Source of the DNA: Aurantimicrobium minutum
GTDB taxonomy: Bacteria; Actinomycetota; Actinomycetes; Actinomycetales; Microbacteriaceae
Assembly (NCBI RefSeq): GCF_029892845.1
Contig: NZ_JARXVT010000001.1
Coordinates: 372,001 to 436,000 of the forward strand
Direction of reading: 5' to 3'
Length of the DNA: 64,000 bases
The position numbers and the translations under genes were made by a program. Positions 1-64,000 of this stretch are shown here, piece by piece. The first letter of the stretch is position 1; every line of letters starts with the position of its first letter. The notes below the pieces were generated by a model. It worked only from the letters and a program-made list of their open reading frames with translations, did not search any database and had not been told where the DNA came from.

Positions 1-132
1 GAGACTGGTGAACGCTTGGCAAAACCACTGGATTCCACGCTGGAAGAGACGTTAGACCCGAGATGGGCTGCGCTCAGCCAGTTGGCAGCTTCCACAGACA
101 ACGGTGACACAAGCACCGGTAAAAAGAAGTAA
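1..132 (+). CDS. YceD/DUF177 family protein, C-terminal end (partial)
   Basis: Only the last 43 residues are present; the gene begins before the window. The frame starting at base 1 runs to TAA at 130-132 and contains a DPRWAAL segment, which resembles the conserved C-terminal DPRW motif of the YceD (DUF177) family. Bacterial yceD genes very often sit directly upstream of rpmF, as here (21 nt gap), and the family has been linked to 23S rRNA/ribosome biogenesis. The tail ends in a short Lys-rich stretch (GKKK). The assignment depends on this motif plus the position before rpmF; no other domain can be seen. Confidence 0.75.
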   Translation, partial: ETGERLAKPLDSTLEETLDPRWAALSQLAASTDNGDTSTGKKK

Positions 133-153
133 GTAAGAAGAGAAGAGATAGCC

Positions 154-360
154 ATGGCTGTTCCCAAGCGCAAAATGTCGCGAGCTAGCACTCGCATGCG
201 CCGTGCCCAGTGGAAGGCAACTGCTGCCACCCTCGTGAAGAGCGTTGACGCTAACGGCAAGGTTTCCTACAGCCTTCCTCACCGCGCCAAGGTTGTTGAA
301 GACTCTGCTGGCACCCCACTCTTCATGGAGTACAAGGGCCGCAAGGTAGCTGACGTTTAG
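154..360 (+). CDS. rpmF: 50S ribosomal protein L32
   Basis: 68 residues, starting [13 protein letters not shown], the typical bL32 N terminus. A purine-rich stretch (aagagaagagat) precedes the ATG. bL32 is a small protein of the large ribosomal subunit near the exit-tunnel side. The zinc-ribbon cysteines found in some bL32 proteins are absent: there is no Cys in the sequence, so this is the zinc-independent (C-minus) form. It lies between the yceD-like tail and rnc, a common actinobacterial order, and is probably co-transcribed with both. Confidence 0.95.
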
Positions 361-383
361 TCACACCCTTTAGGCGAGTGAGC

Positions 384-1091
384 ATGAGCTCTCCTGCTTC
401 AGGTCATCAGACCGATATCTCGAGTCTCTCGAGTTCTCTTGGCATACCCCTTGACGGGGAGCTCTACGAGCTTGCCTTGACGCACCGTTCCTATGCCTAT
501 GAGCATGGGGGCATTGCCAACAACGAACGTCTGGAATTCCTCGGCGACTCGGTATTGGGGCAGGCCGTCACGGTCATGCTTTATAACAACAACCCTGGAC
601 TCGACGAGGGTGACCTGGCTAAGCGTCGGGCATCACTAGTCTCGACCATTGCGCTAGCTGAAGTCGCCCGCAGTATTGAACTCGGGCAGTTCATTCGTCT
701 GGGTAACGGTGAAGAACTCACCGGTGGTCGCAATAAGGATTCGATCCTGGCAGACACGGTGGAAGCTCTGTTCGGAGCTGCTTTTCTGACTGCAGGTCCT
801 GAAGCTGCCAACACCCTGGTGCTGCGACTGATTGAGCCATTGCTTGATAACCCAGAACGTTTTGGTGCCGCGATGGACCCTAAAACCAGTCTGCAAGAAG
901 CTGTAGCCAAGCTGGGGACTGCTGTTCCCGTGTATTCGGTTGAAGCAGACGGTCCTGACCACGCACGTGTCTTCACGGCCACGGTTACCGTCGGCGATCT
1001 CATCTCCGCAACGGGGACTGGCACCAGCAAGAAGCATGCTGAGATGTCTGCGGCATTGACTGCATGGACATCGCTCAGCGAGAAGAACTAG
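384..1091 (+). CDS. rnc: Ribonuclease III
   Basis: 235 residues from the ATG at 384. An in-frame GTG at 378 is possible, but the purine-rich TAGGCGAG (371-378) is better spaced for 384. RNase III cleaves double-stranded RNA in rRNA precursors and structured mRNA leaders. The N-terminal endonuclease domain carries the signature NERLEFLGDSVLG and a later DTVEALFGA segment that supplies acidic metal ligands; the C-terminal ~70 residues form a double-stranded RNA-binding domain ending near SKKHAEMSAA. mutM follows after 7 nt. The pnp leader in this window is a plausible substrate, as RNase III autoregulates pnp in E. coli. Confidence 0.96.
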   Translation: MSSPASGHQTDISSLSSSLGIPLDGELYELALTHRSYAYEHGGIANNERLEFLGDSVLGQAVTVMLYNNNPGLDEGDLAKRRASLVSTIALAEVARSIELGQFIRLGNGEELTGGRNKDSILADTVEALFGAAFLTAGPEAANTLVLRLIEPLLDNPERFGAAMDPKTSLQEAVAKLGTAVPVYSVEADGPDHARVFTATVTVGDLISATGTGTSKKHAEMSAALTAWTSLSEKN

Positions 1092-1098
1092 TTCTTTC

Positions 1099-1959
1099 AT
1101 GCCTGAGCTTCCCGAAGTTGAGGTAGTGCGAGCTGGTTTAGAACCAGCACTCGTGGGTGCCCGCATCGACACCGTGCAGGTCTTTGATCCCCGCTCCCTC
1201 AAACGACACGATGCCCGGCGCGGTGACTTCGTCGGCATGCTCCAAGGAGCGACTGTTCTCTCTGCCGAGCGCCGAGGAAAGTTCATGTGGTTTCCGCTGG
1301 ACTCAGGTGATGCCCTCGTTACTCACTTGGGTATGAGTGGGCAAGTTCTGTTGCGGGACCTCAATGCCGGACCAGATCGACACCTACGTATTCAATACGT
1401 CATCACTCATCCCGAACATGGTCAGCTCGCGGTCAACTTTGTGGACCAACGCATCTTTGGATCCATGGCGGTTGATGAGCTCGTTGAGCAGCCGTCAGGT
1501 CTCGTTCCTTCTCAAGCATCACATATCGCGTTGGATCCGCTGAATCACTTCTTCGATGATGAACTCTTCATCATGCGTCTGCGCAAGAAGAGCGCCGGCG
1601 TGAAGCGAGCACTTCTTGATCAGACCCTGATCAGTGGCGTGGGAAACATCTATGCCGATGAGTCGCTCTGGGCGGCAAAGATTCATGGCGAGAAGTCTTC
1701 GGACTCACTCTCCAAGGCCAAAGCTCGTGAACTTTTAGACGCTGTCAGAGCAATCCTCATCAAGGCGCTGGGGGAGGGTGGCACCAGCTTTGACGAGCAA
1801 TACGTCAACGTCAATGGGGAGTCTGGCTACTTCTCCCACAGCTTGAATGCCTATGGCCAGCAGGGAAAACCCTGCCCACGTTGTGGGACTCCCATTCGTC
1901 GAGTGACGTTCATGAACCGCGGTTCACACTTCTGCCCGAAGTGTCAGAGGGTGGCGTAA
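1099..1959 (+). CDS. mutM: Formamidopyrimidine-DNA glycosylase (Fpg)
   Basis: 286 residues. The protein begins MPELPEVE; after Met removal the N-terminal Pro is the Schiff-base nucleophile and Glu the partner catalytic acid of the Fpg/Nei family. The enzyme removes 8-oxoguanine and other oxidised purines and nicks the abasic site. The helix-two-turn-helix segment includes LLDQTLISGVGNIYADE, and a C-terminal zinc finger is visible as two CxxC pairs (CPRC near residue 260 and CPKC near 281) with the family's conserved Arg between. It starts 7 nt after rnc and is probably in the same transcript. Length is normal for MutM. Confidence 0.95.
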   Translation: MPELPEVEVVRAGLEPALVGARIDTVQVFDPRSLKRHDARRGDFVGMLQGATVLSAERRGKFMWFPLDSGDALVTHLGMSGQVLLRDLNAGPDRHLRIQYVITHPEHGQLAVNFVDQRIFGSMAVDELVEQPSGLVPSQASHIALDPLNHFFDDELFIMRLRKKSAGVKRALLDQTLISGVGNIYADESLWAAKIHGEKSSDSLSKAKARELLDAVRAILIKALGEGGTSFDEQYVNVNGESGYFSHSLNAYGQQGKPCPRCGTPIRRVTFMNRGSHFCPKCQRVA

Positions 1960-2004
1960 GACTGAGCTCATATTTCCCTGATGTGGAAGGGAAAGTGAGG
2001 AAGT

Positions 2005-2044
2005 TATGTACATATCTAGTCCTGAGTTGTACAATTCAGATATG
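2005..2044 (+). promoter_or_regulatory. Promoter/operator of the toxin-antitoxin operon, leaderless start
   Basis: A -35 like TGTACA (2007-2012), a 17-nt spacer and a -10 like TACAAT (2030-2035) put the predicted start of transcription at 2042, the A of the antitoxin ATG. Two TGTACA palindrome cores (2007-2012 and 2028-2033) lie 21 bp apart, two helical turns, and a second inverted repeat CATATCT/AGATATG spans 2011-2017 and 2038-2044. This fits an operator bound by the antitoxin and overlapping its own promoter, as is usual in type II modules. No Shine-Dalgarno sequence is present. Confidence 0.6.
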
Positions 2045-2290
2045 TCTATTGTCAGCGTCGCAGATGCCCGGAACAACTTCTCCGAGATGATTACCCAATC
2101 TCAAACCGAAGCCGTCTTCATCGAGCGTCGTGGCCAGCAGGCTGCTGTATTGATTAGTCCTGAACAGTACGAGCGCATGCTGGACGCATTAGAAGAGGCG
2201 GAAGATGTTGCCGCATTTGACGAAGCCATGGCTGAAGAAGGTCCCAATATTCCTTGGGCTCAAGTTAAGTCTGACTTGGGCTGGGTGTGA
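2042..2290 (+). CDS. Phd/YefM-family antitoxin
   Basis: 82 residues from the ATG at 2042; an upstream in-frame ATG at 2006 is rejected because it lies inside the promoter. The sequence SIVSVADARNNFSEMI followed by FIERRGQQAAVLIS is the classic Phd/YefM DNA-binding fold. In such modules the antitoxin represses the operon and its C-terminal tail wraps the toxin; the acidic tail here (EEAEDVAAFDEAMAEEG) fits that role. It overlaps the toxin gene by 4 nt (GTGA), so translation is probably coupled. Family identity is clear; activity is inferred. Confidence 0.9.
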   Translation: MSIVSVADARNNFSEMITQSQTEAVFIERRGQQAAVLISPEQYERMLDALEEAEDVAAFDEAMAEEGPNIPWAQVKSDLGWV

Positions 2291-2544
2291 CTTACGCAAT
2301 TGAACTCCGCCCGGCAGCCATCCGTGCTTTGAAAAGCATTGGCCATCAAGACCGGGATCGAGTTCGTGGAGCTATCGCTTTACTAGGCGAAGACCCCAGG
2401 CCACCTGGGGCGAGGGCATTGCAAGGGCGGCCAGGTTTACGTGTCCGGGTGGGTGACTACAGAATTCTCTACACCGTTGATGACAACGTGCTGGTCGTCG
2501 TCGTCATTACGTTGGGACATAGACGGAACGTATATGAGAAGTGA
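2287..2544 (+). CDS. RelE/ParE-family toxin
   Basis: 85 residues from GTG at 2287, sharing GTGA with the antitoxin stop. The pattern YAIELRPAAIRALKSI, then RVRVGDYRILYTVDD and VVVITLGHRRNVYE at the end, is typical of RelE-superfamily toxins: basic residues in the core strands and a C-terminal HRRxVY. RelE members cut mRNA on the ribosome, while ParE members poison gyrase. The HRR-NVYEK ending points to the RelE type, but sequence alone does not decide. The pair sits between mutM and smc, a position normally occupied only by housekeeping genes, so it was probably acquired. Confidence 0.88.
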   Translation: MTYAIELRPAAIRALKSIGHQDRDRVRGAIALLGEDPRPPGARALQGRPGLRVRVGDYRILYTVDDNVLVVVVITLGHRRNVYEK

Positions 2545-2573
2545 GGACAGTTTTTCTCCTCCGAAAGTAAGCT
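2544..2573 (+). promoter_or_regulatory. Promoter of the DSD1-like gene, leaderless start
   Basis: AGGACA (2544-2549) as -35, an 18-nt spacer and TAAGCT (2568-2573) as -10. The ATG at 2581 lies 7 nt after the -10, so transcription should begin at or beside the start codon. No Shine-Dalgarno motif lies in the correct window. Confidence 0.5.
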
Positions 2574-2580
2574 CTCACTC

Positions 2581-3660
2581 ATGACTATCCCTGCGCCTGA
2601 GACTCCCTTCATCGCCATTGAGCTTGGAATCTTGCAGGGAAACATTGCCCGCGCTGCTGAGGCAGCGCGCACGGCGGGTATTGCACTGCGTCCTCATGTG
2701 AAAACGCACAAGATCATCGAGATAGCTCGCATGCAAGAAGCTGCTGGTGTTTTGGGCATTACGGTTGCCACCCTCGGTGAAGCAGAAGTCTTTGTGGAGG
2801 CGGGCTTCCCTGATGTGTTCATTGCGTATCCGCTCTGGCTCACGCCAGCCAAGGCGAAAAGACTCGATGCACTTCTTGACCGGGCGACCATTCGATTGGG
2901 AATTGATTCTCTCGAAGCGGGAAAGAAGCTCGCAGAACTTCTCCGAGGCCGTGCTTCTCTGGTTGAGCTATTGATTGAAGTCGACTGTGGTCACCACCGC
3001 AGCGGCATTGATCCCAGTGCCGTGGGGGAGTTGGCTACTGGCTTGAAAGTGCTTGGTCTCGAAGTATCAGGATGCTTTACCTTCCCTGGACATAGTTATT
3101 CGGTGGATGGCCGCGCTGCAGCTGCTCTCGATGAAGCTCGTGCTCTCGCCACAGCACAGCACCAGCTCACCGCGGCCGGTTTCACAGATGTTCAGATCCG
3201 CAGTGGTGGATCTACTCCTTCCCTGTCTGAAGCAGATGTTCTTGTGGTGACCGAACAGCGTCCAGGGGTCTATGTGTTCAACGATGCTCAGCAGATCGAG
3301 TTGGGCTCATGCGACTGGGAGGACGTTGCCCTCACTGTTCATGGAACTGTTGTGAGTGTTCGAGGAAATCGCGTAATTGTGGATGCAGGAAGTAAGGCCC
3401 TCGGTGCCGACAAATCACCTTATGCATCTGGCTATGGCCGTGTGCTCGGCCACCCCGATGCACGCATCGTGGCACTGTCAGAACACCACGCAACTGTTGA
3501 GTATCCCGAAGGCTCTGTCATCCCCGAACTCGGCACTGTCCTGCCGGTAATTCCGAATCATGTCTGCAACACAGTGAACCTGGCTGATGAGGTTTATGTC
3601 TTTGATCGGGGCGTTGTGGTGGACCGCTGGAAGGTCGCTGCACGGGGGAGAAATTCATAA
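2581..3660 (+). CDS. DSD1-family PLP enzyme (D-threonine aldolase / D-serine dehydratase-like)
   Basis: 359 residues. The N-terminal alanine-racemase-type barrel carries RPHVKTHK near residue 38, whose Lys forms the PLP Schiff base. The C-terminal beta domain carries PNHVCNTVNL, the His-x-Cys metal site of the D-threonine aldolase / eukaryotic-type D-serine dehydratase family. Such enzymes cleave D-threonine to glycine and acetaldehyde, deaminate D-serine, or act on D-beta-hydroxy amino acids. The substrate cannot be fixed from sequence. An IclR regulator follows 92 nt downstream on the same strand with a palindromic site between, so regulation of this gene by that protein is plausible. Confidence 0.85.
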   Translation: MTIPAPETPFIAIELGILQGNIARAAEAARTAGIALRPHVKTHKIIEIARMQEAAGVLGITVATLGEAEVFVEAGFPDVFIAYPLWLTPAKAKRLDALLDRATIRLGIDSLEAGKKLAELLRGRASLVELLIEVDCGHHRSGIDPSAVGELATGLKVLGLEVSGCFTFPGHSYSVDGRAAAALDEARALATAQHQLTAAGFTDVQIRSGGSTPSLSEADVLVVTEQRPGVYVFNDAQQIELGSCDWEDVALTVHGTVVSVRGNRVIVDAGSKALGADKSPYASGYGRVLGHPDARIVALSEHHATVEYPEGSVIPELGTVLPVIPNHVCNTVNLADEVYVFDRGVVVDRWKVAARGRNS

Positions 3661-3667
3661 AAAATCT

Positions 3668-3691
3668 ATTTATCTTGATATCGAGATAAAT
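3668..3691. promoter_or_regulatory. 24-bp near-perfect palindrome, candidate IclR operator
   Basis: Arms ATTTATCT (3668-3675) and AGATAAAT (3684-3691) flank TGATATCG; the whole 24 bp is symmetrical apart from one base pair. It lies 8 nt after the DSD1-like stop codon and 61 nt before the IclR start. IclR proteins bind palindromes as dimers and often control themselves. The high A+T content could also contribute to a promoter. It has no T-run, so it is unlikely to be a terminator. Confidence 0.55.
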
Positions 3692-3701
3692 GAGGAGTAG
3701 A

Positions 3702-3718
3702 GTTCCGGTCATTGGAAC
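3702..3718. promoter_or_regulatory. GTTCC-N7-GGAAC inverted repeat upstream of iclR-type gene
   Basis: GTTCC (3702-3706) and GGAAC (3714-3718) are separated by 7 nt, 10 bp after the larger palindrome. GTTCC/GGAAC-type half sites occur in several described IclR operators. It may be the true operator or a second site; the repeat is short, so chance is possible. Confidence 0.35.
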
Positions 3719-3752
3719 CTAATTTCTTAGAGCCTGAAAGGGCAGATATTTC

Positions 3753-4517
3753 ATGAGTCCAGCACGTACTACTGCCGGTGCACCAATCTCGTCTATTGGT
3801 CGCGGTATCGCTGTTCTTGGGTGTTTCAACGAGCGTCGTCGTGCACTGACGCTGTCGGAACTCTCCGAAAAGTCTTTGCTTCCCATGTCGAGCACCCACC
3901 GCGTGGTGGCAGAGCTCGTCACCGGTGGCTTCTTGGTCCGCGGATCTGACCGCCGCTACCGCATTGGTACACGCGTGTGGTCCATCGGTCAGCTCGCTCC
4001 CGTGAGCGACCAGCTCCGACACCGTGCACTTCCCACTCTTGCTCGTCTCTATGAAGAGACCGGTGAGAACATCACCCTTGCTGTGCTCGACCGTGGTCAG
4101 GCGCTCTATGTCGACCGCATCGGTGGAGAACGTTCGGTTCACACCGCTTCACGTGCCGGTGGTCACCTCCCTCTGCACACAACGGGTGTGGGCAAGGTGC
4201 TTCTTGCGTGGCAAAGTCCTGAGGCGATTGAGAAATACCTCAGCCGTCCGCTGACGCGCACCACTCCCTACTCGATCGTGGACCCCGTCAAGCTCAAAAC
4301 TGAGCTGGTGGAGACCAAGAACCGTGGCTATGCAGTGGCTCGTCAGGAGAGCACCGCCGGTAATGGTTCGGTTGCTGTTCCCATCCTTCGTGGAGGCCGC
4401 TGTGTGGCCGCAGTCGGTGTCGTTGCACACCTCACCCACATGGATATTCCTCGCCTCGTAGAGGTGCTTCAGCAAGCTGCAGATTCGATTCGTAAAGAAC
4501 TCGAAGACGACCACTAA
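3753..4517 (+). CDS. IclR-family transcriptional regulator
   Basis: 254 residues. The N-terminal winged helix (about residues 8-68) contains SSIGRGIAVLGCF and LSELSEKSLLPMSSTHRVVAEL, and the C-terminal effector domain contains GENITLAVLDRGQALYVDRI and LPLHTTGVGKVLLAW, both characteristic of IclR. These proteins sense small carbon metabolites through the C-terminal GAF-like domain. The likely target is the DSD1-like gene upstream, given proximity and the palindromes between them, together with autoregulation. smc follows after 80 nt on the same strand but has no functional link. Confidence 0.92.
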   Translation: MSPARTTAGAPISSIGRGIAVLGCFNERRRALTLSELSEKSLLPMSSTHRVVAELVTGGFLVRGSDRRYRIGTRVWSIGQLAPVSDQLRHRALPTLARLYEETGENITLAVLDRGQALYVDRIGGERSVHTASRAGGHLPLHTTGVGKVLLAWQSPEAIEKYLSRPLTRTTPYSIVDPVKLKTELVETKNRGYAVARQESTAGNGSVAVPILRGGRCVAAVGVVAHLTHMDIPRLVEVLQQAADSIRKELEDDH

Positions 4518-4597
4518 ACCTGTGGTTTTGTAGGGCTTCTCTATCCACTAAATTTGTTAGTTAGTGCGCCATGCACTGCTGACCGGGGAGCCACGAC

Positions 4598-7500
4598 GTG
4601 TATCTAAAAAGCCTGACGCTTAAAGGCTTTAAGTCGTTTGCCCAACCGACCACTTTTGCCTTTGAACCTGGTGTCACCTGCGTGGTGGGCCCCAACGGTT
4701 CCGGTAAGTCCAACGTTGTTGACGCCCTCGCCTGGGTCATGGGTGAGCAGGGAGCTAAAACTCTCCGCGGCGGCAAGATGGAAGACGTCATCTTTGCGGG
4801 AACCTCCACCCGCGGCCCACTTGGCCGCGCAGAGGTTCTGCTCACCATCGATAACGCTGACGGTGCTCTTCCGATTGAGTATTCCGAAGTCACTATTAGC
4901 CGAACCCTGTTCCGTAATGGATCGAGTGAATACGCCATCAACGGCGAGAACTGCCGACTGCTCGATGTCCAAGAACTTCTCTCTGACTCCGGCCTCGGCC
5001 GTGAGATGCACGTCATCGTGGGTCAGGGTCGTCTCGATAACGTTCTCCAGGCCAGCCCAGAAGATCGTCGTGGCTTCATTGAAGAAGCTGCCGGAATTCT
5101 CAAGCACCGTCGTCGCAAGGAAAAGACCGTGCGCAAGCTCGAAGCAATGCAGGCAAACCTCACGCGTCTGACCGACCTCGCAACAGAAGTTCGTCGTCAA
5201 CTCAAGCCTCTAGGTCACCAGGCCGAGATTGCCCGTGAAGCTCAAAGCATCCAGGCAGAAGTGCGCGATGCTCGCGCACGCATTCTTGCTGATGATGTTG
5301 TTCAGCTCCGCACCACACTCGATGCTCACAACAAAACCGAATCTGAGCGTCACAGCGAACGCATCGTTTTGCAGGAACAGCTCGAGCGCACCATGCTGCG
5401 CGTGCGCCGCCTCGAAGCCGACCAGACTGCCGATGACGTTGAATCTGCCCGTAAGACCGTTTTCTCTCTGGAGTCGATCCAAGAACGCCTGCGTGGTCTC
5501 TATAACCTTGCGAACCAGCGCCTGGCCCTTCTTGGTGCTGACACTGACCAGCAGCCACTTGGTTCTGGCGTGAACCAAGCCATGATCGAAGGCGCAGAGT
5601 CTGAGGTTGAGGTCATGCGCGGCATCGTTACTGCTGCTGAGGCGGCATGGCAGGCAGCTCAGCAAGTAACAGTGGTCGCTCGCGAAAAGCTCGACTCGAT
5701 TGATGAGCAGATTTCTGCCCAGTCCGCTTTGGTTTCACAGCATGACCTCGAACTGACCAGCCTGCGTGGAAAGAAAGAAGCTGCCGACTCGGCTCTTGCT
5801 GCCGTTCGAGGCGAAGTGCTGCGTCAGCAGAACGCCCTCGATGCTGCCACTGAACGGCGCACCAACGCTCAAGAGAACCTGGCTCAGGTTGAGTCTGATT
5901 CTGCGGACACCACTGCCGGTGAAACCGGTCTCAACGATGCTTACGAAGCAGCTCAAGCCGCTGTCGTTGAAGCAGATTCCACGATTGACCGTCTCCGTGA
6001 TGAACTTCACACCCTCGAGCGTGAACGCGATGCACTCCAGGCTCGCACCGGCGCCCTCTCGATGGCGCTTGATCAGAAGGATGGCTCCTCTGCTCTGGTG
6101 AAAGCCAAGCTTTCGGGTATTCGTGGCCTCGTTGCCGAACACATCCAGGTGAAGTCAGGCTTCGAAGCAGCTATCGCTGCTGGCTTGGGTTCTCTCTCCG
6201 ATGCTGTGCTGGCAGATGACATGGATTCTGCAATCTCTGCATTGGCAAACGTAGACCGCGATGATCTCGGTCGCGTCGAGATTGTGGTGGCAGCCAAGCC
6301 CGGCAAGAGTGCTGTTTCTTTGCCCAGTGTTTCTGGCGTTGTTCCTGCCTCTGACGTGGTCACCGCTCCTGAAGGTGTGCTGGCACTTCTTGCCTCGACA
6401 GTTATTGCAGATGATCTCGATGCTGCCCGGGCTGCCTGGAAGCAGGGGCTGGATAAATCCGACGCGAACGTCACCATCATCACCAAGGCAGGTGAAGTTC
6501 TCACTCGCTTTGTGCTTCGCGGTGGATCTGGTTCCAAGCAAAGCCGTATTGAGCTGGTCTCTGACCGCGATGCAGCACAGAAGCGCCTGGACGAAGTAGT
6601 TGGCCTGATCGACAAAGCGCGTCTTGATCTTGCTGACCAGCGCGGTGTTGCACAGGTCGCCAAGGAACGCTCGACAGCAACTCTTGCAGCCCTGCGTGAA
6701 TATGATTCTCAGCTCGCTGCCCGTTCAGAAGCACTTAACCGTGCTCGTGTTCAGGTGGAAGCAGCTATTGCTGAATCTGACCGTTTGAGCGCTTCGCTTG
6801 CTCTGGCTTCTTCCTCTGTTGAAGAAGCAGAACAGAATGCTCACCGTGCCACCAGCGAACTCGAATCTGTTGAATCACGACCACGTCCCATCTTGGATGT
6901 CTCTGCCCGTGACGAACTCTTTGCTGAGCTCGAACAGGTTCGTGAAAAGGAAGTTCAGTCACGACTAGAACTTGAGACAGCGCGTGAACGTGTTCGTGCA
7001 GAAGAACTTCGTGTTGAGGGCCTGCGTCAGCAGCTCGATGCTGACCGTGCTGCGGCGGAAGAAGCAGCTCGTCGCGCTGTTGTTCGCCGCCGCCAGATTG
7101 ATGCAGCTGCGGGTGTGGCAGAAGCCCTTCCAGCTGTGTTGGATTCTGTCGACCGGTCGGTTTCAGAAGCTCGTGTTCTCCTCGGTCAGCGAGAAGCTGA
7201 CCGGGCAGCGCAGAACCAAGAACTGATCACGCTGCGCCAAGAGGAATCACAACTTCGTGAGCGCCTGCACTCCATCACCGAGAACGTGCACGGTCTGGAA
7301 CTTCAGATCTACGAAAAGAAGATGCACCTCTCTGGTTTGCTCGAGCGTGCTGGTAATGAGCTGGGACTGGTTGAAGATGTTCTCATCGCCGAATACGGTC
7401 CTGAGGTTCCCATCGTTATTGCTCTGGACGCTGATGCAGCTGCTGATGCTGAACCAGAAACTAAGTCGTATAACCGCTCTGAACAACAGACACGTCTGGA

Positions 7501-8158
7501 AAAGGCCGAGCGTAAGCTCGGTCAGCTGGGCCGGGTAAACCCTCTTGCTTTGGAAGAGTTTGCTGCTCTCGAACAGCGTCACACCTTCCTCACCGAGCAA
7601 CTCACAGACCTCAGCAACACTCGCAAGGACTTGATGACCATCATCGACGAGGTGGACTCCACCATGCAGTCAGTGTTCCAGGCCGCTTTCGATGACACTC
7701 AAGCCGCCTTTGCTGAAGTGTTCCCAATTCTCTTCCCTGGTGGTTCGGGAAGCATCGCACTGACCAACCCTGATGACCTCCTCACCACCGGTATTGAGGT
7801 CATGGTCAAGCCTGCGGGTAAGAAGATTGACCGCTTGAGCCTTCTCTCTGGTGGTGAGCGCTCGCTTGCTGCTGTTGCGTTGCTGGTGGCCATCTTCAAG
7901 GCTCGCCCTTCGCCGTTCTACATCATGGACGAGGTTGAAGCTGCGCTTGATGATGCCAACTTGGGTCGTCTGCTAGCCATCTTTGAAGACCTGCGCAATT
8001 CCAGCCAGCTCATCGTGATTACCCACCAGAAGCGCACCATGGAAATTGCTGATGCCCTCTATGGTGTTTCGATGCGCCAGGACGGTGTCTCGGCAGTGGT
8101 TGGTCAGCGCGTGGCAGCGAAAGAAACTGCAGAGAAGGAGAGTGTGCAGGCTTCTTAA
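4598..8158 (+). CDS. smc: Chromosome segregation protein SMC
   Basis: 1186 residues from a GTG start (starts MYLKSLTLKGFKSFA) preceded by a GGGGAG-type ribosome-binding site. The Walker A (GPNGSGKSNVVDALAWVMG) lies near residue 32, coiled coils run from roughly 170 to 500 and 660 to 960, the hinge is around 505-650, and the C terminus carries the ABC signature LSGGERSLAAVALL followed by Walker B (FYIMDEVEAALDDAN). SMC dimers with ScpA/ScpB extrude DNA loops and organise the origin region. Length matches the family. It normally follows rnc-mutM in this lineage; here 2.6 kb of accessory genes separate them. ftsY, a frequent downstream neighbour, is not next. Confidence 0.97.
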   Translation: MYLKSLTLKGFKSFAQPTTFAFEPGVTCVVGPNGSGKSNVVDALAWVMGEQGAKTLRGGKMEDVIFAGTSTRGPLGRAEVLLTIDNADGALPIEYSEVTISRTLFRNGSSEYAINGENCRLLDVQELLSDSGLGREMHVIVGQGRLDNVLQASPEDRRGFIEEAAGILKHRRRKEKTVRKLEAMQANLTRLTDLATEVRRQLKPLGHQAEIAREAQSIQAEVRDARARILADDVVQLRTTLDAHNKTESERHSERIVLQEQLERTMLRVRRLEADQTADDVESARKTVFSLESIQERLRGLYNLANQRLALLGADTDQQPLGSGVNQAMIEGAESEVEVMRGIVTAAEAAWQAAQQVTVVAREKLDSIDEQISAQSALVSQHDLELTSLRGKKEAADSALAAVRGEVLRQQNALDAATERRTNAQENLAQVESDSADTTAGETGLNDAYEAAQAAVVEADSTIDRLRDELHTLERERDALQARTGALSMALDQKDGSSALVKAKLSGIRGLVAEHIQVKSGFEAAIAAGLGSLSDAVLADDMDSAISALANVDRDDLGRVEIVVAAKPGKSAVSLPSVSGVVPASDVVTAPEGVLALLASTVIADDLDAARAAWKQGLDKSDANVTIITKAGEVLTRFVLRGGSGSKQSRIELVSDRDAAQKRLDEVVGLIDKARLDLADQRGVAQVAKERSTATLAALREYDSQLAARSEALNRARVQVEAAIAESDRLSASLALASSSVEEAEQNAHRATSELESVESRPRPILDVSARDELFAELEQVREKEVQSRLELETARERVRAEELRVEGLRQQLDADRAAAEEAARRAVVRRRQIDAAAGVAEALPAVLDSVDRSVSEARVLLGQREADRAAQNQELITLRQEESQLRERLHSITENVHGLELQIYEKKMHLSGLLERAGNELGLVEDVLIAEYGPEVPIVIALDADAAADAEPETKSYNRSEQQTRLEKAERKLGQLGRVNPLALEEFAALEQRHTFLTEQLTDLSNTRKDLMTIIDEVDSTMQSVFQAAFDDTQAAFAEVFPILFPGGSGSIALTNPDDLLTTGIEVMVKPAGKKIDRLSLLSGGERSLAAVALLVAIFKARPSPFYIMDEVEAALDDANLGRLLAIFEDLRNSSQLIVITHQKRTMEIADALYGVSMRQDGVSAVVGQRVAAKETAEKESVQAS

Positions 8159-8182
8159 AGCTTGCGCTTCCGGTTTGCACTC

Positions 8183-8866
8183 ATGAGCACTCCTGACGAC
8201 AACACTCGCATCAACGTGAACGACGACACAGTCATCGGCGTTGATGCCAGCGATGACACCATTATCAAGATTCCTATCGACGAAACGGTAGTGGGCTCGG
8301 TCGACGTCATCGATGACAGCACAATCATCGGTGGTGTTGTTCCATCGGAAGAAACTGTCATCACGAGTGATGACAGCGTGGTTTCAGACACTGTCATCCC
8401 TGAAGCAACCGACGAATACAACACACTGATCGGTTCATTGATGGACACCTCTCTGGGGCTCAGTGGTCTTATCGAAGCACCCGAAGAACAGGTCCCAGAT
8501 GGGGGAGATACGGCCCCACAGAACGAGCTCATCTCGCGTTTTCGTCTGCGCCACATCAATGGCACCAAGCATCTGTTGAACAAGCCCATCATTCTTGGTC
8601 GCCTGCCTGCAGCACCGCTGCGCGGTGGTCAGGCAGTCAATCTCGTGATGGTTGCCTCGCCTGAGGGCCTCGTTTCTTCAACCCACGCACGCGTTGAGGT
8701 GCAGGGAGATGTGGTTGTGGTGACTGACCTGCGCTCCACTAATGGCACCCGCGTCATCATCCCGGGGCACCCCACCGTCTTACTTGCTCCTGGCGACTCG
8801 ATGGCGCTCGGGGTTGGCGCGATTATCGACCTCGGTGACGGTAATAGACTTGAAGTTCTTGGTTAG
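8183..8866 (+). CDS. FHA-domain protein with repeated acidic Thr-Val-Ile motifs
   Basis: 227 residues from the ATG at 8183 (a TTG at 8162 is possible but less likely). Residues 1-90 are acidic and repeat a short unit, acidic-acidic-Thr/Ser followed by two of Val/Ile/Leu: at Thr16, Thr26, Thr35, Thr47, Thr58, Ser65, Thr70 and Thr81. Residues about 120-227 form an FHA domain with ILGRLP, SSTHARVE and RSTNGT, the usual phospho-threonine-binding residues. FHA domains read phospho-Thr written by Ser/Thr kinases, and both a kinase and a PP2C phosphatase are encoded just downstream. The repeats look like a multisite phosphorylation tail; that is inference. First gene of the nine-gene block. Confidence 0.85.
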   Translation: MSTPDDNTRINVNDDTVIGVDASDDTIIKIPIDETVVGSVDVIDDSTIIGGVVPSEETVITSDDSVVSDTVIPEATDEYNTLIGSLMDTSLGLSGLIEAPEEQVPDGGDTAPQNELISRFRLRHINGTKHLLNKPIILGRLPAAPLRGGQAVNLVMVASPEGLVSSTHARVEVQGDVVVVTDLRSTNGTRVIIPGHPTVLLAPGDSMALGVGAIIDLGDGNRLEVLG

Positions 8867-8911
8867 CCGAACTTCTTTCGGTTGTAGCCCCATATTCTTG
8901 GAGATTTTCCT

Positions 8912-9727
8912 GTGACTGCCCTAGGCCAGAACTCGACCGGCACGACTGTTGTCGACACGAGCACTGGTGCGAGCGTTACCCTCTCCTGGGCTGCCGGAAC
9001 TGATGTGGGAAACCACCGCGCTAACAACGAAGACTCGTATTCCATCGCCTGCCCCGTCTTTGCGGTGGCAGATGGCATGGGCGGCCACAGCGCCGGCGAT
9101 ATTGCCAGTGACTGTGTCGTTCAGCGCATTGCTGGCCTAGAAAAGCCAGGCTTTGCTGATCTCGATGCACTTGAGATGGCTTTGGCCATGTCGGTGGTGG
9201 ACCTGAGGAACAAACTCACGGAAGACCAGCAGGGTGCTGGCACAACAGTGACCGGTGCTGCTCTCGTTCAAGAGGGCGACCAGCTGCAGTGGGCCGTATT
9301 CAACATTGGTGACTCTCGCGTATATGTGAAGCTCGATGAGACGTTCGAACAGGTCACCGTGGACCACTCGGTAGTTCAGCAGTTGGTTGATGCCGGCACC
9401 ATCACCAAGGAAGAGGCTGACTACCACCCTCACGCCAACGTGATCACGCGTGCTGTGGGCATCATTGATGAGCCCATCCCTGACTATGTGGCACTTCCTG
9501 TCGTTCCCGGGATGCGTTTGTTGCTGTGTTCAGACGGTTTGACGAAAGAGCTCACCGATGTCGGAATTGAGCACTTCTTGACTACTGCTCCCACGGCCAC
9601 GGATGCCGTGAGCGAGCTAATGAACGCTGCATTGACCAATAGCGGCCGTGACAACGTCACGCTGATAGTCATTGACGTTATTGCCGTCACGGTGGGGCAC
9701 ACCGAATCCTCAGTTTCACCTGCCTAA
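8912..9727 (+). CDS. PP2C-family Ser/Thr protein phosphatase (PstP-like)
   Basis: 271 residues from GTG at 8912, with GGAG upstream. Metal-binding and active-site motifs of PP2C phosphatases are all present: GNHRANNEDSY near residue 32, ADGMGGHSAGD near 51, NIGDSRVY near 132, CSDGLT near 207 and GRDNVTLIV near 245. It should remove phosphate from Thr/Ser using Mn2+. No transmembrane segment is seen, so it is a soluble cytoplasmic form, unlike mycobacterial PstP. Placed between the FHA protein and the kinase, it is most simply the counter-enzyme of that kinase. Confidence 0.93.
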   Translation: MTALGQNSTGTTVVDTSTGASVTLSWAAGTDVGNHRANNEDSYSIACPVFAVADGMGGHSAGDIASDCVVQRIAGLEKPGFADLDALEMALAMSVVDLRNKLTEDQQGAGTTVTGAALVQEGDQLQWAVFNIGDSRVYVKLDETFEQVTVDHSVVQQLVDAGTITKEEADYHPHANVITRAVGIIDEPIPDYVALPVVPGMRLLLCSDGLTKELTDVGIEHFLTTAPTATDAVSELMNAALTNSGRDNVTLIVIDVIAVTVGHTESSVSPA

Positions 9728-9761
9728 ACTTCAAGTGCGCTGAATTTACGGCGTTATTTGC

Positions 9762-9783
9762 GTTGAGCTCTGCTGAGTTCAAC
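9762..9783 (+). other. Hairpin between phosphatase and kinase genes
   Basis: GTTGAGCTC (9762-9770), loop TGCT, GAGTTCAAC (9775-9783): a 9-bp stem with one G-U pair, 24 nt before the kinase ATG. No T-run follows, so it is not a classical terminator; it may modulate read-through, stabilise the 3' part of the transcript, or be an operator. Confidence 0.35.
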
Positions 9784-9807
9784 CCAGGTTGACGAAGGTG
9801 GTGGGAC

Positions 9808-10914
9808 ATGTCGAGACGACTACCCTCAACTCCGCCTGTCCTCTCTGGTTTCACTTTCGTTCGCGTGCTGGGCTCCGGAGGTTTCGGCGACGTCTTCCTC
9901 TATGAACAGCAGCTTCCTCGCCGCAACGTGGCCGTGAAGGTTCTTCTTCCTGAGGTCGTAAACCCGCGCGTGCGGGACATGTTCCAGTCTGAAGCTCAGT
10001 TGATGTCTCAACTGAGCACGCACCCCTCGATCTTGAGTGTCTTTGAAGCAGGCGTCAGCGCTGATGGCCGCCCCTATCTCGTCACTGAGGTGTGTGTGAG
10101 TGGCTATGGCGAGCGTTTTCGTGCAGAGACTATTCCGGTAGCTGAAGCTTTGCGCACGGGTATCCGTATTGCGGCAGCGCTGGAGACAGCGCACCGTGCG
10201 AATGTTCTTCACCGCGACATCAAGCCCGGCAACATCTTGGTCACTGCGTATGGGCACCCTGTACTCAGTGACTTCGGTATTGCCTCTTCGGTGTATTTGG
10301 GAGATAACTCCACCGCGGTGGGGCTGTCCGTTCCCTGGTCTGCTCCGGAAGTCATCCGGGAAAGCACGACCGGTTCTACTGCTTCTGAGATCTGGGCACT
10401 GGGAGCGACGGTCTATTCGTTGCTTGCTGGTCGCAGTCCATTCGAGATTCCCGGCAAAGACAACTCCCCAGGTCACCTTGCTGGCCGTATCTTGAAGTCC
10501 AAGCCACAGCCGATTGGGCGCGGTGATGTTCCACCCCGTCTGGAAGAAGTCCTGAACAAGGCAATGAGTAAGAACCCCATCGATCGACCACACTCGGCTC
10601 TTGAGTTTGCTCGCCAGCTGCAGCAGGTTGAATCCTCCATGGGGCTTGCACAAACACCACTGGATGTTGTGGGAGATGAGTGGGGCTCCTCTGCAATCGT
10701 CATCAATGAGAACGATCGCACGGCACTGTCACCTTTGGATGCCCACTCCACACCCAGCTGGCGTCGTCAAGGCTATAACTCCACCCCGGCTGAGCGTGAT
10801 GAGCTTGCGTACGTCGCGTCGCGACGTCGGCGCAAGCTCTTGCTCTCTGTCGTCACAGGTGTTGTGGCAGTGGTGGCAATTGTGACGCTCGTCTTGGCAA
10901 CGGTGGCCGGATAA
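9808..10914 (+). CDS. Membrane Ser/Thr protein kinase without ectodomain
   Basis: 368 residues. Complete eukaryotic-like kinase domain: glycine loop GSGGFGDV (22-29), Lys44 in VAVKVLL, HRDIKPGN with catalytic Asp137, DFG at 155-157, and APE further on. After a linker to about 340, a basic RRRRK precedes one C-terminal membrane span (about 344-366) and the protein ends two residues later. Most actinobacterial receptor kinases (PknB type) have PASTA or other extracellular domains; here nothing is left outside. The next gene, 2 nt away, encodes a huge extracytoplasmic protein with its own N-terminal span, so ligand sensing may be delegated to it. Substrates may include the neighbouring FHA proteins. 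Confidence 0.92.
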   Translation: MSRRLPSTPPVLSGFTFVRVLGSGGFGDVFLYEQQLPRRNVAVKVLLPEVVNPRVRDMFQSEAQLMSQLSTHPSILSVFEAGVSADGRPYLVTEVCVSGYGERFRAETIPVAEALRTGIRIAAALETAHRANVLHRDIKPGNILVTAYGHPVLSDFGIASSVYLGDNSTAVGLSVPWSAPEVIRESTTGSTASEIWALGATVYSLLAGRSPFEIPGKDNSPGHLAGRILKSKPQPIGRGDVPPRLEEVLNKAMSKNPIDRPHSALEFARQLQQVESSMGLAQTPLDVVGDEWGSSAIVINENDRTALSPLDAHSTPSWRRQGYNSTPAERDELAYVASRRRRKLLLSVVTGVVAVVAIVTLVLATVAG

Positions 10915-10916
10915 TC

Positions 10917-13900
10917 ATGATCCGCTCGTGGTTTACCCGCCTCCTGGGGGCAACTCCACGCCGTCGCACCATCATCAAGTGGACGGCGGCCACCAGTGTG
11001 CTCGCCCTGCTGGTGATTGGGTCCCTTGTTGCCACTGGCTACCAAGCGCAGCGCGTGAACCTGGATGACGGTGCCGTCTGGGTGACCAACGGCGACAAGC
11101 AAGCTATTGGTCGTGCGAATACCAAGGTTTTTGAACTCAACACTGTTCTCACTACCGACTCGAGCCAGATGGATCTGGTCCAAAACGGTCAACATGTCTT
11201 CCTGATCAACGACGCCACGCGTTCTTTAGATGTGGTGAACCAGGCCACCGGTGAAGTCTCGGAGAGTATTCCCCTTCCCCAAGATGTGACCTATGTCGCT
11301 CTTTCTGGTGAGAATGTCATCCTGCACGCCCCCAGCTCCGGAGATGTGTGGGTCATCCCGTCTGCAACAATCTCCACCTTTGATGCCCAGACTCAACCCG
11401 CCAACTTCACTGTTGGTGCAGACTCTGCCGTTGCCGTCAATGCCCAGGGCTATCTCGTCGGTGTGAGTGCCAAGCTGGGCACCCTCTCCACGATCAACAC
11501 CTTGACTTCGGTCACTCCCGAATCAAACGCTCTGGACACGGAGCTGAATGAAGGAAAACTTCAGATCACTCTGGTGGGAGATCGCTGGGTGGTTCTCGAC
11601 CGCCAGAGCGGGACGTTGCTCACAGCAGGACGTGTCATTCAACTCAGTGCCTCTGCGACAGAGCTTGCCCAGGCCCAGCTGCAACTACCCAGTGCTGTGG
11701 GCGTGAATGCCAGCAATAATGCAGCAACAAACATCTCTGGCGCCTCTTCGGTGTTACTGGCATTCAGTTCAGGGCTGTCCGTCATCAACCTCGACAGCGG
11801 TGATGTCTCAACCATCTCCACAGCGTCAGGACGACCTGCTGCCCCACTCATCGAGGGGGATTGCGCATTTGCAGCGTGGTCTGGCGGAACAGTCTGGTCC
11901 AAGTGTGGTGCTGCTGAAGACGGCAATGAAAACGCTGAATCGATGGCTGGTTCTGCTGAGCTGACCTTCCGTGTGAGTGACGGCGTCATTGCGCTCAACG
12001 ATGCCGTGAACGGTTTGGTCTGGGCGGTGCAGGGCGGGGTTCGTCTGATCGATAACTGGGATTCCCTTCTCGCTCAGCAAGCTCAAGAACAACAGGTTGT
12101 TCAAACCAACAATGCTGATGCTCCCGAATACGACAAGACACCTGCACCACCGGTTGCTGTCGATGATGATCTGGGGGCGCGTCCAGGACGAGTGACCTCG
12201 CTTCCTGTTCTCCTCAACGACTACGACCCCAATGGTGATGCGCTGGTTATCGATTCCGTCACAGGGATTCCGGCAAATCTCGGTGAGATATATATCAACT
12301 CTGACCGCAATCAAGTCATGGTTCGCTTGGCTGCAGATGCTGCCGGTGCCACTCAGTTCGAATACACCATCTCTGACGGTCGCGGCGGGGAAGCATCCGC
12401 CACCGTCACGTTGAGCATTCGCCCCGATTTGGAGAACTCTCCTCCTGTCCAAGCTCGGGCCACTCGCACCGACGTGGCGATGGGCGGACAGGTCATTGTC
12501 AATGTCTTAGGTGACTGGGTCGACCCGGACGGCGACGCTATCTTCGTCGCGGCAGCAACGACAGAAGAACCTGACTCGCTGTCCTACTCACCAGCTGGCC
12601 GTGTGGCATTCACTGACTCGGGTCGTGGCGGTGGTGGAACTAAGCAGATTGCCCTAGAAGTCTCAGACGGCCGCGCATCTGGTTTTGGCTCCGTCCAGGT
12701 CAATGTCAAGGCTGCTGGACAAGTCCCCATCGTGGCTGAAGCCTTTGCTGTCATTGCCGTGCAAGGGCAGCCCGTCACCATCAACCCTTCGTCACATATC
12801 CGTGGTGGTTCCGGCGTTCTGAGCCTGACCGGCGTTCCAGCCGTCCCCGGTTTGGATATCGTTACTGACTTCGCTGACTTCTCTTTCTCTGTTACTGCCT
12901 CTCGCACCGGTTCCAGCTATGTCACCTATGCGGTGACAGACGGTGATGCCACTGGTTCTGGTTTGGTGCGCATCGACGTGATCGATCCACCAGAGGTCTC
13001 TGCCCAGCCCATTACTTCTGCCCATGCTGTGTATGTTCCTCTCCAACAGTCCCGCACGGTCGATGTCACTGCCACCGACCGTGATCCTGCTGGGGGAGTC
13101 CTTGTGGTCACCGGAACGATGGGCGTTCCTGTTGAGTCCGGGATTCAAGTTGAGGTTGTGGATCACCGCTTGGTTCGTGTGACGCTGACCAAGCCACTCG
13201 ATGCTGCCGTGTCATTCGGATATCGCATTAGCAACGGTATTTCCCAAAGCGAGGGCACGATCACGGTCGTTCAGACTCCGGCACCACCTGTTGCGCAGGC
13301 CCCAGTTGCCGTACCTGACGTGGTTGCGGTACGCGTGGGTGACGTGATTAGCATTCCTGTATTGACCAATGACATTCACCCTGATGGCGGTGAGCTCACC
13401 CTAGCTCCCAACCTCGATCAGGATGTTCCTTCTGGAGCTGGTTTGCTCTTTGTCTCTGGTAGTCAGCTGCGCTTCCTCGCGGGGAATAACCCTGGCACCT
13501 ACTCGGCTGTCTACCGCGTCAATGCAGACAACGGTCAGTGGGCCAGTGGCACAGTAACAATCTCTGTTCGAGCCATTGATGAAGACACCAACCAAGCCCC
13601 CACCCCGCGCACGGTGACTGCTCGTGCAATGTCAGGCCAGACCGTGCGGATTCCGATTCCCCTGGTAGGTATTGACCCCGATGGTGACTCGGTCCAGTTT
13701 GTGGGACTCGACACGAATCCTGAAAAGGGTTCGATTACCTCCGTGGGTGGCGATTGGATTGAGTACGAAGCATCGGCGTATGCAACCGGAACCGATTCCT
13801 TTAGCTACTCAGTGGTAGATGCTCTCGGCACTCAGGCCAGTGCCACGATTCGTGTGGGAATTGCGGAGCCACTTGCTGGAGGTCGTAACCCGATTGCGGT

Positions 13901-16649
13901 CGCCGATAACGTCATTGCCCGCCCTGGCTACACTGTCTATGTTCGTGCACTCCAGAACGACAGTGATCCAGATGGTCGACCTCTGTCTCTCGTCACTGTC
14001 ACTCCACAAGATGACTCCGTTGTCGCTGAGATCGTTGGCGACCTCGTCAAAATCACTGCGCCCCTGACCCCTGGTCGTTACGGCCTTGTCTATGAAATCG
14101 AGAATGACATGGCAGGCTCCGCCTCCAACTTCATTACTCTCGATGTTCAGGCTCAGGCACCACTTGCCAAACCAGTGATCTCGGACGCGGTTGTGAGCTT
14201 GACGGACATTCTTGGTCAGAACAGCGTTGATGTGAACGTGATGGCTAATGCCTTCTTTGCTGACGGCCCCGTCTCTAGCCTGCGTACCACGATTGTCACC
14301 GGATATGGATCTACAGCACGCGTCATCTCCAGCAACACCGTGCGAGTTCAGGTTCTGGCACAAAGCCAAATCATTCCGTTCTCTGTGTCACACCCTGATG
14401 ACCCCAGCGTTTCCTCAACTGCCTTTATCTGGGTTCCGGGCACCGATGATGCACTTCCTCAGCGCAAGCGTGGCGTTGCTCCGCTAACGGTGGTCAGTGA
14501 AGAGGCCCTGCGAATTAACCTCAACGACTATGTCATTGCTGCTTTGGGGAAGACCGTGAAGCTAACGGACTCGACCACGGTGCGCGCGACTCATTCAGAT
14601 GGCTCTCGCCTGGTGGTAAACGACACTACCCTGAGTTACACCAGTGAGGACCGCTACTTTGGTCCCGCCTCCATCTCCTTCGAAGTCACCGATGGTGACT
14701 CCGCCACGGCTGCCGGTGCTCACACCGCCACCATCGTTCTTCCCATCACTGTCACTCCTCGTGAAAACATGCCTCCGGTCATGATGGGTGCCAACATCGA
14801 CCTCGAGCCTGGTCAAGAAAAGACCCTCGACTTGGTCCGCGTTACCCGCTACCCCTACGTCGATGACCAAGACGAGCTCGAATACACCGTCACAGGTGCT
14901 GGCCAAGGAGTCAGCGCGACCTTGGACGGTCAAACGCTGACCCTCAAGGCCAGCGATGACGCTGTCAAGGGTCGAAACGTTCCTTTGACCGTCACTGTGA
15001 AAGACAAGGTTGCCGACGGTTCACCGGGACAGATCATTATTCGCATCGTGCCCTCCACCAGGCCACTCGCTATCCCGGCAACAGACAGCATCGTGGCCAA
15101 GCGCGGAGAAACCCAAACGGTTGATGTGCTGGCTAACGACCAAGCAACTAATCCTTTCCCTGGCCAGCCGCTCAAGGTGCTCTCTGTTCGTGGGCTTGAT
15201 GGCGGGAACATTCCTGCAGGAGTCACCGTGACGCCTTCTGCAGATAAGGCCACCTTGACGGTGACCGTCTCTGGCAGTGCAGACCCCAGTGACACCACCT
15301 TGGAATATGAAGTGGCAGATGCCACCAACGATCCAGACCGTTATGTCTGGGGGGTCATCAACATCTCTGTTCAAGATGTTCCTTCTGCACCGCAGGCACC
15401 AACTCGTGCTGCAGGGTTTGTCTCGGGCACCCTGACTCTGTCCTGGCCTGCTCCTGCGGCAAATAACTCGGCCATCACCAAGTACACGGTTGAAAGCGAC
15501 GGTGGCTACCGCAAGGAGTGCACCTCAACCATCTGCTCTCTCGATGGTTTGCCCACGGGTCAGCGCTTCCGCTTTACCATTAGCGCCACTAACGCCATTG
15601 GAACTTCTCAACTCAGCAGCTGGAGTGAGTCACTGAGCGCAGATGTTGTGCCTGCTGGACCGGCTCAGGTCAATATTTCATCGGCAGGCTATGACGCAGG
15701 CCACCCGGAGGGTGGTGGAATCAACGTGTCCTGGAGCGCTGTGGGAACACCTTCTGGTGGAAGCCCCGTGAATAAGTACGTCGTCACCATCATCGAAGAT
15801 GGAACGACGGTCCGAGCAAGCTATGACCAGCCCGCCAATGTGACGAGTCTGCCCACACTGTGGCTCACACCAGGGCACTCCTATGTTGCTCGCGTCACAC
15901 CTCAGAACAACGCTGACACTGATAACTGGAACACCACCAGTTCAGGATCTATCACTGCGATAGGTGCTCCTCAGCCTGCTGGTGGACTGCAGGCAACGCA
16001 GACGGGTGCAAATGGTGAAGCAACGCTGAGCTGGAACGCGGTAGGTGCAAACGGTTCAGGTTCTGTCACCTATTACGTCAAGGGTGGAACTTCTGCTTTC
16101 TCCGATGGTGCATGCCTAGCGGGTTACCAATCCGGTGCCACGAACGTTGGTTCTGCGACCTCGTGGAGCGACAACTCATCAAAGGCTTTGGGTAACTACA
16201 ACTACGTTGTCTATGCGGACAATGGCTTTAGCTGTGTTGCACAGACCACAAGCTTGACCATCACCCAGCGCATTCCTGGGGCGGCTTCGTATGATGCGGC
16301 AATTTGTCTCGAATGGCCTTTGGCAACTCCTGCTGTGACGTGTTCGACGAATACGAATGGCCAAGAATTTGTCATTCGGGTCGAGAATCCCACCGTTGCC
16401 TCACTTCAGTCCTCGGTACAGACCTGGCAAATGCAGGTTGGCACCAACTGGGTTGATCTGATTGCCGTTACCGGCGCATCCACGCCGACCTACCAAATAG
16501 ACAAAACCGCCTTTTTCCAAGCCGGAGGAAGCTCCGGCACAGGCCAGACTGTTGTTATTCGTGGCTGCACAGCTGCAGGTGACTGCGGTGCTGGCGGTTC
16601 CACATCAAGTGGAACACCTGCTCCTCTCTATATCCCAACCCAGTACTAA
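10917..16649 (+). CDS. Giant membrane-anchored Ig-like/fibronectin type III envelope protein
   Basis: 1910 residues. A basic N terminus (ATPRRRTIIKW) and one hydrophobic span at about 21-42 suggest a signal anchor with the rest outside. Residues ~50-400 look like a beta-propeller-type region. From ~410 to ~1500 follow roughly ten Ig/cadherin-like repeats of 90-110 residues, many containing a VLxNDxDPDG-type loop (for example LLNDYDPNGD, LQNDSDPDGR), which resemble calcium-binding loops. Fibronectin type III units follow at ~1505-1780. No sortase motif is visible at the C terminus (ends PLYIPTQY). The gene is 2 nt from the kinase and followed by MoxR/DUF58/transglutaminase-like genes. Likely an extended surface fibre or sensor; function unknown. 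Confidence 0.85.
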   Translation: MIRSWFTRLLGATPRRRTIIKWTAATSVLALLVIGSLVATGYQAQRVNLDDGAVWVTNGDKQAIGRANTKVFELNTVLTTDSSQMDLVQNGQHVFLINDATRSLDVVNQATGEVSESIPLPQDVTYVALSGENVILHAPSSGDVWVIPSATISTFDAQTQPANFTVGADSAVAVNAQGYLVGVSAKLGTLSTINTLTSVTPESNALDTELNEGKLQITLVGDRWVVLDRQSGTLLTAGRVIQLSASATELAQAQLQLPSAVGVNASNNAATNISGASSVLLAFSSGLSVINLDSGDVSTISTASGRPAAPLIEGDCAFAAWSGGTVWSKCGAAEDGNENAESMAGSAELTFRVSDGVIALNDAVNGLVWAVQGGVRLIDNWDSLLAQQAQEQQVVQTNNADAPEYDKTPAPPVAVDDDLGARPGRVTSLPVLLNDYDPNGDALVIDSVTGIPANLGEIYINSDRNQVMVRLAADAAGATQFEYTISDGRGGEASATVTLSIRPDLENSPPVQARATRTDVAMGGQVIVNVLGDWVDPDGDAIFVAAATTEEPDSLSYSPAGRVAFTDSGRGGGGTKQIALEVSDGRASGFGSVQVNVKAAGQVPIVAEAFAVIAVQGQPVTINPSSHIRGGSGVLSLTGVPAVPGLDIVTDFADFSFSVTASRTGSSYVTYAVTDGDATGSGLVRIDVIDPPEVSAQPITSAHAVYVPLQQSRTVDVTATDRDPAGGVLVVTGTMGVPVESGIQVEVVDHRLVRVTLTKPLDAAVSFGYRISNGISQSEGTITVVQTPAPPVAQAPVAVPDVVAVRVGDVISIPVLTNDIHPDGGELTLAPNLDQDVPSGAGLLFVSGSQLRFLAGNNPGTYSAVYRVNADNGQWASGTVTISVRAIDEDTNQAPTPRTVTARAMSGQTVRIPIPLVGIDPDGDSVQFVGLDTNPEKGSITSVGGDWIEYEASAYATGTDSFSYSVVDALGTQASATIRVGIAEPLAGGRNPIAVADNVIARPGYTVYVRALQNDSDPDGRPLSLVTVTPQDDSVVAEIVGDLVKITAPLTPGRYGLVYEIENDMAGSASNFITLDVQAQAPLAKPVISDAVVSLTDILGQNSVDVNVMANAFFADGPVSSLRTTIVTGYGSTARVISSNTVRVQVLAQSQIIPFSVSHPDDPSVSSTAFIWVPGTDDALPQRKRGVAPLTVVSEEALRINLNDYVIAALGKTVKLTDSTTVRATHSDGSRLVVNDTTLSYTSEDRYFGPASISFEVTDGDSATAAGAHTATIVLPITVTPRENMPPVMMGANIDLEPGQEKTLDLVRVTRYPYVDDQDELEYTVTGAGQGVSATLDGQTLTLKASDDAVKGRNVPLTVTVKDKVADGSPGQIIIRIVPSTRPLAIPATDSIVAKRGETQTVDVLANDQATNPFPGQPLKVLSVRGLDGGNIPAGVTVTPSADKATLTVTVSGSADPSDTTLEYEVADATNDPDRYVWGVINISVQDVPSAPQAPTRAAGFVSGTLTLSWPAPAANNSAITKYTVESDGGYRKECTSTICSLDGLPTGQRFRFTISATNAIGTSQLSSWSESLSADVVPAGPAQVNISSAGYDAGHPEGGGINVSWSAVGTPSGGSPVNKYVVTIIEDGTTVRASYDQPANVTSLPTLWLTPGHSYVARVTPQNNADTDNWNTTSSGSITAIGAPQPAGGLQATQTGANGEATLSWNAVGANGSGSVTYYVKGGTSAFSDGACLAGYQSGATNVGSATSWSDNSSKALGNYNYVVYADNGFSCVAQTTSLTITQRIPGAASYDAAICLEWPLATPAVTCSTNTNGQEFVIRVENPTVASLQSSVQTWQMQVGTNWVDLIAVTGASTPTYQIDKTAFFQAGGSSGTGQTVVIRGCTAAGDCGAGGSTSSGTPAPLYIPTQY

Positions 16650-16671
16650 CCGCTCCACCGAAAGGCACAAC

Positions 16672-17634
16672 ATGAGTATGAAACCCGAACAAGCAGCCGG
16701 GTTCCAGAAGGTTTTCGACAAGCTCGTCGGAAACGTGGAACAGGTACTTCTGGGCAAGAACCGCACCGTCCGCCTGGCGTTCACTGCCATGCTCAGCGGC
16801 GGCCACTTGCTCCTGGAGGACTACCCCGGAACGGGTAAGACCTCGCTCGCTCGTGCAATGGCACAGAGCGTGCAGGGAAGCCACTCACGTATTCAGTTCA
16901 CTCCTGACCTTCTACCCGGTGACATTACTGGTGTGAGCATCTTTGATCAGAAGAAGGGCGCTTTCGAATTCCACAAGGGCCCCATCTTCTCCAACATTGT
17001 GCTTGCAGATGAGATCAACCGTGCCAGCCCAAAGACGCAGTCGGCTCTACTTGAGGTGATGGAAGAACACCACGTCACCGTTGACGGTGTGACTCACCCC
17101 ACGGGTGAACCTTTTATGGTTATTGCAACGCAGAACCCGATTGAACAGGCGGGTACATACCGGTTGCCCGAGGCGCAGCTGGACCGCTTCCTGATGAAGG
17201 CATCGCTGGGATACCCAGACCATGCGTCAACCAGGCTCATTCTTGAAAACTCAGGCAAAACAAAAAAGGTTGAACTCGAAGGTGTAGTGCCTGCAGAAAT
17301 GATTGTTAAATTGATTGAACTTGCTAAATCTGTGCACGTAGACCCAGGAATAACTGATTACGTCACCAACATTGTTGAGGCAACACGTTTTGCTCCTGAG
17401 GTGAGACTAGGAGCTTCAGTTCGAGGCGCTCTCTCACTCGTAAGCGCCTCAAGAGTTTACGCAGCGTCGCTCGGCCGCCACTTCGTCATTCCTGACGATG
17501 TGAAAGCACTTGCTGACTCTGTGCTTTCCCACCGTCTCGTGTTGGACCCAGAAGCAGAGTTTGATGGCGTCACCGCAAATAACGTTGTCGGCAAGATCTT
17601 GATTGATCTTCCTGTGGGAGCGCCTGCCGCATAA
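16672..17634 (+). CDS. MoxR-family AAA+ ATPase
   Basis: 320 residues from the ATG at 16672, preceded by GAAAGG; the longer in-frame opening runs into the previous gene and is rejected. Walker A is DYPGTGKTSLARAM, Walker B is VLADEINRASPKTQSALLEVMEE, and the sensor region is MVIATQNPIEQAGTYRLPEAQLDRF, all diagnostic of MoxR proteins. MoxR ATPases act as chaperones that mature or assemble partner complexes and are typically encoded with DUF58 and transglutaminase-like proteins, exactly as here (1-nt overlap with the next gene). A stretch at about 17230-17450 is richer in A+T and in codons such as AAA, ATA, AGA and TTA than the flanks. Confidence 0.93.
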   Translation: MSMKPEQAAGFQKVFDKLVGNVEQVLLGKNRTVRLAFTAMLSGGHLLLEDYPGTGKTSLARAMAQSVQGSHSRIQFTPDLLPGDITGVSIFDQKKGAFEFHKGPIFSNIVLADEINRASPKTQSALLEVMEEHHVTVDGVTHPTGEPFMVIATQNPIEQAGTYRLPEAQLDRFLMKASLGYPDHASTRLILENSGKTKKVELEGVVPAEMIVKLIELAKSVHVDPGITDYVTNIVEATRFAPEVRLGASVRGALSLVSASRVYAASLGRHFVIPDDVKALADSVLSHRLVLDPEAEFDGVTANNVVGKILIDLPVGAPAA

Positions 17635-18899
17635 TGAACTTCCGCGTTGTCACCTCGAGAGGCTGGGGCTGGGCTGTTGTAGCCCTGCTCAGCCTTGTCG
17701 TTGGTGCTGCGCAGGGATGGATTGAACTCATTGGTCTGGGTGTTGCCGGGCTGGTGACCTTTGGCATGGCAACGCTCTACGCCCTCTTCCGTCATGCCCA
17801 CGACGTGTCCTTCCACCTCGCGCATGAACGCGTGGTCGTCGGTGACGAAGCACAACTTGTCGTGAGTGTGTCGAACCCGACAGGTCATTCACTGGCCTCG
17901 TTAGATGTTGTTGTTCCTGTGGGGGAGCAGCAAGTGGAAACCCAGGTGGGGCGCCTGCGCAAGGCAGCTCACGACGACATCACCTTGCCCGTTCCCACTG
18001 AACACCGTGGCATGGTCCAAGTGGGACCTGCTCGCGTGATTCGTCAAGACCCACTGGGGCTGATCTCTCGAGAAGTAGTTCATGGGGATGTTCGCACCCT
18101 GTTCATTCACCCCAGAACTATTGGCTTGCTCAGCATGAGCACCGGTTTCGTCCGTGACCTCGAGGGGAATCCCACGAGAGACCTCACCGACAGCGACCTG
18201 TCTTTCCATGCTTTGCGTGAATATGTTCCCGGAGATGACCGCCGGAATATCCACTGGAAGTCCACTGCCAAGACGGGCCAATTCATGGTTCGTCAGTTTG
18301 AGCAGACCCGTCGCAGTCATCTCATGATTGCGCTCGATACTGAACCAGAAGTATTCGCCACCGACGAGGAATTTGAACTGGCCGTCAGTGCAGCTGCTTC
18401 ACTGGGTGTTCGAGCCATTCGTGACACCCGTGACCTCTCTGTTTTGGTCAGTGCAGATGCCAGGCCCGCTGCAACAGGTCGCTTGAGCGCCTTACGTGAG
18501 GCGGCCAGAGAACTAGCTTCACGCCGCCGAGCAGAGCGCGGAGCAGTTCCTGCTCGGATCCGTGCCCTGTCCACCGTTTCTCGTGACCGCCTTCTCGATG
18601 AACTCTCTGGAGTTCATCTGCAAGAAGGCAGCCCCAACATTGTGGAATTGTCGAGACTGGCCTCAGCCCAGGCGGCAGATGTTTCTATTGCCTTCTTGGT
18701 GACAGGTGCAGCAGTTGATTCCAAGACCTTGCACTCGGCGTCAGTGGCATTCCCTGCTGGTGTGGAAGTTGTCGTGGTGAGCTGTGCTCCAGAAGCCTCT
18801 CCCGTCACGCGCAGGATGGGCAGACTGACCGTGGCGACCATTGGTCGCCTCGATGACCTGCAACAACTCCTCGGTAAGCGCATGGCGGTGTCGTCGTGA
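17634..18899 (+). CDS. DUF58 domain-containing protein
   Basis: 421 residues; its ATG overlaps the moxR-type TAA by one base. Two hydrophobic spans at the N terminus (about residues 9-50) are followed by a beta-rich region and the DUF58 core, recognisable from YVPGDDRRNIHWKSTAKTGQFMVRQFEQ near residue 200. DUF58 proteins carry a von Willebrand-like fold and are the standard partner of MoxR ATPases; most are uncharacterised and thought to be membrane scaffolds assembled by MoxR. The gene overlaps the next one by 4 nt (GTGA), so MoxR, DUF58 and the transglutaminase-like protein are translationally linked. Confidence 0.9.
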   Translation: MNFRVVTSRGWGWAVVALLSLVVGAAQGWIELIGLGVAGLVTFGMATLYALFRHAHDVSFHLAHERVVVGDEAQLVVSVSNPTGHSLASLDVVVPVGEQQVETQVGRLRKAAHDDITLPVPTEHRGMVQVGPARVIRQDPLGLISREVVHGDVRTLFIHPRTIGLLSMSTGFVRDLEGNPTRDLTDSDLSFHALREYVPGDDRRNIHWKSTAKTGQFMVRQFEQTRRSHLMIALDTEPEVFATDEEFELAVSAAASLGVRAIRDTRDLSVLVSADARPAATGRLSALREAARELASRRRAERGAVPARIRALSTVSRDRLLDELSGVHLQEGSPNIVELSRLASAQAADVSIAFLVTGAAVDSKTLHSASVAFPAGVEVVVVSCAPEASPVTRRMGRLTVATIGRLDDLQQLLGKRMAVSS

Positions 18900-21094
18900 G
18901 AGCCGTATTCCTTGCCTTCGCAGTCGTAGTTTCGTTGGTGCCACTCTGGCCGGTGTATCAGGACCCTGGCTTCTTTGTTGCACTTGCCGGTGGCGCAATC
19001 CTGGGTGCATTGATTGCACTGCTTTCTGCGCGGGGATCGTGGTCCGTACTGCGCACGGTGTTGACAGCCGTCGTGGCTTATCTGGTCTTCGGTGTCCCGC
19101 TGGCTGTTCCGGGCGAGGCATTCCTCGGGTTCTTGCCCAGCTTGCAGGGAGAACTGAGCTTAATAACCGGCGTTGTTCTGTCATGGAAGCAACTTGTGAC
19201 CGTCATGCCTCCCGTGGGTTCATACGAGGCATTGCTCGTTCCCGTGTTGTTGCTGTCGATGGTGGGGACACTCTTTACGGTTGTGTTGAGCCTACGTTTG
19301 AGTCGTACCAAGGCACATGCAGGTTTCGCGGCGCTGGTTCCTGTCGTCACACTGAGTGTTGCTATTTGGTTGGGCCCCAGCAGAAGTTTTGCCAGTGTGT
19401 TGGTGACCGTGGGTGTCTTTGTTCTCATTGCACTGTGGTTTGTTTCGAGCCGGGTGGGAGTCGCGCGCACGGGGTTCAGAGCTCTCGGTATTTTGGTTCT
19501 CTCAGCAGTTGTCGCTTCTGCTGTGGTGCTGGTTACCCCCATTGCTGACCGCACTGTCTGGCGGACAGAAATCGACCAACCCTTCGTTCTTCAAGATGAC
19601 ACCAGCCCGTTGTCTGAATATCGCTCCTATGTCACCGGTGATAACAAGAACAGAGATCTCATCTCAGTGACCGGATTGAGCGCAGGCCAACGCGTCAGCA
19701 TTGCCACGTTGGATAACTACACCGGCGTGCTGTATTCGGTGGGTGGCGTTGCAGCAGACTTCACTAAATTGCCAGGCTCTATCCCCACAACAGCCAAGAA
19801 CGGCGACGAGGTTTCTGCCCAGATCACTATCTCAGGGCTCACGGGAGCATGGGTTCCTTTGACGGGTGAACTAGGTTCATTTAGCTTCACCGGTGCCGGT
19901 TCCCGTGCACTGACAGATGCCTTCTATTACAGTCGCCCAGCGGGAACCGGGGCGGTGACCTCTGGTCTTTCCGAGGGTGATAGCTATCGCACAACCGGTC
20001 TTGCCGCTCCCGAGGTATCCATCTCCTCGATAAGTGACCTCAAGCCAGGCGATGCCATCGTTCCAGCACCTGCTGTGATGCCGAATGGTCTCGATGCCTT
20101 TGTTTCACTGTCCTCGAAAGGCAAGACCACAGCAGGGGAGCGTCTGAACGCGACGCTCACTGCGCTGACTGACCAGGGCTATATTAGCCATGGCGGTCCC
20201 GATGAGGTGCCCAGTGCTTCTGGCCATGGCGCCAACCGAGTGGCTGCACTCTTTGCTGCAAGCCCCATGGTCGGTGACGCAGAGCAATATGCGGCAGCTG
20301 CTTCACTGATTGCCACCCAGATCGGTTTCCCTTCTCGCGTTGTGATGGGTTTCATCGCTCCAGAAGGAACTGATGCAACTACTGCTGTTACTTTCACAGG
20401 CGCAGAGATGACGGCTTGGATTGAGATTTCCACGACAGAAGGCTGGGTTGCCGTCAACCCCAACCCAGGTGAGCGCCCTATTCCAGAAGAGCAGCCTCAG
20501 GACCCCACCGAAGTGGCCTTCCCTCAAACAGCAGTGGAGCCTCCTGCTCAGGACGAACCACAACTCAACGACAGCTCAGCTCCTGAAGTTGCTGATGAAG
20601 AGCAGCCCTCAGAAGTAGATCCTGTGCTGCAGGCCATTCTTGCTGTGGTGAATGCGCTCGGCTGGACCCTTCTCTGGTTGGGCTTGTTGGCCTCACCATT
20701 CCTCGGTGTCATCGTGGCGAAGCGGCGCCGACGCCACGCGCGTCTCAGCGCCGCAGATCCCCGTGAGCGCGTTGAGGGTGCGTGGAATGAGGTCCGCGAC
20801 GCTCTGCTCGATCACGGAACGGCAGCCACGGCCTCGATGACGCGTCAAGAACTCGCTGAGTTGAGTTCACTTTCTGCCGCAACCGGTGTTGCTGTTCTTG
20901 CAGACACCGCCCAGTACTCTGCTGATCCTCTCTCTGAAGCAGAAGTGATTCGTGCGTGGTCTGAAGCAGATGGTGTTGTGCGAGAAATGGGTGCGAACCT
21001 GACCCGCTGGCAAAAGTTCACAGCCAAGATCTCAGTCAAATCATTTGGTCTCTCATGGGCTCGCTTCACGGCTTGGTTGCCCAAGCGCCGGTAA
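18896..21094 (+). CDS. Transglutaminase-like membrane protein lacking catalytic residues
   Basis: 732 residues from GTG at 18896. Six to seven N-terminal spans (residues ~1-225), an extracytoplasmic region to ~580, a further span at ~582-605 and a cytoplasmic tail match the TgpA/DUF3488-TGc architecture. The transglutaminase core is recognisable as GDAEQYAAAASLIATQIG, FPSRVVMGF, then MTAWIEI and GWVAVNPNPG. By alignment to the family pattern (G-x-C-E-Q-F, A-H-A-W-x-E, and D/E-P-T-P), Cys is replaced by Ala462, His by Thr506 and the acid by Asn521. The active triad is therefore absent and the domain is probably structural or peptide-binding. An acidic Pro/Glu-rich linker (~530-575) precedes the last span. 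Confidence 0.85.
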   Translation: MRAVFLAFAVVVSLVPLWPVYQDPGFFVALAGGAILGALIALLSARGSWSVLRTVLTAVVAYLVFGVPLAVPGEAFLGFLPSLQGELSLITGVVLSWKQLVTVMPPVGSYEALLVPVLLLSMVGTLFTVVLSLRLSRTKAHAGFAALVPVVTLSVAIWLGPSRSFASVLVTVGVFVLIALWFVSSRVGVARTGFRALGILVLSAVVASAVVLVTPIADRTVWRTEIDQPFVLQDDTSPLSEYRSYVTGDNKNRDLISVTGLSAGQRVSIATLDNYTGVLYSVGGVAADFTKLPGSIPTTAKNGDEVSAQITISGLTGAWVPLTGELGSFSFTGAGSRALTDAFYYSRPAGTGAVTSGLSEGDSYRTTGLAAPEVSISSISDLKPGDAIVPAPAVMPNGLDAFVSLSSKGKTTAGERLNATLTALTDQGYISHGGPDEVPSASGHGANRVAALFAASPMVGDAEQYAAAASLIATQIGFPSRVVMGFIAPEGTDATTAVTFTGAEMTAWIEISTTEGWVAVNPNPGERPIPEEQPQDPTEVAFPQTAVEPPAQDEPQLNDSSAPEVADEEQPSEVDPVLQAILAVVNALGWTLLWLGLLASPFLGVIVAKRRRRHARLSAADPRERVEGAWNEVRDALLDHGTAATASMTRQELAELSSLSAATGVAVLADTAQYSADPLSEAEVIRAWSEADGVVREMGANLTRWQKFTAKISVKSFGLSWARFTAWLPKRR

Positions 21095-21104
21095 CATCAC
21101 AACC

Positions 21105-21740
21105 ATGTTGTGTGAGGTCTGTCAGAGCGCGCTTCCTGAGGGAGCCTTGTTCTGTGGTGAATGTGGGAGCTCTGTCGCCCGCACGCAGGCCATTCCGGTC
21201 GTGAAGGCAGAGCCTGTCGCCGAGCCAGCGCCTACGCCTGCAGAAGTTCCCCCAGCAGAATCTTTCACCACAGCTCCATCACAGGAACCTGAGACCACGT
21301 CAACAAACATTGTTGAGCAGATTGAGGGTGTTGACCTCTCTGAACTCTTTGAAGCCCCACCCAAGCGGGTCGTAGAAGCCCCTCGGTTCGCAACAGAAAA
21401 CGAACTGACTTCGATGGTGTCCTTCACGATCACTCTGGGCAACGGCGACAGTGTTGAGATCACACAGAGTGGTTTGCTTGGTCGCATGCCGACCCCCGCT
21501 GAGGGTGAAGAATTCGAGCACCTCATTGTGGTCTCTGACCCAGGTCGCTCCGTGTCTAAGACGCACCTCGAGTTTGGTGTTGACGGCAATGATTTGTGGA
21601 TTGCAGATCGGAACAGCGGTAATGGCACCATCGTGCGCGAGCCAGGAGTAGTTCCACGTCGTGCTCAGCCAGGCACTCGCTACACCGTCGTGCGCGGCAC
21701 CCGCCTGGACTTTGGTGATCTCCACCTCACCATTAGCTAG
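21105..21740 (+). CDS. Zinc-ribbon plus FHA domain protein
   Basis: 211 residues from the ATG at 21105; the earlier in-frame start overlaps the previous gene. The N terminus MLCEVCQSALPEGALFCGEC carries two CxxC pairs, a zinc ribbon. A Pro/Ala/Glu-rich linker (~30-105) leads to an FHA domain (~105-211) with LLGRMP, SVSKTHLEF and RNSGNGT. It should bind phospho-threonine. The following gene encodes an EccC/EssC-like ATPase; in Firmicutes EssC the FHA modules are fused to the ATPase, so this protein may serve as a separate FHA subunit for it. A likely phospho-partner is the acidic tail of the 8183-8866 protein or the kinase itself. Confidence 0.88.
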   Translation: MLCEVCQSALPEGALFCGECGSSVARTQAIPVVKAEPVAEPAPTPAEVPPAESFTTAPSQEPETTSTNIVEQIEGVDLSELFEAPPKRVVEAPRFATENELTSMVSFTITLGNGDSVEITQSGLLGRMPTPAEGEEFEHLIVVSDPGRSVSKTHLEFGVDGNDLWIADRNSGNGTIVREPGVVPRRAQPGTRYTVVRGTRLDFGDLHLTIS

Positions 21741-21758
21741 AACGCAGTTATCCACGAA

Positions 21759-21774
21759 CACTCACCCGTGAGTG
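21759..21774. promoter_or_regulatory. 16-bp inverted repeat upstream of the FtsK/EccC-like gene
   Basis: CACTCAC (21759-21765) and GTGAGTG (21768-21774) separated by two bases, 34 nt before the ATG. The two-base centre is too tight for a good RNA hairpin, so a protein-binding site is more likely. It lies in the only larger gap near the end of the block, which may give this gene a separate promoter. Confidence 0.35.
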
Positions 21775-21807
21775 AATTCAGTATCTAGTTTCTGGTGAAG
21801 TGCGACC

Positions 21808-24339
21808 ATGCGCTTTCCTGTCTTTGCTCTGATCGCTCCTCTCGTCACCAGTCTTGTGTTGTGGCTGGTCACAGGCTCCGCCTACACTCTTCTCTTTGCT
21901 CTGCTAGGCCCAGTGATGGCAGTGGCACAGTTCTTTGACGGCAGGTTCCATTCCAAGAGAGAAGCACTCAAACAAGCAGAGCGTGATGACCAAGAGGAAG
22001 CAGCCCAGTCCCAGCAGCGCCAATTGGAATCCTTCGCACATCGAGAAGAAACCCTGCGCCGCAATCCACCCAGTAGCTTCTATGCACGCCCCGACACCAC
22101 TCTGAGGCCTCAGTGGGCCGCGGGGGCACAGAAAGTCGGAGTTGAGCGGGTAATTCGTCTCGGCATTGCACGAACAGGTGGATTACCTGTCATTCTCGAT
22201 GCCACCTCTGGGCTTGCGCTCAGGGGCTCAGAGGTGGAGACGCGCTCTGTCATGCGAGCCATTGCGTTCCAGCTGGCATGGAACTGGGGAAGCCAGGAAA
22301 TCACTCGGGTGGGTCTTGATATGTCCGCAGAACCGGAACTCGTTGGCTTACTCTCCACTGAAAAGAGCTGCACAGTCTCGGTGAGCTATGTGGCTGATAT
22401 GGATCCCATTCCACTGGGGTTTCGCTTTCTCCTCAAAGTGGACCGCGGACGTGCCACGCTCCTGGACACAATTGATGGCTCCGCAATCCCCATCGAGTTG
22501 TCGGTGGATCTCCTCAGCCGCGCAGAAGCGAATCTCATCCTGCCCAAGCTGCTTTCTGAAGTGCCACAAGCTGTGCAGGTTGCAGAAGTCATACCTAGCC
22601 AGGTTGAGACTGTTCTCAACACCACAGAGCAATGGCAGTCAGCCAGGGAAAGCGTGGTGGTGAATGTGGGGAGGCAGAGATCACACCCACTGTTACTTGA
22701 TCTCGTTTCTGCCGGACCGCATGCTGTGGTGACAGGAATGACGGGTTCAGGCAAGACAGAGTTTGTGAAGTCCTGGATGGTGGCTTTAGCTGCGAGTTAT
22801 TCACCCGATGAACTCTCCTTCCTGGTGGTTGATTTCAAAGGAGGAGCCGGGTTTAGTCAGCTCACGGGTTTGGCACATGTGGTTGGAATGCTCACAGACT
22901 TAGACCACGCAGAAGCACACCGCGCCATGACTTCTTTGCGCGCAGAAATCCACTACCGAGAACGTGCACTAGCTCACGCAGGAGTGGGGGATATTTCTGA
23001 ACTCAGTGCGAACGTCGACCTTGCCCGCCTCATCGTGATCGTGGATGAGTATCGCGCTGTGCTGGAGGCGTTTCCTGAATTGACCGCTATCTTCGTTGAC
23101 CTTGCCGCACGAGGACGTTCGCTGGGTATTCACCTGATTCTTTCAAGCCAGCGTGTGGGTGGGTCTCTGGGAGATGCTGTACTGGCGAACTGTGCGTTGC
23201 GTGTGGGGTTTCGTGTTTCACAAAAACAAGATTCTCAGGCCCTTCTCGGCAATGACGCTGCCTTTGCGCTGCCACATATTCCCGGGCGTGCAGTGCTCAC
23301 CGGAACGGGGTTAGAACAGCGCGAGTTTCACGCAGCACAGCTTTCTGCGCAAGATATTGAGGTCGTGGAAGCCAAGACCGACCAGTGGTTGCAACAGAAT
23401 CCAGGTTGGACCCCACGATCTCCTTGGTTGCCCCCTTTGTCTTCGGTTATTCACCCTGACGAGATGCCCACACGCATTGAGAGTGTTGCTTGGCTGGGAA
23501 TGGCGGATATTCCCGAGCATCAAGTTCAAACCTGGGCACAGTATTCACCACGCAATGACGGCAATCTGCTCATTACCGGCCCCGCACGGTCAGGCACCAG
23601 CAATGCCTGTCACCTCATTGCGCAGCAACTCGGTGCCGCAGTCATTGCTGATGCAGAACACGCATGGGACGTCGTTGTTGGGGGAGCGCTGCCTGAAGGC
23701 GAGGTCATAGTCATCGATGACCTCGATGCCATTCTGGAAGACTTTGATCTCGAGCACCGTGAAGAGTTTCTGCTGTGCCTGACCCGCCACGTCAGACAAG
23801 CGCCGAAAACCGGCCGTGCTGTCGTGATGGGCTGCTCTGAGCATCTACGTGGGGTGACCGGGCTGCTCGCGTTGTTTCCCACAGTGCTCGGGCTGCTGTC
23901 GGGTAGTCAGCCTGGAAGGGCACGGTGGAACCGGCATGACGTTCAGCTCGTCAAGGTAGAAGGACGAGAAATGCAAGAATCTGAGACTCCTCGCCTCACT
24001 TTCCAGGCGAGTACTTCTTACCTCGTGGTCACTCATCGCAAACGAGAGTTCATGAGTGCATCGAAACCAGACAAGTCCACTAGATTCAGCGACCTTGCTA
24101 CCGAGTTGTCTGTCACAACGCACAGCGAATATTCCATCGTCGTGGGCACGCCAGATGAGTGGATGTCCCGGTCGGCTCTACTGAGCTCTCTGAAGCAGTC
24201 AGCAGTTCTTGTTCTCGATGGCTGCACGAGTTCGGAGCTCAGGGGATTACGCCTCCGGTCAGGACTATTTCCTCACGCAGGGTATGGAAAAACCCTTGTG
24301 GTCGAACCTGATGGCTCGACCACAAGGGTCATCCTGTGA
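21808..24339 (+). CDS. FtsK/SpoIIIE ATPase of the EccC/EssC (type VII secretion-like) type
   Basis: 843 residues. Two N-terminal spans (~5-45) and an Arg/Gln/Glu-rich stalk (LESFAHREETLRRNPPSSF) resemble EccC/EssC. A first FtsK/SpoIIIE domain has Walker A GMTGSGKTEF with Lys316 and Walker B FLVVDFKGGAGF with Asp342. A second ATPase domain has a degenerate P-loop, GPARSGTSN (591-599), in which the Lys is Thr597; degenerate later domains are also known in EccC. It lacks the gamma DNA-recognition domain of true FtsK. No WXG100 protein, EccB, EccD or mycosin gene is in this window, so it appears to be an orphan or a different export motor. The preceding FHA gene probably encodes its partner. Confidence 0.85.
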   Translation: MRFPVFALIAPLVTSLVLWLVTGSAYTLLFALLGPVMAVAQFFDGRFHSKREALKQAERDDQEEAAQSQQRQLESFAHREETLRRNPPSSFYARPDTTLRPQWAAGAQKVGVERVIRLGIARTGGLPVILDATSGLALRGSEVETRSVMRAIAFQLAWNWGSQEITRVGLDMSAEPELVGLLSTEKSCTVSVSYVADMDPIPLGFRFLLKVDRGRATLLDTIDGSAIPIELSVDLLSRAEANLILPKLLSEVPQAVQVAEVIPSQVETVLNTTEQWQSARESVVVNVGRQRSHPLLLDLVSAGPHAVVTGMTGSGKTEFVKSWMVALAASYSPDELSFLVVDFKGGAGFSQLTGLAHVVGMLTDLDHAEAHRAMTSLRAEIHYRERALAHAGVGDISELSANVDLARLIVIVDEYRAVLEAFPELTAIFVDLAARGRSLGIHLILSSQRVGGSLGDAVLANCALRVGFRVSQKQDSQALLGNDAAFALPHIPGRAVLTGTGLEQREFHAAQLSAQDIEVVEAKTDQWLQQNPGWTPRSPWLPPLSSVIHPDEMPTRIESVAWLGMADIPEHQVQTWAQYSPRNDGNLLITGPARSGTSNACHLIAQQLGAAVIADAEHAWDVVVGGALPEGEVIVIDDLDAILEDFDLEHREEFLLCLTRHVRQAPKTGRAVVMGCSEHLRGVTGLLALFPTVLGLLSGSQPGRARWNRHDVQLVKVEGREMQESETPRLTFQASTSYLVVTHRKREFMSASKPDKSTRFSDLATELSVTTHSEYSIVVGTPDEWMSRSALLSSLKQSAVLVLDGCTSSELRGLRLRSGLFPHAGYGKTLVVEPDGSTTRVIL
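24286..24329 (-). terminator. Rho-independent terminator of ald, inside the 3' end of the convergent gene
   Basis: A perfect 14-bp inverted repeat (24292-24305 with 24316-24329, loop of 10 nt) is followed on the minus strand by GGGTTTTTCC. It sits 15 nt beyond the ald stop codon, reading leftward. On the plus strand the same bases encode the last residues of the FtsK-like protein and no T-run follows, so it is oriented for ald. Confidence 0.8.
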
Positions 24340-24344
24340 ACTTC

Positions 24345-25460
24345 TTACGCGAAGATCGCGTCGAGGTCGCTGTATTCGACACCAACAGCCTGTGCAACAG
24401 GTGCGTTGGTCACAGCACCAGCGTGGGTGTTGAGGCCCAAGCGCAGTGAAGGATCAGCCTTGAGTGCTGCATGCCATCCGTTGTTCGCAATGGAGCGCAG
24501 GTAAGGCAGGGTTGCGTTGGTCAGTGCGTAGGTCGAGGTGTTAGGAACAGCACCGGGCATGTTTGCTACGCAGTAGAACAGCGAGTTGTGAACCTGGAAG
24601 GTGGGCTCTGCGTGAGTAGTGGGGTGAGTGTCTGCGAAGCAGCCACCCTGGTCCACTGCGATGTCCACGAGAACACTGCCTGGCTTCATGCGCTTGACCA
24701 AGTCGTTGCTGACCAGCTTGGGAGCCTTCGCACCAGGGATCAATACAGAACCGATCACCATGTCGGCTTCAAGACAAGCCTTCTCGATTTCGAACGAGTT
24801 CGACGCAATGGTCTTGATTCGTCCGTCATAGAGAGCGTCAAGCTCACGCAGGCGGAAGAGGTTGGTGTCGAGAACGGTTACTTCTGCACCCATACCTGCG
24901 GCAACCTGCACCGCGTTCGTACCAGCAACACCGCCACCAAGAACAACAACCTTGGCGGGGTGGGTTCCGGGAACGCCAGGAACCAGAAGACCGGGGCCAC
25001 CGTTGGGCTTAAGCATGACGTTAGCGCCGAGGATTGGTGCAAGACGACCTGCAACCTCGCTCATTGGAGCGAGCAGGGGAAGCTGGCGAGTGGGGAGCTG
25101 TACAGTCTCGTAAGCAATACCTGTGACCTTGGCATCAACGAGCGCCTTGGTGAGCTCAGGCTCAGCTGCGAGGTGGAGGTAGGTGAAGAGAACGAGTCCT
25201 TCACGGAAGTACTTGTATTCGCTGGCAATAGGTTCTTTTACCTTCAGCAAAACATCTGCTGCAGCCCAAGCTTCTTCAGCGGTTGCGACAATCTTCGCAC
25301 CAGCGGCTTTGTATGCCTCATCGGTGATCGAAGAGCCGAGACCTGCTCCAGCTTGAACGAGAACTTCGTGTCCGTTACCAACGAGTTCGTGCACGCCTGC
25401 GGGGGTAATTGCAACGCGGAACTCATTGTTCTTGATTTCGGTGGGGACTGCGACCTTCAT
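24345..25460 (-). CDS. ald: Alanine dehydrogenase
   Basis: 371 residues. N-terminal MKVAVPTEIKNNEFRVAITP, the LFTYLHLAAE segment with a substrate-binding His, and the NAD-binding VVLGGGVAGTNAVQ followed by VTVLD are diagnostic. The enzyme interconverts L-alanine with pyruvate and ammonia using NAD(H), supporting alanine catabolism or ammonium assimilation. AGGAG lies just before the ATG on the minus strand, and a hairpin plus a longer inverted repeat lie upstream, suggesting regulation. It converges on the FtsK-like gene with a 5-nt gap. No Lrp/AldR-type regulator gene, a known partner of ald in mycobacteria, is present in the window. Confidence 0.96.
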   Translation of the reverse strand: MKVAVPTEIKNNEFRVAITPAGVHELVGNGHEVLVQAGAGLGSSITDEAYKAAGAKIVATAEEAWAAADVLLKVKEPIASEYKYFREGLVLFTYLHLAAEPELTKALVDAKVTGIAYETVQLPTRQLPLLAPMSEVAGRLAPILGANVMLKPNGGPGLLVPGVPGTHPAKVVVLGGGVAGTNAVQVAAGMGAEVTVLDTNLFRLRELDALYDGRIKTIASNSFEIEKACLEADMVIGSVLIPGAKAPKLVSNDLVKRMKPGSVLVDIAVDQGGCFADTHPTTHAEPTFQVHNSLFYCVANMPGAVPNTSTYALTNATLPYLRSIANNGWHAALKADPSLRLGLNTHAGAVTNAPVAQAVGVEYSDLDAIFA

Positions 25461-25477
25461 GACACTCCTAGTACAGT

Positions 25478-25497
25478 CTCACCCCTCATTGGGTGAG
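25478..25497 (-). other. Hairpin in the ald 5' leader
   Basis: CTCACCC (25478-25484) and GGGTGAG (25491-25497) with a 6-nt loop, placed directly before the ald Shine-Dalgarno region on the minus strand. It could influence translation or be an operator. No known riboswitch class is recognised. Confidence 0.4.
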
Positions 25498-25524
25498 TAC
25501 CTCCCTACTTTATCTAGTTGTGCG

Positions 25525-25566
25525 ACGAAATCGGAAGTTTTTTTGTAATTTAGATACGGATTTCGT
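25525..25566. promoter_or_regulatory. Inverted repeat upstream of ald
   Basis: ACGAAATC (25525-25532) and GATTTCGT (25559-25566), perfect 8-bp arms 34 bp apart start to start, about three helical turns. The sequence between and beyond is A+T-rich (T-runs at 25538-25544), typical of a promoter and of Lrp/AsnC-type sites. Binding by such a regulator is inferred only. Confidence 0.4.
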
Positions 25567-25723
25567 AAAAATGAGAAAAAATAGTGCGGATATCCTCAGG
25601 AATCACTGAGGGCCATTGCATAGTGGCTTGGCTCACGCGCACTGCCTGTTGAGCTCAATTCGACCAGTTCGCTCTCGGGTGATAATGTTGACCTTCGGTT
25701 CGGAACACAATTTCGAACCAACT

Positions 25724-25799
<76 letters not shown>

Positions 25800-25804
25800 A
25801 CACT

Positions 25805-25838
25805 AAGACCACCTCTCGCCAGGTGGTCTTTTTGTTTT
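25805..25838 (+). terminator. Rho-independent terminator after tRNA-Lys
   Basis: AAGACCACCT (25805-25814), 6-nt loop, AGGTGGTCTT (25821-25830): a perfect 10-bp stem followed by TTTGTTTT. Confidence 0.9.
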
Positions 25839-25864
25839 AATAAATCGAGAACTTCACTATCCGG

Positions 25865-25870
25865 GATAAT
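25865..25870 (+). promoter_or_regulatory. -10 element of truB, leaderless start
   Basis: GATAAT at 25865-25870 lies 6 nt before the truB ATG at 25877, which places the transcription start on the start codon. No Shine-Dalgarno is seen. A matching -35 is poor. Confidence 0.4.
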
Positions 25871-25876
25871 TGGGTT

Positions 25877-26812
25877 ATGGCTTCCACAACAACTCCAGCT
25901 CCCAACGGGATCGTGTTGATTGATAAGCCACAGGGTTTTACTAGTCACGATGCTGTCGCACGTATTCGCCGTCTTGCTGGTACTCGTAAGGTCGGTCACG
26001 CTGGAACCTTAGACCCGATGGCAACAGGGTTGCTCATCCTGGGTTTGGGGCCCTCGACGCGTCTACTCACCTTCATTGTGGGGCTGAGCAAGGAATACGT
26101 CGCCACGATTCGCCTGGGATCCTCCAGTACTACCGGTGATGCAGAAGGTGATCTACTGGGCTTTGCCCCCCAGGCACAGCTTGATCGCGTCACAGACGGG
26201 ATGATTGCCGACGGAATCGTTCCGCTCACGGGTGAGATTGAACAAGTGCCCAGCACTGTCAGTGCCATCAAAGTCGGTGGCAAACGTGCCTATGCGTTGG
26301 TTCGCGCTGGGGAGACGGTTGAGCTCAAGGCTCGTGCCGTCACAATCCACGCCTTTGAGATTCAGAGCATTACCCGCGGATCTGATGAGGACGGCAACGG
26401 GTTCATTGATGTTGAAGTTCGCGTGGAGTGCTCCTCAGGAACATACATCCGCGCACTTGCTCGAGACCTGGGCTTCAAACTGGGCGTGGGGGGACATCTC
26501 ACCATGCTGCGCAGAACCCGTATTGGTTCCTTCCACGTCACTGATGCTCATGATCTGGACAAATTAGAAAGTGCTCCAGAGCTGATGTCGCCCGCCGATG
26601 TGGCTCGTGGAATCTTCAACGCTGTGGACCTCAATGAAACTCAGGCTGTAGAGCTTTCTCAAGGCAAGAAGGTTGTGTTGGAAGGGTATCCGGACAGTAA
26701 GGAGCCCGTCGCAGCTATCGGCCCAGGAGATAGGCTGGTGGGACTGGTTACGGTGAAGAAAAACCAGACTCGCGTTGTGGTGAATTTCCCCACAGAAACC
26801 GAAAGTTCGTAA
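25877..26812 (+). CDS. truB: tRNA pseudouridine(55) synthase
   Basis: 311 residues. The catalytic-Asp motif GHAGTLDPMATGLLI is near residue 38, preceded by SHDAVARIRR, and VECSSGTYIRALARDLG is also typical of TruB. The enzyme makes pseudouridine-55 in the T loop of tRNAs. A C-terminal extension (~235-311) resembles the extra domain common in actinobacterial TruB. It is separated from ribF by two small membrane-protein genes; truB and ribF are neighbours in many bacteria. Confidence 0.95.
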   Translation: MASTTTPAPNGIVLIDKPQGFTSHDAVARIRRLAGTRKVGHAGTLDPMATGLLILGLGPSTRLLTFIVGLSKEYVATIRLGSSSTTGDAEGDLLGFAPQAQLDRVTDGMIADGIVPLTGEIEQVPSTVSAIKVGGKRAYALVRAGETVELKARAVTIHAFEIQSITRGSDEDGNGFIDVEVRVECSSGTYIRALARDLGFKLGVGGHLTMLRRTRIGSFHVTDAHDLDKLESAPELMSPADVARGIFNAVDLNETQAVELSQGKKVVLEGYPDSKEPVAAIGPGDRLVGLVTVKKNQTRVVVNFPTETESS

Positions 26813-26817
26813 CTCTC

Positions 26818-27186
26818 ATGATCGACTGGTTTACTGCCCTGCAGATTGGTGTTGCCGTTACTGGTGGCGTGCTTGCTGTTGCACTGGGGTTGATGGGACG
26901 TCGTCCAAGTGACCTCACCATGGCCTTTGCCGGTGTGGTTGCGTTGCTGTTGATTGTTCAGCTCGCCGTGACTATTGCCGGACCGTTGACAGGAAACCAG
27001 CCGACGGGAAGCCTGTTTGAGTTCTATATCTATCTCATCAGTGCCATCTTCTTGCCCGTCGGAGCAGGATTCTGGGCATTGATTGATCGTTCACGCTGGA
27101 GCACGGTGATTCTGGGTGTTGCCCAACTTGCTGTTGCCATCATGCTCTATCGCATGGGCCAGATTTGGTTCATCCAGAGCGCATAG
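26818..27186 (+). CDS. Small four-span membrane protein of unknown function
   Basis: 122 residues, starting 5 nt after truB. Four hydrophobic segments (about 7-25, 36-55, 70-90, 98-115) indicate an integral membrane protein. There are no catalytic motifs. Its place between truB and ribF, co-directional and tightly spaced, suggests co-transcription with truB. I do not recognise the family. Confidence 0.75.
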   Translation: MIDWFTALQIGVAVTGGVLAVALGLMGRRPSDLTMAFAGVVALLLIVQLAVTIAGPLTGNQPTGSLFEFYIYLISAIFLPVGAGFWALIDRSRWSTVILGVAQLAVAIMLYRMGQIWFIQSA

Positions 27187-27212
27187 TCTTCAGAAACTAG
27201 AATTAGCTCAAC

Positions 27213-27629
27213 ATGACTGACATCTCAGTACCTGCAACGCGCCGCTCTGGCGCTGGTCGCATCCTGATCGCGGTGTATCTGGTGTTGGCGTTGGCTGCTA
27301 CTGGTCGTTCCTTCTATCAACTCGTGGCCAAGTTTGATCAAGCACCTTTGGCGTATTCTCTTTCTGCGCTCGCCGCAGTGGTTTATGTGGTGGCGACCAT
27401 TGCTTTGATTGCTCGTGGTCCGGTGTGGTTCCGCATTGCGCAGATCACGATCGGTTTTGAACTTGCCGGCGTGCTCATTGTCGGGCTTCTCAGCCTTCTC
27501 GTTCCCTCGCTCTTTGCGCACCCCACTGTGTGGTCCTACTTCGGTATGGGGTATCTCTTCATTCCTCTCGTGATGCCGATTCTGGGACTTATCTGGCTCC
27601 GTCGTCACCCTGAGAAGAAGCCCGCCTAA
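27213..27629 (+). CDS. Small four-span membrane protein of unknown function
   Basis: 138 residues, beginning with a short polar N terminus (TDISVPATRRSGAGR) and then four hydrophobic segments (about 17-37, 48-67, 75-100, 106-128); it ends basic (RRHPEKKPA). A TAGAAT box at 27198-27203 lies 9 nt before the ATG and no good ribosome-binding site is present, so it may start its own near-leaderless transcript. Its stop overlaps the ribF start by one base. Not similar enough to the preceding membrane protein to call a duplication; function unknown. Confidence 0.75.
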   Translation: MTDISVPATRRSGAGRILIAVYLVLALAATGRSFYQLVAKFDQAPLAYSLSALAAVVYVVATIALIARGPVWFRIAQITIGFELAGVLIVGLLSLLVPSLFAHPTVWSYFGMGYLFIPLVMPILGLIWLRRHPEKKPA

Positions 27630-28567
27630 TGTTTCACTGGCGCAGTCTGGGTGAGGTTCCTGCTGGGTGGGGGCCAAGTGCGGTCACTATTGGCAAGTTT
27701 GATGGTGTCCACTTAGGTCACGTCGAGATTTTGCGCCAACTCGGTGACATCTCTGCCACCCGTGGACTGAAGTCCACGGTGGTGACGTTTGACCGTCACC
27801 CCGCTTCGTTGCTTTCTCCTGATCAGCTCCCCGCAGACATCCTCTCGACTGAAGATCGTCTGGACTTGATTGATCAAGAAAACATCGATGCCAGCTTGGT
27901 GCTGGCTTTCGATTCGGAACTTGCGAGCTTGAGTCCTCGTGACTTTGTCACCACCATCTTGCTGGGAAAACTCAATACCCAAGTGGTGTTGGTTGGCCAT
28001 GACTTCCGGTTTGGGGACCACGCCTCCGGTGACGTGACAACCCTGCAGGAACTCGGTGCTGAACTTGGCTTTGACGTGGTACTCATCGATGATGTGGCAC
28101 CTGTTGACGGGGTTCGTGTTTCTTCTTCACTTATCCGTCAGCTCATGGCGTCTGGTGATGTCGCCGCAGCGGCAAGACTGCTGGGGCGTCTGCCTCGCGT
28201 CAATGGCGAAGTTGTTCACGGCCACAAACGAGGCCGTGAACTCGGTTTCCCCACGGCAAACCTTTCTCAAGAGGCCACTGGGCTCGTGCCCAGTGACGGT
28301 GTCTACGCTGGGTGGTTCCTAGACGGAGAAGACCGTTTCCCAGCAGCAATCTCTGTGGGCACCAACCCCACCTTTGAAGGTGTGAACAAGCGCACTGTCG
28401 AAGCGTTCTTGATAGATCAGAATCTTGACCTCTATGGCCACGAGGTCACCATCGAGTTCGCAGCTCACATTCGTGGCATGGTTGCCTACACCGGCGTTGA
28501 GCCGTTGATTGAACAAATGCATGACGATGTTCATGTCACCCGAGTGATCCTGGGATTGGGAAAGTAA
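27629..28567 (+). CDS. ribF: Bifunctional riboflavin kinase / FAD synthetase
   Basis: 312 residues; its ATG overlaps the previous TAA. The N-terminal FAD synthetase domain shows TIGKFDGVHLGHVEIL and VVLVGHDFRFG; the C-terminal kinase domain shows HGHKRGRELGFPTANL and GTNPTFEGVNKRTVEAFLID, which bind flavin and ATP. It converts riboflavin to FMN and FAD in the cytoplasm. No FMN riboswitch is visible upstream, as expected since the gene is internal to a transcript. It overlaps the next gene by one base. Confidence 0.96.
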   Translation: MFHWRSLGEVPAGWGPSAVTIGKFDGVHLGHVEILRQLGDISATRGLKSTVVTFDRHPASLLSPDQLPADILSTEDRLDLIDQENIDASLVLAFDSELASLSPRDFVTTILLGKLNTQVVLVGHDFRFGDHASGDVTTLQELGAELGFDVVLIDDVAPVDGVRVSSSLIRQLMASGDVAAAARLLGRLPRVNGEVVHGHKRGRELGFPTANLSQEATGLVPSDGVYAGWFLDGEDRFPAAISVGTNPTFEGVNKRTVEAFLIDQNLDLYGHEVTIEFAAHIRGMVAYTGVEPLIEQMHDDVHVTRVILGLGK

Positions 28568-29433
28568 TGGCTGAAGAATTCGACACCAAGAACGACGACC
28601 TCGGTGAATCCCAGGATGTGGGTGGAGTGAAGGTTGCTGTTGCCCAGTTCGGTCCGGGACCCAACCCTGCAGAGAACGTGAGCACCATCCAAGCGCTGGT
28701 TCACGCTGCTTCTCACAACGGCGCACGCATGATTGTGTTGCCTGAATACTCTTCTGTTCTGGGTGGAAAGCTCGGCGACTGGGTGTTTGAATATGCCGAG
28801 TCCATGGATGGTCCCTTCGTGGAAGCGATGACAGAGCTCGCGGACGAGTGCAACATTGCCATCGTCATTGGCATGCTCGAAAGTTCAGATAACCCCAACG
28901 ATAAGCGCCCCTTCAACACCGCTATTGCGGTGTTGCCAGGCGCTGGTGTCGTGGCGAGATATCGCAAGGTTCACCTCTATGACGCCTTCGACATGCTCGA
29001 AAGCGAATGGATGCAGGCAGGTGACCCCGCTGAAGCACCGCAACTGTTCACGGTGGATGACATCACGGTGGGAATGCAGACCTGCTTTGATTTGCGCTTC
29101 CCTGAAACCACCCGCCGTTTAGTTGATGCAGGTGCGCACATGGTTGCCCTCATCGCTGAGTGGATCTCGGGTCCGAAGAAGGCTCATCACTGGGCCGCGT
29201 TGACCTCTGCTCGTGCCATTGAGAACACGGTTTACCTGGCTGCTGCAGACCAGATTCCTCCCATAGCGGTGGGGATGTCCCGAGTGATTTCTCCTCTCGG
29301 TGAAACCCTCATCGACATGGGTAATCAGATGGGTGTCTCCATCGCCACTGTCAACATTCAGGCTGTCATTGATGCGCGGAAGACGAACCCCTCGCTGGAA
29401 CTTCGTCGATACAGCGTTCAACCCCGCGACTAA
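28567..29433 (+). CDS. Carbon-nitrogen hydrolase (nitrilase superfamily)
   Basis: 288 residues, start codon overlapping the ribF stop. The Glu-Lys-Cys triad of the superfamily is visible: Glu in MIVLPEYSS (~60), Lys in YRKVHLYDAF (~137) and Cys in GMQTCFDLRFPE (~170). These enzymes cleave amides or nitriles. The layout resembles omega-amidase/Nit2-like or deaminated-glutathione-amidase members, but the substrate cannot be set from sequence. A polar N-terminal extension of about 20 residues precedes the domain. It may be expressed with ribF; no metabolic link is evident. Confidence 0.88.
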   Translation: MAEEFDTKNDDLGESQDVGGVKVAVAQFGPGPNPAENVSTIQALVHAASHNGARMIVLPEYSSVLGGKLGDWVFEYAESMDGPFVEAMTELADECNIAIVIGMLESSDNPNDKRPFNTAIAVLPGAGVVARYRKVHLYDAFDMLESEWMQAGDPAEAPQLFTVDDITVGMQTCFDLRFPETTRRLVDAGAHMVALIAEWISGPKKAHHWAALTSARAIENTVYLAAADQIPPIAVGMSRVISPLGETLIDMGNQMGVSIATVNIQAVIDARKTNPSLELRRYSVQPRD

Positions 29434-29461
29434 TGAAGCCTTCAGGCGTAGGGTGAGAACT

Positions 29462-30865
29462 ATGACCACGCTGAAGAAAAAGTCAGAAGCCGCAGCTCTT
29501 GTTGCGTCCCTCCGTGATGCCTATAACTCAGGTTTGACGGCGAAGCGTCAGTGGCGCATCAACCAGCTGAACGCTTTGCGTCAGATGGTGACAGACAATG
29601 AAGGCGTCATCGAGGCAGCACTCTTTTCGGACCTGGGCAAGAGCGCATCTGAAGCGCAGCTGACTGAGATCGGCATCATCTTGGGCGACATCGACTACGC
29701 GCTCAAGAACCTTGCTAGCTGGCTCAAGCCACAAAAGGTCAGTGTTCCTTTGGCGGCAATGCCCGCCAAGGCATTTGTTGTCAGCGAACCTGTGGGCGTG
29801 GCATTGATCATTGCGCCCTGGAACTATCCCATGCAGTTGCTGTTGGCTCCGCTGATCGGCGCTATTGCTTCCGGTAATGCAGCAGTGCTCAAGCCCAGTG
29901 AGTTAGCTCCAGCAACCTCTGCCGCTTTGGCTAAGCTCATTCCTGTCTATCTCGACCCTCGCGCCATTGCCATCGTGGAGGGTGCTGCCGAAGAAACTGG
30001 GTGGCTGCTCGAACAGCACTATGACCACATTTTCTACACCGGTAATGGTCGCGTGGGCCGCATCGTGATGGAGGCGGCAGCGAAGAATCTCACTCCTGTC
30101 TCACTTGAGCTTGGTGGAAAGTCGCCGATCTATATCGATGACACTGTTGACCTTGAAGCAGCTGCGTTACGCATTGCCTGGGCTAAATATCTCAACGCAG
30201 GTCAGACCTGCGTGGCACCGGACTACATCTTGGCCACAGCTTCTGTTCAGCATGAACTCGAAGCACATCTCGTTTCTGCCATTGCTGCGCTCTATGGGGC
30301 AGATCCTCTTCAGTCAGCGGACTATGGCCGAATCATCAACGACAACCACTTTGCTCGTCTGAATGGGTATCTGAAAGACGGACGCGTCGTCGCTGACGGC
30401 AAGCCGGTAGCGAAAACTCGCTACATCCCACCGACAGTCTTGGCAGATGTGAAGCGGGATGCTCCCGTGATGCAGGAAGAAATCTTTGGGCCCATTTTGC
30501 CCATGATTACGGTGACAGACCTCGATGACGCCATCGACTTCATCAACTCCAGGTCAAAGCCCCTGGCGCTCTATGTGTTCAGCGAGAACACTTTGGTTCG
30601 TCGTGCTTTCACCGAGCGCACCAGCTCCGGCGCTATTGGATTTAATGTGGCCATTCTGCATTTGAGTGTTCCAGGACTGCCCTTCGGTGGCGTGGGGGAG
30701 AGCGGCATTGGTGCCTACCGCGGCAAGCGCTCCTTCGATGCGTTTAGTCATGAGAAAGCCATCTTGTCGAAACCCCTCAAGCCAGAAACTCTGGCTTTGG
30801 TCTATCCGCCTTTTACGGAATCCAAGAAGAAGCTCATCAAGGGATTGCTTCGGAAACTGAGCTAA
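29462..30865 (+). CDS. Aldehyde dehydrogenase (class 3-like)
   Basis: 467 residues from the ATG at 29462; the longer in-frame opening overlaps the hydrolase gene. Motifs: IIAPWNYPMQLLLAPLIGAIASGN, SLELGGKSPIYIDD with the catalytic-base Glu, and NAGQTCVAPDY with the nucleophilic Cys. Length and the C-terminal hydrophobic/basic tail (KKLIKGLLRKLS) match the class 3/fatty-aldehyde type that uses NAD(P). The substrate is probably a medium-chain or aromatic aldehyde. It is distinct from the ALDH at 36792-38150, which belongs to a catabolic operon. Confidence 0.92.
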   Translation: MTTLKKKSEAAALVASLRDAYNSGLTAKRQWRINQLNALRQMVTDNEGVIEAALFSDLGKSASEAQLTEIGIILGDIDYALKNLASWLKPQKVSVPLAAMPAKAFVVSEPVGVALIIAPWNYPMQLLLAPLIGAIASGNAAVLKPSELAPATSAALAKLIPVYLDPRAIAIVEGAAEETGWLLEQHYDHIFYTGNGRVGRIVMEAAAKNLTPVSLELGGKSPIYIDDTVDLEAAALRIAWAKYLNAGQTCVAPDYILATASVQHELEAHLVSAIAALYGADPLQSADYGRIINDNHFARLNGYLKDGRVVADGKPVAKTRYIPPTVLADVKRDAPVMQEEIFGPILPMITVTDLDDAIDFINSRSKPLALYVFSENTLVRRAFTERTSSGAIGFNVAILHLSVPGLPFGGVGESGIGAYRGKRSFDAFSHEKAILSKPLKPETLALVYPPFTESKKKLIKGLLRKLS

Positions 30866-30894
30866 CGAATTGTCCGAATAGCCGGACGCCTTCC

Positions 30895-30924
30895 TTGTTC
30901 GTGCCCGAATGACCGTTCTAGACT
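30895..30924 (+). promoter_or_regulatory. Promoter upstream of aspA
   Basis: TTGTTC (30895-30900), 18-nt spacer, TAGACT (30919-30924); the start should fall near 30931, giving a leader of about 40 nt before the GTG at 30972. A small hairpin GTCCG/CGGAC (30872-30887) precedes it and may end the upstream ALDH transcript. Confidence 0.45.
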
Positions 30925-30971
30925 CGAGTCGACCCACAAAGTCCTTAACACAGCAATGGAGCTGATAACCA

Positions 30972-32474
30972 GTGTCTGAACAGACCACACCATCAACCCG
31001 TCCTATCGATACTCTCGGTCTTTCTTCCACCGATCGTGTGGGTAACTTCGCCGGTAATGCTCAGATGCCCATCGCACCTGTTGCAACGCGCACTGAAACA
31101 GACTCACTGGGAGCAATGCAAGTTCCCGCTGATGCCTACTGGGGTGTTCACACCGCTCGTGCTCTGGAAAACTTCCCTATCGCCAAGCGTCCCATCTCGG
31201 TATTCCCTGAGCTCATCGTGGGCTTGGCCTGCGTGAAGCAGGCAGCTGCTCGTGCCAACGCCGAGATTGGCGTCCTGGACCAGGCCAAGGCAGACATGAT
31301 TGACCGCGTCTGCCAAGAAATCATTGACGGTGCCTGGCACGAACAGTTCGTCGTGGGTGTCATTCAAGGTGGTGCTGGAACCAGCACCAACATGAACGCT
31401 AACGAGGTCATCGCAAACCGCTGCCTCGAACTCATGGGCCACGCAAAGGGCGCGTATGAACACATGCACCCCATCGATGACGTGAACAAGTCACAGTCAA
31501 CCAATGACACCTATCCCACCGCGGTGAAGCTCTCACTCGCATTCTCGCTGCCACACTTGCTCAACGAGTTGAGCTTGTTGCGAGACGCGTTCAATGCCAA
31601 GGGTGAAGAGTTCAAGCACATCCTCAAGGTGGGCCGTACCCAGATGCAGGACGCTGTTCCGATGACCTTGGGTCAGGAATTCCATGGCTTTGGCACCACC
31701 CTCGGTGAAGACTATGACCGTCTCACCGAGACTGTCTGGATGCTCAGCGAAATTAACCTGGGTGCTACTGCTATTGGCACCGGCATTACTGCAGATCCTC
31801 GTTACCGCGAGGCAGCCGTGCGCCACTTGGCCATCATCTCTGGTCTCGACATCACCAGCGCGCCTGACCTCATTGAGGCCACCAGCGACGCCGGTGGATT
31901 CATGAGCTTCTCGGGAACACTCAAGCGCTCAGCGATCAAGCTCTCCAAGATCAGCAATGACCTCCGCCTGCTCTCCTCTGGACCGCAAGCAGGTTTTGGC
32001 GAAATCAACCTTCCTGCTCAGCAGGCAGGTTCATCGATCATGCCTGGCAAGGTCAACCCGGTTATTCCTGAAGCAGTCAGTCAGGTGGCCTATGCCATCG
32101 CAGGTAATGACGTCACGGTGACTATGGCTGCCGAGGGTGGACAGCTTCAGCTCAATGCTTTCGAGCCTGTGATTGCCTACTCACTCCTGCAGGGCATTAG
32201 CTGGCTTGCCCAGGCCTGCATGACACTGCGTGTGAACTGTGTTGTGGGAATCACTGCCAACGTGGAGCGCCTCGAGGGCATGGTTGCCTCGAGTGTCGGT
32301 GTCATCACTGCACTGATTCCATTTATTGGTTACGGTCCAGCTGCAGAGCTGGCCAAGCAGGCACTCAAGACAGGTCGCCCCGTAGCTGACCTCGTCGTTG
32401 AAGCTGGCCTGATGACCAAAGAAGATGTCATGCGCGAGCTCTCGCCCGCCAAGATTTCAGGAATGGAAGCCTAG
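30972..32474 (+). CDS. aspA: Aspartate ammonia-lyase
   Basis: 500 residues from GTG at 30972, with GGAG upstream. The fumarase/aspartase signature GSSIMPGKVNPVIPE near residue 355, VGRTQMQDAVPMTLGQEF and GVHTARALENFPI mark it as aspartase rather than fumarase. It converts L-aspartate to fumarate and ammonium. The N terminus is about 35 residues longer than E. coli AspA; an internal ATG at 31065 would give a normal-length protein but has a poor ribosome-binding site. The low-complexity start (QTTPSTRPIDT) looks unstructured. Confidence 0.94.
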   Translation: MSEQTTPSTRPIDTLGLSSTDRVGNFAGNAQMPIAPVATRTETDSLGAMQVPADAYWGVHTARALENFPIAKRPISVFPELIVGLACVKQAAARANAEIGVLDQAKADMIDRVCQEIIDGAWHEQFVVGVIQGGAGTSTNMNANEVIANRCLELMGHAKGAYEHMHPIDDVNKSQSTNDTYPTAVKLSLAFSLPHLLNELSLLRDAFNAKGEEFKHILKVGRTQMQDAVPMTLGQEFHGFGTTLGEDYDRLTETVWMLSEINLGATAIGTGITADPRYREAAVRHLAIISGLDITSAPDLIEATSDAGGFMSFSGTLKRSAIKLSKISNDLRLLSSGPQAGFGEINLPAQQAGSSIMPGKVNPVIPEAVSQVAYAIAGNDVTVTMAAEGGQLQLNAFEPVIAYSLLQGISWLAQACMTLRVNCVVGITANVERLEGMVASSVGVITALIPFIGYGPAAELAKQALKTGRPVADLVVEAGLMTKEDVMRELSPAKISGMEA

Positions 32475-32488
32475 TAACCACAGCCCAT

Positions 32489-32494
32489 TACTCT
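32489..32494 (+). promoter_or_regulatory. -10 element of apt, leaderless start
   Basis: TACTCT lies 6 nt before the ATG at 32501, placing transcription start on the start codon. It sits just after the aspA stop. No clear -35. Confidence 0.4.
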
Positions 32495-32500
32495 GGAAAC

Positions 32501-33025
32501 ATGAGTAACGCGACTGATGTCGTCATGCAACGCATGCTGACGGTTCCCAATTTTCCTTCCGAAGGCATTCTTTTCCGTGACTTGACACCAGTCTTTGCGC
32601 ACGGAGAGTCCTTTCGTGCCGTCGTGGATGGACTGATTGAGCCATTCGTGGGTCAGTTCGATGCTGTGGCGGGCTTGGAAGCCCGCGGCTTCCTGCTGGC
32701 AGCTGCAGCTGCCATTGATGCAGGCGTGGGAGTGCTTCCTATTCGTAAGGGCGGCAAGCTCCCCGGCGACATCATTGGTGAAACGTATGACCTGGAATAC
32801 GGAACAGCGACTCTTGAGGTGAACCCCATTTCTCTGCCCACTGGCTCTCGTGTTCTGGTACTCGATGACGTCCTGGCCACTGGTGGCACCATCGGTGCTT
32901 CTGTGTCGCTGATTGAGCGCGCAGGTTGGCAGGTGGCAGGTATTGCGGTCGTGCTTGAGCTTGATGCGTTAGGTGGACGTGAGCGCCTGGCGGGGCGTGA
33001 GATTCACTCTCTCGTCACGCTCTAG
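32501..33025 (+). CDS. apt: Adenine phosphoribosyltransferase
   Basis: 174 residues. The PRPP-binding motif VLVLDDVLATGGTIGAS is near residue 125 and the GLEARGFLLAAAAA and LPIRKGGKLPG segments are those of bacterial APRT. It salvages adenine to AMP with PRPP. In many actinobacteria apt sits near secDF and relA; here it stands between aspA and an aldo/keto reductase, with no metabolic coupling visible. Confidence 0.95.
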   Translation: MSNATDVVMQRMLTVPNFPSEGILFRDLTPVFAHGESFRAVVDGLIEPFVGQFDAVAGLEARGFLLAAAAAIDAGVGVLPIRKGGKLPGDIIGETYDLEYGTATLEVNPISLPTGSRVLVLDDVLATGGTIGASVSLIERAGWQVAGIAVVLELDALGGRERLAGREIHSLVTL

Positions 33026-33032
33026 CTCGCTC

Positions 33033-33038
33033 TAAGCT
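33033..33038 (+). promoter_or_regulatory. -10 element of the aldo/keto reductase gene
   Basis: TAAGCT is 7 nt before the ATG at 33046. A GGGGAG lies only 1-2 nt before the ATG, too close to work as a Shine-Dalgarno, so leaderless initiation is favoured. Confidence 0.35.
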
Positions 33039-33045
33039 GGGGAGT

Positions 33046-33876
33046 ATGACGACTCCCACATATGAGCTCAATGACGGTCTTGTTCTGCCCCAGATTGGTC
33101 TGGGCACCTACAAGCTCACCGGTGATGACGGCATTGCATCCATCGTCAACGCCATTCATGAGGGTTATCGCCTGATCGACACAGCGACTCGGTATAACAA
33201 CGAGGTTGAGGTTGGCAAGGCTATTGCGGCCTCGGGTGTTCCTCGCGAAGAAATCATCGTCACCACGAAGCTTCCAGGCGCTGCGCACGGTTTTGATGAA
33301 ACCATGGCTGCGTTTGAGTTGAGCCGTCAAGCCATGAACCTCGACTACATCGACCTCTACTTGATTCACTGGCCCAACCCCAGCGTGAACCGTTACTTAG
33401 ATTCCTGGCAGGCCATGATCGAACTCAAGGATGACGGTCTAGCTAAAAGCATCGGTGTGTGTAACTTCACTGAAGAGTTTCTGACCAAAATCATTGACGC
33501 CACTGGCGTCGTGCCATCTGTGAACCAGATCGAACTCCACCCCTACTTCCCCCAGGCGCAGATGCGTGCCTTCCACGCTCAGCACGGTATTCAAACCGAG
33601 AGCTGGAGCCCACTAGGTAAGACAGAAGAACTGCGGAACGAGAAGGTCATCACCGACCTCGCTCAGGCTCGTGGAGTCACCGCTGCACAGCTCATTCTCC
33701 GCTGGCACACCCAGCTCGGTGCTTTGCCGCTGCCCAAGTCAGCAGATCGTGGTCGCCAGATGTCGAACCTGCACAGCTTTGACTTTGACCTCTCTCCTGA
33801 GGAGATGGATGTCATCTCTGGCCTGGAACGGGGACGCCTCTGGGGTGGGGACCCCAATACGCACGAAGAGATGTAG
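33046..33876 (+). CDS. Aldo/keto reductase (diketogulonate reductase-like)
   Basis: 276 residues. GLGTYKLTGDDGI, LIDTATRYNNEVEVGKAI (catalytic Asp and Tyr), VTTKLPG (Lys) and DLYLIHWPNP (His) supply the conserved tetrad; the C-terminal LPKSADRGRQMSNL segment should bind NADPH. It belongs to the group that includes 2,5-diketo-D-gluconate reductases; the real substrate is unknown. Its end converges on the minus-strand permease gene 17 nt away, with no obvious terminator hairpin between. Confidence 0.92.
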   Translation: MTTPTYELNDGLVLPQIGLGTYKLTGDDGIASIVNAIHEGYRLIDTATRYNNEVEVGKAIAASGVPREEIIVTTKLPGAAHGFDETMAAFELSRQAMNLDYIDLYLIHWPNPSVNRYLDSWQAMIELKDDGLAKSIGVCNFTEEFLTKIIDATGVVPSVNQIELHPYFPQAQMRAFHAQHGIQTESWSPLGKTEELRNEKVITDLAQARGVTAAQLILRWHTQLGALPLPKSADRGRQMSNLHSFDFDLSPEEMDVISGLERGRLWGGDPNTHEEM

Positions 33877-33893
33877 TTCGAAAGAACGACAAG

Positions 33894-35165
33894 TTAGGCA
33901 GCGCGTGCTGCTTTCTTGGCTAATTGGCGTTTCACCAGCGTCACAATTACCGCAATGACAGCCACGCCGACGGTGAAGAGCACGTTCGGGCCATTCAAGA
34001 CCAACAGCACGATGGTCATGGCCAGTGCCACAACGGCAACCCACCAGTCCCAGGTCCAGCGAGGGAAGATCAGCACTGCTGCCGTCATGCCCAGTACATA
34101 GATGGCCACCATCGAACTCAGGTGGATGGGAATCAAGCTGAGAAGTTGGAAGTCTTGGGCAAACAAGATGGCAAAGAAGATGATGGAAATTCCCAATGAC
34201 AGCGCCAAGCTTCTGCGGGGGACTTCATCAGGCTCTGCACCCTTGGCGAAATAGCGGGGGAGATCTCCGTCACGTCCCAGAGAGGCACCGAGCTTGCCAA
34301 TGGCTGCCAGATAGGCGTTGAGCACGCCCAGAGACACAATCGCCGCAATGCTCGCGATGATGATCGAACCAGCCTTAGGTGCGGTTTCATTCACCAGGGT
34401 CAGCAGCGGAACGCTGCCCTTGCCGGCATCTTCGCCGAGAACACCAATCGTGACCCATTGCAGAGCCAGATAGGCGGTTCCCACAATGACCAGGGCAATA
34501 CCGGTGGCAATAGGGATGGTCTTGCGAGGGTTCTTGAACTCAGCTGCGATGTGGGTGCCGACTTCCCAGCCGGCGAATGCCCACACAAACAAGCTGATCG
34601 CCACCCCCACACCAACCCAACCATGGGGCATGAAGGGCTGGAAGCTGTTTTCCTGCACGGCAGGAGCGCCATAGGCAATCACGCCAACGACAACAACCAC
34701 AAGAAGTGCGCTGAGGCCTAGCTGAACCCAGCCAGCAACCTTCACCCCGAACAGGTTCAAGGTGAATGGAACCAGGAAGAGAACGGCGGCAACTGCGGGC
34801 AGGAGAGAGCGGTCGGCGCCGGTGATGGCAACCACATATTCGGCTCCCATGACGGCAACCACCGGTTCACCAGCGGCAACGCCGAAGTAAAAGAGGTAGC
34901 CAGCTACCCGGGCCCAGGTGTTTCCCATGGACTTGCGCACATAGCTGGCCACACCGCCGGAATCGGGATAGCGGGCAGCTAGTGCGGCAAAGGTTCCTGC
35001 CAAGGGAATGGACAATACAAAGATGATCGCGACAGAGAGGATTGAAGCGGGTCCTGCAACCTGCGCTGCTAAGCCGGGGAGAACCAAGATGCCGGTGCCG
35101 AGCACGCTGGCGATATAGAGGGCAGTTCCCTGGGCAATGCCGAGGGTGCCTTTGTGTTCACTCAC
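33894..35165 (-). CDS. APC-superfamily amino acid/amine permease
   Basis: 423 residues with about 12 hydrophobic segments. The first span has ALYIASVLGTGILVLPGL, the substrate-binding GTGI-type break of APC transporters, and the layout resembles the YjeH-like branch. It is the last gene of a six-gene minus-strand operon for a gamma-glutamylated amine (18 nt after the GntR-type gene). It may import the amine or export a product such as an amino acid. A separate ethanolamine-type permease is encoded on the other side of the cluster, so this one may have a different substrate. Confidence 0.88.
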   Translation of the reverse strand: MSEHKGTLGIAQGTALYIASVLGTGILVLPGLAAQVAGPASILSVAIIFVLSIPLAGTFAALAARYPDSGGVASYVRKSMGNTWARVAGYLFYFGVAAGEPVVAVMGAEYVVAITGADRSLLPAVAAVLFLVPFTLNLFGVKVAGWVQLGLSALLVVVVVGVIAYGAPAVQENSFQPFMPHGWVGVGVAISLFVWAFAGWEVGTHIAAEFKNPRKTIPIATGIALVIVGTAYLALQWVTIGVLGEDAGKGSVPLLTLVNETAPKAGSIIIASIAAIVSLGVLNAYLAAIGKLGASLGRDGDLPRYFAKGAEPDEVPRRSLALSLGISIIFFAILFAQDFQLLSLIPIHLSSMVAIYVLGMTAAVLIFPRWTWDWWVAVVALAMTIVLLVLNGPNVLFTVGVAVIAVIVTLVKRQLAKKAARAA

Positions 35166-35183
35166 AGATTTACTCTGCCATGT

Positions 35184-35954
35184 TTAGCCAAGGAAGCCAC
35201 GAAGCAGGGCTGCAGAGCCTGATACGTGGTCTGCCATAGCTGCACTGGCTTTGTCACCATCACCGGTGAGTATTGCTAACACGATGGCTTCGTGTTGTTC
35301 ATTCGAGTGTGAAATGTTAGGTGGCAACAAGGGGATGCCGTCCAGAAGTTCATTCAGACGCATGCGTGAGGTTGCCACTTGTGACAGCAATGAAGGAGAA
35401 CCGGTCAATTCCGCAATCAACAAGTGGAGTCGTGAATCGAGCATGCGGTAATTCTCTGAAGATGCTTCTGCTGTCTCTTGGAGTACTGCCCAGAGTTGTT
35501 CTCGCTCTACCGAACTCAGGCTTCGAGTTGCTGCATGTTGAGCTGCGCCGCATTCGAGGATTTCTCGCAGAATGAGGACATCTTCTAGCTCATCGTGAGT
35601 GAAATCCACGTGATGGGTCAGTTCACCATCGCGGCCCATGCGTAATGGCTTTTCGGGCAGGGTTTCAGAGACGAACGTACCGCCATAGCGTCCACGCTTC
35701 ACCACAAGGTAGCCCGCATCCACGAGCGAAGAGATTGCTAAGCGAACGGTGTCCCGGCTCACATCCAGCATCGTGGCCAACTCCCGTTCTGGTGGGAACT
35801 GAACACCTGGCAGGGCTAGCCCTAAGCGGATGGTTTGGAGTAAACGCTCTACCGTTTCCTCATAGGTATTCCCGCCCCGGACAGGCCGAAGTAACAAGTC
35901 CCCATTGAGAGGGCTTGTTACCGCGGCCAGTCCGGTTTGGATGTCAGGTGACAT
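35184..35954 (-). CDS. GntR-family regulator, FadR/FCD type
   Basis: 256 residues. Winged helix at about 30-100 (FPPERELATMLDVSRDTVRLAISSLVDAGYLVVKRGRYGGTF is the characteristic stretch, positions in the gene about 35650-35850) and an alpha-helical FCD domain after ~120 (LEDVLILREILECGAA). FCD domains bind small carboxylates or amino compounds, often with a metal. Located inside the operon between the SDR and permease genes (11 and 18 nt spacing), it most probably represses the operon until the amine or a glutamylated intermediate is present. Confidence 0.92.
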   Translation of the reverse strand: MSPDIQTGLAAVTSPLNGDLLLRPVRGGNTYEETVERLLQTIRLGLALPGVQFPPERELATMLDVSRDTVRLAISSLVDAGYLVVKRGRYGGTFVSETLPEKPLRMGRDGELTHHVDFTHDELEDVLILREILECGAAQHAATRSLSSVEREQLWAVLQETAEASSENYRMLDSRLHLLIAELTGSPSLLSQVATSRMRLNELLDGIPLLPPNISHSNEQHEAIVLAILTGDGDKASAAMADHVSGSAALLRGFLG

Positions 35955-35965
35955 TGGAGGTGGTG

Positions 35966-36760
35966 TTAGTCCAGAGGGGTGACGTAGGCAGAAGAAATGC
36001 CGCCATCAACCAAGAAGGTTGAACCGGTAATGAAGGAAGAGTCATCACTGGCGAGGAAGGCAACAGCAGCTGCAAGTTCCTCAGGCTTTGCAAAGCGACC
36101 AACTGGGATGTGCACCAGTCGACGCTGCGCGCGCTCGGGGTCCTTAGCGAAGAGCTCCTGGAGCAGAGGAGTGTTGACTGGTCCAGGGCACAAAGCGTTG
36201 ACGCGGATGCCCTGGCGAGCAAACTGCACACCCAGCTCGCGGCTCATGGCAAGAACGCCACCCTTGGAAGCGGTGTAGGAGATCTGCGAGGTAGCAGAAC
36301 CCATCACTGCAACGAAAGACGCCGTGTTGATGATGGAGCCACTTTGCTGCTTCACCATGTGACGCAGTGCAGCACGTGAACAGAGGTAGACCGACTTGAG
36401 GTTGACGTCTTGAACTTTGTTCCATGCAGGAAGCTCAGTGGTTTCAATCGAGTCGTCATCGGGTGGTGAGATACCAGCGTTGTTGAAGGCGATGTCGACA
36501 GAGCCATAAACCTTGAAAGCAGTGTCAAAGAGGTTGTTCACCTGATCTTCGTCTGTGACGTCAGCGCGAACATAGAGGCCACCGACTTCAGCAGCTGCCT
36601 TTTCGCCTGCTTCTTGGGGAGCGACGTCGCCAATGACGACGGTGGCACCTTCAGCTGCGAAGCGCTTAGCAGTGGCAAACCCAATACCGCTTGCGCCACC
36701 GGTAATGACAGCAACCTTGCCGGCAAGACGCTGGGTGAGGTCAATCTTTTCGATACTCAT
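35966..36760 (-). CDS. Short-chain dehydrogenase/reductase, proposed amino-alcohol-adduct dehydrogenase
   Basis: 264 residues. TGGASGIGFATAKRF (NAD-binding), NNAGISPPDD, and the catalytic Ser...YTASK are clear; the family is often labelled 3-oxoacyl-ACP reductase by homology. A strong AGGAG precedes the ATG. In this operon the ligase, ALDH and GATase need an enzyme that turns a gamma-glutamylated amine into an aldehyde. Polyamine operons use the flavin oxidase PuuB; none is here. An SDR instead could oxidise the hydroxyl of gamma-glutamylethanolamide, which is why I propose that role. That assignment is inference from context. Confidence 0.85.
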   Translation of the reverse strand: MSIEKIDLTQRLAGKVAVITGGASGIGFATAKRFAAEGATVVIGDVAPQEAGEKAAAEVGGLYVRADVTDEDQVNNLFDTAFKVYGSVDIAFNNAGISPPDDDSIETTELPAWNKVQDVNLKSVYLCSRAALRHMVKQQSGSIINTASFVAVMGSATSQISYTASKGGVLAMSRELGVQFARQGIRVNALCPGPVNTPLLQELFAKDPERAQRRLVHIPVGRFAKPEELAAAVAFLASDDSSFITGSTFLVDGGISSAYVTPLD

Positions 36761-36791
36761 TGTTTTTCTCCTTAGTGAGGTTGTTCAGGTC

Positions 36792-38150
36792 TTAGTCGGC
36801 AGGAATGAAGACGTTTTTGGTTTCGGTGAAAGCCAATGCCGCATCTGGACCGAGCTCGCGGCCCAGTCCTGACTGCTTGAAGCCACCGAAGGGGGTGTTG
36901 TATCGGACGGAAGAGTGTGAGTTCACGGAAAGGTTTCCAGACTCGACGCCGCGAGAAATACGCAGTGCACGTCCCACGTCACGGGTCCAAATAGATCCTG
37001 AAAGGCCGTACTCTGTTGCATTCGCCAGTTCCATAGCGTCTGCATCGTCGTCAAACGGAAGCACGGTGACGACTGGACCAAAGATCTCGTCCGTTGCACT
37101 GATGTGGTTGCGCGAATCAGGAGTCAGCACAGTGGGGGCGAACCAGTAGCCAGCACCTTCGGGGGCAAAACCGCGGAAAGCAACGGGAGCATCGCTGGGC
37201 ACGTAGGAAGAAACGCTGTCGAAGTGCTTCTTGTGAACCAAGGGACCCATCTCTGTAGCTTCATCGAGAGGGTTACCTACCTTGACGCCTTTGACGGCTG
37301 GTTCGAGGTATTCCATGAACTTGTCATAGGCACTGCGCTGAACCAAGATTCGGCTGCGGGCACAGCAGTCCTGGCCTGCATTTTCGAAGACACCATAGGG
37401 AGCGCTTGCAGCTGCTTTCTCGAGGTCTGCATCTGCGAACACAATATTGGCGCTCTTGCCACCCAATTCCAGAGTCACGCGCTTGATCTGATCAGCGGCA
37501 CCCGCCATGATGCGCTTGCCCACTGCGGTGGAGCCAGTGAAGACAACCTTGCGCACGGTGGGGTTGGTAACGAAACGTTCTCCCACGACAGAACCCTGAC
37601 CGGGCAGGACCTGGAATAGTCCTTCAGGAAGTCCTGATTGCAGGGCTAGCTCACCCAAGCGAATACTGGTGAGAGGAGTCCACTCAGCAGGCTTCAGGAC
37701 AACGGCATTACCGGCTGCAAGGGCTGGAGCAAAACCCCAGGATGCAATAGTCATCGGGAAGTTCCACGGGGTAATCACACCGACAACACCGAGAGGTTCT
37801 TGGAAGGTGAAGTCAATGCCACCGGCAACGGGAATCTGCTTGCCAAAGAGCCGTTCGGGCGTGGCTGAGTAATACTCGAGCACGTTTCTCACATGCTCTG
37901 CTTCCCAGCGTGCCTGGCCAATGGGGTGGCCGGAGTTGCGAACCTCGAGCTGGGCGAGGTTTTCAATATCGCCATCTACGGCATCAGCGAAAAGACGAAG
38001 AGCTACAGCACGGTCAGCCGGGTTTCTTGCAGCCCATTCTTTCTGTGCACGCTTGGCAAGATCAATTGCCTCATCTGTTTGTTCCAGGCTCAGGTGCTCA
38101 ATGGTTTCGCCCGCTTCTTCGGTGGCGGGGTTGATGATGGTGTAACTCAC
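36792..38150 (-). CDS. Aldehyde dehydrogenase of the gamma-glutamylation operon
   Basis: 452 residues from GTG at 38150 (sharing GTGA with the preceding stop). Motifs: VITPWNFPMTIASWGFAPALAAGN, TLELGGKSANIVFADADLE (Glu base) and ENAGQDCCARSRI (catalytic Cys). It resembles PuuC/betaine-aldehyde-type NAD(P)-dependent enzymes. In the proposed route it would oxidise gamma-glutamyl-aminoacetaldehyde to gamma-glutamylglycine; for putrescine it would make gamma-glutamyl-GABA. Tight coupling to the GATase gene upstream supports a shared pathway. Confidence 0.92.
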   Translation of the reverse strand: MSYTIINPATEEAGETIEHLSLEQTDEAIDLAKRAQKEWAARNPADRAVALRLFADAVDGDIENLAQLEVRNSGHPIGQARWEAEHVRNVLEYYSATPERLFGKQIPVAGGIDFTFQEPLGVVGVITPWNFPMTIASWGFAPALAAGNAVVLKPAEWTPLTSIRLGELALQSGLPEGLFQVLPGQGSVVGERFVTNPTVRKVVFTGSTAVGKRIMAGAADQIKRVTLELGGKSANIVFADADLEKAAASAPYGVFENAGQDCCARSRILVQRSAYDKFMEYLEPAVKGVKVGNPLDEATEMGPLVHKKHFDSVSSYVPSDAPVAFRGFAPEGAGYWFAPTVLTPDSRNHISATDEIFGPVVTVLPFDDDADAMELANATEYGLSGSIWTRDVGRALRISRGVESGNLSVNSHSSVRYNTPFGGFKQSGLGRELGPDAALAFTETKNVFIPAD

Positions 38151-38917
38151 GATGAGCTCCTTTGAGTGTTGCGGGGGTGGTGGTGGGCATATTCTTTTGC
38201 TGCATCCACCAGGCCTTCAAAGAGGCCTATGTCTTCGGGGGTTTGTTCTGGGTGCCATTGCACGGCAAGGCCGAACGGAACGTCATCTAGTTGGAGTGCT
38301 TCAATCACTCCGTCCTCAGTGGAGGCAACAACGCTGAGGCCTTCGCCGAGCTCACCAATTGCTTGGTGGTGATACATGGCGCCCACGGGGGCTTCATTGC
38401 CCAGAACAGAGGCAAGGAGTGAATCTTCAGCAACCTTCACAGGAATGTGACTGAAGTTGCCTTGACCTTTTTGGTAGCGGTCATCTCCGACAACTTCGGG
38501 GAGGTGTTGAATCAGGTCGCCACCACGGATCACATTCAGCATCTGCGCACCGCGGCAAATACCAAGAAAAGGCAGTTCTCGATTAATCGCCGCCGTCAGG
38601 AGTGCATCCTCGAGAGCATCACGATCTGGCCTGGGCTCATCTGTCAATGGGTGAGGCGTCTGTCCATAACGGGCAGGATCAACGTCTTTACCGCCACAGA
38701 TAATCAATCCATCTAACCCGTCCAGAATGGTCTCAGCGCTTTCCGCATCGATGGCCTGTGGGGGGAGAAGAACGGCAATGCCGCCTGCTTTGTTCACGGC
38801 GTTGAAATACACCTTCGGCAAGAAGGCAGCTTGAACATCCCAGACGCCTGACTGGGCTTGTTCTAGGTAGGTGGTGAGCCCGATAACGGGTTTGCGGTTA
38901 GAGACGCTCGAAGCCAC
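38147..38917 (-). CDS. Class I glutamine amidotransferase-like gamma-glutamyl hydrolase (PuuD-like)
   Basis: 256 residues from the GTG at 38917, chosen because GGGAG lies 7 nt upstream; a GTG at 38923 is also possible and the start lies inside the end of the ligase gene. Catalytic motifs: FLGICRGAQMLNVI with the nucleophilic Cys and VQWHPEQTPED with His-Glu. PuuD cleaves the gamma-glutamyl bond of gamma-glutamyl-GABA; relatives act on other gamma-glutamyl amino acids. Here it would release glutamate and the end product (glycine if the substrate is ethanolamine). Confidence 0.9.
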   Translation of the reverse strand: MASSVSNRKPVIGLTTYLEQAQSGVWDVQAAFLPKVYFNAVNKAGGIAVLLPPQAIDAESAETILDGLDGLIICGGKDVDPARYGQTPHPLTDEPRPDRDALEDALLTAAINRELPFLGICRGAQMLNVIRGGDLIQHLPEVVGDDRYQKGQGNFSHIPVKVAEDSLLASVLGNEAPVGAMYHHQAIGELGEGLSVVASTEDGVIEALQLDDVPFGLAVQWHPEQTPEDIGLFEGLVDAAKEYAHHHPRNTQRSSS

Positions 38918-40265
38918 GAACACGCTCCCAGTCAGTAATGGCAGAGTCATAGGCAGCAACTTCAATACGTGCGTAGTTGAGGTAGTGATCAACAACGTCC
39001 TGTCCGAAAGCTTCCTTGGCAATGGTTGAGTTGGCAAACAGCTCAGCTGCATCACGCAGGCTTGAGGGGACGCGTGGTGCACCTCCGGTGTAGGCGTTGC
39101 CTGTGGTGAGCGGCTCGAGTTCGAGCTCGTTTTCAATACCGTGCAATCCTGCAGCAATCAGTGCAGCTACTGCGAGGTACTGGTTCACATCTCCACCCGG
39201 TACGCGTTGCTCCACACGCATGCCGTGACCTTGTCCGACTACACGAAGTGAGCACGTGCGGTTATCTAAGCCCCACGCAACTGCGGTGGGAGCGAAGCTG
39301 CCATCGACATAGCGCTTGTACGAGTTGATGTTGGGAGCGAAGAACAGGGAGAGTTCACGCATTGCAGCAATTTGGCCAGCCAAGAAGTGGCGGAACATCT
39401 TGCTCATGCCGTGTTCTGCGTTCTTGTCTGCGAAGACAGGGTTGCCGTCTGTATCGCGCAAGCTGATGTGAATGTGGCACGAGTTACCCTCACGCTCATT
39501 GAACTTCGCCATGAAGGTCAATGACTTGCCGTGCTTATCGGCGATCACTTTGGCACCGCTCTTGTAAACGGAGTGGTTGTCACAGGTGACGAGTGCCTCG
39601 TCATAACGGAAGGCAATTTCCTGCTGGCCGAGGTTGCACTCACCCTTGACGCCCTCGCAATACATGCCGGCAGCATCCATCGAATTGCGGATGTCTCGAA
39701 GCAACGGTTCAACACGGGTTGAAGCGAGCAGGTCGTAGTCGACGTTGTAGTCGGTGGAGGGGCGCAGGTTGTCGTATCCCTTGGCCCAGGCTTCACGGTA
39801 GGTGTCGTCAAAGACGATGAATTCAAGCTCGGTGCCCACAAAGGGGACCAGGCCATGTTTGGCCAGGCGGTTGATCTGGGTGCGCAAGATTTCACGAGGA
39901 GACTGCATGACAGGGGAGTGGTCAAGCCATTGCATATCTGCCATCACCATGGCAGTGCCTTCAAGCCAGGGAGCCGTGCGCAGGGTGCTCATGTCGGGGA
40001 TCATGGCCATATCTCCATAACCACGTTCCCAGCTAGAGATGGAGTAGCCATCTACGGTGTTGTTTTCGACATCTACCGCAAAGAGATAGTTACAGCACTC
40101 GGCGCCGTGCGCCATCACGTCCTCCACGAAGAGGCGAGCTGAAACACGCTTACCCACCAAGCGGCCTTGCATATCGGTGAAGGAGACGATGACAGTGTCA
40201 ATCGTTCCGGCTTCAACCAGGGCTTTGAGGCCTTCTGCGGTGAGGTTCCCAGCTGCAGTGGACAT
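38898..40265 (-). CDS. Glutamine synthetase-like gamma-glutamylamine ligase
   Basis: 455 residues from the ATG at 40265 (MSTAAGN; the upstream in-frame ATG adds a non-homologous piece). The GS fold is recognisable: LEFIVFDDTYREAW, a Glu/His metal site in EGNSCHIHISLRD, and a late GHGMRVEQRVPGGDVNQYLAVAAL. The nucleotide-loop and ammonia-site sequences differ from true GlnA (SCHIHISL replaces the usual GSGMHVHQSL), which is typical for PuuA and the Streptomyces GlnA2/3/4 enzymes that glutamylate amines at ATP cost. It is the first gene of the operon. Ethanolamine is the favoured substrate from context; polyamines are the alternative. Confidence 0.9.
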   Translation of the reverse strand: MSTAAGNLTAEGLKALVEAGTIDTVIVSFTDMQGRLVGKRVSARLFVEDVMAHGAECCNYLFAVDVENNTVDGYSISSWERGYGDMAMIPDMSTLRTAPWLEGTAMVMADMQWLDHSPVMQSPREILRTQINRLAKHGLVPFVGTELEFIVFDDTYREAWAKGYDNLRPSTDYNVDYDLLASTRVEPLLRDIRNSMDAAGMYCEGVKGECNLGQQEIAFRYDEALVTCDNHSVYKSGAKVIADKHGKSLTFMAKFNEREGNSCHIHISLRDTDGNPVFADKNAEHGMSKMFRHFLAGQIAAMRELSLFFAPNINSYKRYVDGSFAPTAVAWGLDNRTCSLRVVGQGHGMRVEQRVPGGDVNQYLAVAALIAAGLHGIENELELEPLTTGNAYTGGAPRVPSSLRDAAELFANSTIAKEAFGQDVVDHYLNYARIEVAAYDSAITDWERVRGFERL

Positions 40266-40491
40266 TGTCACTCTCTTCCTTGAGGTAGGTATTCCAACCA
40301 TTAGACCACTCTATTGAAGATTCCGTGTCAAGCGTTCTTGGGTAAATAGCAGATATTTTTCAGATTAATTATTTGTTAAAGGTAGTTACAAGAACCAATT
40401 TGAGGCATATAGTCATCTCCAAGGAATCTCACAGTGTTGTGTGCCTCACCTCGAACCTGGGGGTGCTCAACCCGAGCAGAAGGAAATCTCA
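40266..40491. promoter_or_regulatory. Divergent A+T-rich promoter region of the amine-utilisation cluster
   Basis: 226 nt separate the divergent ligase and permease genes and must hold both promoters. The centre (about 40340-40410) is strongly A+T-rich. A TATAGT at 40408-40413 could be a -10 for the permease; the direct repeat TGGTCTAATGGT (minus strand, near 40300) resembles half sites of FadR-type regulators, but I see no clean palindrome. Joint control by the operon's own GntR protein is plausible. Confidence 0.45.
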
Positions 40492-42033
40492 ATGTCCAAA
40501 GACACTTTGAACGTCTCGGGTGTGACGTACACAACCGCAGACGCCAACTATTTCAAGAAACGGACGCTCAAGCGTTCGGCTGGTTTGTGGGGTCTCTGGG
40601 GCCTTGCCGTCGCTGCCGTGGTCTCCGGAGACTTCTCCGGTTGGAACTTCGGTATCGGCTTTGCCGGCTTTGGCGGAATGCTGATCGCATTCGCCGTCCT
40701 CATCTTCATGTACTACGGAATGATGTTCAGCATTGGAGAGATGGCGGGAGCCATGCCTCACTCTGGTGGAGCATATTCATTCGCCCGATCGGCAATGGGG
40801 CCGTGGGGTGGATTTATTACCGGTCTCGCTGAAACGATTGAGTATGTCGCAACCACAGCCGTGGTTGTCTTCTTCTCGGCGTCCTATGCCAATAGTGTGA
40901 CCAGTGAACTCTTAGGGCTGAACCTGCCCATGTTCGTCTGGTACATCATTCTGTACGCGGTATTCGTGCTGCTGAACTCTGCCGGCTCCGCTGTCTCCTT
41001 CAAGTTCGCCATTGTGGTGTCCATCATCTCAATCGCTATCTTGCTGGTGTTCTCTGTCATGGCTGTCTTCTCGGGCAAACTTGACTTCAACTCCCTCTGG
41101 AACATCGCGCCAGATGCAGGACAGTCCACCTTCCTTCCTCACGGCTGGGTGCCCATCCTGTTTGCACTTCCCTACGCCATGTGGTTCTTCCTGGGTATTG
41201 AGGAACTTCCTCTTGCTGCTGAAGAATCTCACGACCCCGTCAAGGACATTCCTCGTGCAGGTCTGATTGCTCGCACCACGCTGATTGTGACTGGTCTGCT
41301 GGTTCTGTTCCTCAACACCGCCCTCGTTGGCGCTGAAGGAATCAGCGCTGCAGGCGAGCCATTGCTTGATGGCTTCCGTGCCATGGTCGGTGACGGTGCT
41401 GCTGCCGTGCTCGCACTCTTCGCGTTGATTGGTCTGCTTGCTTCCCTGCAGGGAATCATGTTCGCCTACGGTCGCAACATGTACTCACTCTCCCGAGCTG
41501 GTTACTACCCCAAGGTCCTGTCTTTGACAGGCAAGCGAGAGACTCCTTACGTTGCTTTGACTGTTGGTGCAGTCATTGGTTTCTTGGCCCTTATCGCTGT
41601 TGACTCCCTGGGTGGAGCAAGTGGTGTTGCGGGAGCTATCGTGCTCAACATCGCTGTATGGGGTGCTGTTATTGCCTACATCCTGCAAATGGTCTCCTTT
41701 GTGATCCTGCGCAAGAAGTTCCCCAAGGCCAACCGTCCTTACAAGAGCCCCTGGGGAGTACCCGGTGCTGTTATTGCGGCGATTGTGTCCCTGGCAATCT
41801 TCTTCGGATTCTTCATCAATGAGCCCGCTCGCCCAGCCATCGTCGCCATTGCGGTTATTTACGCACTGATGTTGATTGGCTTTGCGCTCTGGGGCCGCAA
41901 GCGCCTCGTGCTCTCACCCGAAGAGGAATACGCCGTCTCAGGTGGTCTCCACGGAGATCCTCAGAAAGAAGGCTACGGCGGAAAGATAGAGAAGGAACTT
42001 CTCGCTTCCGACGGAGTCGACGGAGAAAAGTAA
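40492..42033 (+). CDS. Ethanolamine-type permease (APC superfamily)
   Basis: 513 residues from the ATG at 40492 (AGAAGGAAA upstream). About 12 membrane spans. The start (TLKRSAGLWGLWGLAVAAVVSGDFSGWNFG), GEMAGAMPHSGGAYSFAR, and AETIEYVATTAVVVFFSASYA match my recollection of the ethanolamine permease branch rather than PuuP. It should take up ethanolamine or a similar small amine with protons. The gene is divergent from the glutamylation operon and probably shares its regulator. A strong terminator follows. The C-terminal tail (~480-513) is charged and cytoplasmic. Confidence 0.85.
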   Translation: MSKDTLNVSGVTYTTADANYFKKRTLKRSAGLWGLWGLAVAAVVSGDFSGWNFGIGFAGFGGMLIAFAVLIFMYYGMMFSIGEMAGAMPHSGGAYSFARSAMGPWGGFITGLAETIEYVATTAVVVFFSASYANSVTSELLGLNLPMFVWYIILYAVFVLLNSAGSAVSFKFAIVVSIISIAILLVFSVMAVFSGKLDFNSLWNIAPDAGQSTFLPHGWVPILFALPYAMWFFLGIEELPLAAEESHDPVKDIPRAGLIARTTLIVTGLLVLFLNTALVGAEGISAAGEPLLDGFRAMVGDGAAAVLALFALIGLLASLQGIMFAYGRNMYSLSRAGYYPKVLSLTGKRETPYVALTVGAVIGFLALIAVDSLGGASGVAGAIVLNIAVWGAVIAYILQMVSFVILRKKFPKANRPYKSPWGVPGAVIAAIVSLAIFFGFFINEPARPAIVAIAVIYALMLIGFALWGRKRLVLSPEEEYAVSGGLHGDPQKEGYGGKIEKELLASDGVDGEK

Positions 42034-42048
42034 CTCAGAAATACAACA

Positions 42049-42080
42049 GGGGCCGGTTCCTTCGGGAGCCGGCCCTTTTC
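42049..42080 (+). terminator. Rho-independent terminator after the ethanolamine-type permease
   Basis: GGGCCGG plus TTCC (42050-42060), TTCG tetraloop, then GGAG plus CCGGCCC (42065-42075) and CTTTTC-like tail. An 11-bp stem with one G-U pair and a stable UUCG loop. Confidence 0.9.
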
Positions 42081-42085
42081 TCTGC

Positions 42086-42091
42086 CAGAAT
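42086..42091 (+). promoter_or_regulatory. -10 element of the FKBP gene
   Basis: CAGAAT ends 6 nt before the ATG at 42098; no Shine-Dalgarno is present, so initiation is probably leaderless. It falls directly after the preceding terminator. Confidence 0.35.
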
Positions 42092-42097
42092 TAACCC

Positions 42098-42472
42098 ATG
42101 ACTGAACACAACCTCACTAAGCCAGAAATCGATGCACCTATGGGCGATGCTCCATCGGAGCTCACCATCACAGACATCGTTGTCGGCGACGGCGCAGAAG
42201 CAACCGCCGGTGCAACCGTTGACGTGCACTACGTCGGTGTTGAATACGAAACCGGCGAAGAATTCGATGCTTCCTGGAACCGTGGCGAATCCATCAACTT
42301 CCCTCTCCAGGCCCTCATCTCCGGATGGCAAGAAGGTATCCCTGGAATGAAGGTAGGCGGACGCCGCATGCTCGTGTGCCCTCCCGCTAAGGCATACGGT
42401 CCAGCTGGTGGCGGTCACCGCCTCTCCGGCAAGACCCTCATCTTCGTTATCGACCTGCTGGGCGTTAGCTAA
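42098..42472 (+). CDS. FKBP-type peptidyl-prolyl cis-trans isomerase
   Basis: 124 residues; a single FKBP domain with VDVHYVGVEYETGEEFDASWNRGE, FPLQALISGWQEGIPGMKVGGRRML and PAKAYGP, and FVIDLLGV at the end. It catalyses proline isomerisation in protein folding. No signal peptide is present, so it is cytoplasmic. The usual IP in the AYG(x) loop is altered (AYGPAGGGHRLSGKTL), common in actinobacterial members. It is followed by an esterase gene after 2 nt. Confidence 0.95.
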   Translation: MTEHNLTKPEIDAPMGDAPSELTITDIVVGDGAEATAGATVDVHYVGVEYETGEEFDASWNRGESINFPLQALISGWQEGIPGMKVGGRRMLVCPPAKAYGPAGGGHRLSGKTLIFVIDLLGVS

Positions 42473-42474
42473 GC

Positions 42475-43161
42475 ATGACCTTCCCTGCCATCGACAGCAC
42501 CGCTGTGCGGTGGTCAGTACCACGAGAGAGTGTCGCCTCCGTTCTGGCCGAACGCCCCCTGCTCATCATGATGCATGGCTACGGCTCGAACGAGGGCGAC
42601 CTCTTCTCGTTAGGGCAGTACTTGCCCGAAGAATTCGTTATAGCCTCTTTGCGAGCACCGCTCACTGCAGGACCAGGCAATGCCTGGTTCGCCATTGACT
42701 ACGACGCAGAGAATGACACTCTGCGCCGAGACATCAACGAAGTCACTGCCTCCACCCACAGCCTGATCGCGTGGATCGATGCACTCGACGCTGAAGTTGG
42801 TGGACTAGGTGATGTTGCACTCTTGGGCTTCTCCCAAGGGGGAGTCATGCTCACTCAGCTCTTCCGCCGCCAGCCTGAGCGCTTTATTGCAGGCGTCTTC
42901 TTTGCCAGCTTTGCTGTGCAGGACACGACCGAGGGCGCAGCAGAGCGCGACCAAGCGCTCGCCGATGTGATGCCACCGTTGTTTTGGGGGCGTGACCCTC
43001 AAGATCCTGTGATTACGCCAGTTCTTATTGACTTCACGCGTCGCTGGTTGCCTGAACACTTCGATGTGGAAGCCAAACTTTATGCCCATGTTGGTCATAG
43101 TTTGTCGTTAGAAGAGATCGAGGACGCTGCTGCGTTCCTGCGAAAGAACGTGACAGGTTAG
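42475..43161 (+). CDS. Alpha/beta hydrolase (phospholipase/carboxylesterase family)
   Basis: 228 residues. LLIMMHGYGSNEGDLFSLGQYLP gives the oxyanion region, LLGFSQGGVMLTQL the nucleophilic Ser elbow, and VGHSLSLEEIEDAAAFL near the end the catalytic His. It matches the carboxylesterase/acyl-protein-thioesterase branch. The substrate is unknown. It starts 2 nt after the FKBP gene and its stop overlaps the convergent DUF167 gene by 4 nt. Confidence 0.9.
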   Translation: MTFPAIDSTAVRWSVPRESVASVLAERPLLIMMHGYGSNEGDLFSLGQYLPEEFVIASLRAPLTAGPGNAWFAIDYDAENDTLRRDINEVTASTHSLIAWIDALDAEVGGLGDVALLGFSQGGVMLTQLFRRQPERFIAGVFFASFAVQDTTEGAAERDQALADVMPPLFWGRDPQDPVITPVLIDFTRRWLPEHFDVEAKLYAHVGHSLSLEEIEDAAAFLRKNVTG

Positions 43162-43379
43162 TCGTCAATCTCAATCTGTTTGATGCGTGCAGTGTGACCG
43201 CGAACAACTCTTACCTTGGACTTTGCCACGCCAAAGTGCTCTGCCAGTAGCTTGGTCACGCCTTCATTGGCGCCGCCATCGATGGCTTTCTCGCGCACGA
43301 AGACAACAAGGCCTTCCTCGTCAGATACGACGAGTGGCCCCTTAGAGCTTCCGGGTTTAACCCGAACAACAACGCGCAT
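43158..43379 (-). CDS. DUF167 (YggU) family protein
   Basis: 73 residues: MRVVVRVKPGSSKGPLVV, then AIDGGANEGVTKLLAEHFGVAKSKVRVVRGHTARIKQIEI. This pattern (VKPGSKK..., GxANxAL...LAxxLxVxKxxVxIxxGxxSRxK) is typical of the YggU/DUF167 family, small proteins of unknown function with a known solved fold. A minus-strand TAGCTT box lies 6 nt before the ATG, suggesting a leaderless transcript. Confidence 0.9.
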   Translation of the reverse strand: MRVVVRVKPGSSKGPLVVSDEEGLVVFVREKAIDGGANEGVTKLLAEHFGVAKSKVRVVRGHTARIKQIEIDD

Positions 43380-43404
43380 AAAGAAAAGCTAGCGCGAAGC
43401 GCTG

Positions 43405-43806
43405 TTACTTACCGAGGTATTGAACACCGAACTTGTTCGAACCTGGCTGGCTGGGCTGCAGCATGAAGATGATTTCCAACACTCCACCAATAGCGGGGAT
43501 AAATCCGATGAAGAACATCCAGCCGGACATGCCCTGGTCGTGGTAGCGACGCACGGTCACAGTGATGCGCGTAATCCAAAGGAATACCCAGATCGAACCT
43601 GCAGCAATGAGGAAAGGAAGAATTGCCCAGACATCTTTTTGAGGGATCATCATCGCTACAAGAATGACGGGCAGGATGGTGAACATCTGAACGATGAAGG
43701 TGAACAGAACCCAGTACCAGTATTCAGAGCGAGGAGCACGGCCCTCAATTTTGGTTGCTTTGGAGAATACGGATTGGATGGCCTGAGAAAAAGTCATAAT
43801 GTCCAT
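43405..43806 (-). CDS. DUF805 membrane protein
   Basis: 133 residues. The family pattern is clear: FSQAIQSVFSKATKIEGRAPRSEYWYWVLF, then VRRYHDQGMSGWMFFIGFIPAIGG and PSQPGSNKFG. Three to four membrane spans. DUF805 proteins are widespread and functionally uncharacterised. A second DUF805 gene lies immediately upstream on the same strand; the two share the R-x-x-R-SxYWYW and HDxxxSGW motifs and look like an old duplication. The ATG is at 43804-43806 (an internal MTFSQ start is also possible). Confidence 0.88.
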   Translation of the reverse strand: MDIMTFSQAIQSVFSKATKIEGRAPRSEYWYWVLFTFIVQMFTILPVILVAMMIPQKDVWAILPFLIAAGSIWVFLWITRITVTVRRYHDQGMSGWMFFIGFIPAIGGVLEIIFMLQPSQPGSNKFGVQYLGK

Positions 43807-43837
43807 CTTGTCTTAAAGGGGAAAAACCCCCGAATCG

Positions 43838-43875
43838 AAAACTGCCCCCTGTGAATGAACACAGAGGGCAGTTTC
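43838..43875 (-). terminator. Terminator between the two DUF805 genes
   Basis: AAACTGCCC...CTGTG (43839-43853) pairs with CACAG...GGGCAGTTT (43860-43874), with one A/C mismatch, loop of 6 nt. On the minus strand a T-rich stretch (AGTTTTCG) follows. It ends the transcript of the 43889-44251 gene. Confidence 0.75.
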
Positions 43876-43888
43876 GTTGAAAGAAAGG

Positions 43889-44251
43889 TTATGCACCCTT
43901 GGGGTTTGCCCCAAAGCGGTTAGTGCCAGGCTCGCTGTCCTTGACATACCAAACCAGCAGGAAGATCCAGCCCACGAGAGGGATCAGTGCGAACAGAATG
44001 AACCAGCCGGACTTGTTGATGTCGTGGAGGCGGCGCACAGCGTAAGCAAGACCTGGCAGCAAGAGTGCAAGGCCAGCTAGTCCGCCGAGGATGCCGAAGA
44101 AGTTGTCGGTCTCTCCGCCGGAGAGGATATTGAAGGCTGCACTTACAAGGGCAGAGAACAGTGCCCAGTACCAGTATCCGGAACGACGAGAACGTCCCTG
44201 GAAGTTGGCGTAGTTGTTGAAGCCGAACTTGATTGCTTCACCGAAATTCAT
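43889..44251 (-). CDS. DUF805 membrane protein
   Basis: 120 residues: MNFGEAIKFGFNNYANFQGRSRRSGYWYWALFS, then AVRRLHDINKSGWFILFALIPLVGWIFLLVWYVKDSEPGTNRFG, the full DUF805 signature. About four membrane spans. It has its own AGGAGTAAT ribosome-binding site and terminator, so it is likely monocistronic. Function unknown. Closely related in pattern to the neighbouring gene. Confidence 0.9.
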   Translation of the reverse strand: MNFGEAIKFGFNNYANFQGRSRRSGYWYWALFSALVSAAFNILSGGETDNFFGILGGLAGLALLLPGLAYAVRRLHDINKSGWFILFALIPLVGWIFLLVWYVKDSEPGTNRFGANPKGA

Positions 44252-44461
44252 GATTACTCCTGACTTTGTGAACCACGAAACAGTTGTGGCTCAATTTCAG
44301 GCTACCCCCGAGCTGCGGAATGGGTGGTGACCTCTGGTTACGGGCGTGCCCCACACTCTGATAACCTTGTGAGGTTGCCGTCTAACGGCCGCGGATTAAG
44401 AGAGCTCAGACATAAGGTCATGGGCGCCGCGCAACGAGGTACTAAGAAAGGGGATCCCAAC

Positions 44462-44731
44462 ATGGCACTAGAAGCAGATGTCAAGAAGGCGATCATCGAC
44501 GAATACGCAACTCACCCCGGTGACACTGGATCTCCTGAGGTTCAGGTTGCACTTCTCACCAAGCGCATCAAGGACCTGACCGAGCACCTCAAGGAGCACA
44601 AGCATGACCACCACTCACGTCGTGGACTGCTGCTGCTCGTTGGTCAGCGTCGCCGTCTTCTCGGTTACCTGTCCGATGTCGACATCACTCGCTACCGTCA
44701 GCTCATTGAGCGTCTCGGGCTGCGTCGATAG
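44462..44731 (+). CDS. rpsO: 30S ribosomal protein S15
   Basis: 89 residues from the ATG at 44462, preceded by AAAGGGG; the longer in-frame opening is leader. [20 protein letters not shown] and [22 protein letters not shown] are the S15 signatures that bind the 16S rRNA central domain. The 210-nt upstream region holds a small hairpin (AACCT/AGGTT, 44363-44376) and probably the promoter; S15 controls its own mRNA in several bacteria, but I cannot match a known motif. pnp follows, the usual order. Confidence 0.97.
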
Positions 44732-44749
44732 TCGAAAACGACACTTCAC

Positions 44750-44777
44750 CAAGAGCCACCCTGCGGGGTGGCTCTTG
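44750..44777 (+). terminator. Hairpin after rpsO
   Basis: CAAGAGCCACCC (44750-44761), loop TGCG, GGGTGGCTCTTG (44766-44777): a perfect 12-bp stem. Only a weak T-stretch (TGATTT) follows, so termination may be partial, which would let some transcripts run into pnp. Confidence 0.75.
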
Positions 44778-45051
44778 TGATTTAACCTGACATTCATCTT
44801 CGAATCTCAGCCTTCATGGGCTTATTGAGGGTTTTGGGGTACTCTTAGAGAAGAGCAGGCAGACAGTTCGCTGGTCTTCGGTGGTGGTTTACCAACAGAT
44901 GTTGGTGGATTTCTACTGGTGGCCAGCACGAAGTCTGATACTCGTGCGATGTATGTGCGTTGATAACGCCTTCGTTCTGTCTTGTTCTGCTCCGAACGTA
45001 TGAGTCGAATCCCACACGGGGAATCGACGTAAAACAAAGGAGAAACCTTCA
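44778..45051 (+). promoter_or_regulatory. pnp 5' leader region
   Basis: 274 nt without a gene between the rpsO hairpin and pnp. Visible elements: ACCAACA/TGTTGGT (44891-44906), GTCGA-A-TCCC / GGGA-A-TCGAC (45004-45028, one A-A mismatch, 5-nt loop), an AAGGAG ribosome-binding site at about 45037-45042, and a hairpin over the start codon. In E. coli the pnp leader is folded, cut by RNase III and then degraded by PNPase itself; a similar feedback is plausible here. I could not place a convincing promoter. Confidence 0.5.
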
Positions 45052-45060
45052 ATGGAAGGT
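45045..45060 (+). promoter_or_regulatory. Start-codon hairpin of pnp
   Basis: ACCTTC (45045-45050) and GAAGGT (45055-45060) form a perfect 6-bp stem whose loop AATG contains the ATG start codon (45052-45054). The stem lies just after the Shine-Dalgarno sequence and could limit or time initiation. Confidence 0.5.
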
Positions 45061-47301
45061 CCAGAAATCAAATTCGCCGAAGCCGTTATCGATAACGGTA
45101 AGTTCGGCAAGCGCGTCGTCCGCTTTGAAACCGGTCGTCTCGCACAGCAGGCTCAGGGCGCAGTTGCGGCCTACCTGGATGAAGAAACCATGTTGCTCTC
45201 TGCTACTTCGGTCAGCAAGCAGCCTAAGGATAACTTCGACTTCTTCCCTCTGACCGTAGACGTTGAAGAGCGCTCCTACGCAGCAGGCAAGATCCCCGGT
45301 TCGTTCTTCCGTCGTGAAGGCCGTCCCTCGACTGAGGCCATCCTGGTCTGCCGTCTGATCGACCGCCCATTGCGCCCATCGTTCGTTGATGGCCTGCGTA
45401 ACGAGGTTCAGATCGTAATCACCGTGCTCTCTATTGCTCCTGGTGAGTTCTATGACGCACTGGCTATCAACGCGTCGTCTGCATCTACCCAGATCTCTGG
45501 TCTGCCTTTCTCTGGTCCTATCGGTGGTATCCGTATGGCCCTGATTGACGGCCAGTGGGTTGCATTCCCCAACGTTGACCAGCTCAAGACGGCAGTCTTC
45601 GACCTCGTTGTTGCAGGTCGCCTCGTTGTGGACAAGGACGGCAAGGAAGACATCGCCATCATGATGGTTGAGGCAGAAGCTACCGAAGGTAGCTGGGACC
45701 TCATCAAGGCTGGCGGCATCAAGCCAGACGAGGCAATCGTCTCTCAGGGTCTTGAAGCATCTAAGCCTTTCCTCACCTCGTTGATCAAGGCTCAGGTTGA
45801 GCTCGCACGCCAGGCAGCTAAGGAAGTTCAGGACTACCCCGTATTCCTTCCTTACTCTGACGAGCTCTACGCAGCAGTGAGCGACCTCGCTCTTGCTGAC
45901 CTCGAGAAGGTTTACCTCATCGCAGACAAGATCGAGCGTCAGAATGCTGACGACGAGGTCAAGGCTCGCGTCAAGGAAGCTATCGCTGCACAGGTTGCCG
46001 AAGGCAAGCTCGAAGAGATTGCTCTCAACCAGTTCGGTGCTGCATACAAGTCAGTAACCAAGAAGGTTGTTCGCGGACGTATCCTCACCGAGGGTGTTCG
46101 TATGGACGGCCGTGGTCTGCGCGATATCCGTGCACTGGATGCTGAAGTTCAGGTCATCCCTCGCGTTCACGGTTCAGCTATCTTCCAGCGTGGAGAGACC
46201 CAGATCATGGGTATCACCACCTTGAACATGCTGAAGATGGAACAGCAGATTGACTCGCTGTCTCCAATCACTTCGAAGCGCTACATGCACCACTACAACT
46301 TCCCCCCATATTCCACCGGTGAAACCGGTCGTGTGGGAACGCCTAAGCGCCGCGAAATCGGTCACGGCTTCCTGGCAGAGCGTGCTCTCGTTCCCGTGCT
46401 TCCTGCACGTGAAGAGTTCCCTTACGCAATCCGTCAGGTATCTGAGGCTCTGGGCTCCAACGGTTCGACCTCGATGGGTTCGGTCTGTGCATCGACTCTG
46501 TCGCTGCTCAACGCTGGTGTTCCTCTGCGCGCTCCTGTTGCAGGTATCGCTATGGGTCTCGTCTCTGACGAGGTCAACGGTGAGACCCGCTACGCAGCTC
46601 TGACCGACATCCTCGGTGCAGAAGATGCTCTCGGCGACATGGACTTCAAGGTTGCAGGTACGTCTGAATTCATCACCGCGATTCAGCTCGACACCAAGCT
46701 CGACGGCATCCCTGCCTCCGTGCTCACTGGTGCGCTGACTCAGGCGAAGGAAGCTCGTACCGCGATCCTCGCAGTTATCAACGCAGCGATTGACGGTCCT
46801 GACGAGATGGCAGCTACTGCTCCTCGCGTGATCAGCGTGCAGATCCCTGTCGACAAGATCGGTGAGCTCATCGGACCCAAGGGTAAGACGATTAACACCA
46901 TCCAGGACGAGACTGGTGCAACCATCTCGATCGAGGATGACGGAACCGTCTACATCGGTGCTACCGATGGTCCTTCCGCTGAAGCCGCTCGCGCACAGGT
47001 TAACGCCATTGCGAACCCCACCAACCCTGAGGTTGGCGAGCAGTTCCTCGGTACCGTCGTCAAGCTCGCGACCTTCGGTGCGTTTGTCTCCTTGCTTCCT
47101 GGCAAGGACGGCCTGCTGCACATCTCTGAGGTGCGCAAGCTCGCTGGTGGCAAGCGTGTGGAGAACGTTGAAGACGTTCTCTCCGTTGGCCAGAAGGTTC
47201 TCGTCAAGATCACCAAGATCGATGACCGTGGCAAGCTTTCGCTTGAGCCTGTTCTCGAAGGTGAAGAGGGCGAAGCAGCCGCAGCAAGCGACGCTGAGTA
47301 A
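45052..47301 (+). CDS. pnp: Polyribonucleotide nucleotidyltransferase (PNPase)
   Basis: 749 residues. Two RNase PH domains (about 15-150 and 335-560) joined by an all-helical domain (~245-325); catalytic-core segments include [25 protein letters not shown] and GRTDMD-like [21 protein letters not shown] domain (~595-650, [25 protein letters not shown]) and an S1 domain (~660-735, [26 protein letters not shown]) follow. PNPase degrades RNA 3' to 5' with phosphate and forms the degradosome core in many bacteria. Codon use is strongly biased towards preferred codons, suggesting high expression. A terminator follows. Confidence 0.98.
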
Positions 47302-47318
47302 AACTCAACACAACGATG

Positions 47319-47350
47319 ACCCGTCCCACTTCGGTGGGGCGGGTTTCGTC
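47319..47350 (+). terminator. Rho-independent terminator after pnp
   Basis: ACCCG-T-CCCAC (47319-47329), TTCG loop, GTGGG-G-CGGGT (47334-47344): 11 bp with one wobble, then TTTCGTCATT. Confidence 0.85.
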
Positions 47351-47457
47351 ATTCTGGGGGACACTTTAAAGCCCTGACGGGGGACATTTTCTTCCTCTGA
47401 GTGGACTGAAGGTCTGTCGTAACATTGCCGTGACATTTCTGCTCTATCGTCAGAGTT

Positions 47458-48471
47458 ATGACCGGAGAAACAGGGGAATTCACCTCCGGAGCAGTGCGCT
47501 CCGGAGCGGATGAAACTCCTGCGCGTCGTATCGGTCAAACCGACATTGAGGTTTACCCAGTAGCACTCGGTGGTGCCGTCTTCGGTTGGACTCTTCCCAG
47601 TGGTCGCTCAACAGATTTACTGGATCGTTTTGTGGAACTTGGTGGCAACCTAGTTGACACGTCTGACTCATATTCCTCAGGGATGTCTGAGCAGATTATT
47701 GGCAAATGGATGCGTGAGCGTGGTAACCGCGACAAGGTGGTCGTGGCTACCAAGGTTGGTCGCCACCCCGAATTCCCAGGACTAGCCGCACAAAACATCA
47801 TTGATTCCGTCCATGCATCCCTAGAGCGGCTGCAATCAGACCACATTGACCTGCTGTATTTTCACGCTGAAGATCCTGACGTCTCACTTGAGGAGAGTCT
47901 TTCTGCTGTTGAAACGCTCATGCAGGCAGGCAAGGTTCGTGCCCTCGGTGCATCTAACTTCAGTGCCGATCGCCTTCTCGAGGCTCGCATTGCGGCAGGC
48001 AGTGGCCTGCCCCGCTTTGAAGCAGTGGCGCTGGAATACTCTCTGCTGCGCCGAGACATCGTTGAGGGCAACATTGCCATGATGGCCATTGCTCAGCGTA
48101 TGTCTGTCATGCCGTACTTTGTGCTGGCTAACGGGTTCCTTGGTCGTCACCGCAATATCAAGAGTTTCAATCCCAGTGACACGAGAGCCAGACGCGCTGC
48201 ACAACATGGGGGGCGTCATGGCACGCATGTGTTGCGCATACTGGACAACATCGCCATGACCCAAGGAGTAGATATTTCCACGGTGGCGTTGGCATGGATA
48301 TTGGGAAGGCCTGCTGTGGGAGTGCCCACTGCAGGGGTTGAATCACTGCGTGAACTCGAAGCTCTTATGCACGCACCTCAGGTTCAACTCACTCGTCAGC
48401 AACTTGCTGACCTCGACCGAGCATCTGCAGAGCAAGGTCGAAACTGGTTGCCTGGTCGTCAACGTTCTTAA
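47458..48471 (+). CDS. Aldo/keto reductase family protein
   Basis: 337 residues. The family tetrad can be traced: Asp in NLVDTSDSYSSGMSEQIIGKWM, with a Tyr three residues on, Lys in KVVVATKVG and His in LLYFHAEDPDVS; ALAWILGRPAVGVPTAGVES near the end is the cofactor segment. It resembles the oxidoreductase branch often called YajO/YhdN-like and probably uses NADPH. The N-terminal 25 residues are polar and gly-rich (TGETGEFTSGAVRSGADE), longer than usual; a later start cannot be excluded because no ATG follows until the domain. Monocistronic by context. Confidence 0.9.
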   Translation: MTGETGEFTSGAVRSGADETPARRIGQTDIEVYPVALGGAVFGWTLPSGRSTDLLDRFVELGGNLVDTSDSYSSGMSEQIIGKWMRERGNRDKVVVATKVGRHPEFPGLAAQNIIDSVHASLERLQSDHIDLLYFHAEDPDVSLEESLSAVETLMQAGKVRALGASNFSADRLLEARIAAGSGLPRFEAVALEYSLLRRDIVEGNIAMMAIAQRMSVMPYFVLANGFLGRHRNIKSFNPSDTRARRAAQHGGRHGTHVLRILDNIAMTQGVDISTVALAWILGRPAVGVPTAGVESLRELEALMHAPQVQLTRQQLADLDRASAEQGRNWLPGRQRS

Positions 48472-48476
48472 CGTCT

Positions 48477-48506
48477 CTGACGTGAGTCCGTGGCGTGCCC
48501 TAGGCT
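48477..48506 (+). promoter_or_regulatory. Promoter of the M16 peptidase gene
   Basis: CTGACG (48477-48482), 18-nt spacer and TAGGCT (48501-48506); the start should be near 48513-48517, at or a few nt before the ATG at 48517, and no Shine-Dalgarno is present. Confidence 0.45.
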
Positions 48507-48516
48507 TGAGCACCGT

Positions 48517-49899
48517 ATGAATAACCCCATTGCTTTTCCGCTCGATCAGCCCGAGCTTCACTTCGTTGCATCTGGTGATGCGCTTGTCCGCCGCAGTGTT
48601 CTGCCTTCGGGTGTGCGCATTCTGACCGAACGTGTGCCCGGCGCGCGTAGTGTCACTTTGGGTTACTGGGTAGCAGTGGGCTCACGAGATGAACACCCTG
48701 CCGAAGCTGCGCATGACGGTCAGAGCGCTCACCCCGCCAGTTTGGGTTCAACCCACTTCCTTGAGCACTTGCTGTTCAAGGGGACCCCATCACGCACAGC
48801 ACTAGACATTGCTATTGCTTTTGATTCGGTCGGTGGTGAGCACAATGCTGCCACCGCCAAGGAATACACCTGCTATTACGCGAAGATTCGCGACAGCGAT
48901 CTGCCCATGGCGATTGACGTCATGAGTGACATGCTCACCTCGAGTTTGATTGACCCTGATGAGTTCGAAACCGAACGCGATGTCATTCTGGAAGAACTCG
49001 CGATGGCCGAAGACGATCCATCAGATGTTGCCCAGGAGCGCTTCTTTGAAGGCGTGCTGGGGGAGCACCCACTGGGGCGCCCCATCGGTGGAAGCCCCGA
49101 AACTATTCGTGCGGCCACCCGCGAAGCGGTCGTGGCGCACTACCGTGCTAACTACCGTCCCAATGATCTCGTCATCACCGCAGCTGGTTCCTTAGACCAC
49201 GATGAACTTGTTGCCCAAGTTCAGCGCACGCTCGAAGCTGCTGGCTGGGATCTCAGCATCGAAGCTGCGCCTGTAGAGCGTCGTCCCCGCACCCCTGCTC
49301 TGATTACTCAAGGAACAGCACTGCAGGTCATCGAACGCCCTATCGAACAGGCCAACATCATGCTGGGTGTTCCTGGCATCGTGGCTACCGATGAGCGTCG
49401 GGTTGTTCAAACCGTCATGAACGCCATCTTGGGTGGCGGGATGTCCTCGCGTTTGTTCCAGGAAATTCGTGAGAAGCGCGGGCTGGCTTATTCAGTCTTC
49501 TCTTTCGCCTCGTCGTATTCAGATGCTGGTGCGTTTGGTCTTTTTGCCGGTACTTCTCCCAAGAAGGCACCAGAAGTGGCTGAGTTGCTGCTGTCTGAAT
49601 TCCACAAGCTGGCAGAACACGGTGTAACCGCCGATGAGCTCAGCCGCGCCAAAGGTCAGCTTGCCGGTGGTTCTGCCCTGGCTCTGGAAGATACTGACAC
49701 CCGTATGTCGCGTTTGGGTAAGTCAGAGATTTCCTCGGGTGAATTCATTGATTATGACGCAGCTCTTTCCATGCTGAATGAGGTCACTGCTGAACGTATC
49801 CAAGATCTTGCTCAGGAACTTGCTGCAGGCAAGCTCTCGTTGGTTTCTGTGGGCCAAGCAGATGAGGCCGCGTTATCGCGTATCCTTTCTGAGGGGTAA
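48517..49899 (+). CDS. M16-family zinc metallopeptidase (insulinase-like)
   Basis: 460 residues from the ATG at 48517 (the GTG at 48490 overlaps the promoter). The inverted zinc motif HxxEH is seen in THFLEHLLFKGT near residue 90, with the downstream Glu in NAATAKEYTCYYAKI. The second, inactive half (~230-460) carries the usual GGGMSSRLFQEIREKRGLAYSV. It belongs to the processing-peptidase-like group commonly next to pnp in actinobacteria. It is cytoplasmic by sequence (no signal peptide). Short peptides or misfolded fragments are the likely substrates. Confidence 0.93.
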   Translation: MNNPIAFPLDQPELHFVASGDALVRRSVLPSGVRILTERVPGARSVTLGYWVAVGSRDEHPAEAAHDGQSAHPASLGSTHFLEHLLFKGTPSRTALDIAIAFDSVGGEHNAATAKEYTCYYAKIRDSDLPMAIDVMSDMLTSSLIDPDEFETERDVILEELAMAEDDPSDVAQERFFEGVLGEHPLGRPIGGSPETIRAATREAVVAHYRANYRPNDLVITAAGSLDHDELVAQVQRTLEAAGWDLSIEAAPVERRPRTPALITQGTALQVIERPIEQANIMLGVPGIVATDERRVVQTVMNAILGGGMSSRLFQEIREKRGLAYSVFSFASSYSDAGAFGLFAGTSPKKAPEVAELLLSEFHKLAEHGVTADELSRAKGQLAGGSALALEDTDTRMSRLGKSEISSGEFIDYDAALSMLNEVTAERIQDLAQELAAGKLSLVSVGQADEAALSRILSEG

Positions 49900-49902
49900 T
49901 TC

Positions 49903-50505
49903 ATGGCACACAACATCATCTTGGTTCGTCACGGCGAACAACTCGACGCCGAGCACGGCGTTATTGACGGTCCACTCTCACCGCGCGGCATTGCGCAGGC
50001 AGAGGCAGTGGGACGTCGTTTGGCTGATGTTGAGTTCTCTCATGTCTGGCATTCGCCACTCGAGCGAGCCTGGGAAACCGTGCGCGTGATGAGCGAGCAG
50101 ATGCAGGGTGTCACCACCGAACCTTCTGCTTTGTTGATGGATTGCATTCCTGCCGGAAAGAGTGAAGAAACACCGTCGGTGTTTGATCCCTTCTTTGGAT
50201 CGGTCACTGAGGCAGATATTGAGGCAGGTTCTGCACAGATGGCAGATGCTGTTGCCGAGTTTTTAGCTCCTGGTCGTCAGGGAGAAACAGACCTCCTCGT
50301 CACCCACAACAACGTCATTGCGTGGTTTGTGCTGGAAGCCCTTGGAGCACCTGCGTGGAAGTGGGTCACCCTGAATCAAGCGAACTGTGGAATTACGGTT
50401 TTGCAGCAGCGTCCAGGACGTCCGTGGGCACTTGTTTCCCACAATGACCTGGGTCACCTGCCAGTTGAACTGCGTTCGGGTATTCCTGACGCCTACACAA
50501 TCTAG
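49903..50505 (+). CDS. Histidine phosphatase family protein (phosphoglycerate mutase-like)
   Basis: 200 residues. NIILVRHGEQLDAEHG carries the RHG active-site His; LSPRGIAQAEAVGRRLADVEFSHVWHSPLERAWETVRVM supplies the Arg and Glu, and TDLLVTHNNVIAWFVLEAL the second His (family consensus is usually GH; here TH). These enzymes remove phosphate from varied small molecules. The start lies 3 nt after the M16 stop. The substrate is unknown; it is not the glycolytic mutase, which is longer. Confidence 0.88.
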   Translation: MAHNIILVRHGEQLDAEHGVIDGPLSPRGIAQAEAVGRRLADVEFSHVWHSPLERAWETVRVMSEQMQGVTTEPSALLMDCIPAGKSEETPSVFDPFFGSVTEADIEAGSAQMADAVAEFLAPGRQGETDLLVTHNNVIAWFVLEALGAPAWKWVTLNQANCGITVLQQRPGRPWALVSHNDLGHLPVELRSGIPDAYTI

Positions 50506-50508
50506 ACT
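50503..50508 (+). promoter_or_regulatory. -10 element of dapB, overlapping the preceding stop codon
   Basis: TAGACT begins with the TAG stop of the phosphatase gene and ends 6 nt before the GTG start of dapB at 50515, so the transcript should be leaderless. No Shine-Dalgarno is present. The -35 match is poor. Confidence 0.45.
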
Positions 50509-50514
50509 TGACTT

Positions 50515-51237
50515 GTGTCTACATCCGTTGCCGTCGTTGGTGCCTCAGGAAAACTGGGTTCACTGGTTTGCCGTCTGATCAATGAATCAGAGGACTTTAC
50601 GCTTGCTGCCCAGTTGGGTTCGCAGAGTGATCTGAGTGAGATGCTCGTGGCTGACATCGTCGTGGATGTGTCCCTGCCTTCGATCAGCCGCAAGGTTCTG
50701 GAATTTGCTGTGGAGAATGGCAAGTCCATCATGATCGGCACCTCAGGATGGTCCGCTGAGCGCATCAACCAGGTTGAGCCCCTCATAGAGTCTCACCCCG
50801 AAGTTGGCGTGATTTTCATCTCCAACTTCTCTTTGGGTTCTGCCCTCTCTGCCCACTTGGCAACACTGGCCGCCAAGCACTTTGACTCTATTGAGATCAT
50901 CGAAGCGCACGGCATCCACAAGGTTGATTCCCCTTCGGGAACCGCTGTGAGCACTGCAGAGCGCATCGGTAAAGTCCGCGACCAGGATGTACAGGCTCCT
51001 CACGCAGATCAGCGTGCTCGTGGTCAGCTTGTCGCTGGTGTTCCCGTGCACTCCCTGCGCATGGAAGGCGTCGTTGCTAAGCAAGATGTCATCTTCGGCG
51101 GCAACGGTGAAACCGTCACCATTACCCACACCACGCTTTCTGACCGCTCCTATGAAGCCGGCATCATGGCTGCTATTCGCGCACTTCCTGGGCTGTCGGG
51201 CAAAATCGTCGGTCTCGACCGCGTCATTAACCTCTAA
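50515..51237 (+). CDS. dapB: 4-hydroxy-tetrahydrodipicolinate reductase
   Basis: 240 residues from GTG. VAVVGASGKLGSLV binds NAD(P)H and EAHGIHKVDSPSGTA is the substrate/catalytic motif; the C-terminal region (SYEAGIMAAIRAL) is typical. The enzyme makes tetrahydrodipicolinate for diaminopimelate and lysine. In the family the motif is usually EHH or EAHHxxK: the first His (His132 here) is the proton donor and is kept, while the second, a substrate contact, is Gly133 here. Lys136 (shifted one place by the changed loop) and SGT are present. dapA is not in the window. Confidence 0.93.
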   Translation: MSTSVAVVGASGKLGSLVCRLINESEDFTLAAQLGSQSDLSEMLVADIVVDVSLPSISRKVLEFAVENGKSIMIGTSGWSAERINQVEPLIESHPEVGVIFISNFSLGSALSAHLATLAAKHFDSIEIIEAHGIHKVDSPSGTAVSTAERIGKVRDQDVQAPHADQRARGQLVAGVPVHSLRMEGVVAKQDVIFGGNGETVTITHTTLSDRSYEAGIMAAIRALPGLSGKIVGLDRVINL

Positions 51238-51239
51238 AC

Positions 51240-51686
51240 ATGCGCGCCATTTTGGGAGCAGTGCTGATGGCAGCGCTGCTTGCGCTGTATTTGTGGGCCG
51301 CGGCCTATCAGGGCATCGTCATGATTAGCACGGGTGTTCCTGTTGCGATCGTGATGGGTATTGCACTCATTGTGTTGCCGCTCGTTGGAGCCTGGGCATT
51401 GTGGCGAGAGATTGCGTTTGGCATCTCCTCCACCAAGTTGGTCAACATCCTCGAATCTGAGGGTGCATTACCCGGTGATGACCTTCCTCATCGCCCCAGT
51501 GGTCGCCCTATTCGCTCTGATGTGGATAAAGAGTTCCCCGCCTACGCAGCAGCTGTCGACGCAGAGCCTGCCAGTTGGCGCGCCTGGTGCCGTTTAGGCC
51601 TGGCTTATGACGCGTCAGGTGACCGGAAGCGCGCGCGCTTCGCTATTCGCAACGCCATTGCCCTGCACAAGTCCAACCCTGCCTAG
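51240..51686 (+). CDS. Membrane protein with C-terminal TPR-like repeat
   Basis: 148 residues. Two spans at the N terminus (about 5-23 and 33-55) are followed by a soluble region. The last 45 residues (EPASWRAWCRLGLAYDASGDRKRARFAIRNAIALHKSNPA) form one tetratricopeptide-like unit, as seen from the W-x-x-L-G-x-A-Y and A spacing. It starts 2 nt after dapB. Function unknown; similar small proteins are common next to dapB in this family as far as I recall. Confidence 0.78.
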   Translation: MRAILGAVLMAALLALYLWAAAYQGIVMISTGVPVAIVMGIALIVLPLVGAWALWREIAFGISSTKLVNILESEGALPGDDLPHRPSGRPIRSDVDKEFPAYAAAVDAEPASWRAWCRLGLAYDASGDRKRARFAIRNAIALHKSNPA

Positions 51687-52190
51687 CTAATCCCACGGCA
51701 GTAATACTGCTGCTGGGATAGATGCCAGCATGGCCAGCGGGGAGAGATAGTCCTTGCCTTGTCGCGCCCCCATATGGAGGCAGGTGCAATGAGAGCTGAT
51801 GGCGACGGTGCCAATTACTTGCCCGCGAGTGACGGATTCACCTTCGGTCAGTGGTGATGTCACGGGCTCGAAGGTGGAGAGAAACTGTCCGTGATCCAGT
51901 GAGATGAGTTCACGGTCCACCACAGTGCCCACAAAGTGCACCTTGCCATCGGCAGGGGCAAGAACTTCTTGCCCCACTTCGGCTACGAGGTCTATCCCGC
52001 GATGCCCTGCGCCATAAAAAACGCTCGGTGCGTCATAGCCGTGGGAGATGGTGTGGCCGCCCACCACAGGCCACGACCAACTCCCTGCCCGAAGGGCATG
52101 GGCGGGAGCTGTGTTGAGCGTGACCACGACGGCCACACTAAACAGACTTGTTGCCAGCAGCTTGGCTAGGTTGTTCTGAAATCCCCACAT
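51687..52190 (-). CDS. M23 (LytM)-family peptidase-like protein with altered HxH motif
   Basis: 167 residues with a signal sequence (~10-32, ending APAHA). GHRGIDLV keeps the zinc-binding His63 and Asp67. The usual HxH is CLH here: Cys137 stands in place of the first, catalytic His and His139 is kept. A CLHxG form occurs in many actinobacterial homologues near rpsB, in my recollection, so this may be a conserved variant; activity against cell wall is uncertain. It is exported. The gene abuts the plus-strand TPR-like gene tail to tail. Confidence 0.85.
   Translation of the reverse strand: MWGFQNNLAKLLATSLFSVAVVVTLNTAPAHALRAGSWSWPVVGGHTISHGYDAPSVFYGAGHRGIDLVAEVGQEVLAPADGKVHFVGTVVDRELISLDHGQFLSTFEPVTSPLTEGESVTRGQVIGTVAISSHCTCLHMGARQGKDYLSPLAMLASIPAAVLLPWD
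51690..51719. other. Hairpin at the junction of two convergent genes
   Basis: ATCCCA (51690-51695) and TGGGAT (51714-51719) enclose GCAGTA/TACTGC (51698-51710). It overlaps the end of the M23-like coding sequence. No T-run follows on either strand, so it may be a weak two-way terminator or an RNA-end stabiliser. Confidence 0.4.
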
Positions 52191-52258
52191 GCCTCACAGC
52201 ATGAGGTGAAGTGTCACACGGGAAGCGCTGTCGCTACTTTTAGGGCAGAAACTTCTCT

Positions 52259-53854
52259 CTAGTGAACTGTGGAGGACTGCTGTGCATACTCGGCATAGAG
52301 TTCACGCTCTTTGGTCTTCTTGGGGAAGAAGAAGAACGTGATGACCATGCCAATCAACATCACAAAGATGCCCGAGGCATATGCCCAGTTCGCGCCATCC
52401 AGGAAGGACTGCTTGGCTGCCTCAATGATGGCTTGGCTGTAGTCGGGATACTTTGAGGCGAGGTCCTCTGCGCTACCGAAAGACTTCTTCAGTGTTGCGC
52501 CAATGCTCGTGGTGATTTCTGCCTGTGTTGATGCAGGTGCAGCTGAGATCGACTTGGCAATCGCAGCGGCATAGCCGGCACCCAGAATGGCGCCCAGAAG
52601 TGACTGCATGATGGAGCCACCGAGGTCACGCTGCAGGTCACCGGTTCCGGAAGCCATGCCCACCTTGGTGACGGGAACAGAGTCGGTTAGGGCATGGCTA
52701 GCTGGGGTGCCAGCAAAGCCCACACCAGCACCAATGAGGACATAGCTGATGATCACAATGGCAATGGGGGTGTGAATGTTCCAACCAAAGAGCATGACCA
52801 AGAACCCAGCCATACAGACAATGAATCCCACCAGCAAGGTGATGCGTGAGCCGTAGTGCTCAATCATGCGGCTAGAGAAGGGGGCCACAATCACCATGGC
52901 AAGTGCGGACGGAATAATGGCGAGTCCTGCTTGCAAGGTGTTGTATCCCAGAACATTTTGCAGGAACTGCTGTCCCACAAACATGGCACCCATCAAGGAT
53001 CCAAAGACGATGATGCCGGACACAGCCGCCACCCAAAAGGGTGGCCGTGCTGCATAGGTCAGGTCGAACAGTGGTTCACTGGCGCGCTTTTGGCGCCAGA
53101 AGAACAAGAAACCGGTCACTGCAGACGCGCCCAGCATGCCGATGGCAATGTCGAGCTGGCCGTCGAGTGCGATGTAGTTGATGCCCAGGACCAGTGTTCC
53201 AATGAAGATTCCCGAGAGCACACCACCGAGGTGGTCCACCTTGTCTGTAGTTTCATTGACGTGAGCAGGAACCAAGCGCCACACCAGGAAGATCGCCACA
53301 ACGGCAAACGGCACAGCAATCAAGAAGGAATATCCCCAGGGCAGAATCATCAAGACTGCTCCGGCCAACAGTGTGGAAGAAGCCGACATGGCTGCGCCAA
53401 TGGCGGACCACAGCGCAATCGCACGGGTGCGGGCAGGGCCAGACCACAACGCCGTAATTAAGGCCAGGGTGGTCGGATAGGCCATACCGGCGGCAAAACC
53501 CCCGATCAAGCGAGACAGGGCCAACATCTCAATGTTGGGGGATAGGGCAGACATAAACGCCGCTGGAACACCAATGATAAGACCGGCCATCAGCATGAGC
53601 TTGCGGCCATAGCGGTCGCCCAGTGCGCCCAAATAGAGCACGGTTGCAGCCAGGCCAAGGGAGAAGCCCACAGCGACAACGTTCAGCCCGGCTTGTGAAG
53701 CGCCTAAGTCGCGCCCAATGTCGGGAAGGCCTACGTTTGCCACGGCCAAGTTCATGTTGGCCACACCAGCACCCAGAATCAGTGCCGTCAGCACCAAACC
53801 TGCGTTCTTGGGGGAGATGCTGGGCGGGAGAGCGACCGGTGCTGAAGATGCCAT
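52259..53854 (-). CDS. MFS drug/proton antiporter (14-span DHA2 type)
   Basis: 531 residues from the ATG at 53854 (MASSAPVALPP); an earlier in-frame start would run through the rpsB upstream region. About 14 hydrophobic segments; the loop motif GALGDRYGRKLML and LIGGFAAGMAYPTTLALITALW match DHA2-type multidrug/proton antiporters. The substrate is unknown. It is inserted between the M23-like gene and rpsB, which often adjoin in actinobacteria, so it may be a later insertion. No regulator is adjacent. Confidence 0.9.
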   Translation of the reverse strand: MASSAPVALPPSISPKNAGLVLTALILGAGVANMNLAVANVGLPDIGRDLGASQAGLNVVAVGFSLGLAATVLYLGALGDRYGRKLMLMAGLIIGVPAAFMSALSPNIEMLALSRLIGGFAAGMAYPTTLALITALWSGPARTRAIALWSAIGAAMSASSTLLAGAVLMILPWGYSFLIAVPFAVVAIFLVWRLVPAHVNETTDKVDHLGGVLSGIFIGTLVLGINYIALDGQLDIAIGMLGASAVTGFLFFWRQKRASEPLFDLTYAARPPFWVAAVSGIIVFGSLMGAMFVGQQFLQNVLGYNTLQAGLAIIPSALAMVIVAPFSSRMIEHYGSRITLLVGFIVCMAGFLVMLFGWNIHTPIAIVIISYVLIGAGVGFAGTPASHALTDSVPVTKVGMASGTGDLQRDLGGSIMQSLLGAILGAGYAAAIAKSISAAPASTQAEITTSIGATLKKSFGSAEDLASKYPDYSQAIIEAAKQSFLDGANWAYASGIFVMLIGMVITFFFFPKKTKERELYAEYAQQSSTVH

Positions 53855-54071
53855 ACCCCTATCTTGCCTGTTATGCTGGTGATGCACTCCATTTATGGGG
53901 TGACTTCGCGTGCCCAACACGTATGTCAAAACCCTTCGGTCGAATCTGAGCAATCAGAATCGCGGGAATTGCATCGGGCACTAGGGCAGGAACCAACCGG
54001 TTACCTGCGACAAAACCGCAAGCGGTATGAGTTGTGCTGTGCACAAAACATGCCAAGAAAAGGAGATGGCC
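53855..54071 (+). promoter_or_regulatory. rpsB leader with three hairpins
   Basis: CGAATCTGA/TCAGAATCG with a GCAA (GNRA-type) tetraloop at 53941-53962 (one A-A mismatch), ACCGC/GCGGT at 54015-54026, and TTGTGC/GCACAA at 54032-54046, then AAAAGGAG at 54058-54065. Several bacteria regulate rpsB by S2 binding to its leader. This could be such a leader, but I cannot match it to a known class. Confidence 0.4.
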
Positions 54072-55025
54072 ATGGCCGTCGTCACAATCCGCCAGCTGCT
54101 CGACAGCGGCGTTCACTTTGGTCACCAGACCCGCCGTTGGAACCCGAAAGTAAAGCGTTTCGTTCTTGCTGAGCGTTCCGGTATCCACATCATCGACCTG
54201 CAGCAGTCTCTGCAGCACATCGACAACGCATACGAGTTCGTCAAGGAAACCGTTGCACACGGTGGAACCGTCCTCTTCGTCGGTACCAAGAAGCAGGCTC
54301 AGGAAGCAATCCTCGAGCAGGCAACCCGCGTAGGTCAGCCTTACGTCAACCAGCGTTGGCTCGGTGGCCTCCTCACCAACTTCAACACTGTTGGTCAGCG
54401 CCTCGCACGTATGAAGGAGCTCGAAGAGCTCGACTTCGAAGACACCGCAAAGAGTGGCTTCACCAAGAAGGAACTCCTGATCAAGAAGCGTGAACTCGAC
54501 AAGCTCCACAAGAGCCTCGGTGGTATCCGCAACCTGACCAAGACCCCTTCCGCTATCTGGGTAGTAGACACCAAGAAGGAGCACCTGGCAATCCAGGAGG
54601 CAAAGAAGCTTGGTATCCCCGTCATTGGTATCCTCGACACCAACTGCGACCCCGACGAGATGACTTACCCCATCCCCGGTAACGACGACGCAATCCGCTC
54701 TGTCGGTCTGCTGACCCGTGTTATCGCTGATGCAGTAGCTGAGGGCCTGATCCAGCGCCACCAGAAGCCTGCTGAGGGCGAAGCTGCAGAGCCTATGGCT
54801 GAGTGGGAGCGCGAACTCCTCGAAGCTGGCGCACCTGCTGCTGAGGTAGCTGTTGAAGCTGCTGTCGTTGAGGCAGTTGCTGAAGTTGTTGCTGAAGAAG
54901 TAGTCGCTGAGGCTGCTGCTGAGAAGAAGCCTGCTGCAAAGAAGGCTGCTGCTCCCAAGGCTGACGCTGCAGAAAAGAAGCCTGCCGCTAAGAAGCCTGC
55001 TGCCAAGAAGCCCGCAGCAGAATAA
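54072..55025 (+). CDS. rpsB: 30S ribosomal protein S2
   Basis: 317 residues from the ATG at 54072, 6 nt after AAAAGGAG; the ATG at 54066 is too close. [34 protein letters not shown]-like [14 protein letters not shown] and [15 protein letters not shown] are S2 signatures. S2 binds the 30S body near the platform. After about residue 235 there is an Ala/Glu-rich region and then Lys-Pro-Ala-Ala repeats (KKPAAKK, ~275-317), an unstructured tail of about 75 residues. Long tails occur in actinobacterial S2; this one also resembles histone-H1-like low complexity. tsf follows after 34 nt. Confidence 0.97.
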
Positions 55026-55059
55026 ATTCCCTTTCAAGCCTTAATTAGGAGCTAGAACT

Positions 55060-55887
55060 ATGGCATCTTTCAGCATGGAAGACCTCAAGACTCTGCGCGA
55101 GCGCCTCGGCACCGGCATGGTCGACACAAAGAACGCACTCACCGAAGCAAACGGTGACTTGGAGAAGGCAACCGAGATTCTTCGTCTCAAGGGAGCAAAG
55201 GGTAACGCGAAGCGTGCCGACCGCTCTACCAGCGAAGGCCTCGTTGCTGCCAAGGAAGAGAACGGCTCTGCAACCATGATCGAGCTCGCTTGCGAGACCG
55301 ACTTCGTGGCTAAGGGTGACAAGTTCGTTGCACTCGCAGCGAAGGTTCTCGACGCAGTTTCCGCAGCTGGCGCAACTTCGGTTGACGCAGGCCTCGCAGC
55401 AGCTGCAGGTTCGCAGAGCGTTGCAGAACTCATCGCAGATGAGGCAGCAATCCTCGGCGAGAAGATCGAACTTCGTCGTCTCGCTGCATTCAGCGGTGAC
55501 AAGTTCTCCATCTACCTGCACCAGACCAGCCAGGACCTTCCTCCTCAGGTTGGTGTTGTGGTTGCTTACACCGGTGACGACGCAGAGACTGCTCGTGCAA
55601 TTGCACAGCACATCTCCTTCGCTGACCCTGTGTACCTGAGCCGCGCAGATGTTCCTGCAGAGGACATCGAGAAGGAGCGCGCAATCGTTACTGAGATCAG
55701 CCGTAACGAGGGCAAGCCCGAAGCTCAGCTGGAGAAGATCGTTGACGGTCGTATCTCTGCCTACATCAAGCAGATTGCTCTGCTCGAGCAGGAATACTCT
55801 CGCGACAACAAGTTCAAGGTCCAGCAGGTCCTCGACAACGCTGGCATCACTGTCACGGGCTTCGCTCGTTTCAAGGTTGGCGCATAG
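55060..55887 (+). CDS. tsf: Elongation factor Ts
   Basis: 275 residues. The N-terminal MEDLKTLRERLGTGMVDTKNALTEANGDLEKA, ETDFVAKGDKF and the C-terminal dimer/binding region (EQEYSRDNKFKVQQVLDNAG) are diagnostic. EF-Ts exchanges GDP for GTP on EF-Tu. GGAG precedes the ATG. A terminator follows and pyrH starts 131 nt on, giving the standard rpsB-tsf-pyrH-frr order. Confidence 0.98.
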   Translation: MASFSMEDLKTLRERLGTGMVDTKNALTEANGDLEKATEILRLKGAKGNAKRADRSTSEGLVAAKEENGSATMIELACETDFVAKGDKFVALAAKVLDAVSAAGATSVDAGLAAAAGSQSVAELIADEAAILGEKIELRRLAAFSGDKFSIYLHQTSQDLPPQVGVVVAYTGDDAETARAIAQHISFADPVYLSRADVPAEDIEKERAIVTEISRNEGKPEAQLEKIVDGRISAYIKQIALLEQEYSRDNKFKVQQVLDNAGITVTGFARFKVGA

Positions 55888-55904
55888 TCGTTAGAAATAC
55901 TCGT

Positions 55905-55942
55905 AAAGAAGCCCGGTCCGATAAGGATCGGGCTTCTTTCAT
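55905..55942 (+). terminator. Rho-independent terminator after tsf
   Basis: AAAGAAGCCCG (55905-55915) with CGGGCTTCTTT (55929-55939), a 15-bp extended stem including TCC/GGA and a GU pair, loop GATAA. The T-run is short (CTTTC). Confidence 0.85.
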
Positions 55943-56018
55943 GTGTGCCGGCGTATTTCTTGAGAGCTTGCCAGTGTAAATTGGTCTCTAGCGCCACTGC
56001 TTTTAGATAAGGATTCTC

Positions 56019-56732
56019 ATGCCGACACACACCCGCCGTCGAGTTCTACTCAAGCTTTCGGGTGAGGCATTCGGTGGTGGCGGTCTGGGTGTAAACCCTG
56101 ACGTGGTCAGCGCTATTGCGCGCGAAATCGCTGCAGCCTCAGAACACGTTGATATTGCCGTAGTTGTCGGTGGTGGTAACTTCTTTCGCGGTGCTGAGCT
56201 TTCTCAGCGCGGAATGGACCGTGCACGTGCGGACTACATGGGCATGCTCGGTACCGTGATGAACGCTCTGGCACTGCAGGACTTCTTAGAGCAGGCAGGA
56301 GCTGCCACTCGTGTGCAGTCTGCAATCGCGATGAGCCAGGTTGCAGAGCCTTACCTACCCTTGCGCGCTATTCGTCACCTGGAAAAGGGGCGCGTTGTCG
56401 TCTTTGGTGCCGGTGCTGGTCTTCCCTTCTTCTCCACCGACACTGTTTCTGCACAGCGTGCACTCGAAATTCACGCCGATGAGGTTCTCGTGGCCAAGAA
56501 TGGTGTCGACGGTGTCTATACCGCAGATCCCAAGACAGACCCCAGTGCCGAGAAGCTGGAGTCCGTCACGTTCCGTGACGCCCTCAAGCGTGGCCTCAAG
56601 GTCGTCGACTCCACAGCTTTCAGCCTCTGCATGGATAACAAGATGCCTATGCGTGTCTTCGGCATGGAGCCTTCAGGCAACATCACCAAAGCCATTCTGG
56701 GTGAAAAGATCGGCACGCTGGTCACCAACTAG
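56019..56732 (+). CDS. pyrH: UMP kinase
   Basis: 237 residues. [30 protein letters not shown], and [17 protein letters not shown] are the signatures of bacterial UMP kinase (amino acid kinase fold). It phosphorylates UMP to UDP as a hexamer. TAAGGA lies upstream of the ATG. frr follows after 35 nt. Confidence 0.97.
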
Positions 56733-56767
56733 ACTGGCTCTATCGCACCAAATTTCAAGGAGTTACC

Positions 56768-57322
56768 GTGATTGCGGAAGTACTGTCAGATGCCTCAGAG
56801 CGCATGGCCAAGGCTGTTGACGTAGCCAAAGAAGATTTCTCGAGCGTGCGCACCGGCCGCGCCAACCCCGCCATGTTCCAGAAGGTCATGGTTACCTACT
56901 ACGGCAGCCCCACGCCGTTGGCGCAGCTAGCTTCGATGCAGAACCCAGAAGCTCGCACCCTGCTCATTACCCCTTTCGATAAGACTGCACTTCGCGACAT
57001 CGAGCAGGCACTGCGTGACGTTCCCAACCTGGACGCAAACCCTACTAACGATGGCAACGTGATCCGTCTGACCATGCCTGAGCTCACTGAAGAGCGTCGT
57101 AAGGAATACGTCAAAATCGTCAAGACCAAGGCCGAAGATGCCAAGGTTTCCTTGCGTAACATCCGTCGCAGTGCCAAGGATGGCATCGACGCACTCAAGG
57201 GCGAGCTCGGCGATGACGAACGTGCTCGTGGTGAGAAGGAACTCGAAGCTCTCACCAAGAAGTATGTTGACGCTATCGATGACGCGCTCAAGCACAAGGA
57301 AGCTGAACTCCTCAAGGTTTAG
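56768..57322 (+). CDS. frr: Ribosome recycling factor
   Basis: 184 residues from [32 protein letters not shown] and the C-terminal [22 protein letters not shown] are family hallmarks; the three-helix bundle plus small beta domain mimics tRNA and splits post-termination ribosomes with EF-G. CAAGGAG precedes the start. Confidence 0.97.
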
Positions 57323-57342
57323 TCCTTGCTCTGGCCACTGCC

Positions 57343-58317
57343 ATGAACGAGAATCCCAACCGCGATGAACACAGCAGGAGAAATCCTGCTGGAGAGTTGC
57401 ATGCCCAATTGAGGGCTACTCGTGCAGACTTCGAGCGTCAGCTGGAAGCTCGCCGGATGCAGTTTGAAAAGACAAACGAACGCATCAAGGCCAAGTCTGG
57501 GCGCAATTTACTCGGCGCTATAGGCATCGGCATTGTGCTGGGTGGACTTCTCCTCCTGAGTTTGTTGGTGGATAAGAACCTGTTCATGCTCTTTGCTGCC
57601 GTTCTGCTGGGCATCTCAGCTGTTGAGCTGGCAACCGCGTTGCATGCCATGGGTCGTCGTGTTCCACGCATTCCCACAGCAATCACAACAGTTGCCGCTG
57701 TTCCTATCGCGTATTTCTTCGGAATCTTCGCTGCGCTCGGTGTTGCCCTCGTGGGTGTGTTCTTTGTTACTGCGTGGCGCCTGATTGAAATCAAGCGTAA
57801 TTATCACGCCACAGCAGACGTCAGCCTGCGTAAAGACTTCCTGGCGGCTACCTTCGTGCAGGCCTATGTCACTGTGCTGGGTAGTTTTGCCGTTGCCTTA
57901 GTGGCGAAACCCGATGGTCAGTGGTGGACACTGGCATTCCTCATCGTTGTGGTTTCGGTGGATACCGGTGCTTATGCCAGCGGATTGAACTTTGGAAAGC
58001 ACTTGATGGCTCCCAAGATCAGTCCTAAGAAGACGTGGGAAGGCTTTGCAGGGGCAGCACTTGCGGCCATCATTGCTGCGGTATTGCTCAGCATCTTCAT
58101 GATTGGCCAGCCCTGGTGGTTTGGTTTGATCCTGGGCCCCATCATCTTGGTTACCGCCACGTTGGGCGACCTAGGGGAGTCCCACATTAAGCGCACTATC
58201 GGCGTGAAGGACATGAGCTCGTGGTTGGCAGGCCATGGTGGTTTCTTGGACCGTTTGGACTCCATCTTGCCGTCCGCCCTCGTTACTTTCGTTATCTATT
58301 CACTTGTTGTGCACTAA
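57343..58317 (+). CDS. cdsA: Phosphatidate cytidylyltransferase
   Basis: 324 residues. The CDP-diglyceride synthetase signature is seen as SHIKRTIGVKDMSSWLAGHGGFLDRLDS near residue 285. About 7-8 membrane spans begin at residue 55. The enzyme makes CDP-diacylglycerol for phospholipids. The first ~50 residues are charged and helical (ELHAQLRATRADFERQLEARRMQFEKTNERIKAKSG), an N-terminal cytoplasmic extension longer than in E. coli CdsA. It lies 20 nt after frr, as in many bacteria. Confidence 0.95.
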   Translation: MNENPNRDEHSRRNPAGELHAQLRATRADFERQLEARRMQFEKTNERIKAKSGRNLLGAIGIGIVLGGLLLLSLLVDKNLFMLFAAVLLGISAVELATALHAMGRRVPRIPTAITTVAAVPIAYFFGIFAALGVALVGVFFVTAWRLIEIKRNYHATADVSLRKDFLAATFVQAYVTVLGSFAVALVAKPDGQWWTLAFLIVVVSVDTGAYASGLNFGKHLMAPKISPKKTWEGFAGAALAAIIAAVLLSIFMIGQPWWFGLILGPIILVTATLGDLGESHIKRTIGVKDMSSWLAGHGGFLDRLDSILPSALVTFVIYSLVVH

Positions 58318-58347
58318 CGCACAGAATTCTCTGAAACAATAAGTCTT

Positions 58348-58905
58348 GTGAGTATGACTTTTCCCCGCGTGAAGCGTGGCACGCGCGGTTACAACACTGC
58401 TGAAGTGGACGCCTTCATTGCTGAAGCTCGAGTTGCCTATGACAGCAACATCGCAGGGGCCTCCACTCTGACCTCTCACGCAATTCGCGACATGTCTTTC
58501 GCTCTGCATAAGGGTGGTTATTCCACCCGTCACGTAGACGGAGCACTCGAGCGCCTCGAAACTGCCTTTGCTGAACGTGAGCGAGCAGTTGCCCTGGCCA
58601 CCATGGGTGAAGCTGCGTGGCTAGAACAAGCTAGCCAAACCTCGGCTGTTCTCACTGCACGCTTCTCGAGAAGCCCCAAGCACCGCTTCACTCGTGTGGG
58701 AATTTTCACACAGGGGTATGCCGTCAAGGATGTGGATGCTTTTGCAGAGCGCGTCACCGCTTATCTCCTTCAGGGTGAGCCACTTTCTGTTGCAGATGTT
58801 CGCTCGGTGACCTTCCGCGCCGCACGTGGTGGTTACGACGAGGGTCAAGTCGATGCCGTGCTCGACGCTCTGGTTGACCTTCTACTTTCCCTCGGAAACA
58901 ACTAA
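58348..58905 (+). CDS. Tandem DivIVA-domain protein
   Basis: 185 residues from GTG at 58348 (an ATG at 58354 is equally possible; no clear Shine-Dalgarno). Two copies of the DivIVA N-terminal motif: FPRVKRGTRGYNTAEVDAFIAEA (~3-28) and FTRVGIFTQGYAVKDVDAFAERV (~112-136), each with the GY-x-x-x-x-VDxF core. The long coiled coil of classical DivIVA/Wag31 is missing. DivIVA modules bind curved or polar membrane. In this lineage, proteins of this type may act at the poles or septum; role unknown. Confidence 0.8.
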   Translation: MSMTFPRVKRGTRGYNTAEVDAFIAEARVAYDSNIAGASTLTSHAIRDMSFALHKGGYSTRHVDGALERLETAFAERERAVALATMGEAAWLEQASQTSAVLTARFSRSPKHRFTRVGIFTQGYAVKDVDAFAERVTAYLLQGEPLSVADVRSVTFRAARGGYDEGQVDAVLDALVDLLLSLGNN

Positions 58906-58953
58906 AACCCCTGTTCAGAGCCACTGTGCTGGCTGATTCACAGCCTTCTGGGC

Positions 58954-58959
58954 TAAAAT
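58954..58959 (+). promoter_or_regulatory. -10 element of the transglycosylase-like gene
   Basis: TAAAAT lies 9 nt before the GTG start at 58969, predicting a near-leaderless transcript. The -35 is not clear. Confidence 0.35.
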
Positions 58960-58968
58960 CGGATAACT

Positions 58969-59667
58969 GTGGGTAGGCATTCAGAAGTAGCGCGCGCGTC
59001 AGACCATTCGGTCGTCCGCTCGTTACGTGACTCCGCGAACAAGTCAAAGGTGCGTTTGGCATCTGTTTCTGTTGTTCGTCCTCGCTTAGTCATGCCCACT
59101 CTTTTTCCCTCACAACGCTCGGTTGGTCTGTTTTCGGCCGCGTTCATGATCACTATCGGTTTGCTCTTGGTCAACGTTGTGGATCCCTACTCAGGTGCTG
59201 TGGCATCTCCGTATTACATTCCTGCTGTCTCTGTCATGAAAGATGGCCAAGAGGTCAGCATTGACGGAACCTACACAACTGCAGCAGGCCGTGATGCCGT
59301 TTCCGTCACTGGACGCGCAGCAGCCAAGGCATCAGCAACCGCTCCTGCAGCAGGAATTCCAGATCCTGACACTGCACAAGCCATGGGCTTGGTTGCAGTG
59401 AAGGCACGTGGCTGGGGCATGGAGCAATATGACTGCCTCGTTGCACTCTGGAACCGCGAATCTCGCTGGAATGTGTATGCACACAACACCAGCAGCGGTG
59501 CCTACGGCATCCCTCAGTCTCTCCCCGGGGAGAAAATGGCCACTGTGGCTGATGACTGGCAGACAAACCCCGCTACTCAGATTGAGTGGGGCCTGCGTTA
59601 CATCGAAGGCCGCTATGGCTCACCCTGTGGTGCATGGGCACACTCTGAAGCCGTTCACTGGTACTAA
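58969..59667 (+). CDS. Lytic transglycosylase-like membrane-anchored protein
   Basis: 232 residues from GTG (begins MGRHSE, a start I have seen often in actinobacterial envelope proteins). A basic N terminus of ~50 residues precedes one membrane span (~51-70). The C-terminal ~85 residues (YDCLVALWNRESRWNVYAHNTSSGAYGIPQSLPG...) match a lysozyme-like SLT fold: Glu in NRES is the candidate catalytic acid and SGAYGIPQ the substrate loop. It likely trims peptidoglycan. An ATG at 59092 would give a shorter form still containing the span. The stop overlaps the next ATG by one base. Confidence 0.82.
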   Translation: MGRHSEVARASDHSVVRSLRDSANKSKVRLASVSVVRPRLVMPTLFPSQRSVGLFSAAFMITIGLLLVNVVDPYSGAVASPYYIPAVSVMKDGQEVSIDGTYTTAAGRDAVSVTGRAAAKASATAPAAGIPDPDTAQAMGLVAVKARGWGMEQYDCLVALWNRESRWNVYAHNTSSGAYGIPQSLPGEKMATVADDWQTNPATQIEWGLRYIEGRYGSPCGAWAHSEAVHWY

Positions 59668-59957
59668 TGGCGCGCAACAATCGTTCGCGCAAGCGTGAGG
59701 CTGAATACGAGCCTCTTGACGTGGAACGTCTGACTACTGGCTGGCGTCGCACGGAAGTGCGTTCAGGCCGTCAGTGGACTGTGCAGCCGATTTCTGCGGT
59801 GAATGCCACCAAGAGCTACACCTGTCCTGGTTGCTCTCTCGAGATCGCTCCAGGCGTTTCTCACCTCGTTGCCTGGCGTAACGATGGCATTCTGGGAGAC
59901 CAGGCTGATTTAGAAGCTCGTCGCCACTGGCACGAGGCCTGCTGGAAAGTGAGCTAA
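59667..59957 (+). CDS. Small conserved zinc-ribbon-like protein
   Basis: 96 residues. A basic start (MARNNRSRKREAEYEP) is followed by a CxxC pair (TCPGC near residue 51) and a late H...C pair in RRHWHEACWKVS, which together may bind zinc. The arrangement matches a small actinobacterial family, often mislabelled ATP/GTP-binding protein. Function unknown. It overlaps the previous stop and is followed by a hydrolase gene after 3 nt, so it lies in a three-gene transcript. Confidence 0.78.
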   Translation: MARNNRSRKREAEYEPLDVERLTTGWRRTEVRSGRQWTVQPISAVNATKSYTCPGCSLEIAPGVSHLVAWRNDGILGDQADLEARRHWHEACWKVS

Positions 59958-59960
59958 CAG

Positions 59961-60698
59961 TTGTCTACAGAAATTCGTGGCGGGATCAACCTGCCGGCAC
60001 ACCGTGAAGAAATCGAACTTCACACCAGCGATGGCCTCACGTTGGTGGGGGAGCTGGCGATGCCAGTCGGCGGTTCACCTGTTGCCACGCTCGTTACTTT
60101 GCACCCGTTGCCAACGGCCGGCGGTTTCATGGACTCGCATATCCTGCGCAAGGCATCTGGTCGTCTTCCAGCACTGGCCAACATTGCTGTTTTGCGTTTC
60201 AACACCCGCGGGACCAAGTCCGCTCGGGGGCAAAGCCATGGCGAGTTTGGTCATGGTATTGATGAGCAAGCAGATGTTGCTGCTGCAATGGCTTTTGTGA
60301 CCGAGCGAGGACTTCCTCACCCCTGGTTGGTGGGCTGGTCTTTCGGAACCGAGTTAGCGTTGAAGTATGGCCGAGAGCACGCCATTGATGGTGCGATTCT
60401 TCTCTCGCCACCGCTGCACCGTGCAACGGCAGACGAGGTGGCAGCCTGGAATGGCGATTACCGCCAGCTCATTGCACTCGTTCCCGAGCTGGATGACTAT
60501 TTACAAGGCCCTGAAGCGCGTGAACGTTTTTCCTCCGTGTCCCACATCGACATCGTCGAAGTGGAAGGTGGCAAGCACCTGTGGGTGGGGGAGAACCAAA
60601 CTAAGCGTGTGCTCAACGAAATCGTTAAACGAGTCAACCCTGCTGCAGCCCCCCTGCCTGAATGGTGGGATGGCGATGTCGCTGGTTCTAGCGACTAG
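59961..60698 (+). CDS. Alpha/beta hydrolase
   Basis: 245 residues from TTG. LVTLHPLPTAGGFMDS, FNTRGTKSARG, LVGWSFGTELALKYG with Ser in the GxSxG elbow (GWSFG), and GGKHLWVGE with His near the end mark the fold. It resembles the small-fold hydrolases annotated as esterase/dienelactone-like. The substrate is unknown. The TTG is the only start near the upstream stop. Confidence 0.85.
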   Translation: MSTEIRGGINLPAHREEIELHTSDGLTLVGELAMPVGGSPVATLVTLHPLPTAGGFMDSHILRKASGRLPALANIAVLRFNTRGTKSARGQSHGEFGHGIDEQADVAAAMAFVTERGLPHPWLVGWSFGTELALKYGREHAIDGAILLSPPLHRATADEVAAWNGDYRQLIALVPELDDYLQGPEARERFSSVSHIDIVEVEGGKHLWVGENQTKRVLNEIVKRVNPAAAPLPEWWDGDVAGSSD

Positions 60699-60710
60699 CT
60701 GAAAGAAGTA

Positions 60711-61760
60711 CTACGCCTCGTTTTGGGCGGGGATAACGACTTCTTTAATAATCAGCACAATGGATGCCGCGATGGGGATAGCCACCAGCGCACCCAGGAT
60801 GCCCATCAGTGTTCCACCAGCTAGCGCGGCAATCACCACGATGGAGCCGGGGATAGAAATCGCTTTGTTCATGATCTTCGGGCTGAACACATACGCCTCT
60901 ACCTGCATATAGATCAGGAAGTAGATGCCAATGATCAGGGCAACCTGACCATCTGCCAGAACGAGCTGACCTAGGGTCACGATGATGGATGCCATCACCG
61001 TACCAATAAGAGGAATCAGGGCGAAGAGGAAGGCGAGGAAGGCAAACAGCAGTGCTTGCTTTCCACCAATGAGGTTTAGCATGATGAACGCCAGGATGCC
61101 GTTGAGAGCTGCCAATGCAATCTGGCCGACGACGTACTTGCCCACACCGCCAGTGATTTCTTCACTCATCTCGATGAACTTCTCACGCTTGCTCTGAGGA
61201 ACGAGGGAGTAAGCAGTGTTCTTGATGGTCTGAAGAGAAGCGGTGAAGTACAAGGTCAAGATCACAACAATCAGCGTGCCAGTGAGAGCGTTGGCTACGC
61301 CCACGCCCACTGCCAGTGCGCCACCGGCGATCTTGCTGATGTTAGAAGGATCTCCAAAGAACTTTCCAACCTCAGTGATGACCTGGTTGACATCGATGAA
61401 GCTTCCAAACTGGGTGTTGATCAGAGCAATCCAGTCTTTGGTCTTCAATGAGGTAATTTCTGCCGGGAGAGTGTTCCACAGCGAAATAATTTGATCCACC
61501 ATCATGGGGACAATTGCAATAAGAATTCCAGCAACAGCACCGACTACGACGATGACGACCGTTAAAATAGCGGCCCACTTGGGAAGTTTCTTACTCGTGA
61601 GCCACTTCACAGCGGGGTCGAGACCCAGTGACAGGAAGAGGGCAATGAAGATGTAAGTGAGGACTGTAGCCAGAGACTGAACTGCCGTCATCAGCACAAT
61701 GCCGAGGCCTACGCCCAAGCTGCCGATTAATCCAGCGCGGAAAGCATTCTGAATGCGCAT
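60711..61760 (-). CDS. AI-2E family transporter (PerM-like)
   Basis: 349 residues with about eight spans. FIALFLSLGLDPAVKWL near the start and FLFALIPLIGTVMASIIVTLGQL with IYFLIYMQVEAYVFSPKIMNKAISIPG later are typical of the AI-2E/PerM/TqsA family. Despite the name, members also act as Na+/H+ antiporters or export other compounds. An AAGGAG precedes the ATG on the minus strand, 14 nt after the DivIVA-like gene stop, so the two are probably co-transcribed. Confidence 0.92.
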   Translation of the reverse strand: MRIQNAFRAGLIGSLGVGLGIVLMTAVQSLATVLTYIFIALFLSLGLDPAVKWLTSKKLPKWAAILTVVIVVVGAVAGILIAIVPMMVDQIISLWNTLPAEITSLKTKDWIALINTQFGSFIDVNQVITEVGKFFGDPSNISKIAGGALAVGVGVANALTGTLIVVILTLYFTASLQTIKNTAYSLVPQSKREKFIEMSEEITGGVGKYVVGQIALAALNGILAFIMLNLIGGKQALLFAFLAFLFALIPLIGTVMASIIVTLGQLVLADGQVALIIGIYFLIYMQVEAYVFSPKIMNKAISIPGSIVVIAALAGGTLMGILGALVAIPIAASIVLIIKEVVIPAQNEA

Positions 61761-61774
61761 CGGGAGGGCTCCTT

Positions 61775-62860
61775 TTAGTTCTCTAGTTTCTTCGTCGAGT
61801 CAGCATCACCGAGTGATTGCTGTAACTCCAACCGTAGTGCGTCAAAGTACGCTGCGACGGCTTCCCGCTCCACACGAATTCCTTCGAGTTGCGCATAGAT
61901 TGAGGTCAGAACCGCAGCCACATACTTCTCTGCGTCAGCAATCTTCTTACGAGCAAGCTTGTCTGCACTTGCCTGCTCAGTTTCCGCTTTCACACGGGCC
62001 TGCTCGACGAGCGCGTGGGCACTCTGAGTTGCATCGACCTGAACTGTGTCTATTTCTGCTTCGACAGCGCGAAGACGAGTTCGTGCGGTGGCAAGCTGCG
62101 CTTCTGCCGCACCGATGTATTTTTCGGTCTGCATGACAGATTCTTGGTGGCGGACCTGCAGCTCTGCTTCCATCTCTGCACGCACAGCGGCGCCGTCAGC
62201 ATTGAGCTTCAAGATACTCAAGATCTCATCGTTGACAGTGGAATTGCTGTTGGTGGCAAGGACGAGCTTGAGCTCTTCAACTTCACGTTGGGCTTCAGCC
62301 ATGAACCGAGCAACATCGTTGCGACTCTCTGCACGAAGATTGGCGGCAATAGTCGAAGCTTCACCACGCATGCGTTGTGCTTCTTCCTGCCCTGCTGCGA
62401 TGATTTCCGCAGACTCTTGCTGAGCTTCTGTCACAATCTGCTCTGCGAGTGCACGAGCGTCAGCTTCCATTGACTGAGCTAACGCTTGTGCGGAGGTGCG
62501 TGCCTGTTCAAAGCCATCCCGAGCAGCTTCAATGAACTGACTCGAGGTTTTTTCTGCAGCAGAGCGAATAAACAGCGCATCACTTTCAGCGCGACGCACA
62601 ATCTCAGCAGCCATCTTGTCTGCTTTTTTGAGTTTGTTGTTGAGCTTGGTGCTCAAGCCCTCAATGGTGGGAGTGCTCTTCACACCTATCTCAAGTTCGA
62701 GTTCGGCATACCGAGCTTCGAGATCTTTGAGTTGTGCAGTGGTCTCATCGTGAAGTGTCTTCGCGCTGAGCAATTCACGACGAAGCTTCTGGACGAGAGG
62801 GTCAACCTCAGCGGGGTCGTATCCGCGCAGTACGCGTGAAAACGATTCTTCCGTTGCCAC
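61775..62860 (-). CDS. Large coiled-coil DivIVA-like protein
   Basis: 361 residues from GTG at 62860, chosen for a perfect GGAGGT 5 nt upstream; the longer ATG form adds 13 non-homologous residues. The N terminus FSRVLRGYDPAEVDPLVQKLRREL is a DivIVA-type module; the rest (~40-350) is a nearly continuous Ala/Glu/Gln-rich coiled coil. It resembles polar-growth scaffolds (DivIVA/Wag31 or Scy-like) but the motif has Pro-Leu where DivIVA usually has Phe-Leu. Likely a cytoskeletal or polar scaffold. Together with the tandem DivIVA protein nearby it suggests a local cell-shape gene group. Confidence 0.82.
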   Translation of the reverse strand: MATEESFSRVLRGYDPAEVDPLVQKLRRELLSAKTLHDETTAQLKDLEARYAELELEIGVKSTPTIEGLSTKLNNKLKKADKMAAEIVRRAESDALFIRSAAEKTSSQFIEAARDGFEQARTSAQALAQSMEADARALAEQIVTEAQQESAEIIAAGQEEAQRMRGEASTIAANLRAESRNDVARFMAEAQREVEELKLVLATNSNSTVNDEILSILKLNADGAAVRAEMEAELQVRHQESVMQTEKYIGAAEAQLATARTRLRAVEAEIDTVQVDATQSAHALVEQARVKAETEQASADKLARKKIADAEKYVAAVLTSIYAQLEGIRVEREAVAAYFDALRLELQQSLGDADSTKKLEN

Positions 62861-62941
62861 CGGTGACCTCCATAGCCCCGTATTTCGGGGAAATTCCAAC
62901 TGTGTGAGTCTACCCAGCTCTTGAGGTCGACGCTCTCTGCA

Positions 62942-62961
62942 GAGGGGGCTTAAGCCCCCTC
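62942..62961. promoter_or_regulatory. Perfect 20-bp palindrome in a divergent intergenic region
   Basis: Arms GAGGGGGCTT (62942-62951) and AAGCCCCCTC (62952-62961) with no gap. It lies between the divergent DivIVA-like gene and the 63063 gene. There is no spacer for an RNA loop and no T-run, so an operator is more likely than a terminator. A TTGACA at 62992-62997 lies nearby without a clear -10. Confidence 0.5.
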
Positions 62962-63062
62962 ACAGGTTTGGCTCGGGCATTTCCGGTATCTTTGACAGTG
63001 ACTTAACGTGACGCACCTGACCGGTTCTGGTGTCATGCGTACATGCGTGGAGGAGACAAATC

Positions 63063-64000
63063 GTGCGGTTCCTTATTGCCATTGGTGTGTTCACCGTGGC
63101 TGCTGTGTTGCTGGGCGTGGGTGTCGTTCAAAAAGTATTCTTTGCGGGCGACGAATACACCACTCTCACCACCACTGTGGAACCCAACGCTCCTTATCTC
63201 GTGATCGACGGTAAGACTCTGACGCTGCACGGCACCAATCCTGTCATCACGGTCTCAGGGGCCAAGGAAACTTTTGTTGGTTTCGGCCGAACTGAAGATG
63301 TTGCTGCGTGGATTGGCACTGACGACTATGACGTTCTGAAGTACTCGACCAAAAAGAGCGACTTTGTTTTTGGTGAAGGTAAGTCGAAGGTTGTTGAACC
63401 CGCCAACCTAGAAACTCCTGCACTGACCGAACAGCCCATTCTGACTCCCGCGGGTAGCGACCTGTGGCTTGGCGAGATGGTGGGAAAGTCCACCGCAACC
63501 TTGCCTACGTTCTTGGACAACGGAATGTCGGCCATCATCGCTTCTAACGGCACGGCAGATGCGCCAGGTAATGTCACCATTGCGTGGCCGCTGCCCAGCC
63601 GGATTCCTTTTGCTACCGGATTCATCATTGGCGGTGGCGCCCTCGCCTTGGTTGGACTTGTTCTGTACCTGTGGGCATTGCGTCATGACCGTAACTCTCA
63701 GGGTCCTCGTCGCCGTGGAAAGCTTCCCAAGCCACCTAAGCCACGCGCGCTGCGGATGCCCACACCAAAATCTTTGGTGAGTGCAGCACCTAAGGGTCGT
63801 CGCGGTATTTCACGCGGCTCGAGCTTTATTGCTCTTGGTCTCGCTGGTGTCCTGACCGTCGGATTGAGCTCGTGTAGCCCATACAACTCAGGTCAGGGTG
63901 TTGTTCAACCAACACCGACCGCCACTCAATCAGTCGAGATCGACGGTCAGCCTCCTGCCGTTACCGAACGTCAGTTGCAACGCATTCTCAGCAAAATTTC
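63063..64000 (+). CDS. Membrane protein with internal lipobox-like motif, partial
   Basis: At least 312 residues from GTG at 63063 (GGAGGAG upstream), open to the window end. One N-terminal span (~3-24), an extracytoplasmic region to ~180, a second span (~181-205) and a basic cytoplasmic stretch (RRRGKLPKPPKPRAL, ~215-255). Then a third hydrophobic stretch (~255-270, FIALGLAGVLTVGLSSCS) ends in LSSC with Cys271, which looks like a lipoprotein signal inside the protein, followed by a Thr/Pro/Gln-rich linker. This could be a fusion of a membrane protein and a lipoprotein or simply a third span. No family is recognised. Confidence 0.75.
   Translation, partial: MRFLIAIGVFTVAAVLLGVGVVQKVFFAGDEYTTLTTTVEPNAPYLVIDGKTLTLHGTNPVITVSGAKETFVGFGRTEDVAAWIGTDDYDVLKYSTKKSDFVFGEGKSKVVEPANLETPALTEQPILTPAGSDLWLGEMVGKSTATLPTFLDNGMSAIIASNGTADAPGNVTIAWPLPSRIPFATGFIIGGGALALVGLVLYLWALRHDRNSQGPRRRGKLPKPPKPRALRMPTPKSLVSAAPKGRRGISRGSSFIALGLAGVLTVGLSSCSPYNSGQGVVQPTPTATQSVEIDGQPPAVTERQLQRILSKI

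Follow-up and report, generated by a model that had tools for sequence, protein, structure and literature searches.

Ethanolamine from membrane lipids is a common nitrogen source, and a gamma-glutamyl route for its use avoids free acetaldehyde. The closest described system is the glnA4 cluster of Streptomyces coelicolor (SCO1610-SCO1615), whose ligase makes gamma-glutamylethanolamide and whose later steps match those proposed below, ending in glycine and glutamate (PMC6529630). In that organism, the ligase activity, a growth defect and repression by the regulator EpuRI were shown (PMC6529630), and the promoters of glnA4 and epuRI are both bound by EpuRI (PMC8998196); the steps that follow the ligase rest on prediction in Streptomyces. 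A proteobacterial version of the route is known from Phaeobacter (MED193), in which growth on phosphorylethanolamine raises the levels of four pathway enzymes and of the ethanolamine-binding EtoX, and Chromohalobacter and Agrobacterium are cited in the same account for this operon type (PMC10132767).

The window analyzed here is the whole 64,000-nt stretch of Aurantimicrobium minutum DNA from contig NZ_JARXVT010000001.1 (positions 372,001-436,000, forward strand). Genes for a glutamine synthetase (GS)-like ligase, a class-I glutamine amidotransferase (GATase), an aldehyde dehydrogenase (ALDH), a short-chain dehydrogenase (SDR), a regulator and a downstream APC permease all lie on the minus strand, where neighbors overlap or stand apart by no more than 31 bases, and an Eat-like permease is on the plus strand, divergent from the ligase operon. 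All 20 loci of relatives keep the ligase, GATase and ALDH together, 19 also have the SDR linked (the remaining locus stops at a contig end) and the regulator is seen in 16; by this linkage, the gene grouping exceeds chance. It is highly likely, in our assessment, that the cluster is a Streptomyces glnA4-type gamma-glutamylation cassette for ethanolamine with the steps proposed below, one that very probably lets the bacterium use ethanolamine through glutamate tagging and oxidation to glycine. A prior sequence-only reading had proposed this gamma-glutamylethanolamide route and had named a GlnA4-initiated precedent in S. coelicolor; the precedent agrees with PMC6529630, and the route is supported by the orthology of five genes to the S. 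coelicolor glnA4 locus and by a shared candidate operator. The pathway itself is already described in Streptomyces, and the present analysis adds a candidate palindromic operator and the edges of the cassette.

The ligase gene (38898-40265, minus strand; Pfam Gln-synt_C) starts at an ATG at 40265 and encodes 455 residues; an alternative, longer open reading frame would start at 40301. The protein shares 63% identity over ~447 residues with GlnA4 of Streptomyces coelicoflavus. The S. coelicoflavus locus (L071) fits the six published primers for SCO1612, SCO1613 and SCO1614 with 0-1 mismatches, and the two RT primers for glnA4 without any. In an alignment inspected by eye, the metal, glutamate and phosphate residues named in PMC6529630 are retained, and Phe324, within GSFAPT, stands where the E327-flap acid would be expected. 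By these comparisons, the protein is assigned as a GlnA4 orthologue and putative gamma-glutamylethanolamide synthetase. The substrate is not fixed by sequence family alone, because ligases of 49-52% identity occur in other contexts, for example beside aminotransferases. The structure predicted for the ligase from an eight-row alignment is poor (mean pLDDT 38.8, pTM 0.32), so that no fold comparison was drawn and no conclusion is built on it. A scan of viral contigs for the ligase gave zero matches.

The three enzymes that would complete the pathway are encoded next to the ligase. The SDR (35966-36760, minus strand), the proposed NAD-dependent gamma-glutamylethanolamide dehydrogenase, scores 497 bits against the NF004713 equivalog (cut-off 404), shares 73% identity with the S. 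coelicoflavus SDR, and has Ser148, Tyr162, Lys166 and Asp45 invariant among nine aligned sequences; the equivalog is called 3-oxoacyl-ACP reductase, a label that probably does not apply to this protein. The ALDH (36792-38150, minus strand; Aldedh, 506 bits) is 64% identical to its S. coelicoflavus counterpart and would convert the gamma-glutamyl aldehyde to gamma-glutamylglycine, and the PuuD-like class-I GATase (38147-38917, minus strand; Peptidase_C26, 210 bits), the proposed gamma-glutamylglycine hydrolase, is 43% identical to that of S. coelicoflavus. The locus has both the linked SDR and ALDH and the linked SCO1615-like hydrolase that mark a GlnA4-type cluster. These assignments suggest that the database names 3-oxoacyl-ACP reductase and gamma-glutamyl-gamma-aminobutyrate hydrolase are misleading. 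Conservation of the SDR in the cluster, suggested by the sequence-only reading as a check, was surveyed in 41 genomes of the phylum whose ligase reaches 56% identity or more, with 43 ligase copies among them. Of the 41 genomes, 38 encode the SDR, and it lies no farther than 10 kb from 36 of the 43 copies; for the other seven copies, it is on another contig (three), at 18 kb (one) or not found (three), and it is absent at threshold from G197, G264 and G315. The comparison as a whole backs the steps after the ligase independently of the published work.

Compared with the Streptomyces cluster (PMC6529630), the locus has an orthologous ligase, ALDH, SDR, GATase and regulator, but the arrangement differs: here, the regulator and hydrolase genes lie inside the enzyme operon, whereas in Streptomyces loci both are opposite to the ligase. 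The window also has a divergent permease, whereas S. coelicolor itself is without the permease gene (PMC6529630). The proteobacterial operon, as seen in plasmid relatives, shares a homologous ligase (43-50% identity to the window ligase where an iron-containing alcohol dehydrogenase accompanies it), a homologous ALDH and an identical order of chemical steps. In the plasmid records, however, the iron-containing alcohol dehydrogenase takes the place of the SDR and an N-formylglutamate amidohydrolase that of the GATase (each in 4/4), with a TRAP transporter in 2/4 and an RpiR regulator in 3/4. None of the alcohol dehydrogenase, amidohydrolase and TRAP transporter occurs in the window cluster, which has SDR, Peptidase_C26 and APC proteins instead, or in 30 other loci of the phylum (E <= 1e-12). 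The dehydrogenase and hydrolase of the proteobacterial versions are unrelated to those of the window, and the pathway logic is shared. The Eut ammonia-lyase pathway presumably acts on the same substrate, but EutB has 0 matches in the A. minutum genome (the E. coli control was detected), and free acetaldehyde is not expected.

In the proposed pathway, ethanolamine would be imported by the Eat-like permease and joined to glutamate by the ligase with ATP, giving gamma-glutamylethanolamide, a reaction shown for the S. coelicolor orthologue. The SDR would then turn the alcohol into an aldehyde, which the ALDH would oxidize to gamma-glutamylglycine, and the PuuD-like hydrolase would release glutamate and glycine; the glutamate would be recycled and the glycine may enter the glycine cleavage system. 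Glycine had already been proposed as an end product, and the neighborhoods bear on this claim. Of 50 loci, 6 have a glycine-cleavage P-protein gene close to the cluster; these 6 come from three families and fit glycine as the product. Further glycine-cleavage components are present by a Pfam check in two of the six, and in L120 a PuuD-like hydrolase gene and glycine-cleavage genes form one run. The A. minutum genome itself encodes GcvP and two GDPD proteins.

The regulator (35184-35954, minus strand) has GntR and FCD domains and shares 47-49% identity with the regulators of 15 Streptomyces-type loci (48% with that of S. coelicoflavus). As an EpuRI orthologue, it would repress both divergent promoters through palindromic operators until an inducer binds. 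A concrete candidate for such an operator is O1 (40378-40399), AAAGGT-N10-ACCAAT, the sole strict match in 64 kb to the palindromic pattern WWWGGT-N10/11-ACCWWW, for which 100 dinucleotide shuffles gave a mean of 0.24 per window. O1 covers the -35 element of a promoter-like GTTACA-17-TATAGT (40385-40413) predicted for the Eat-like permease. The weaker candidate, O2 (40281-40302, minus strand), has one mismatch and adjoins an extended -10-like TGGTCTAAT (40300-40308) of the ligase; perfect versions stand at its position in L040 and L106. Among 14 loci of the window's own family, 10 have a strict operator upstream of the ligase, as do all 15 Streptomyces-type loci. It is missing there in L041 and in L046, L047, L049, L052, L053 and L054; the latter six have a linked regulator of 42-51% identity, in several loci without the site the regulator is more divergent, and L049, L052 and L054 belong to the window's family.

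When the 64 kb are scored with a 22-base matrix derived from the Streptomyces-type sites, the window site comes second, beneath a site in a coding region, so that the case for O1 in the window rests on the arms pattern and the conserved position rather than on the matrix. In the whole genome, the N10 pattern occurs 6 times and its backwards control 3 times, and a regulon beyond the cluster cannot be claimed from these counts. An TTGTWNNWACAA-type operator, scanned first, showed no excess (38 matches, 45 expected). At Rfam gathering thresholds, a tRNA was the sole match in the window and no riboswitch was found. A literature search combining GlnA4, GntR, operator and Streptomyces returned nothing, and on that search and the available parts of PMC6529630 and PMC8998196 the operator is undescribed. 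With somewhat better than even confidence, we propose that actinobacteria share a portable ethanolamine-to-glycine module with its own switch, in which an EpuRI-type regulator and WWWGGT-N10/11-ACCWWW would be common to Streptomyces, the family of the window and one other family; a weaker second operator copy would serve the separately transcribed Streptomyces hydrolase gene, and some families would have added the glycine cleavage system, taking ethanolamine to C1 units in one run.

The same genes could be read as a Puu-type route, in which the ligase would form gamma-glutamylputrescine for oxidation and hydrolysis to GABA. The E. coli Puu pathway does share gamma-glutamylation, an ALDH and a class-I GATase hydrolase with the cluster, and at the level of broad families the window hydrolase falls with PuuD and the ALDH with PuuC. 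Against this, the equivalog cut-offs for gamma-glutamylputrescine synthetase (197 vs 650 bits), PuuC (330 vs 850 bits) and PuuD (100 vs 266 bits, far below) are all missed, and a conserved SDR stands in place of the flavin oxidase. The absence of a PuuB-type oxidase, on which the sequence-only reading had leaned, was borne out at the cluster, where no protein matches the flavin oxidase (DAO) family; 11 DAO matches lie elsewhere in the genome, a single one of them on the same contig, ~90 kb off. The S. coelicolor orthologue is moreover reported not to act as a gamma-glutamylpolyamine synthetase (PMC6529630), and we consider the polyamine route very improbable. Breakdown of another amino alcohol (alaninol, 1-amino-2-propanol or 3-aminopropanol, for example) by the identical ligase-alcohol-aldehyde-hydrolase logic is also improbable. 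Such substrates would also suit the SDR and ALDH, and pocket specificity is not readable from the alignments. A GS-like ligase also takes part in a known isopropylamine/alaninol route, which counts in favor of this alternative. The orthology to the ethanolamine ligase, the conserved neighbors and regulator, and the nearby glycine-cleavage genes, which fit a C2 product, all favor ethanolamine.

The remaining alternative keeps the ethanolamine pathway and extends it to the downstream APC permease (33894-35165, minus strand; best NCBIfam hit PRK11021, below its cut-off), which might, for example, export surplus glycine. This permease is co-directional with the enzymes and lies beside the regulator, 18 bases away in the window, and is its neighbor in all five cluster-bearing genus mates as well. 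It is, however, in place in two genus mates that lack the cluster (G004 and G005, 96% and 90% identity), is linked in only 5 of the 20 relatives' loci, all of the window's own genus, and was not found in the other 15 (E <= 1e-10, overlapping weaker matches removed); its membership is accordingly unlikely. Of the single minus-strand operon with a divergent permease that had first been described, the five genes and the Eat-like permease stand as placed and the APC permease drops out. The Eat-like permease (40492-42033, plus strand), the proposed ethanolamine importer, has TIGR00908 (ethanolamine permease) as its top NCBIfam match at 326.4 bits, under the cut-off of 381.75; in 10 of the 20 loci it is transcribed away from the ligase. 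The ethanolamine cassette is thus taken as ~35181-42087, because the APC permease is resident in the two cluster-less genus mates. Comparison with the empty sites of G004 and G005 places a copy of CTCTGCCA at each edge, the left at 35173-35180 and the right at 42080-42087 (both plus strand), and within the genus the cassette is present or absent as one unit.

The open reading frames and family searches of the window confirm the gene list of the sequence-only reading. A minus-strand run opens with the GS-like ligase (from 40265 downward), which is overlapped by a PuuD-like class-I GATase that is in turn overlapped by the ALDH; the SDR lies 31 bases past the ALDH, the GntR/FCD regulator 11 bases past the SDR, and an APC permease (33894–35165) 18 bases past the regulator. 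A second, Eat-like APC permease starts on the plus strand at 40492. In the NCBIfam search, the ligase, ALDH, and GATase score far below the cut-offs for gamma-glutamylputrescine synthetase, PuuC, and PuuD, respectively, and the top match of the Eat-like permease, TIGR00908, falls below the cut-off of that model. The SDR passes the equivalog NF004713 (497 versus 404 bits), a family named 3-oxoacyl-ACP reductase. The structure model was of too low quality for use. We infer both the substrate of the ligase in this organism and the roles of all enzymes that would act after it.

In Streptomyces coelicolor, the published account describes the formation of gamma-glutamylethanolamide by GlnA4 (SCO1613) in vitro, the failure of a GlnA4 mutant on ethanolamine, the repression of GlnA4 by EpuRI (SCO1614), and later steps proposed for the SDR SCO1611, the ALDH SCO1612, and the hydrolase SCO1615 (PMC6529630). 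Streptomyces-type loci were gathered by scanning the genome collection with one published RT primer, yielding 25 loci, 16 of which contain the cluster; 15 of the 16 carry the name Streptomyces and the other is "Actinobacteria bacterium OV320", with no S. coelicolor among them. Each of the six published SCO1612, SCO1613, and SCO1614 primers matches the S. coelicoflavus locus L071 with at most one mismatch, and the proteins of that locus share 63% (ligase), 64% (ALDH), 73% (SDR), 48% (regulator), and 43% (hydrolase) identity with those of the window. Together, the S. coelicolor work and these identities indicate that the pathway put forward in the sequence-only reading is already a published proposal, and that the window cluster, linked by its sequence to a CHARACTERISED locus, is a member of this pathway.

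Conservation of the SDR in the cluster had been suggested as a check on this route and was observed in two genome sets. Among 60 genomes including the window's own, 21 have a ligase with 57% identity or more, one of them in pieces. Besides the window's locus, ligase, ALDH, and GATase occur in 20 of 20 loci, and the SDR is missing from just one, a locus that stops at a contig end within the ALDH. Of 296 genomes across the phylum (ligase E <= 1e-130, SDR E <= 1e-80), 60 have the ligase, 52 the SDR, and 45 both. Where the phylum ligase is at least 56% identical, the SDR is present in 38 of 41 genomes and within 10 kb of 36 of 43 ligase copies. The Fisher p value (<1e-31) is of descriptive value only because the genomes are related. 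Among less similar ligases (<56% identity), SDR linkage at the same threshold drops to 7 of 20 copies. Ser148, Tyr162, Lys166, and Asp45 are kept in all nine aligned SDRs, an Asp at position 45 being an established mark of probable NAD preference.

The APC permease at 33894–35165, which the sequence-only reading had included, does not appear to belong to the cassette. Two of the seven genus mates, G004 and G005, have no orthologous ligase, and at the cluster site the permease (96% and 90% identity) directly adjoins an FKBP-like gene (identified by eye); the ligase, GATase, ALDH, SDR, and regulator have no match between the two. Because the permease stays in place in these cluster-free genomes, we regard it as background outside the cassette. 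By alignment, the cassette edges fall at the octamer CTCTGCCA, present at 35173–35180 and 42080–42087; the empty site has a single copy of it in G004 and 7 of its 8 bases in G005. The right copy reads CTCTGACA in three of the five genus mates with the cluster, where the left edge was not found with the anchor used; the octamer repeat is therefore not relied on. A GC-rich hairpin with a T run (by eye) at 42049–42080 separates the Eat-like permease from the FKBP-like gene; it is conserved in the five genus mates inspected and is likely a terminator.

Alignment of the divergent intergenic regions reveals a conserved block, the palindrome AAAGGT-N10-ACCAAT at 40378–40399, which spans the −35 of a predicted permease promoter. 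Across the 64-kb window, the strict form of this candidate operator, WWWGGT-N10/11-ACCWWW, matches at this position alone, compared with 0.24 strict matches per window in 100 dinucleotide shuffles. Of the 14 loci of the same family (f1; L035–L045, L049, L052, L054), 10 show a single strict match ahead of the ligase (5/5 genus mates, 5/9 other genera). No strict site was found in L041, whose contig stops before any regulator, or upstream of the ligase in L049, L052, and L054, in which the regulator is present; L054 has one far away. Among the remaining six of the 20 loci, the strict site of L050 lies 1.7 kb ahead of its regulator; L046, L047, and L053 carry a regulator without a strict site (with matrix matches upstream in L047 and L053), and both are missing from L048 and L051. 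In the Streptomyces-type loci, which are close relatives, the strict site lies between ligase and regulator in all 15 that cover that interval, and the second-best matrix score always falls just past the regulator, ahead of the hydrolase gene (outside the stretch in L078).

In a further 30 loci, the strict site is present at the cluster in 6/6 cases where a linked regulator reaches 46% identity or more (three sharing a genus code with probable Streptomyces genomes), 1/3 with a regulator of 35–38%, and 0/21 without a linked regulator. When pooled, the site accompanies 12/12 regulators of at least 54% identity (window excluded), 18/18 of the Streptomyces type, 2/10 other regulators of 35–51%, and 1/25 loci with no regulator seen (L042, which stops at a contig end). 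In 621 kb, the operator has 31 matches, compared with 0 and 1 for two control arm patterns, which gave 0 in the further 30 loci; the own genome contains 6 sites of the N10 form and 3 of a backwards control. A second candidate site, with one mismatch, at 40281–40302 lies next to an extended −10-like element belonging to the ligase; in L040 and L106 the corresponding site has no mismatch. We infer that the EpuRI-like regulator would bind at the candidate operator. EpuRI has been shown by gel shift to bind the promoters of glnA4 and epuRI, the available part of that report giving no motif (PMC8998196).

Homologous ligases occur in 67 plasmid records, of which 12 neighborhoods were inspected. In four (Paracoccus, Aminobacter, and two Ruegeria), ligases 43–50% identical to that of the window accompany an ALDH, an iron-containing ADH, and an N-formylglutamate amidohydrolase, and in two of these a TRAP transporter as well, an arrangement with the same logic as the window cluster but other proteins. 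In Phaeobacter, phosphorylethanolamine is described as inducing four pathway enzymes and the ethanolamine-binding EtoX (PMC10132767). On the Aminobacter plasmid (L093, 10022–13347), this proteobacterial version adjoins bhcRABC of the glyoxylate-linked beta-hydroxyaspartate cycle. An Arthrobacter plasmid carries the ligase-GATase-ALDH-SDR set, the ligase and SDR of Thermomicrobium adjoin an annotated ethanolamine permease, and Allomeiothermus has ligase, SDR, and ALDH. The ligase keeps company with aminotransferases on Rhizobium and Paenarthrobacter plasmids, with a GATase and no adjoining ALDH or dehydrogenase in Paraburkholderia, and with a permease as sole partner on a Streptomyces plasmid; Rhodococcus has two ligases and SDR genes without an ALDH. 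As 5 of the 12 neighborhoods differ, the substrate cannot be named from ligase family membership alone.

Of 50 loci (20 + 30) examined for glycine-cleavage neighbors, six have a P-protein within ~5 kb of the cluster: L111, L112, L114, and L116 (family f34), L120 (f69), and L053 (f8); none was seen near the cluster in L113 and L115 of f34. Pfam confirmed P1, P2, T, and H proteins in L116, a single minus-strand run of T, P1, P2, and a PuuD-like hydrolase in L120, and a full-length P-protein in L053; the L114 gene was identified by eye. The own genome encodes a P-protein and two GDPD-family proteins that could release ethanolamine from lipid, none of them close to the cluster. Within one family, the cluster SDR is followed directly by a PALP (cysteine-synthase-like) gene (L116 5102–6043 by Pfam; L114 4959–5906, L112 4864–5808, L111 5089–6069, and L113 12996–13937 by eye).

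The own genome has a further GS-like ligase (G000:C1, L088 6401–17960), neighbored by an APC permease, three class-I GATase-like proteins, a P450, an ALDH (by eye), a LigB-type extradiol dioxygenase, and an FAA hydrolase; this locus looks like a gamma-glutamylation route from an aromatic amine to ring cleavage. The genus mates G003, G004, and G007 have an additional GS-like ligase (35–36% identity), that of G003 (L089 13048–14391) with ALDH- and ADH-like ORFs nearby (by eye). Within the window, 28567–32474 holds a nitrilase-type hydrolase ORF followed directly by an ALDH ORF, with an aspartase/fumarase-like ORF next in line at 30972 (by eye).
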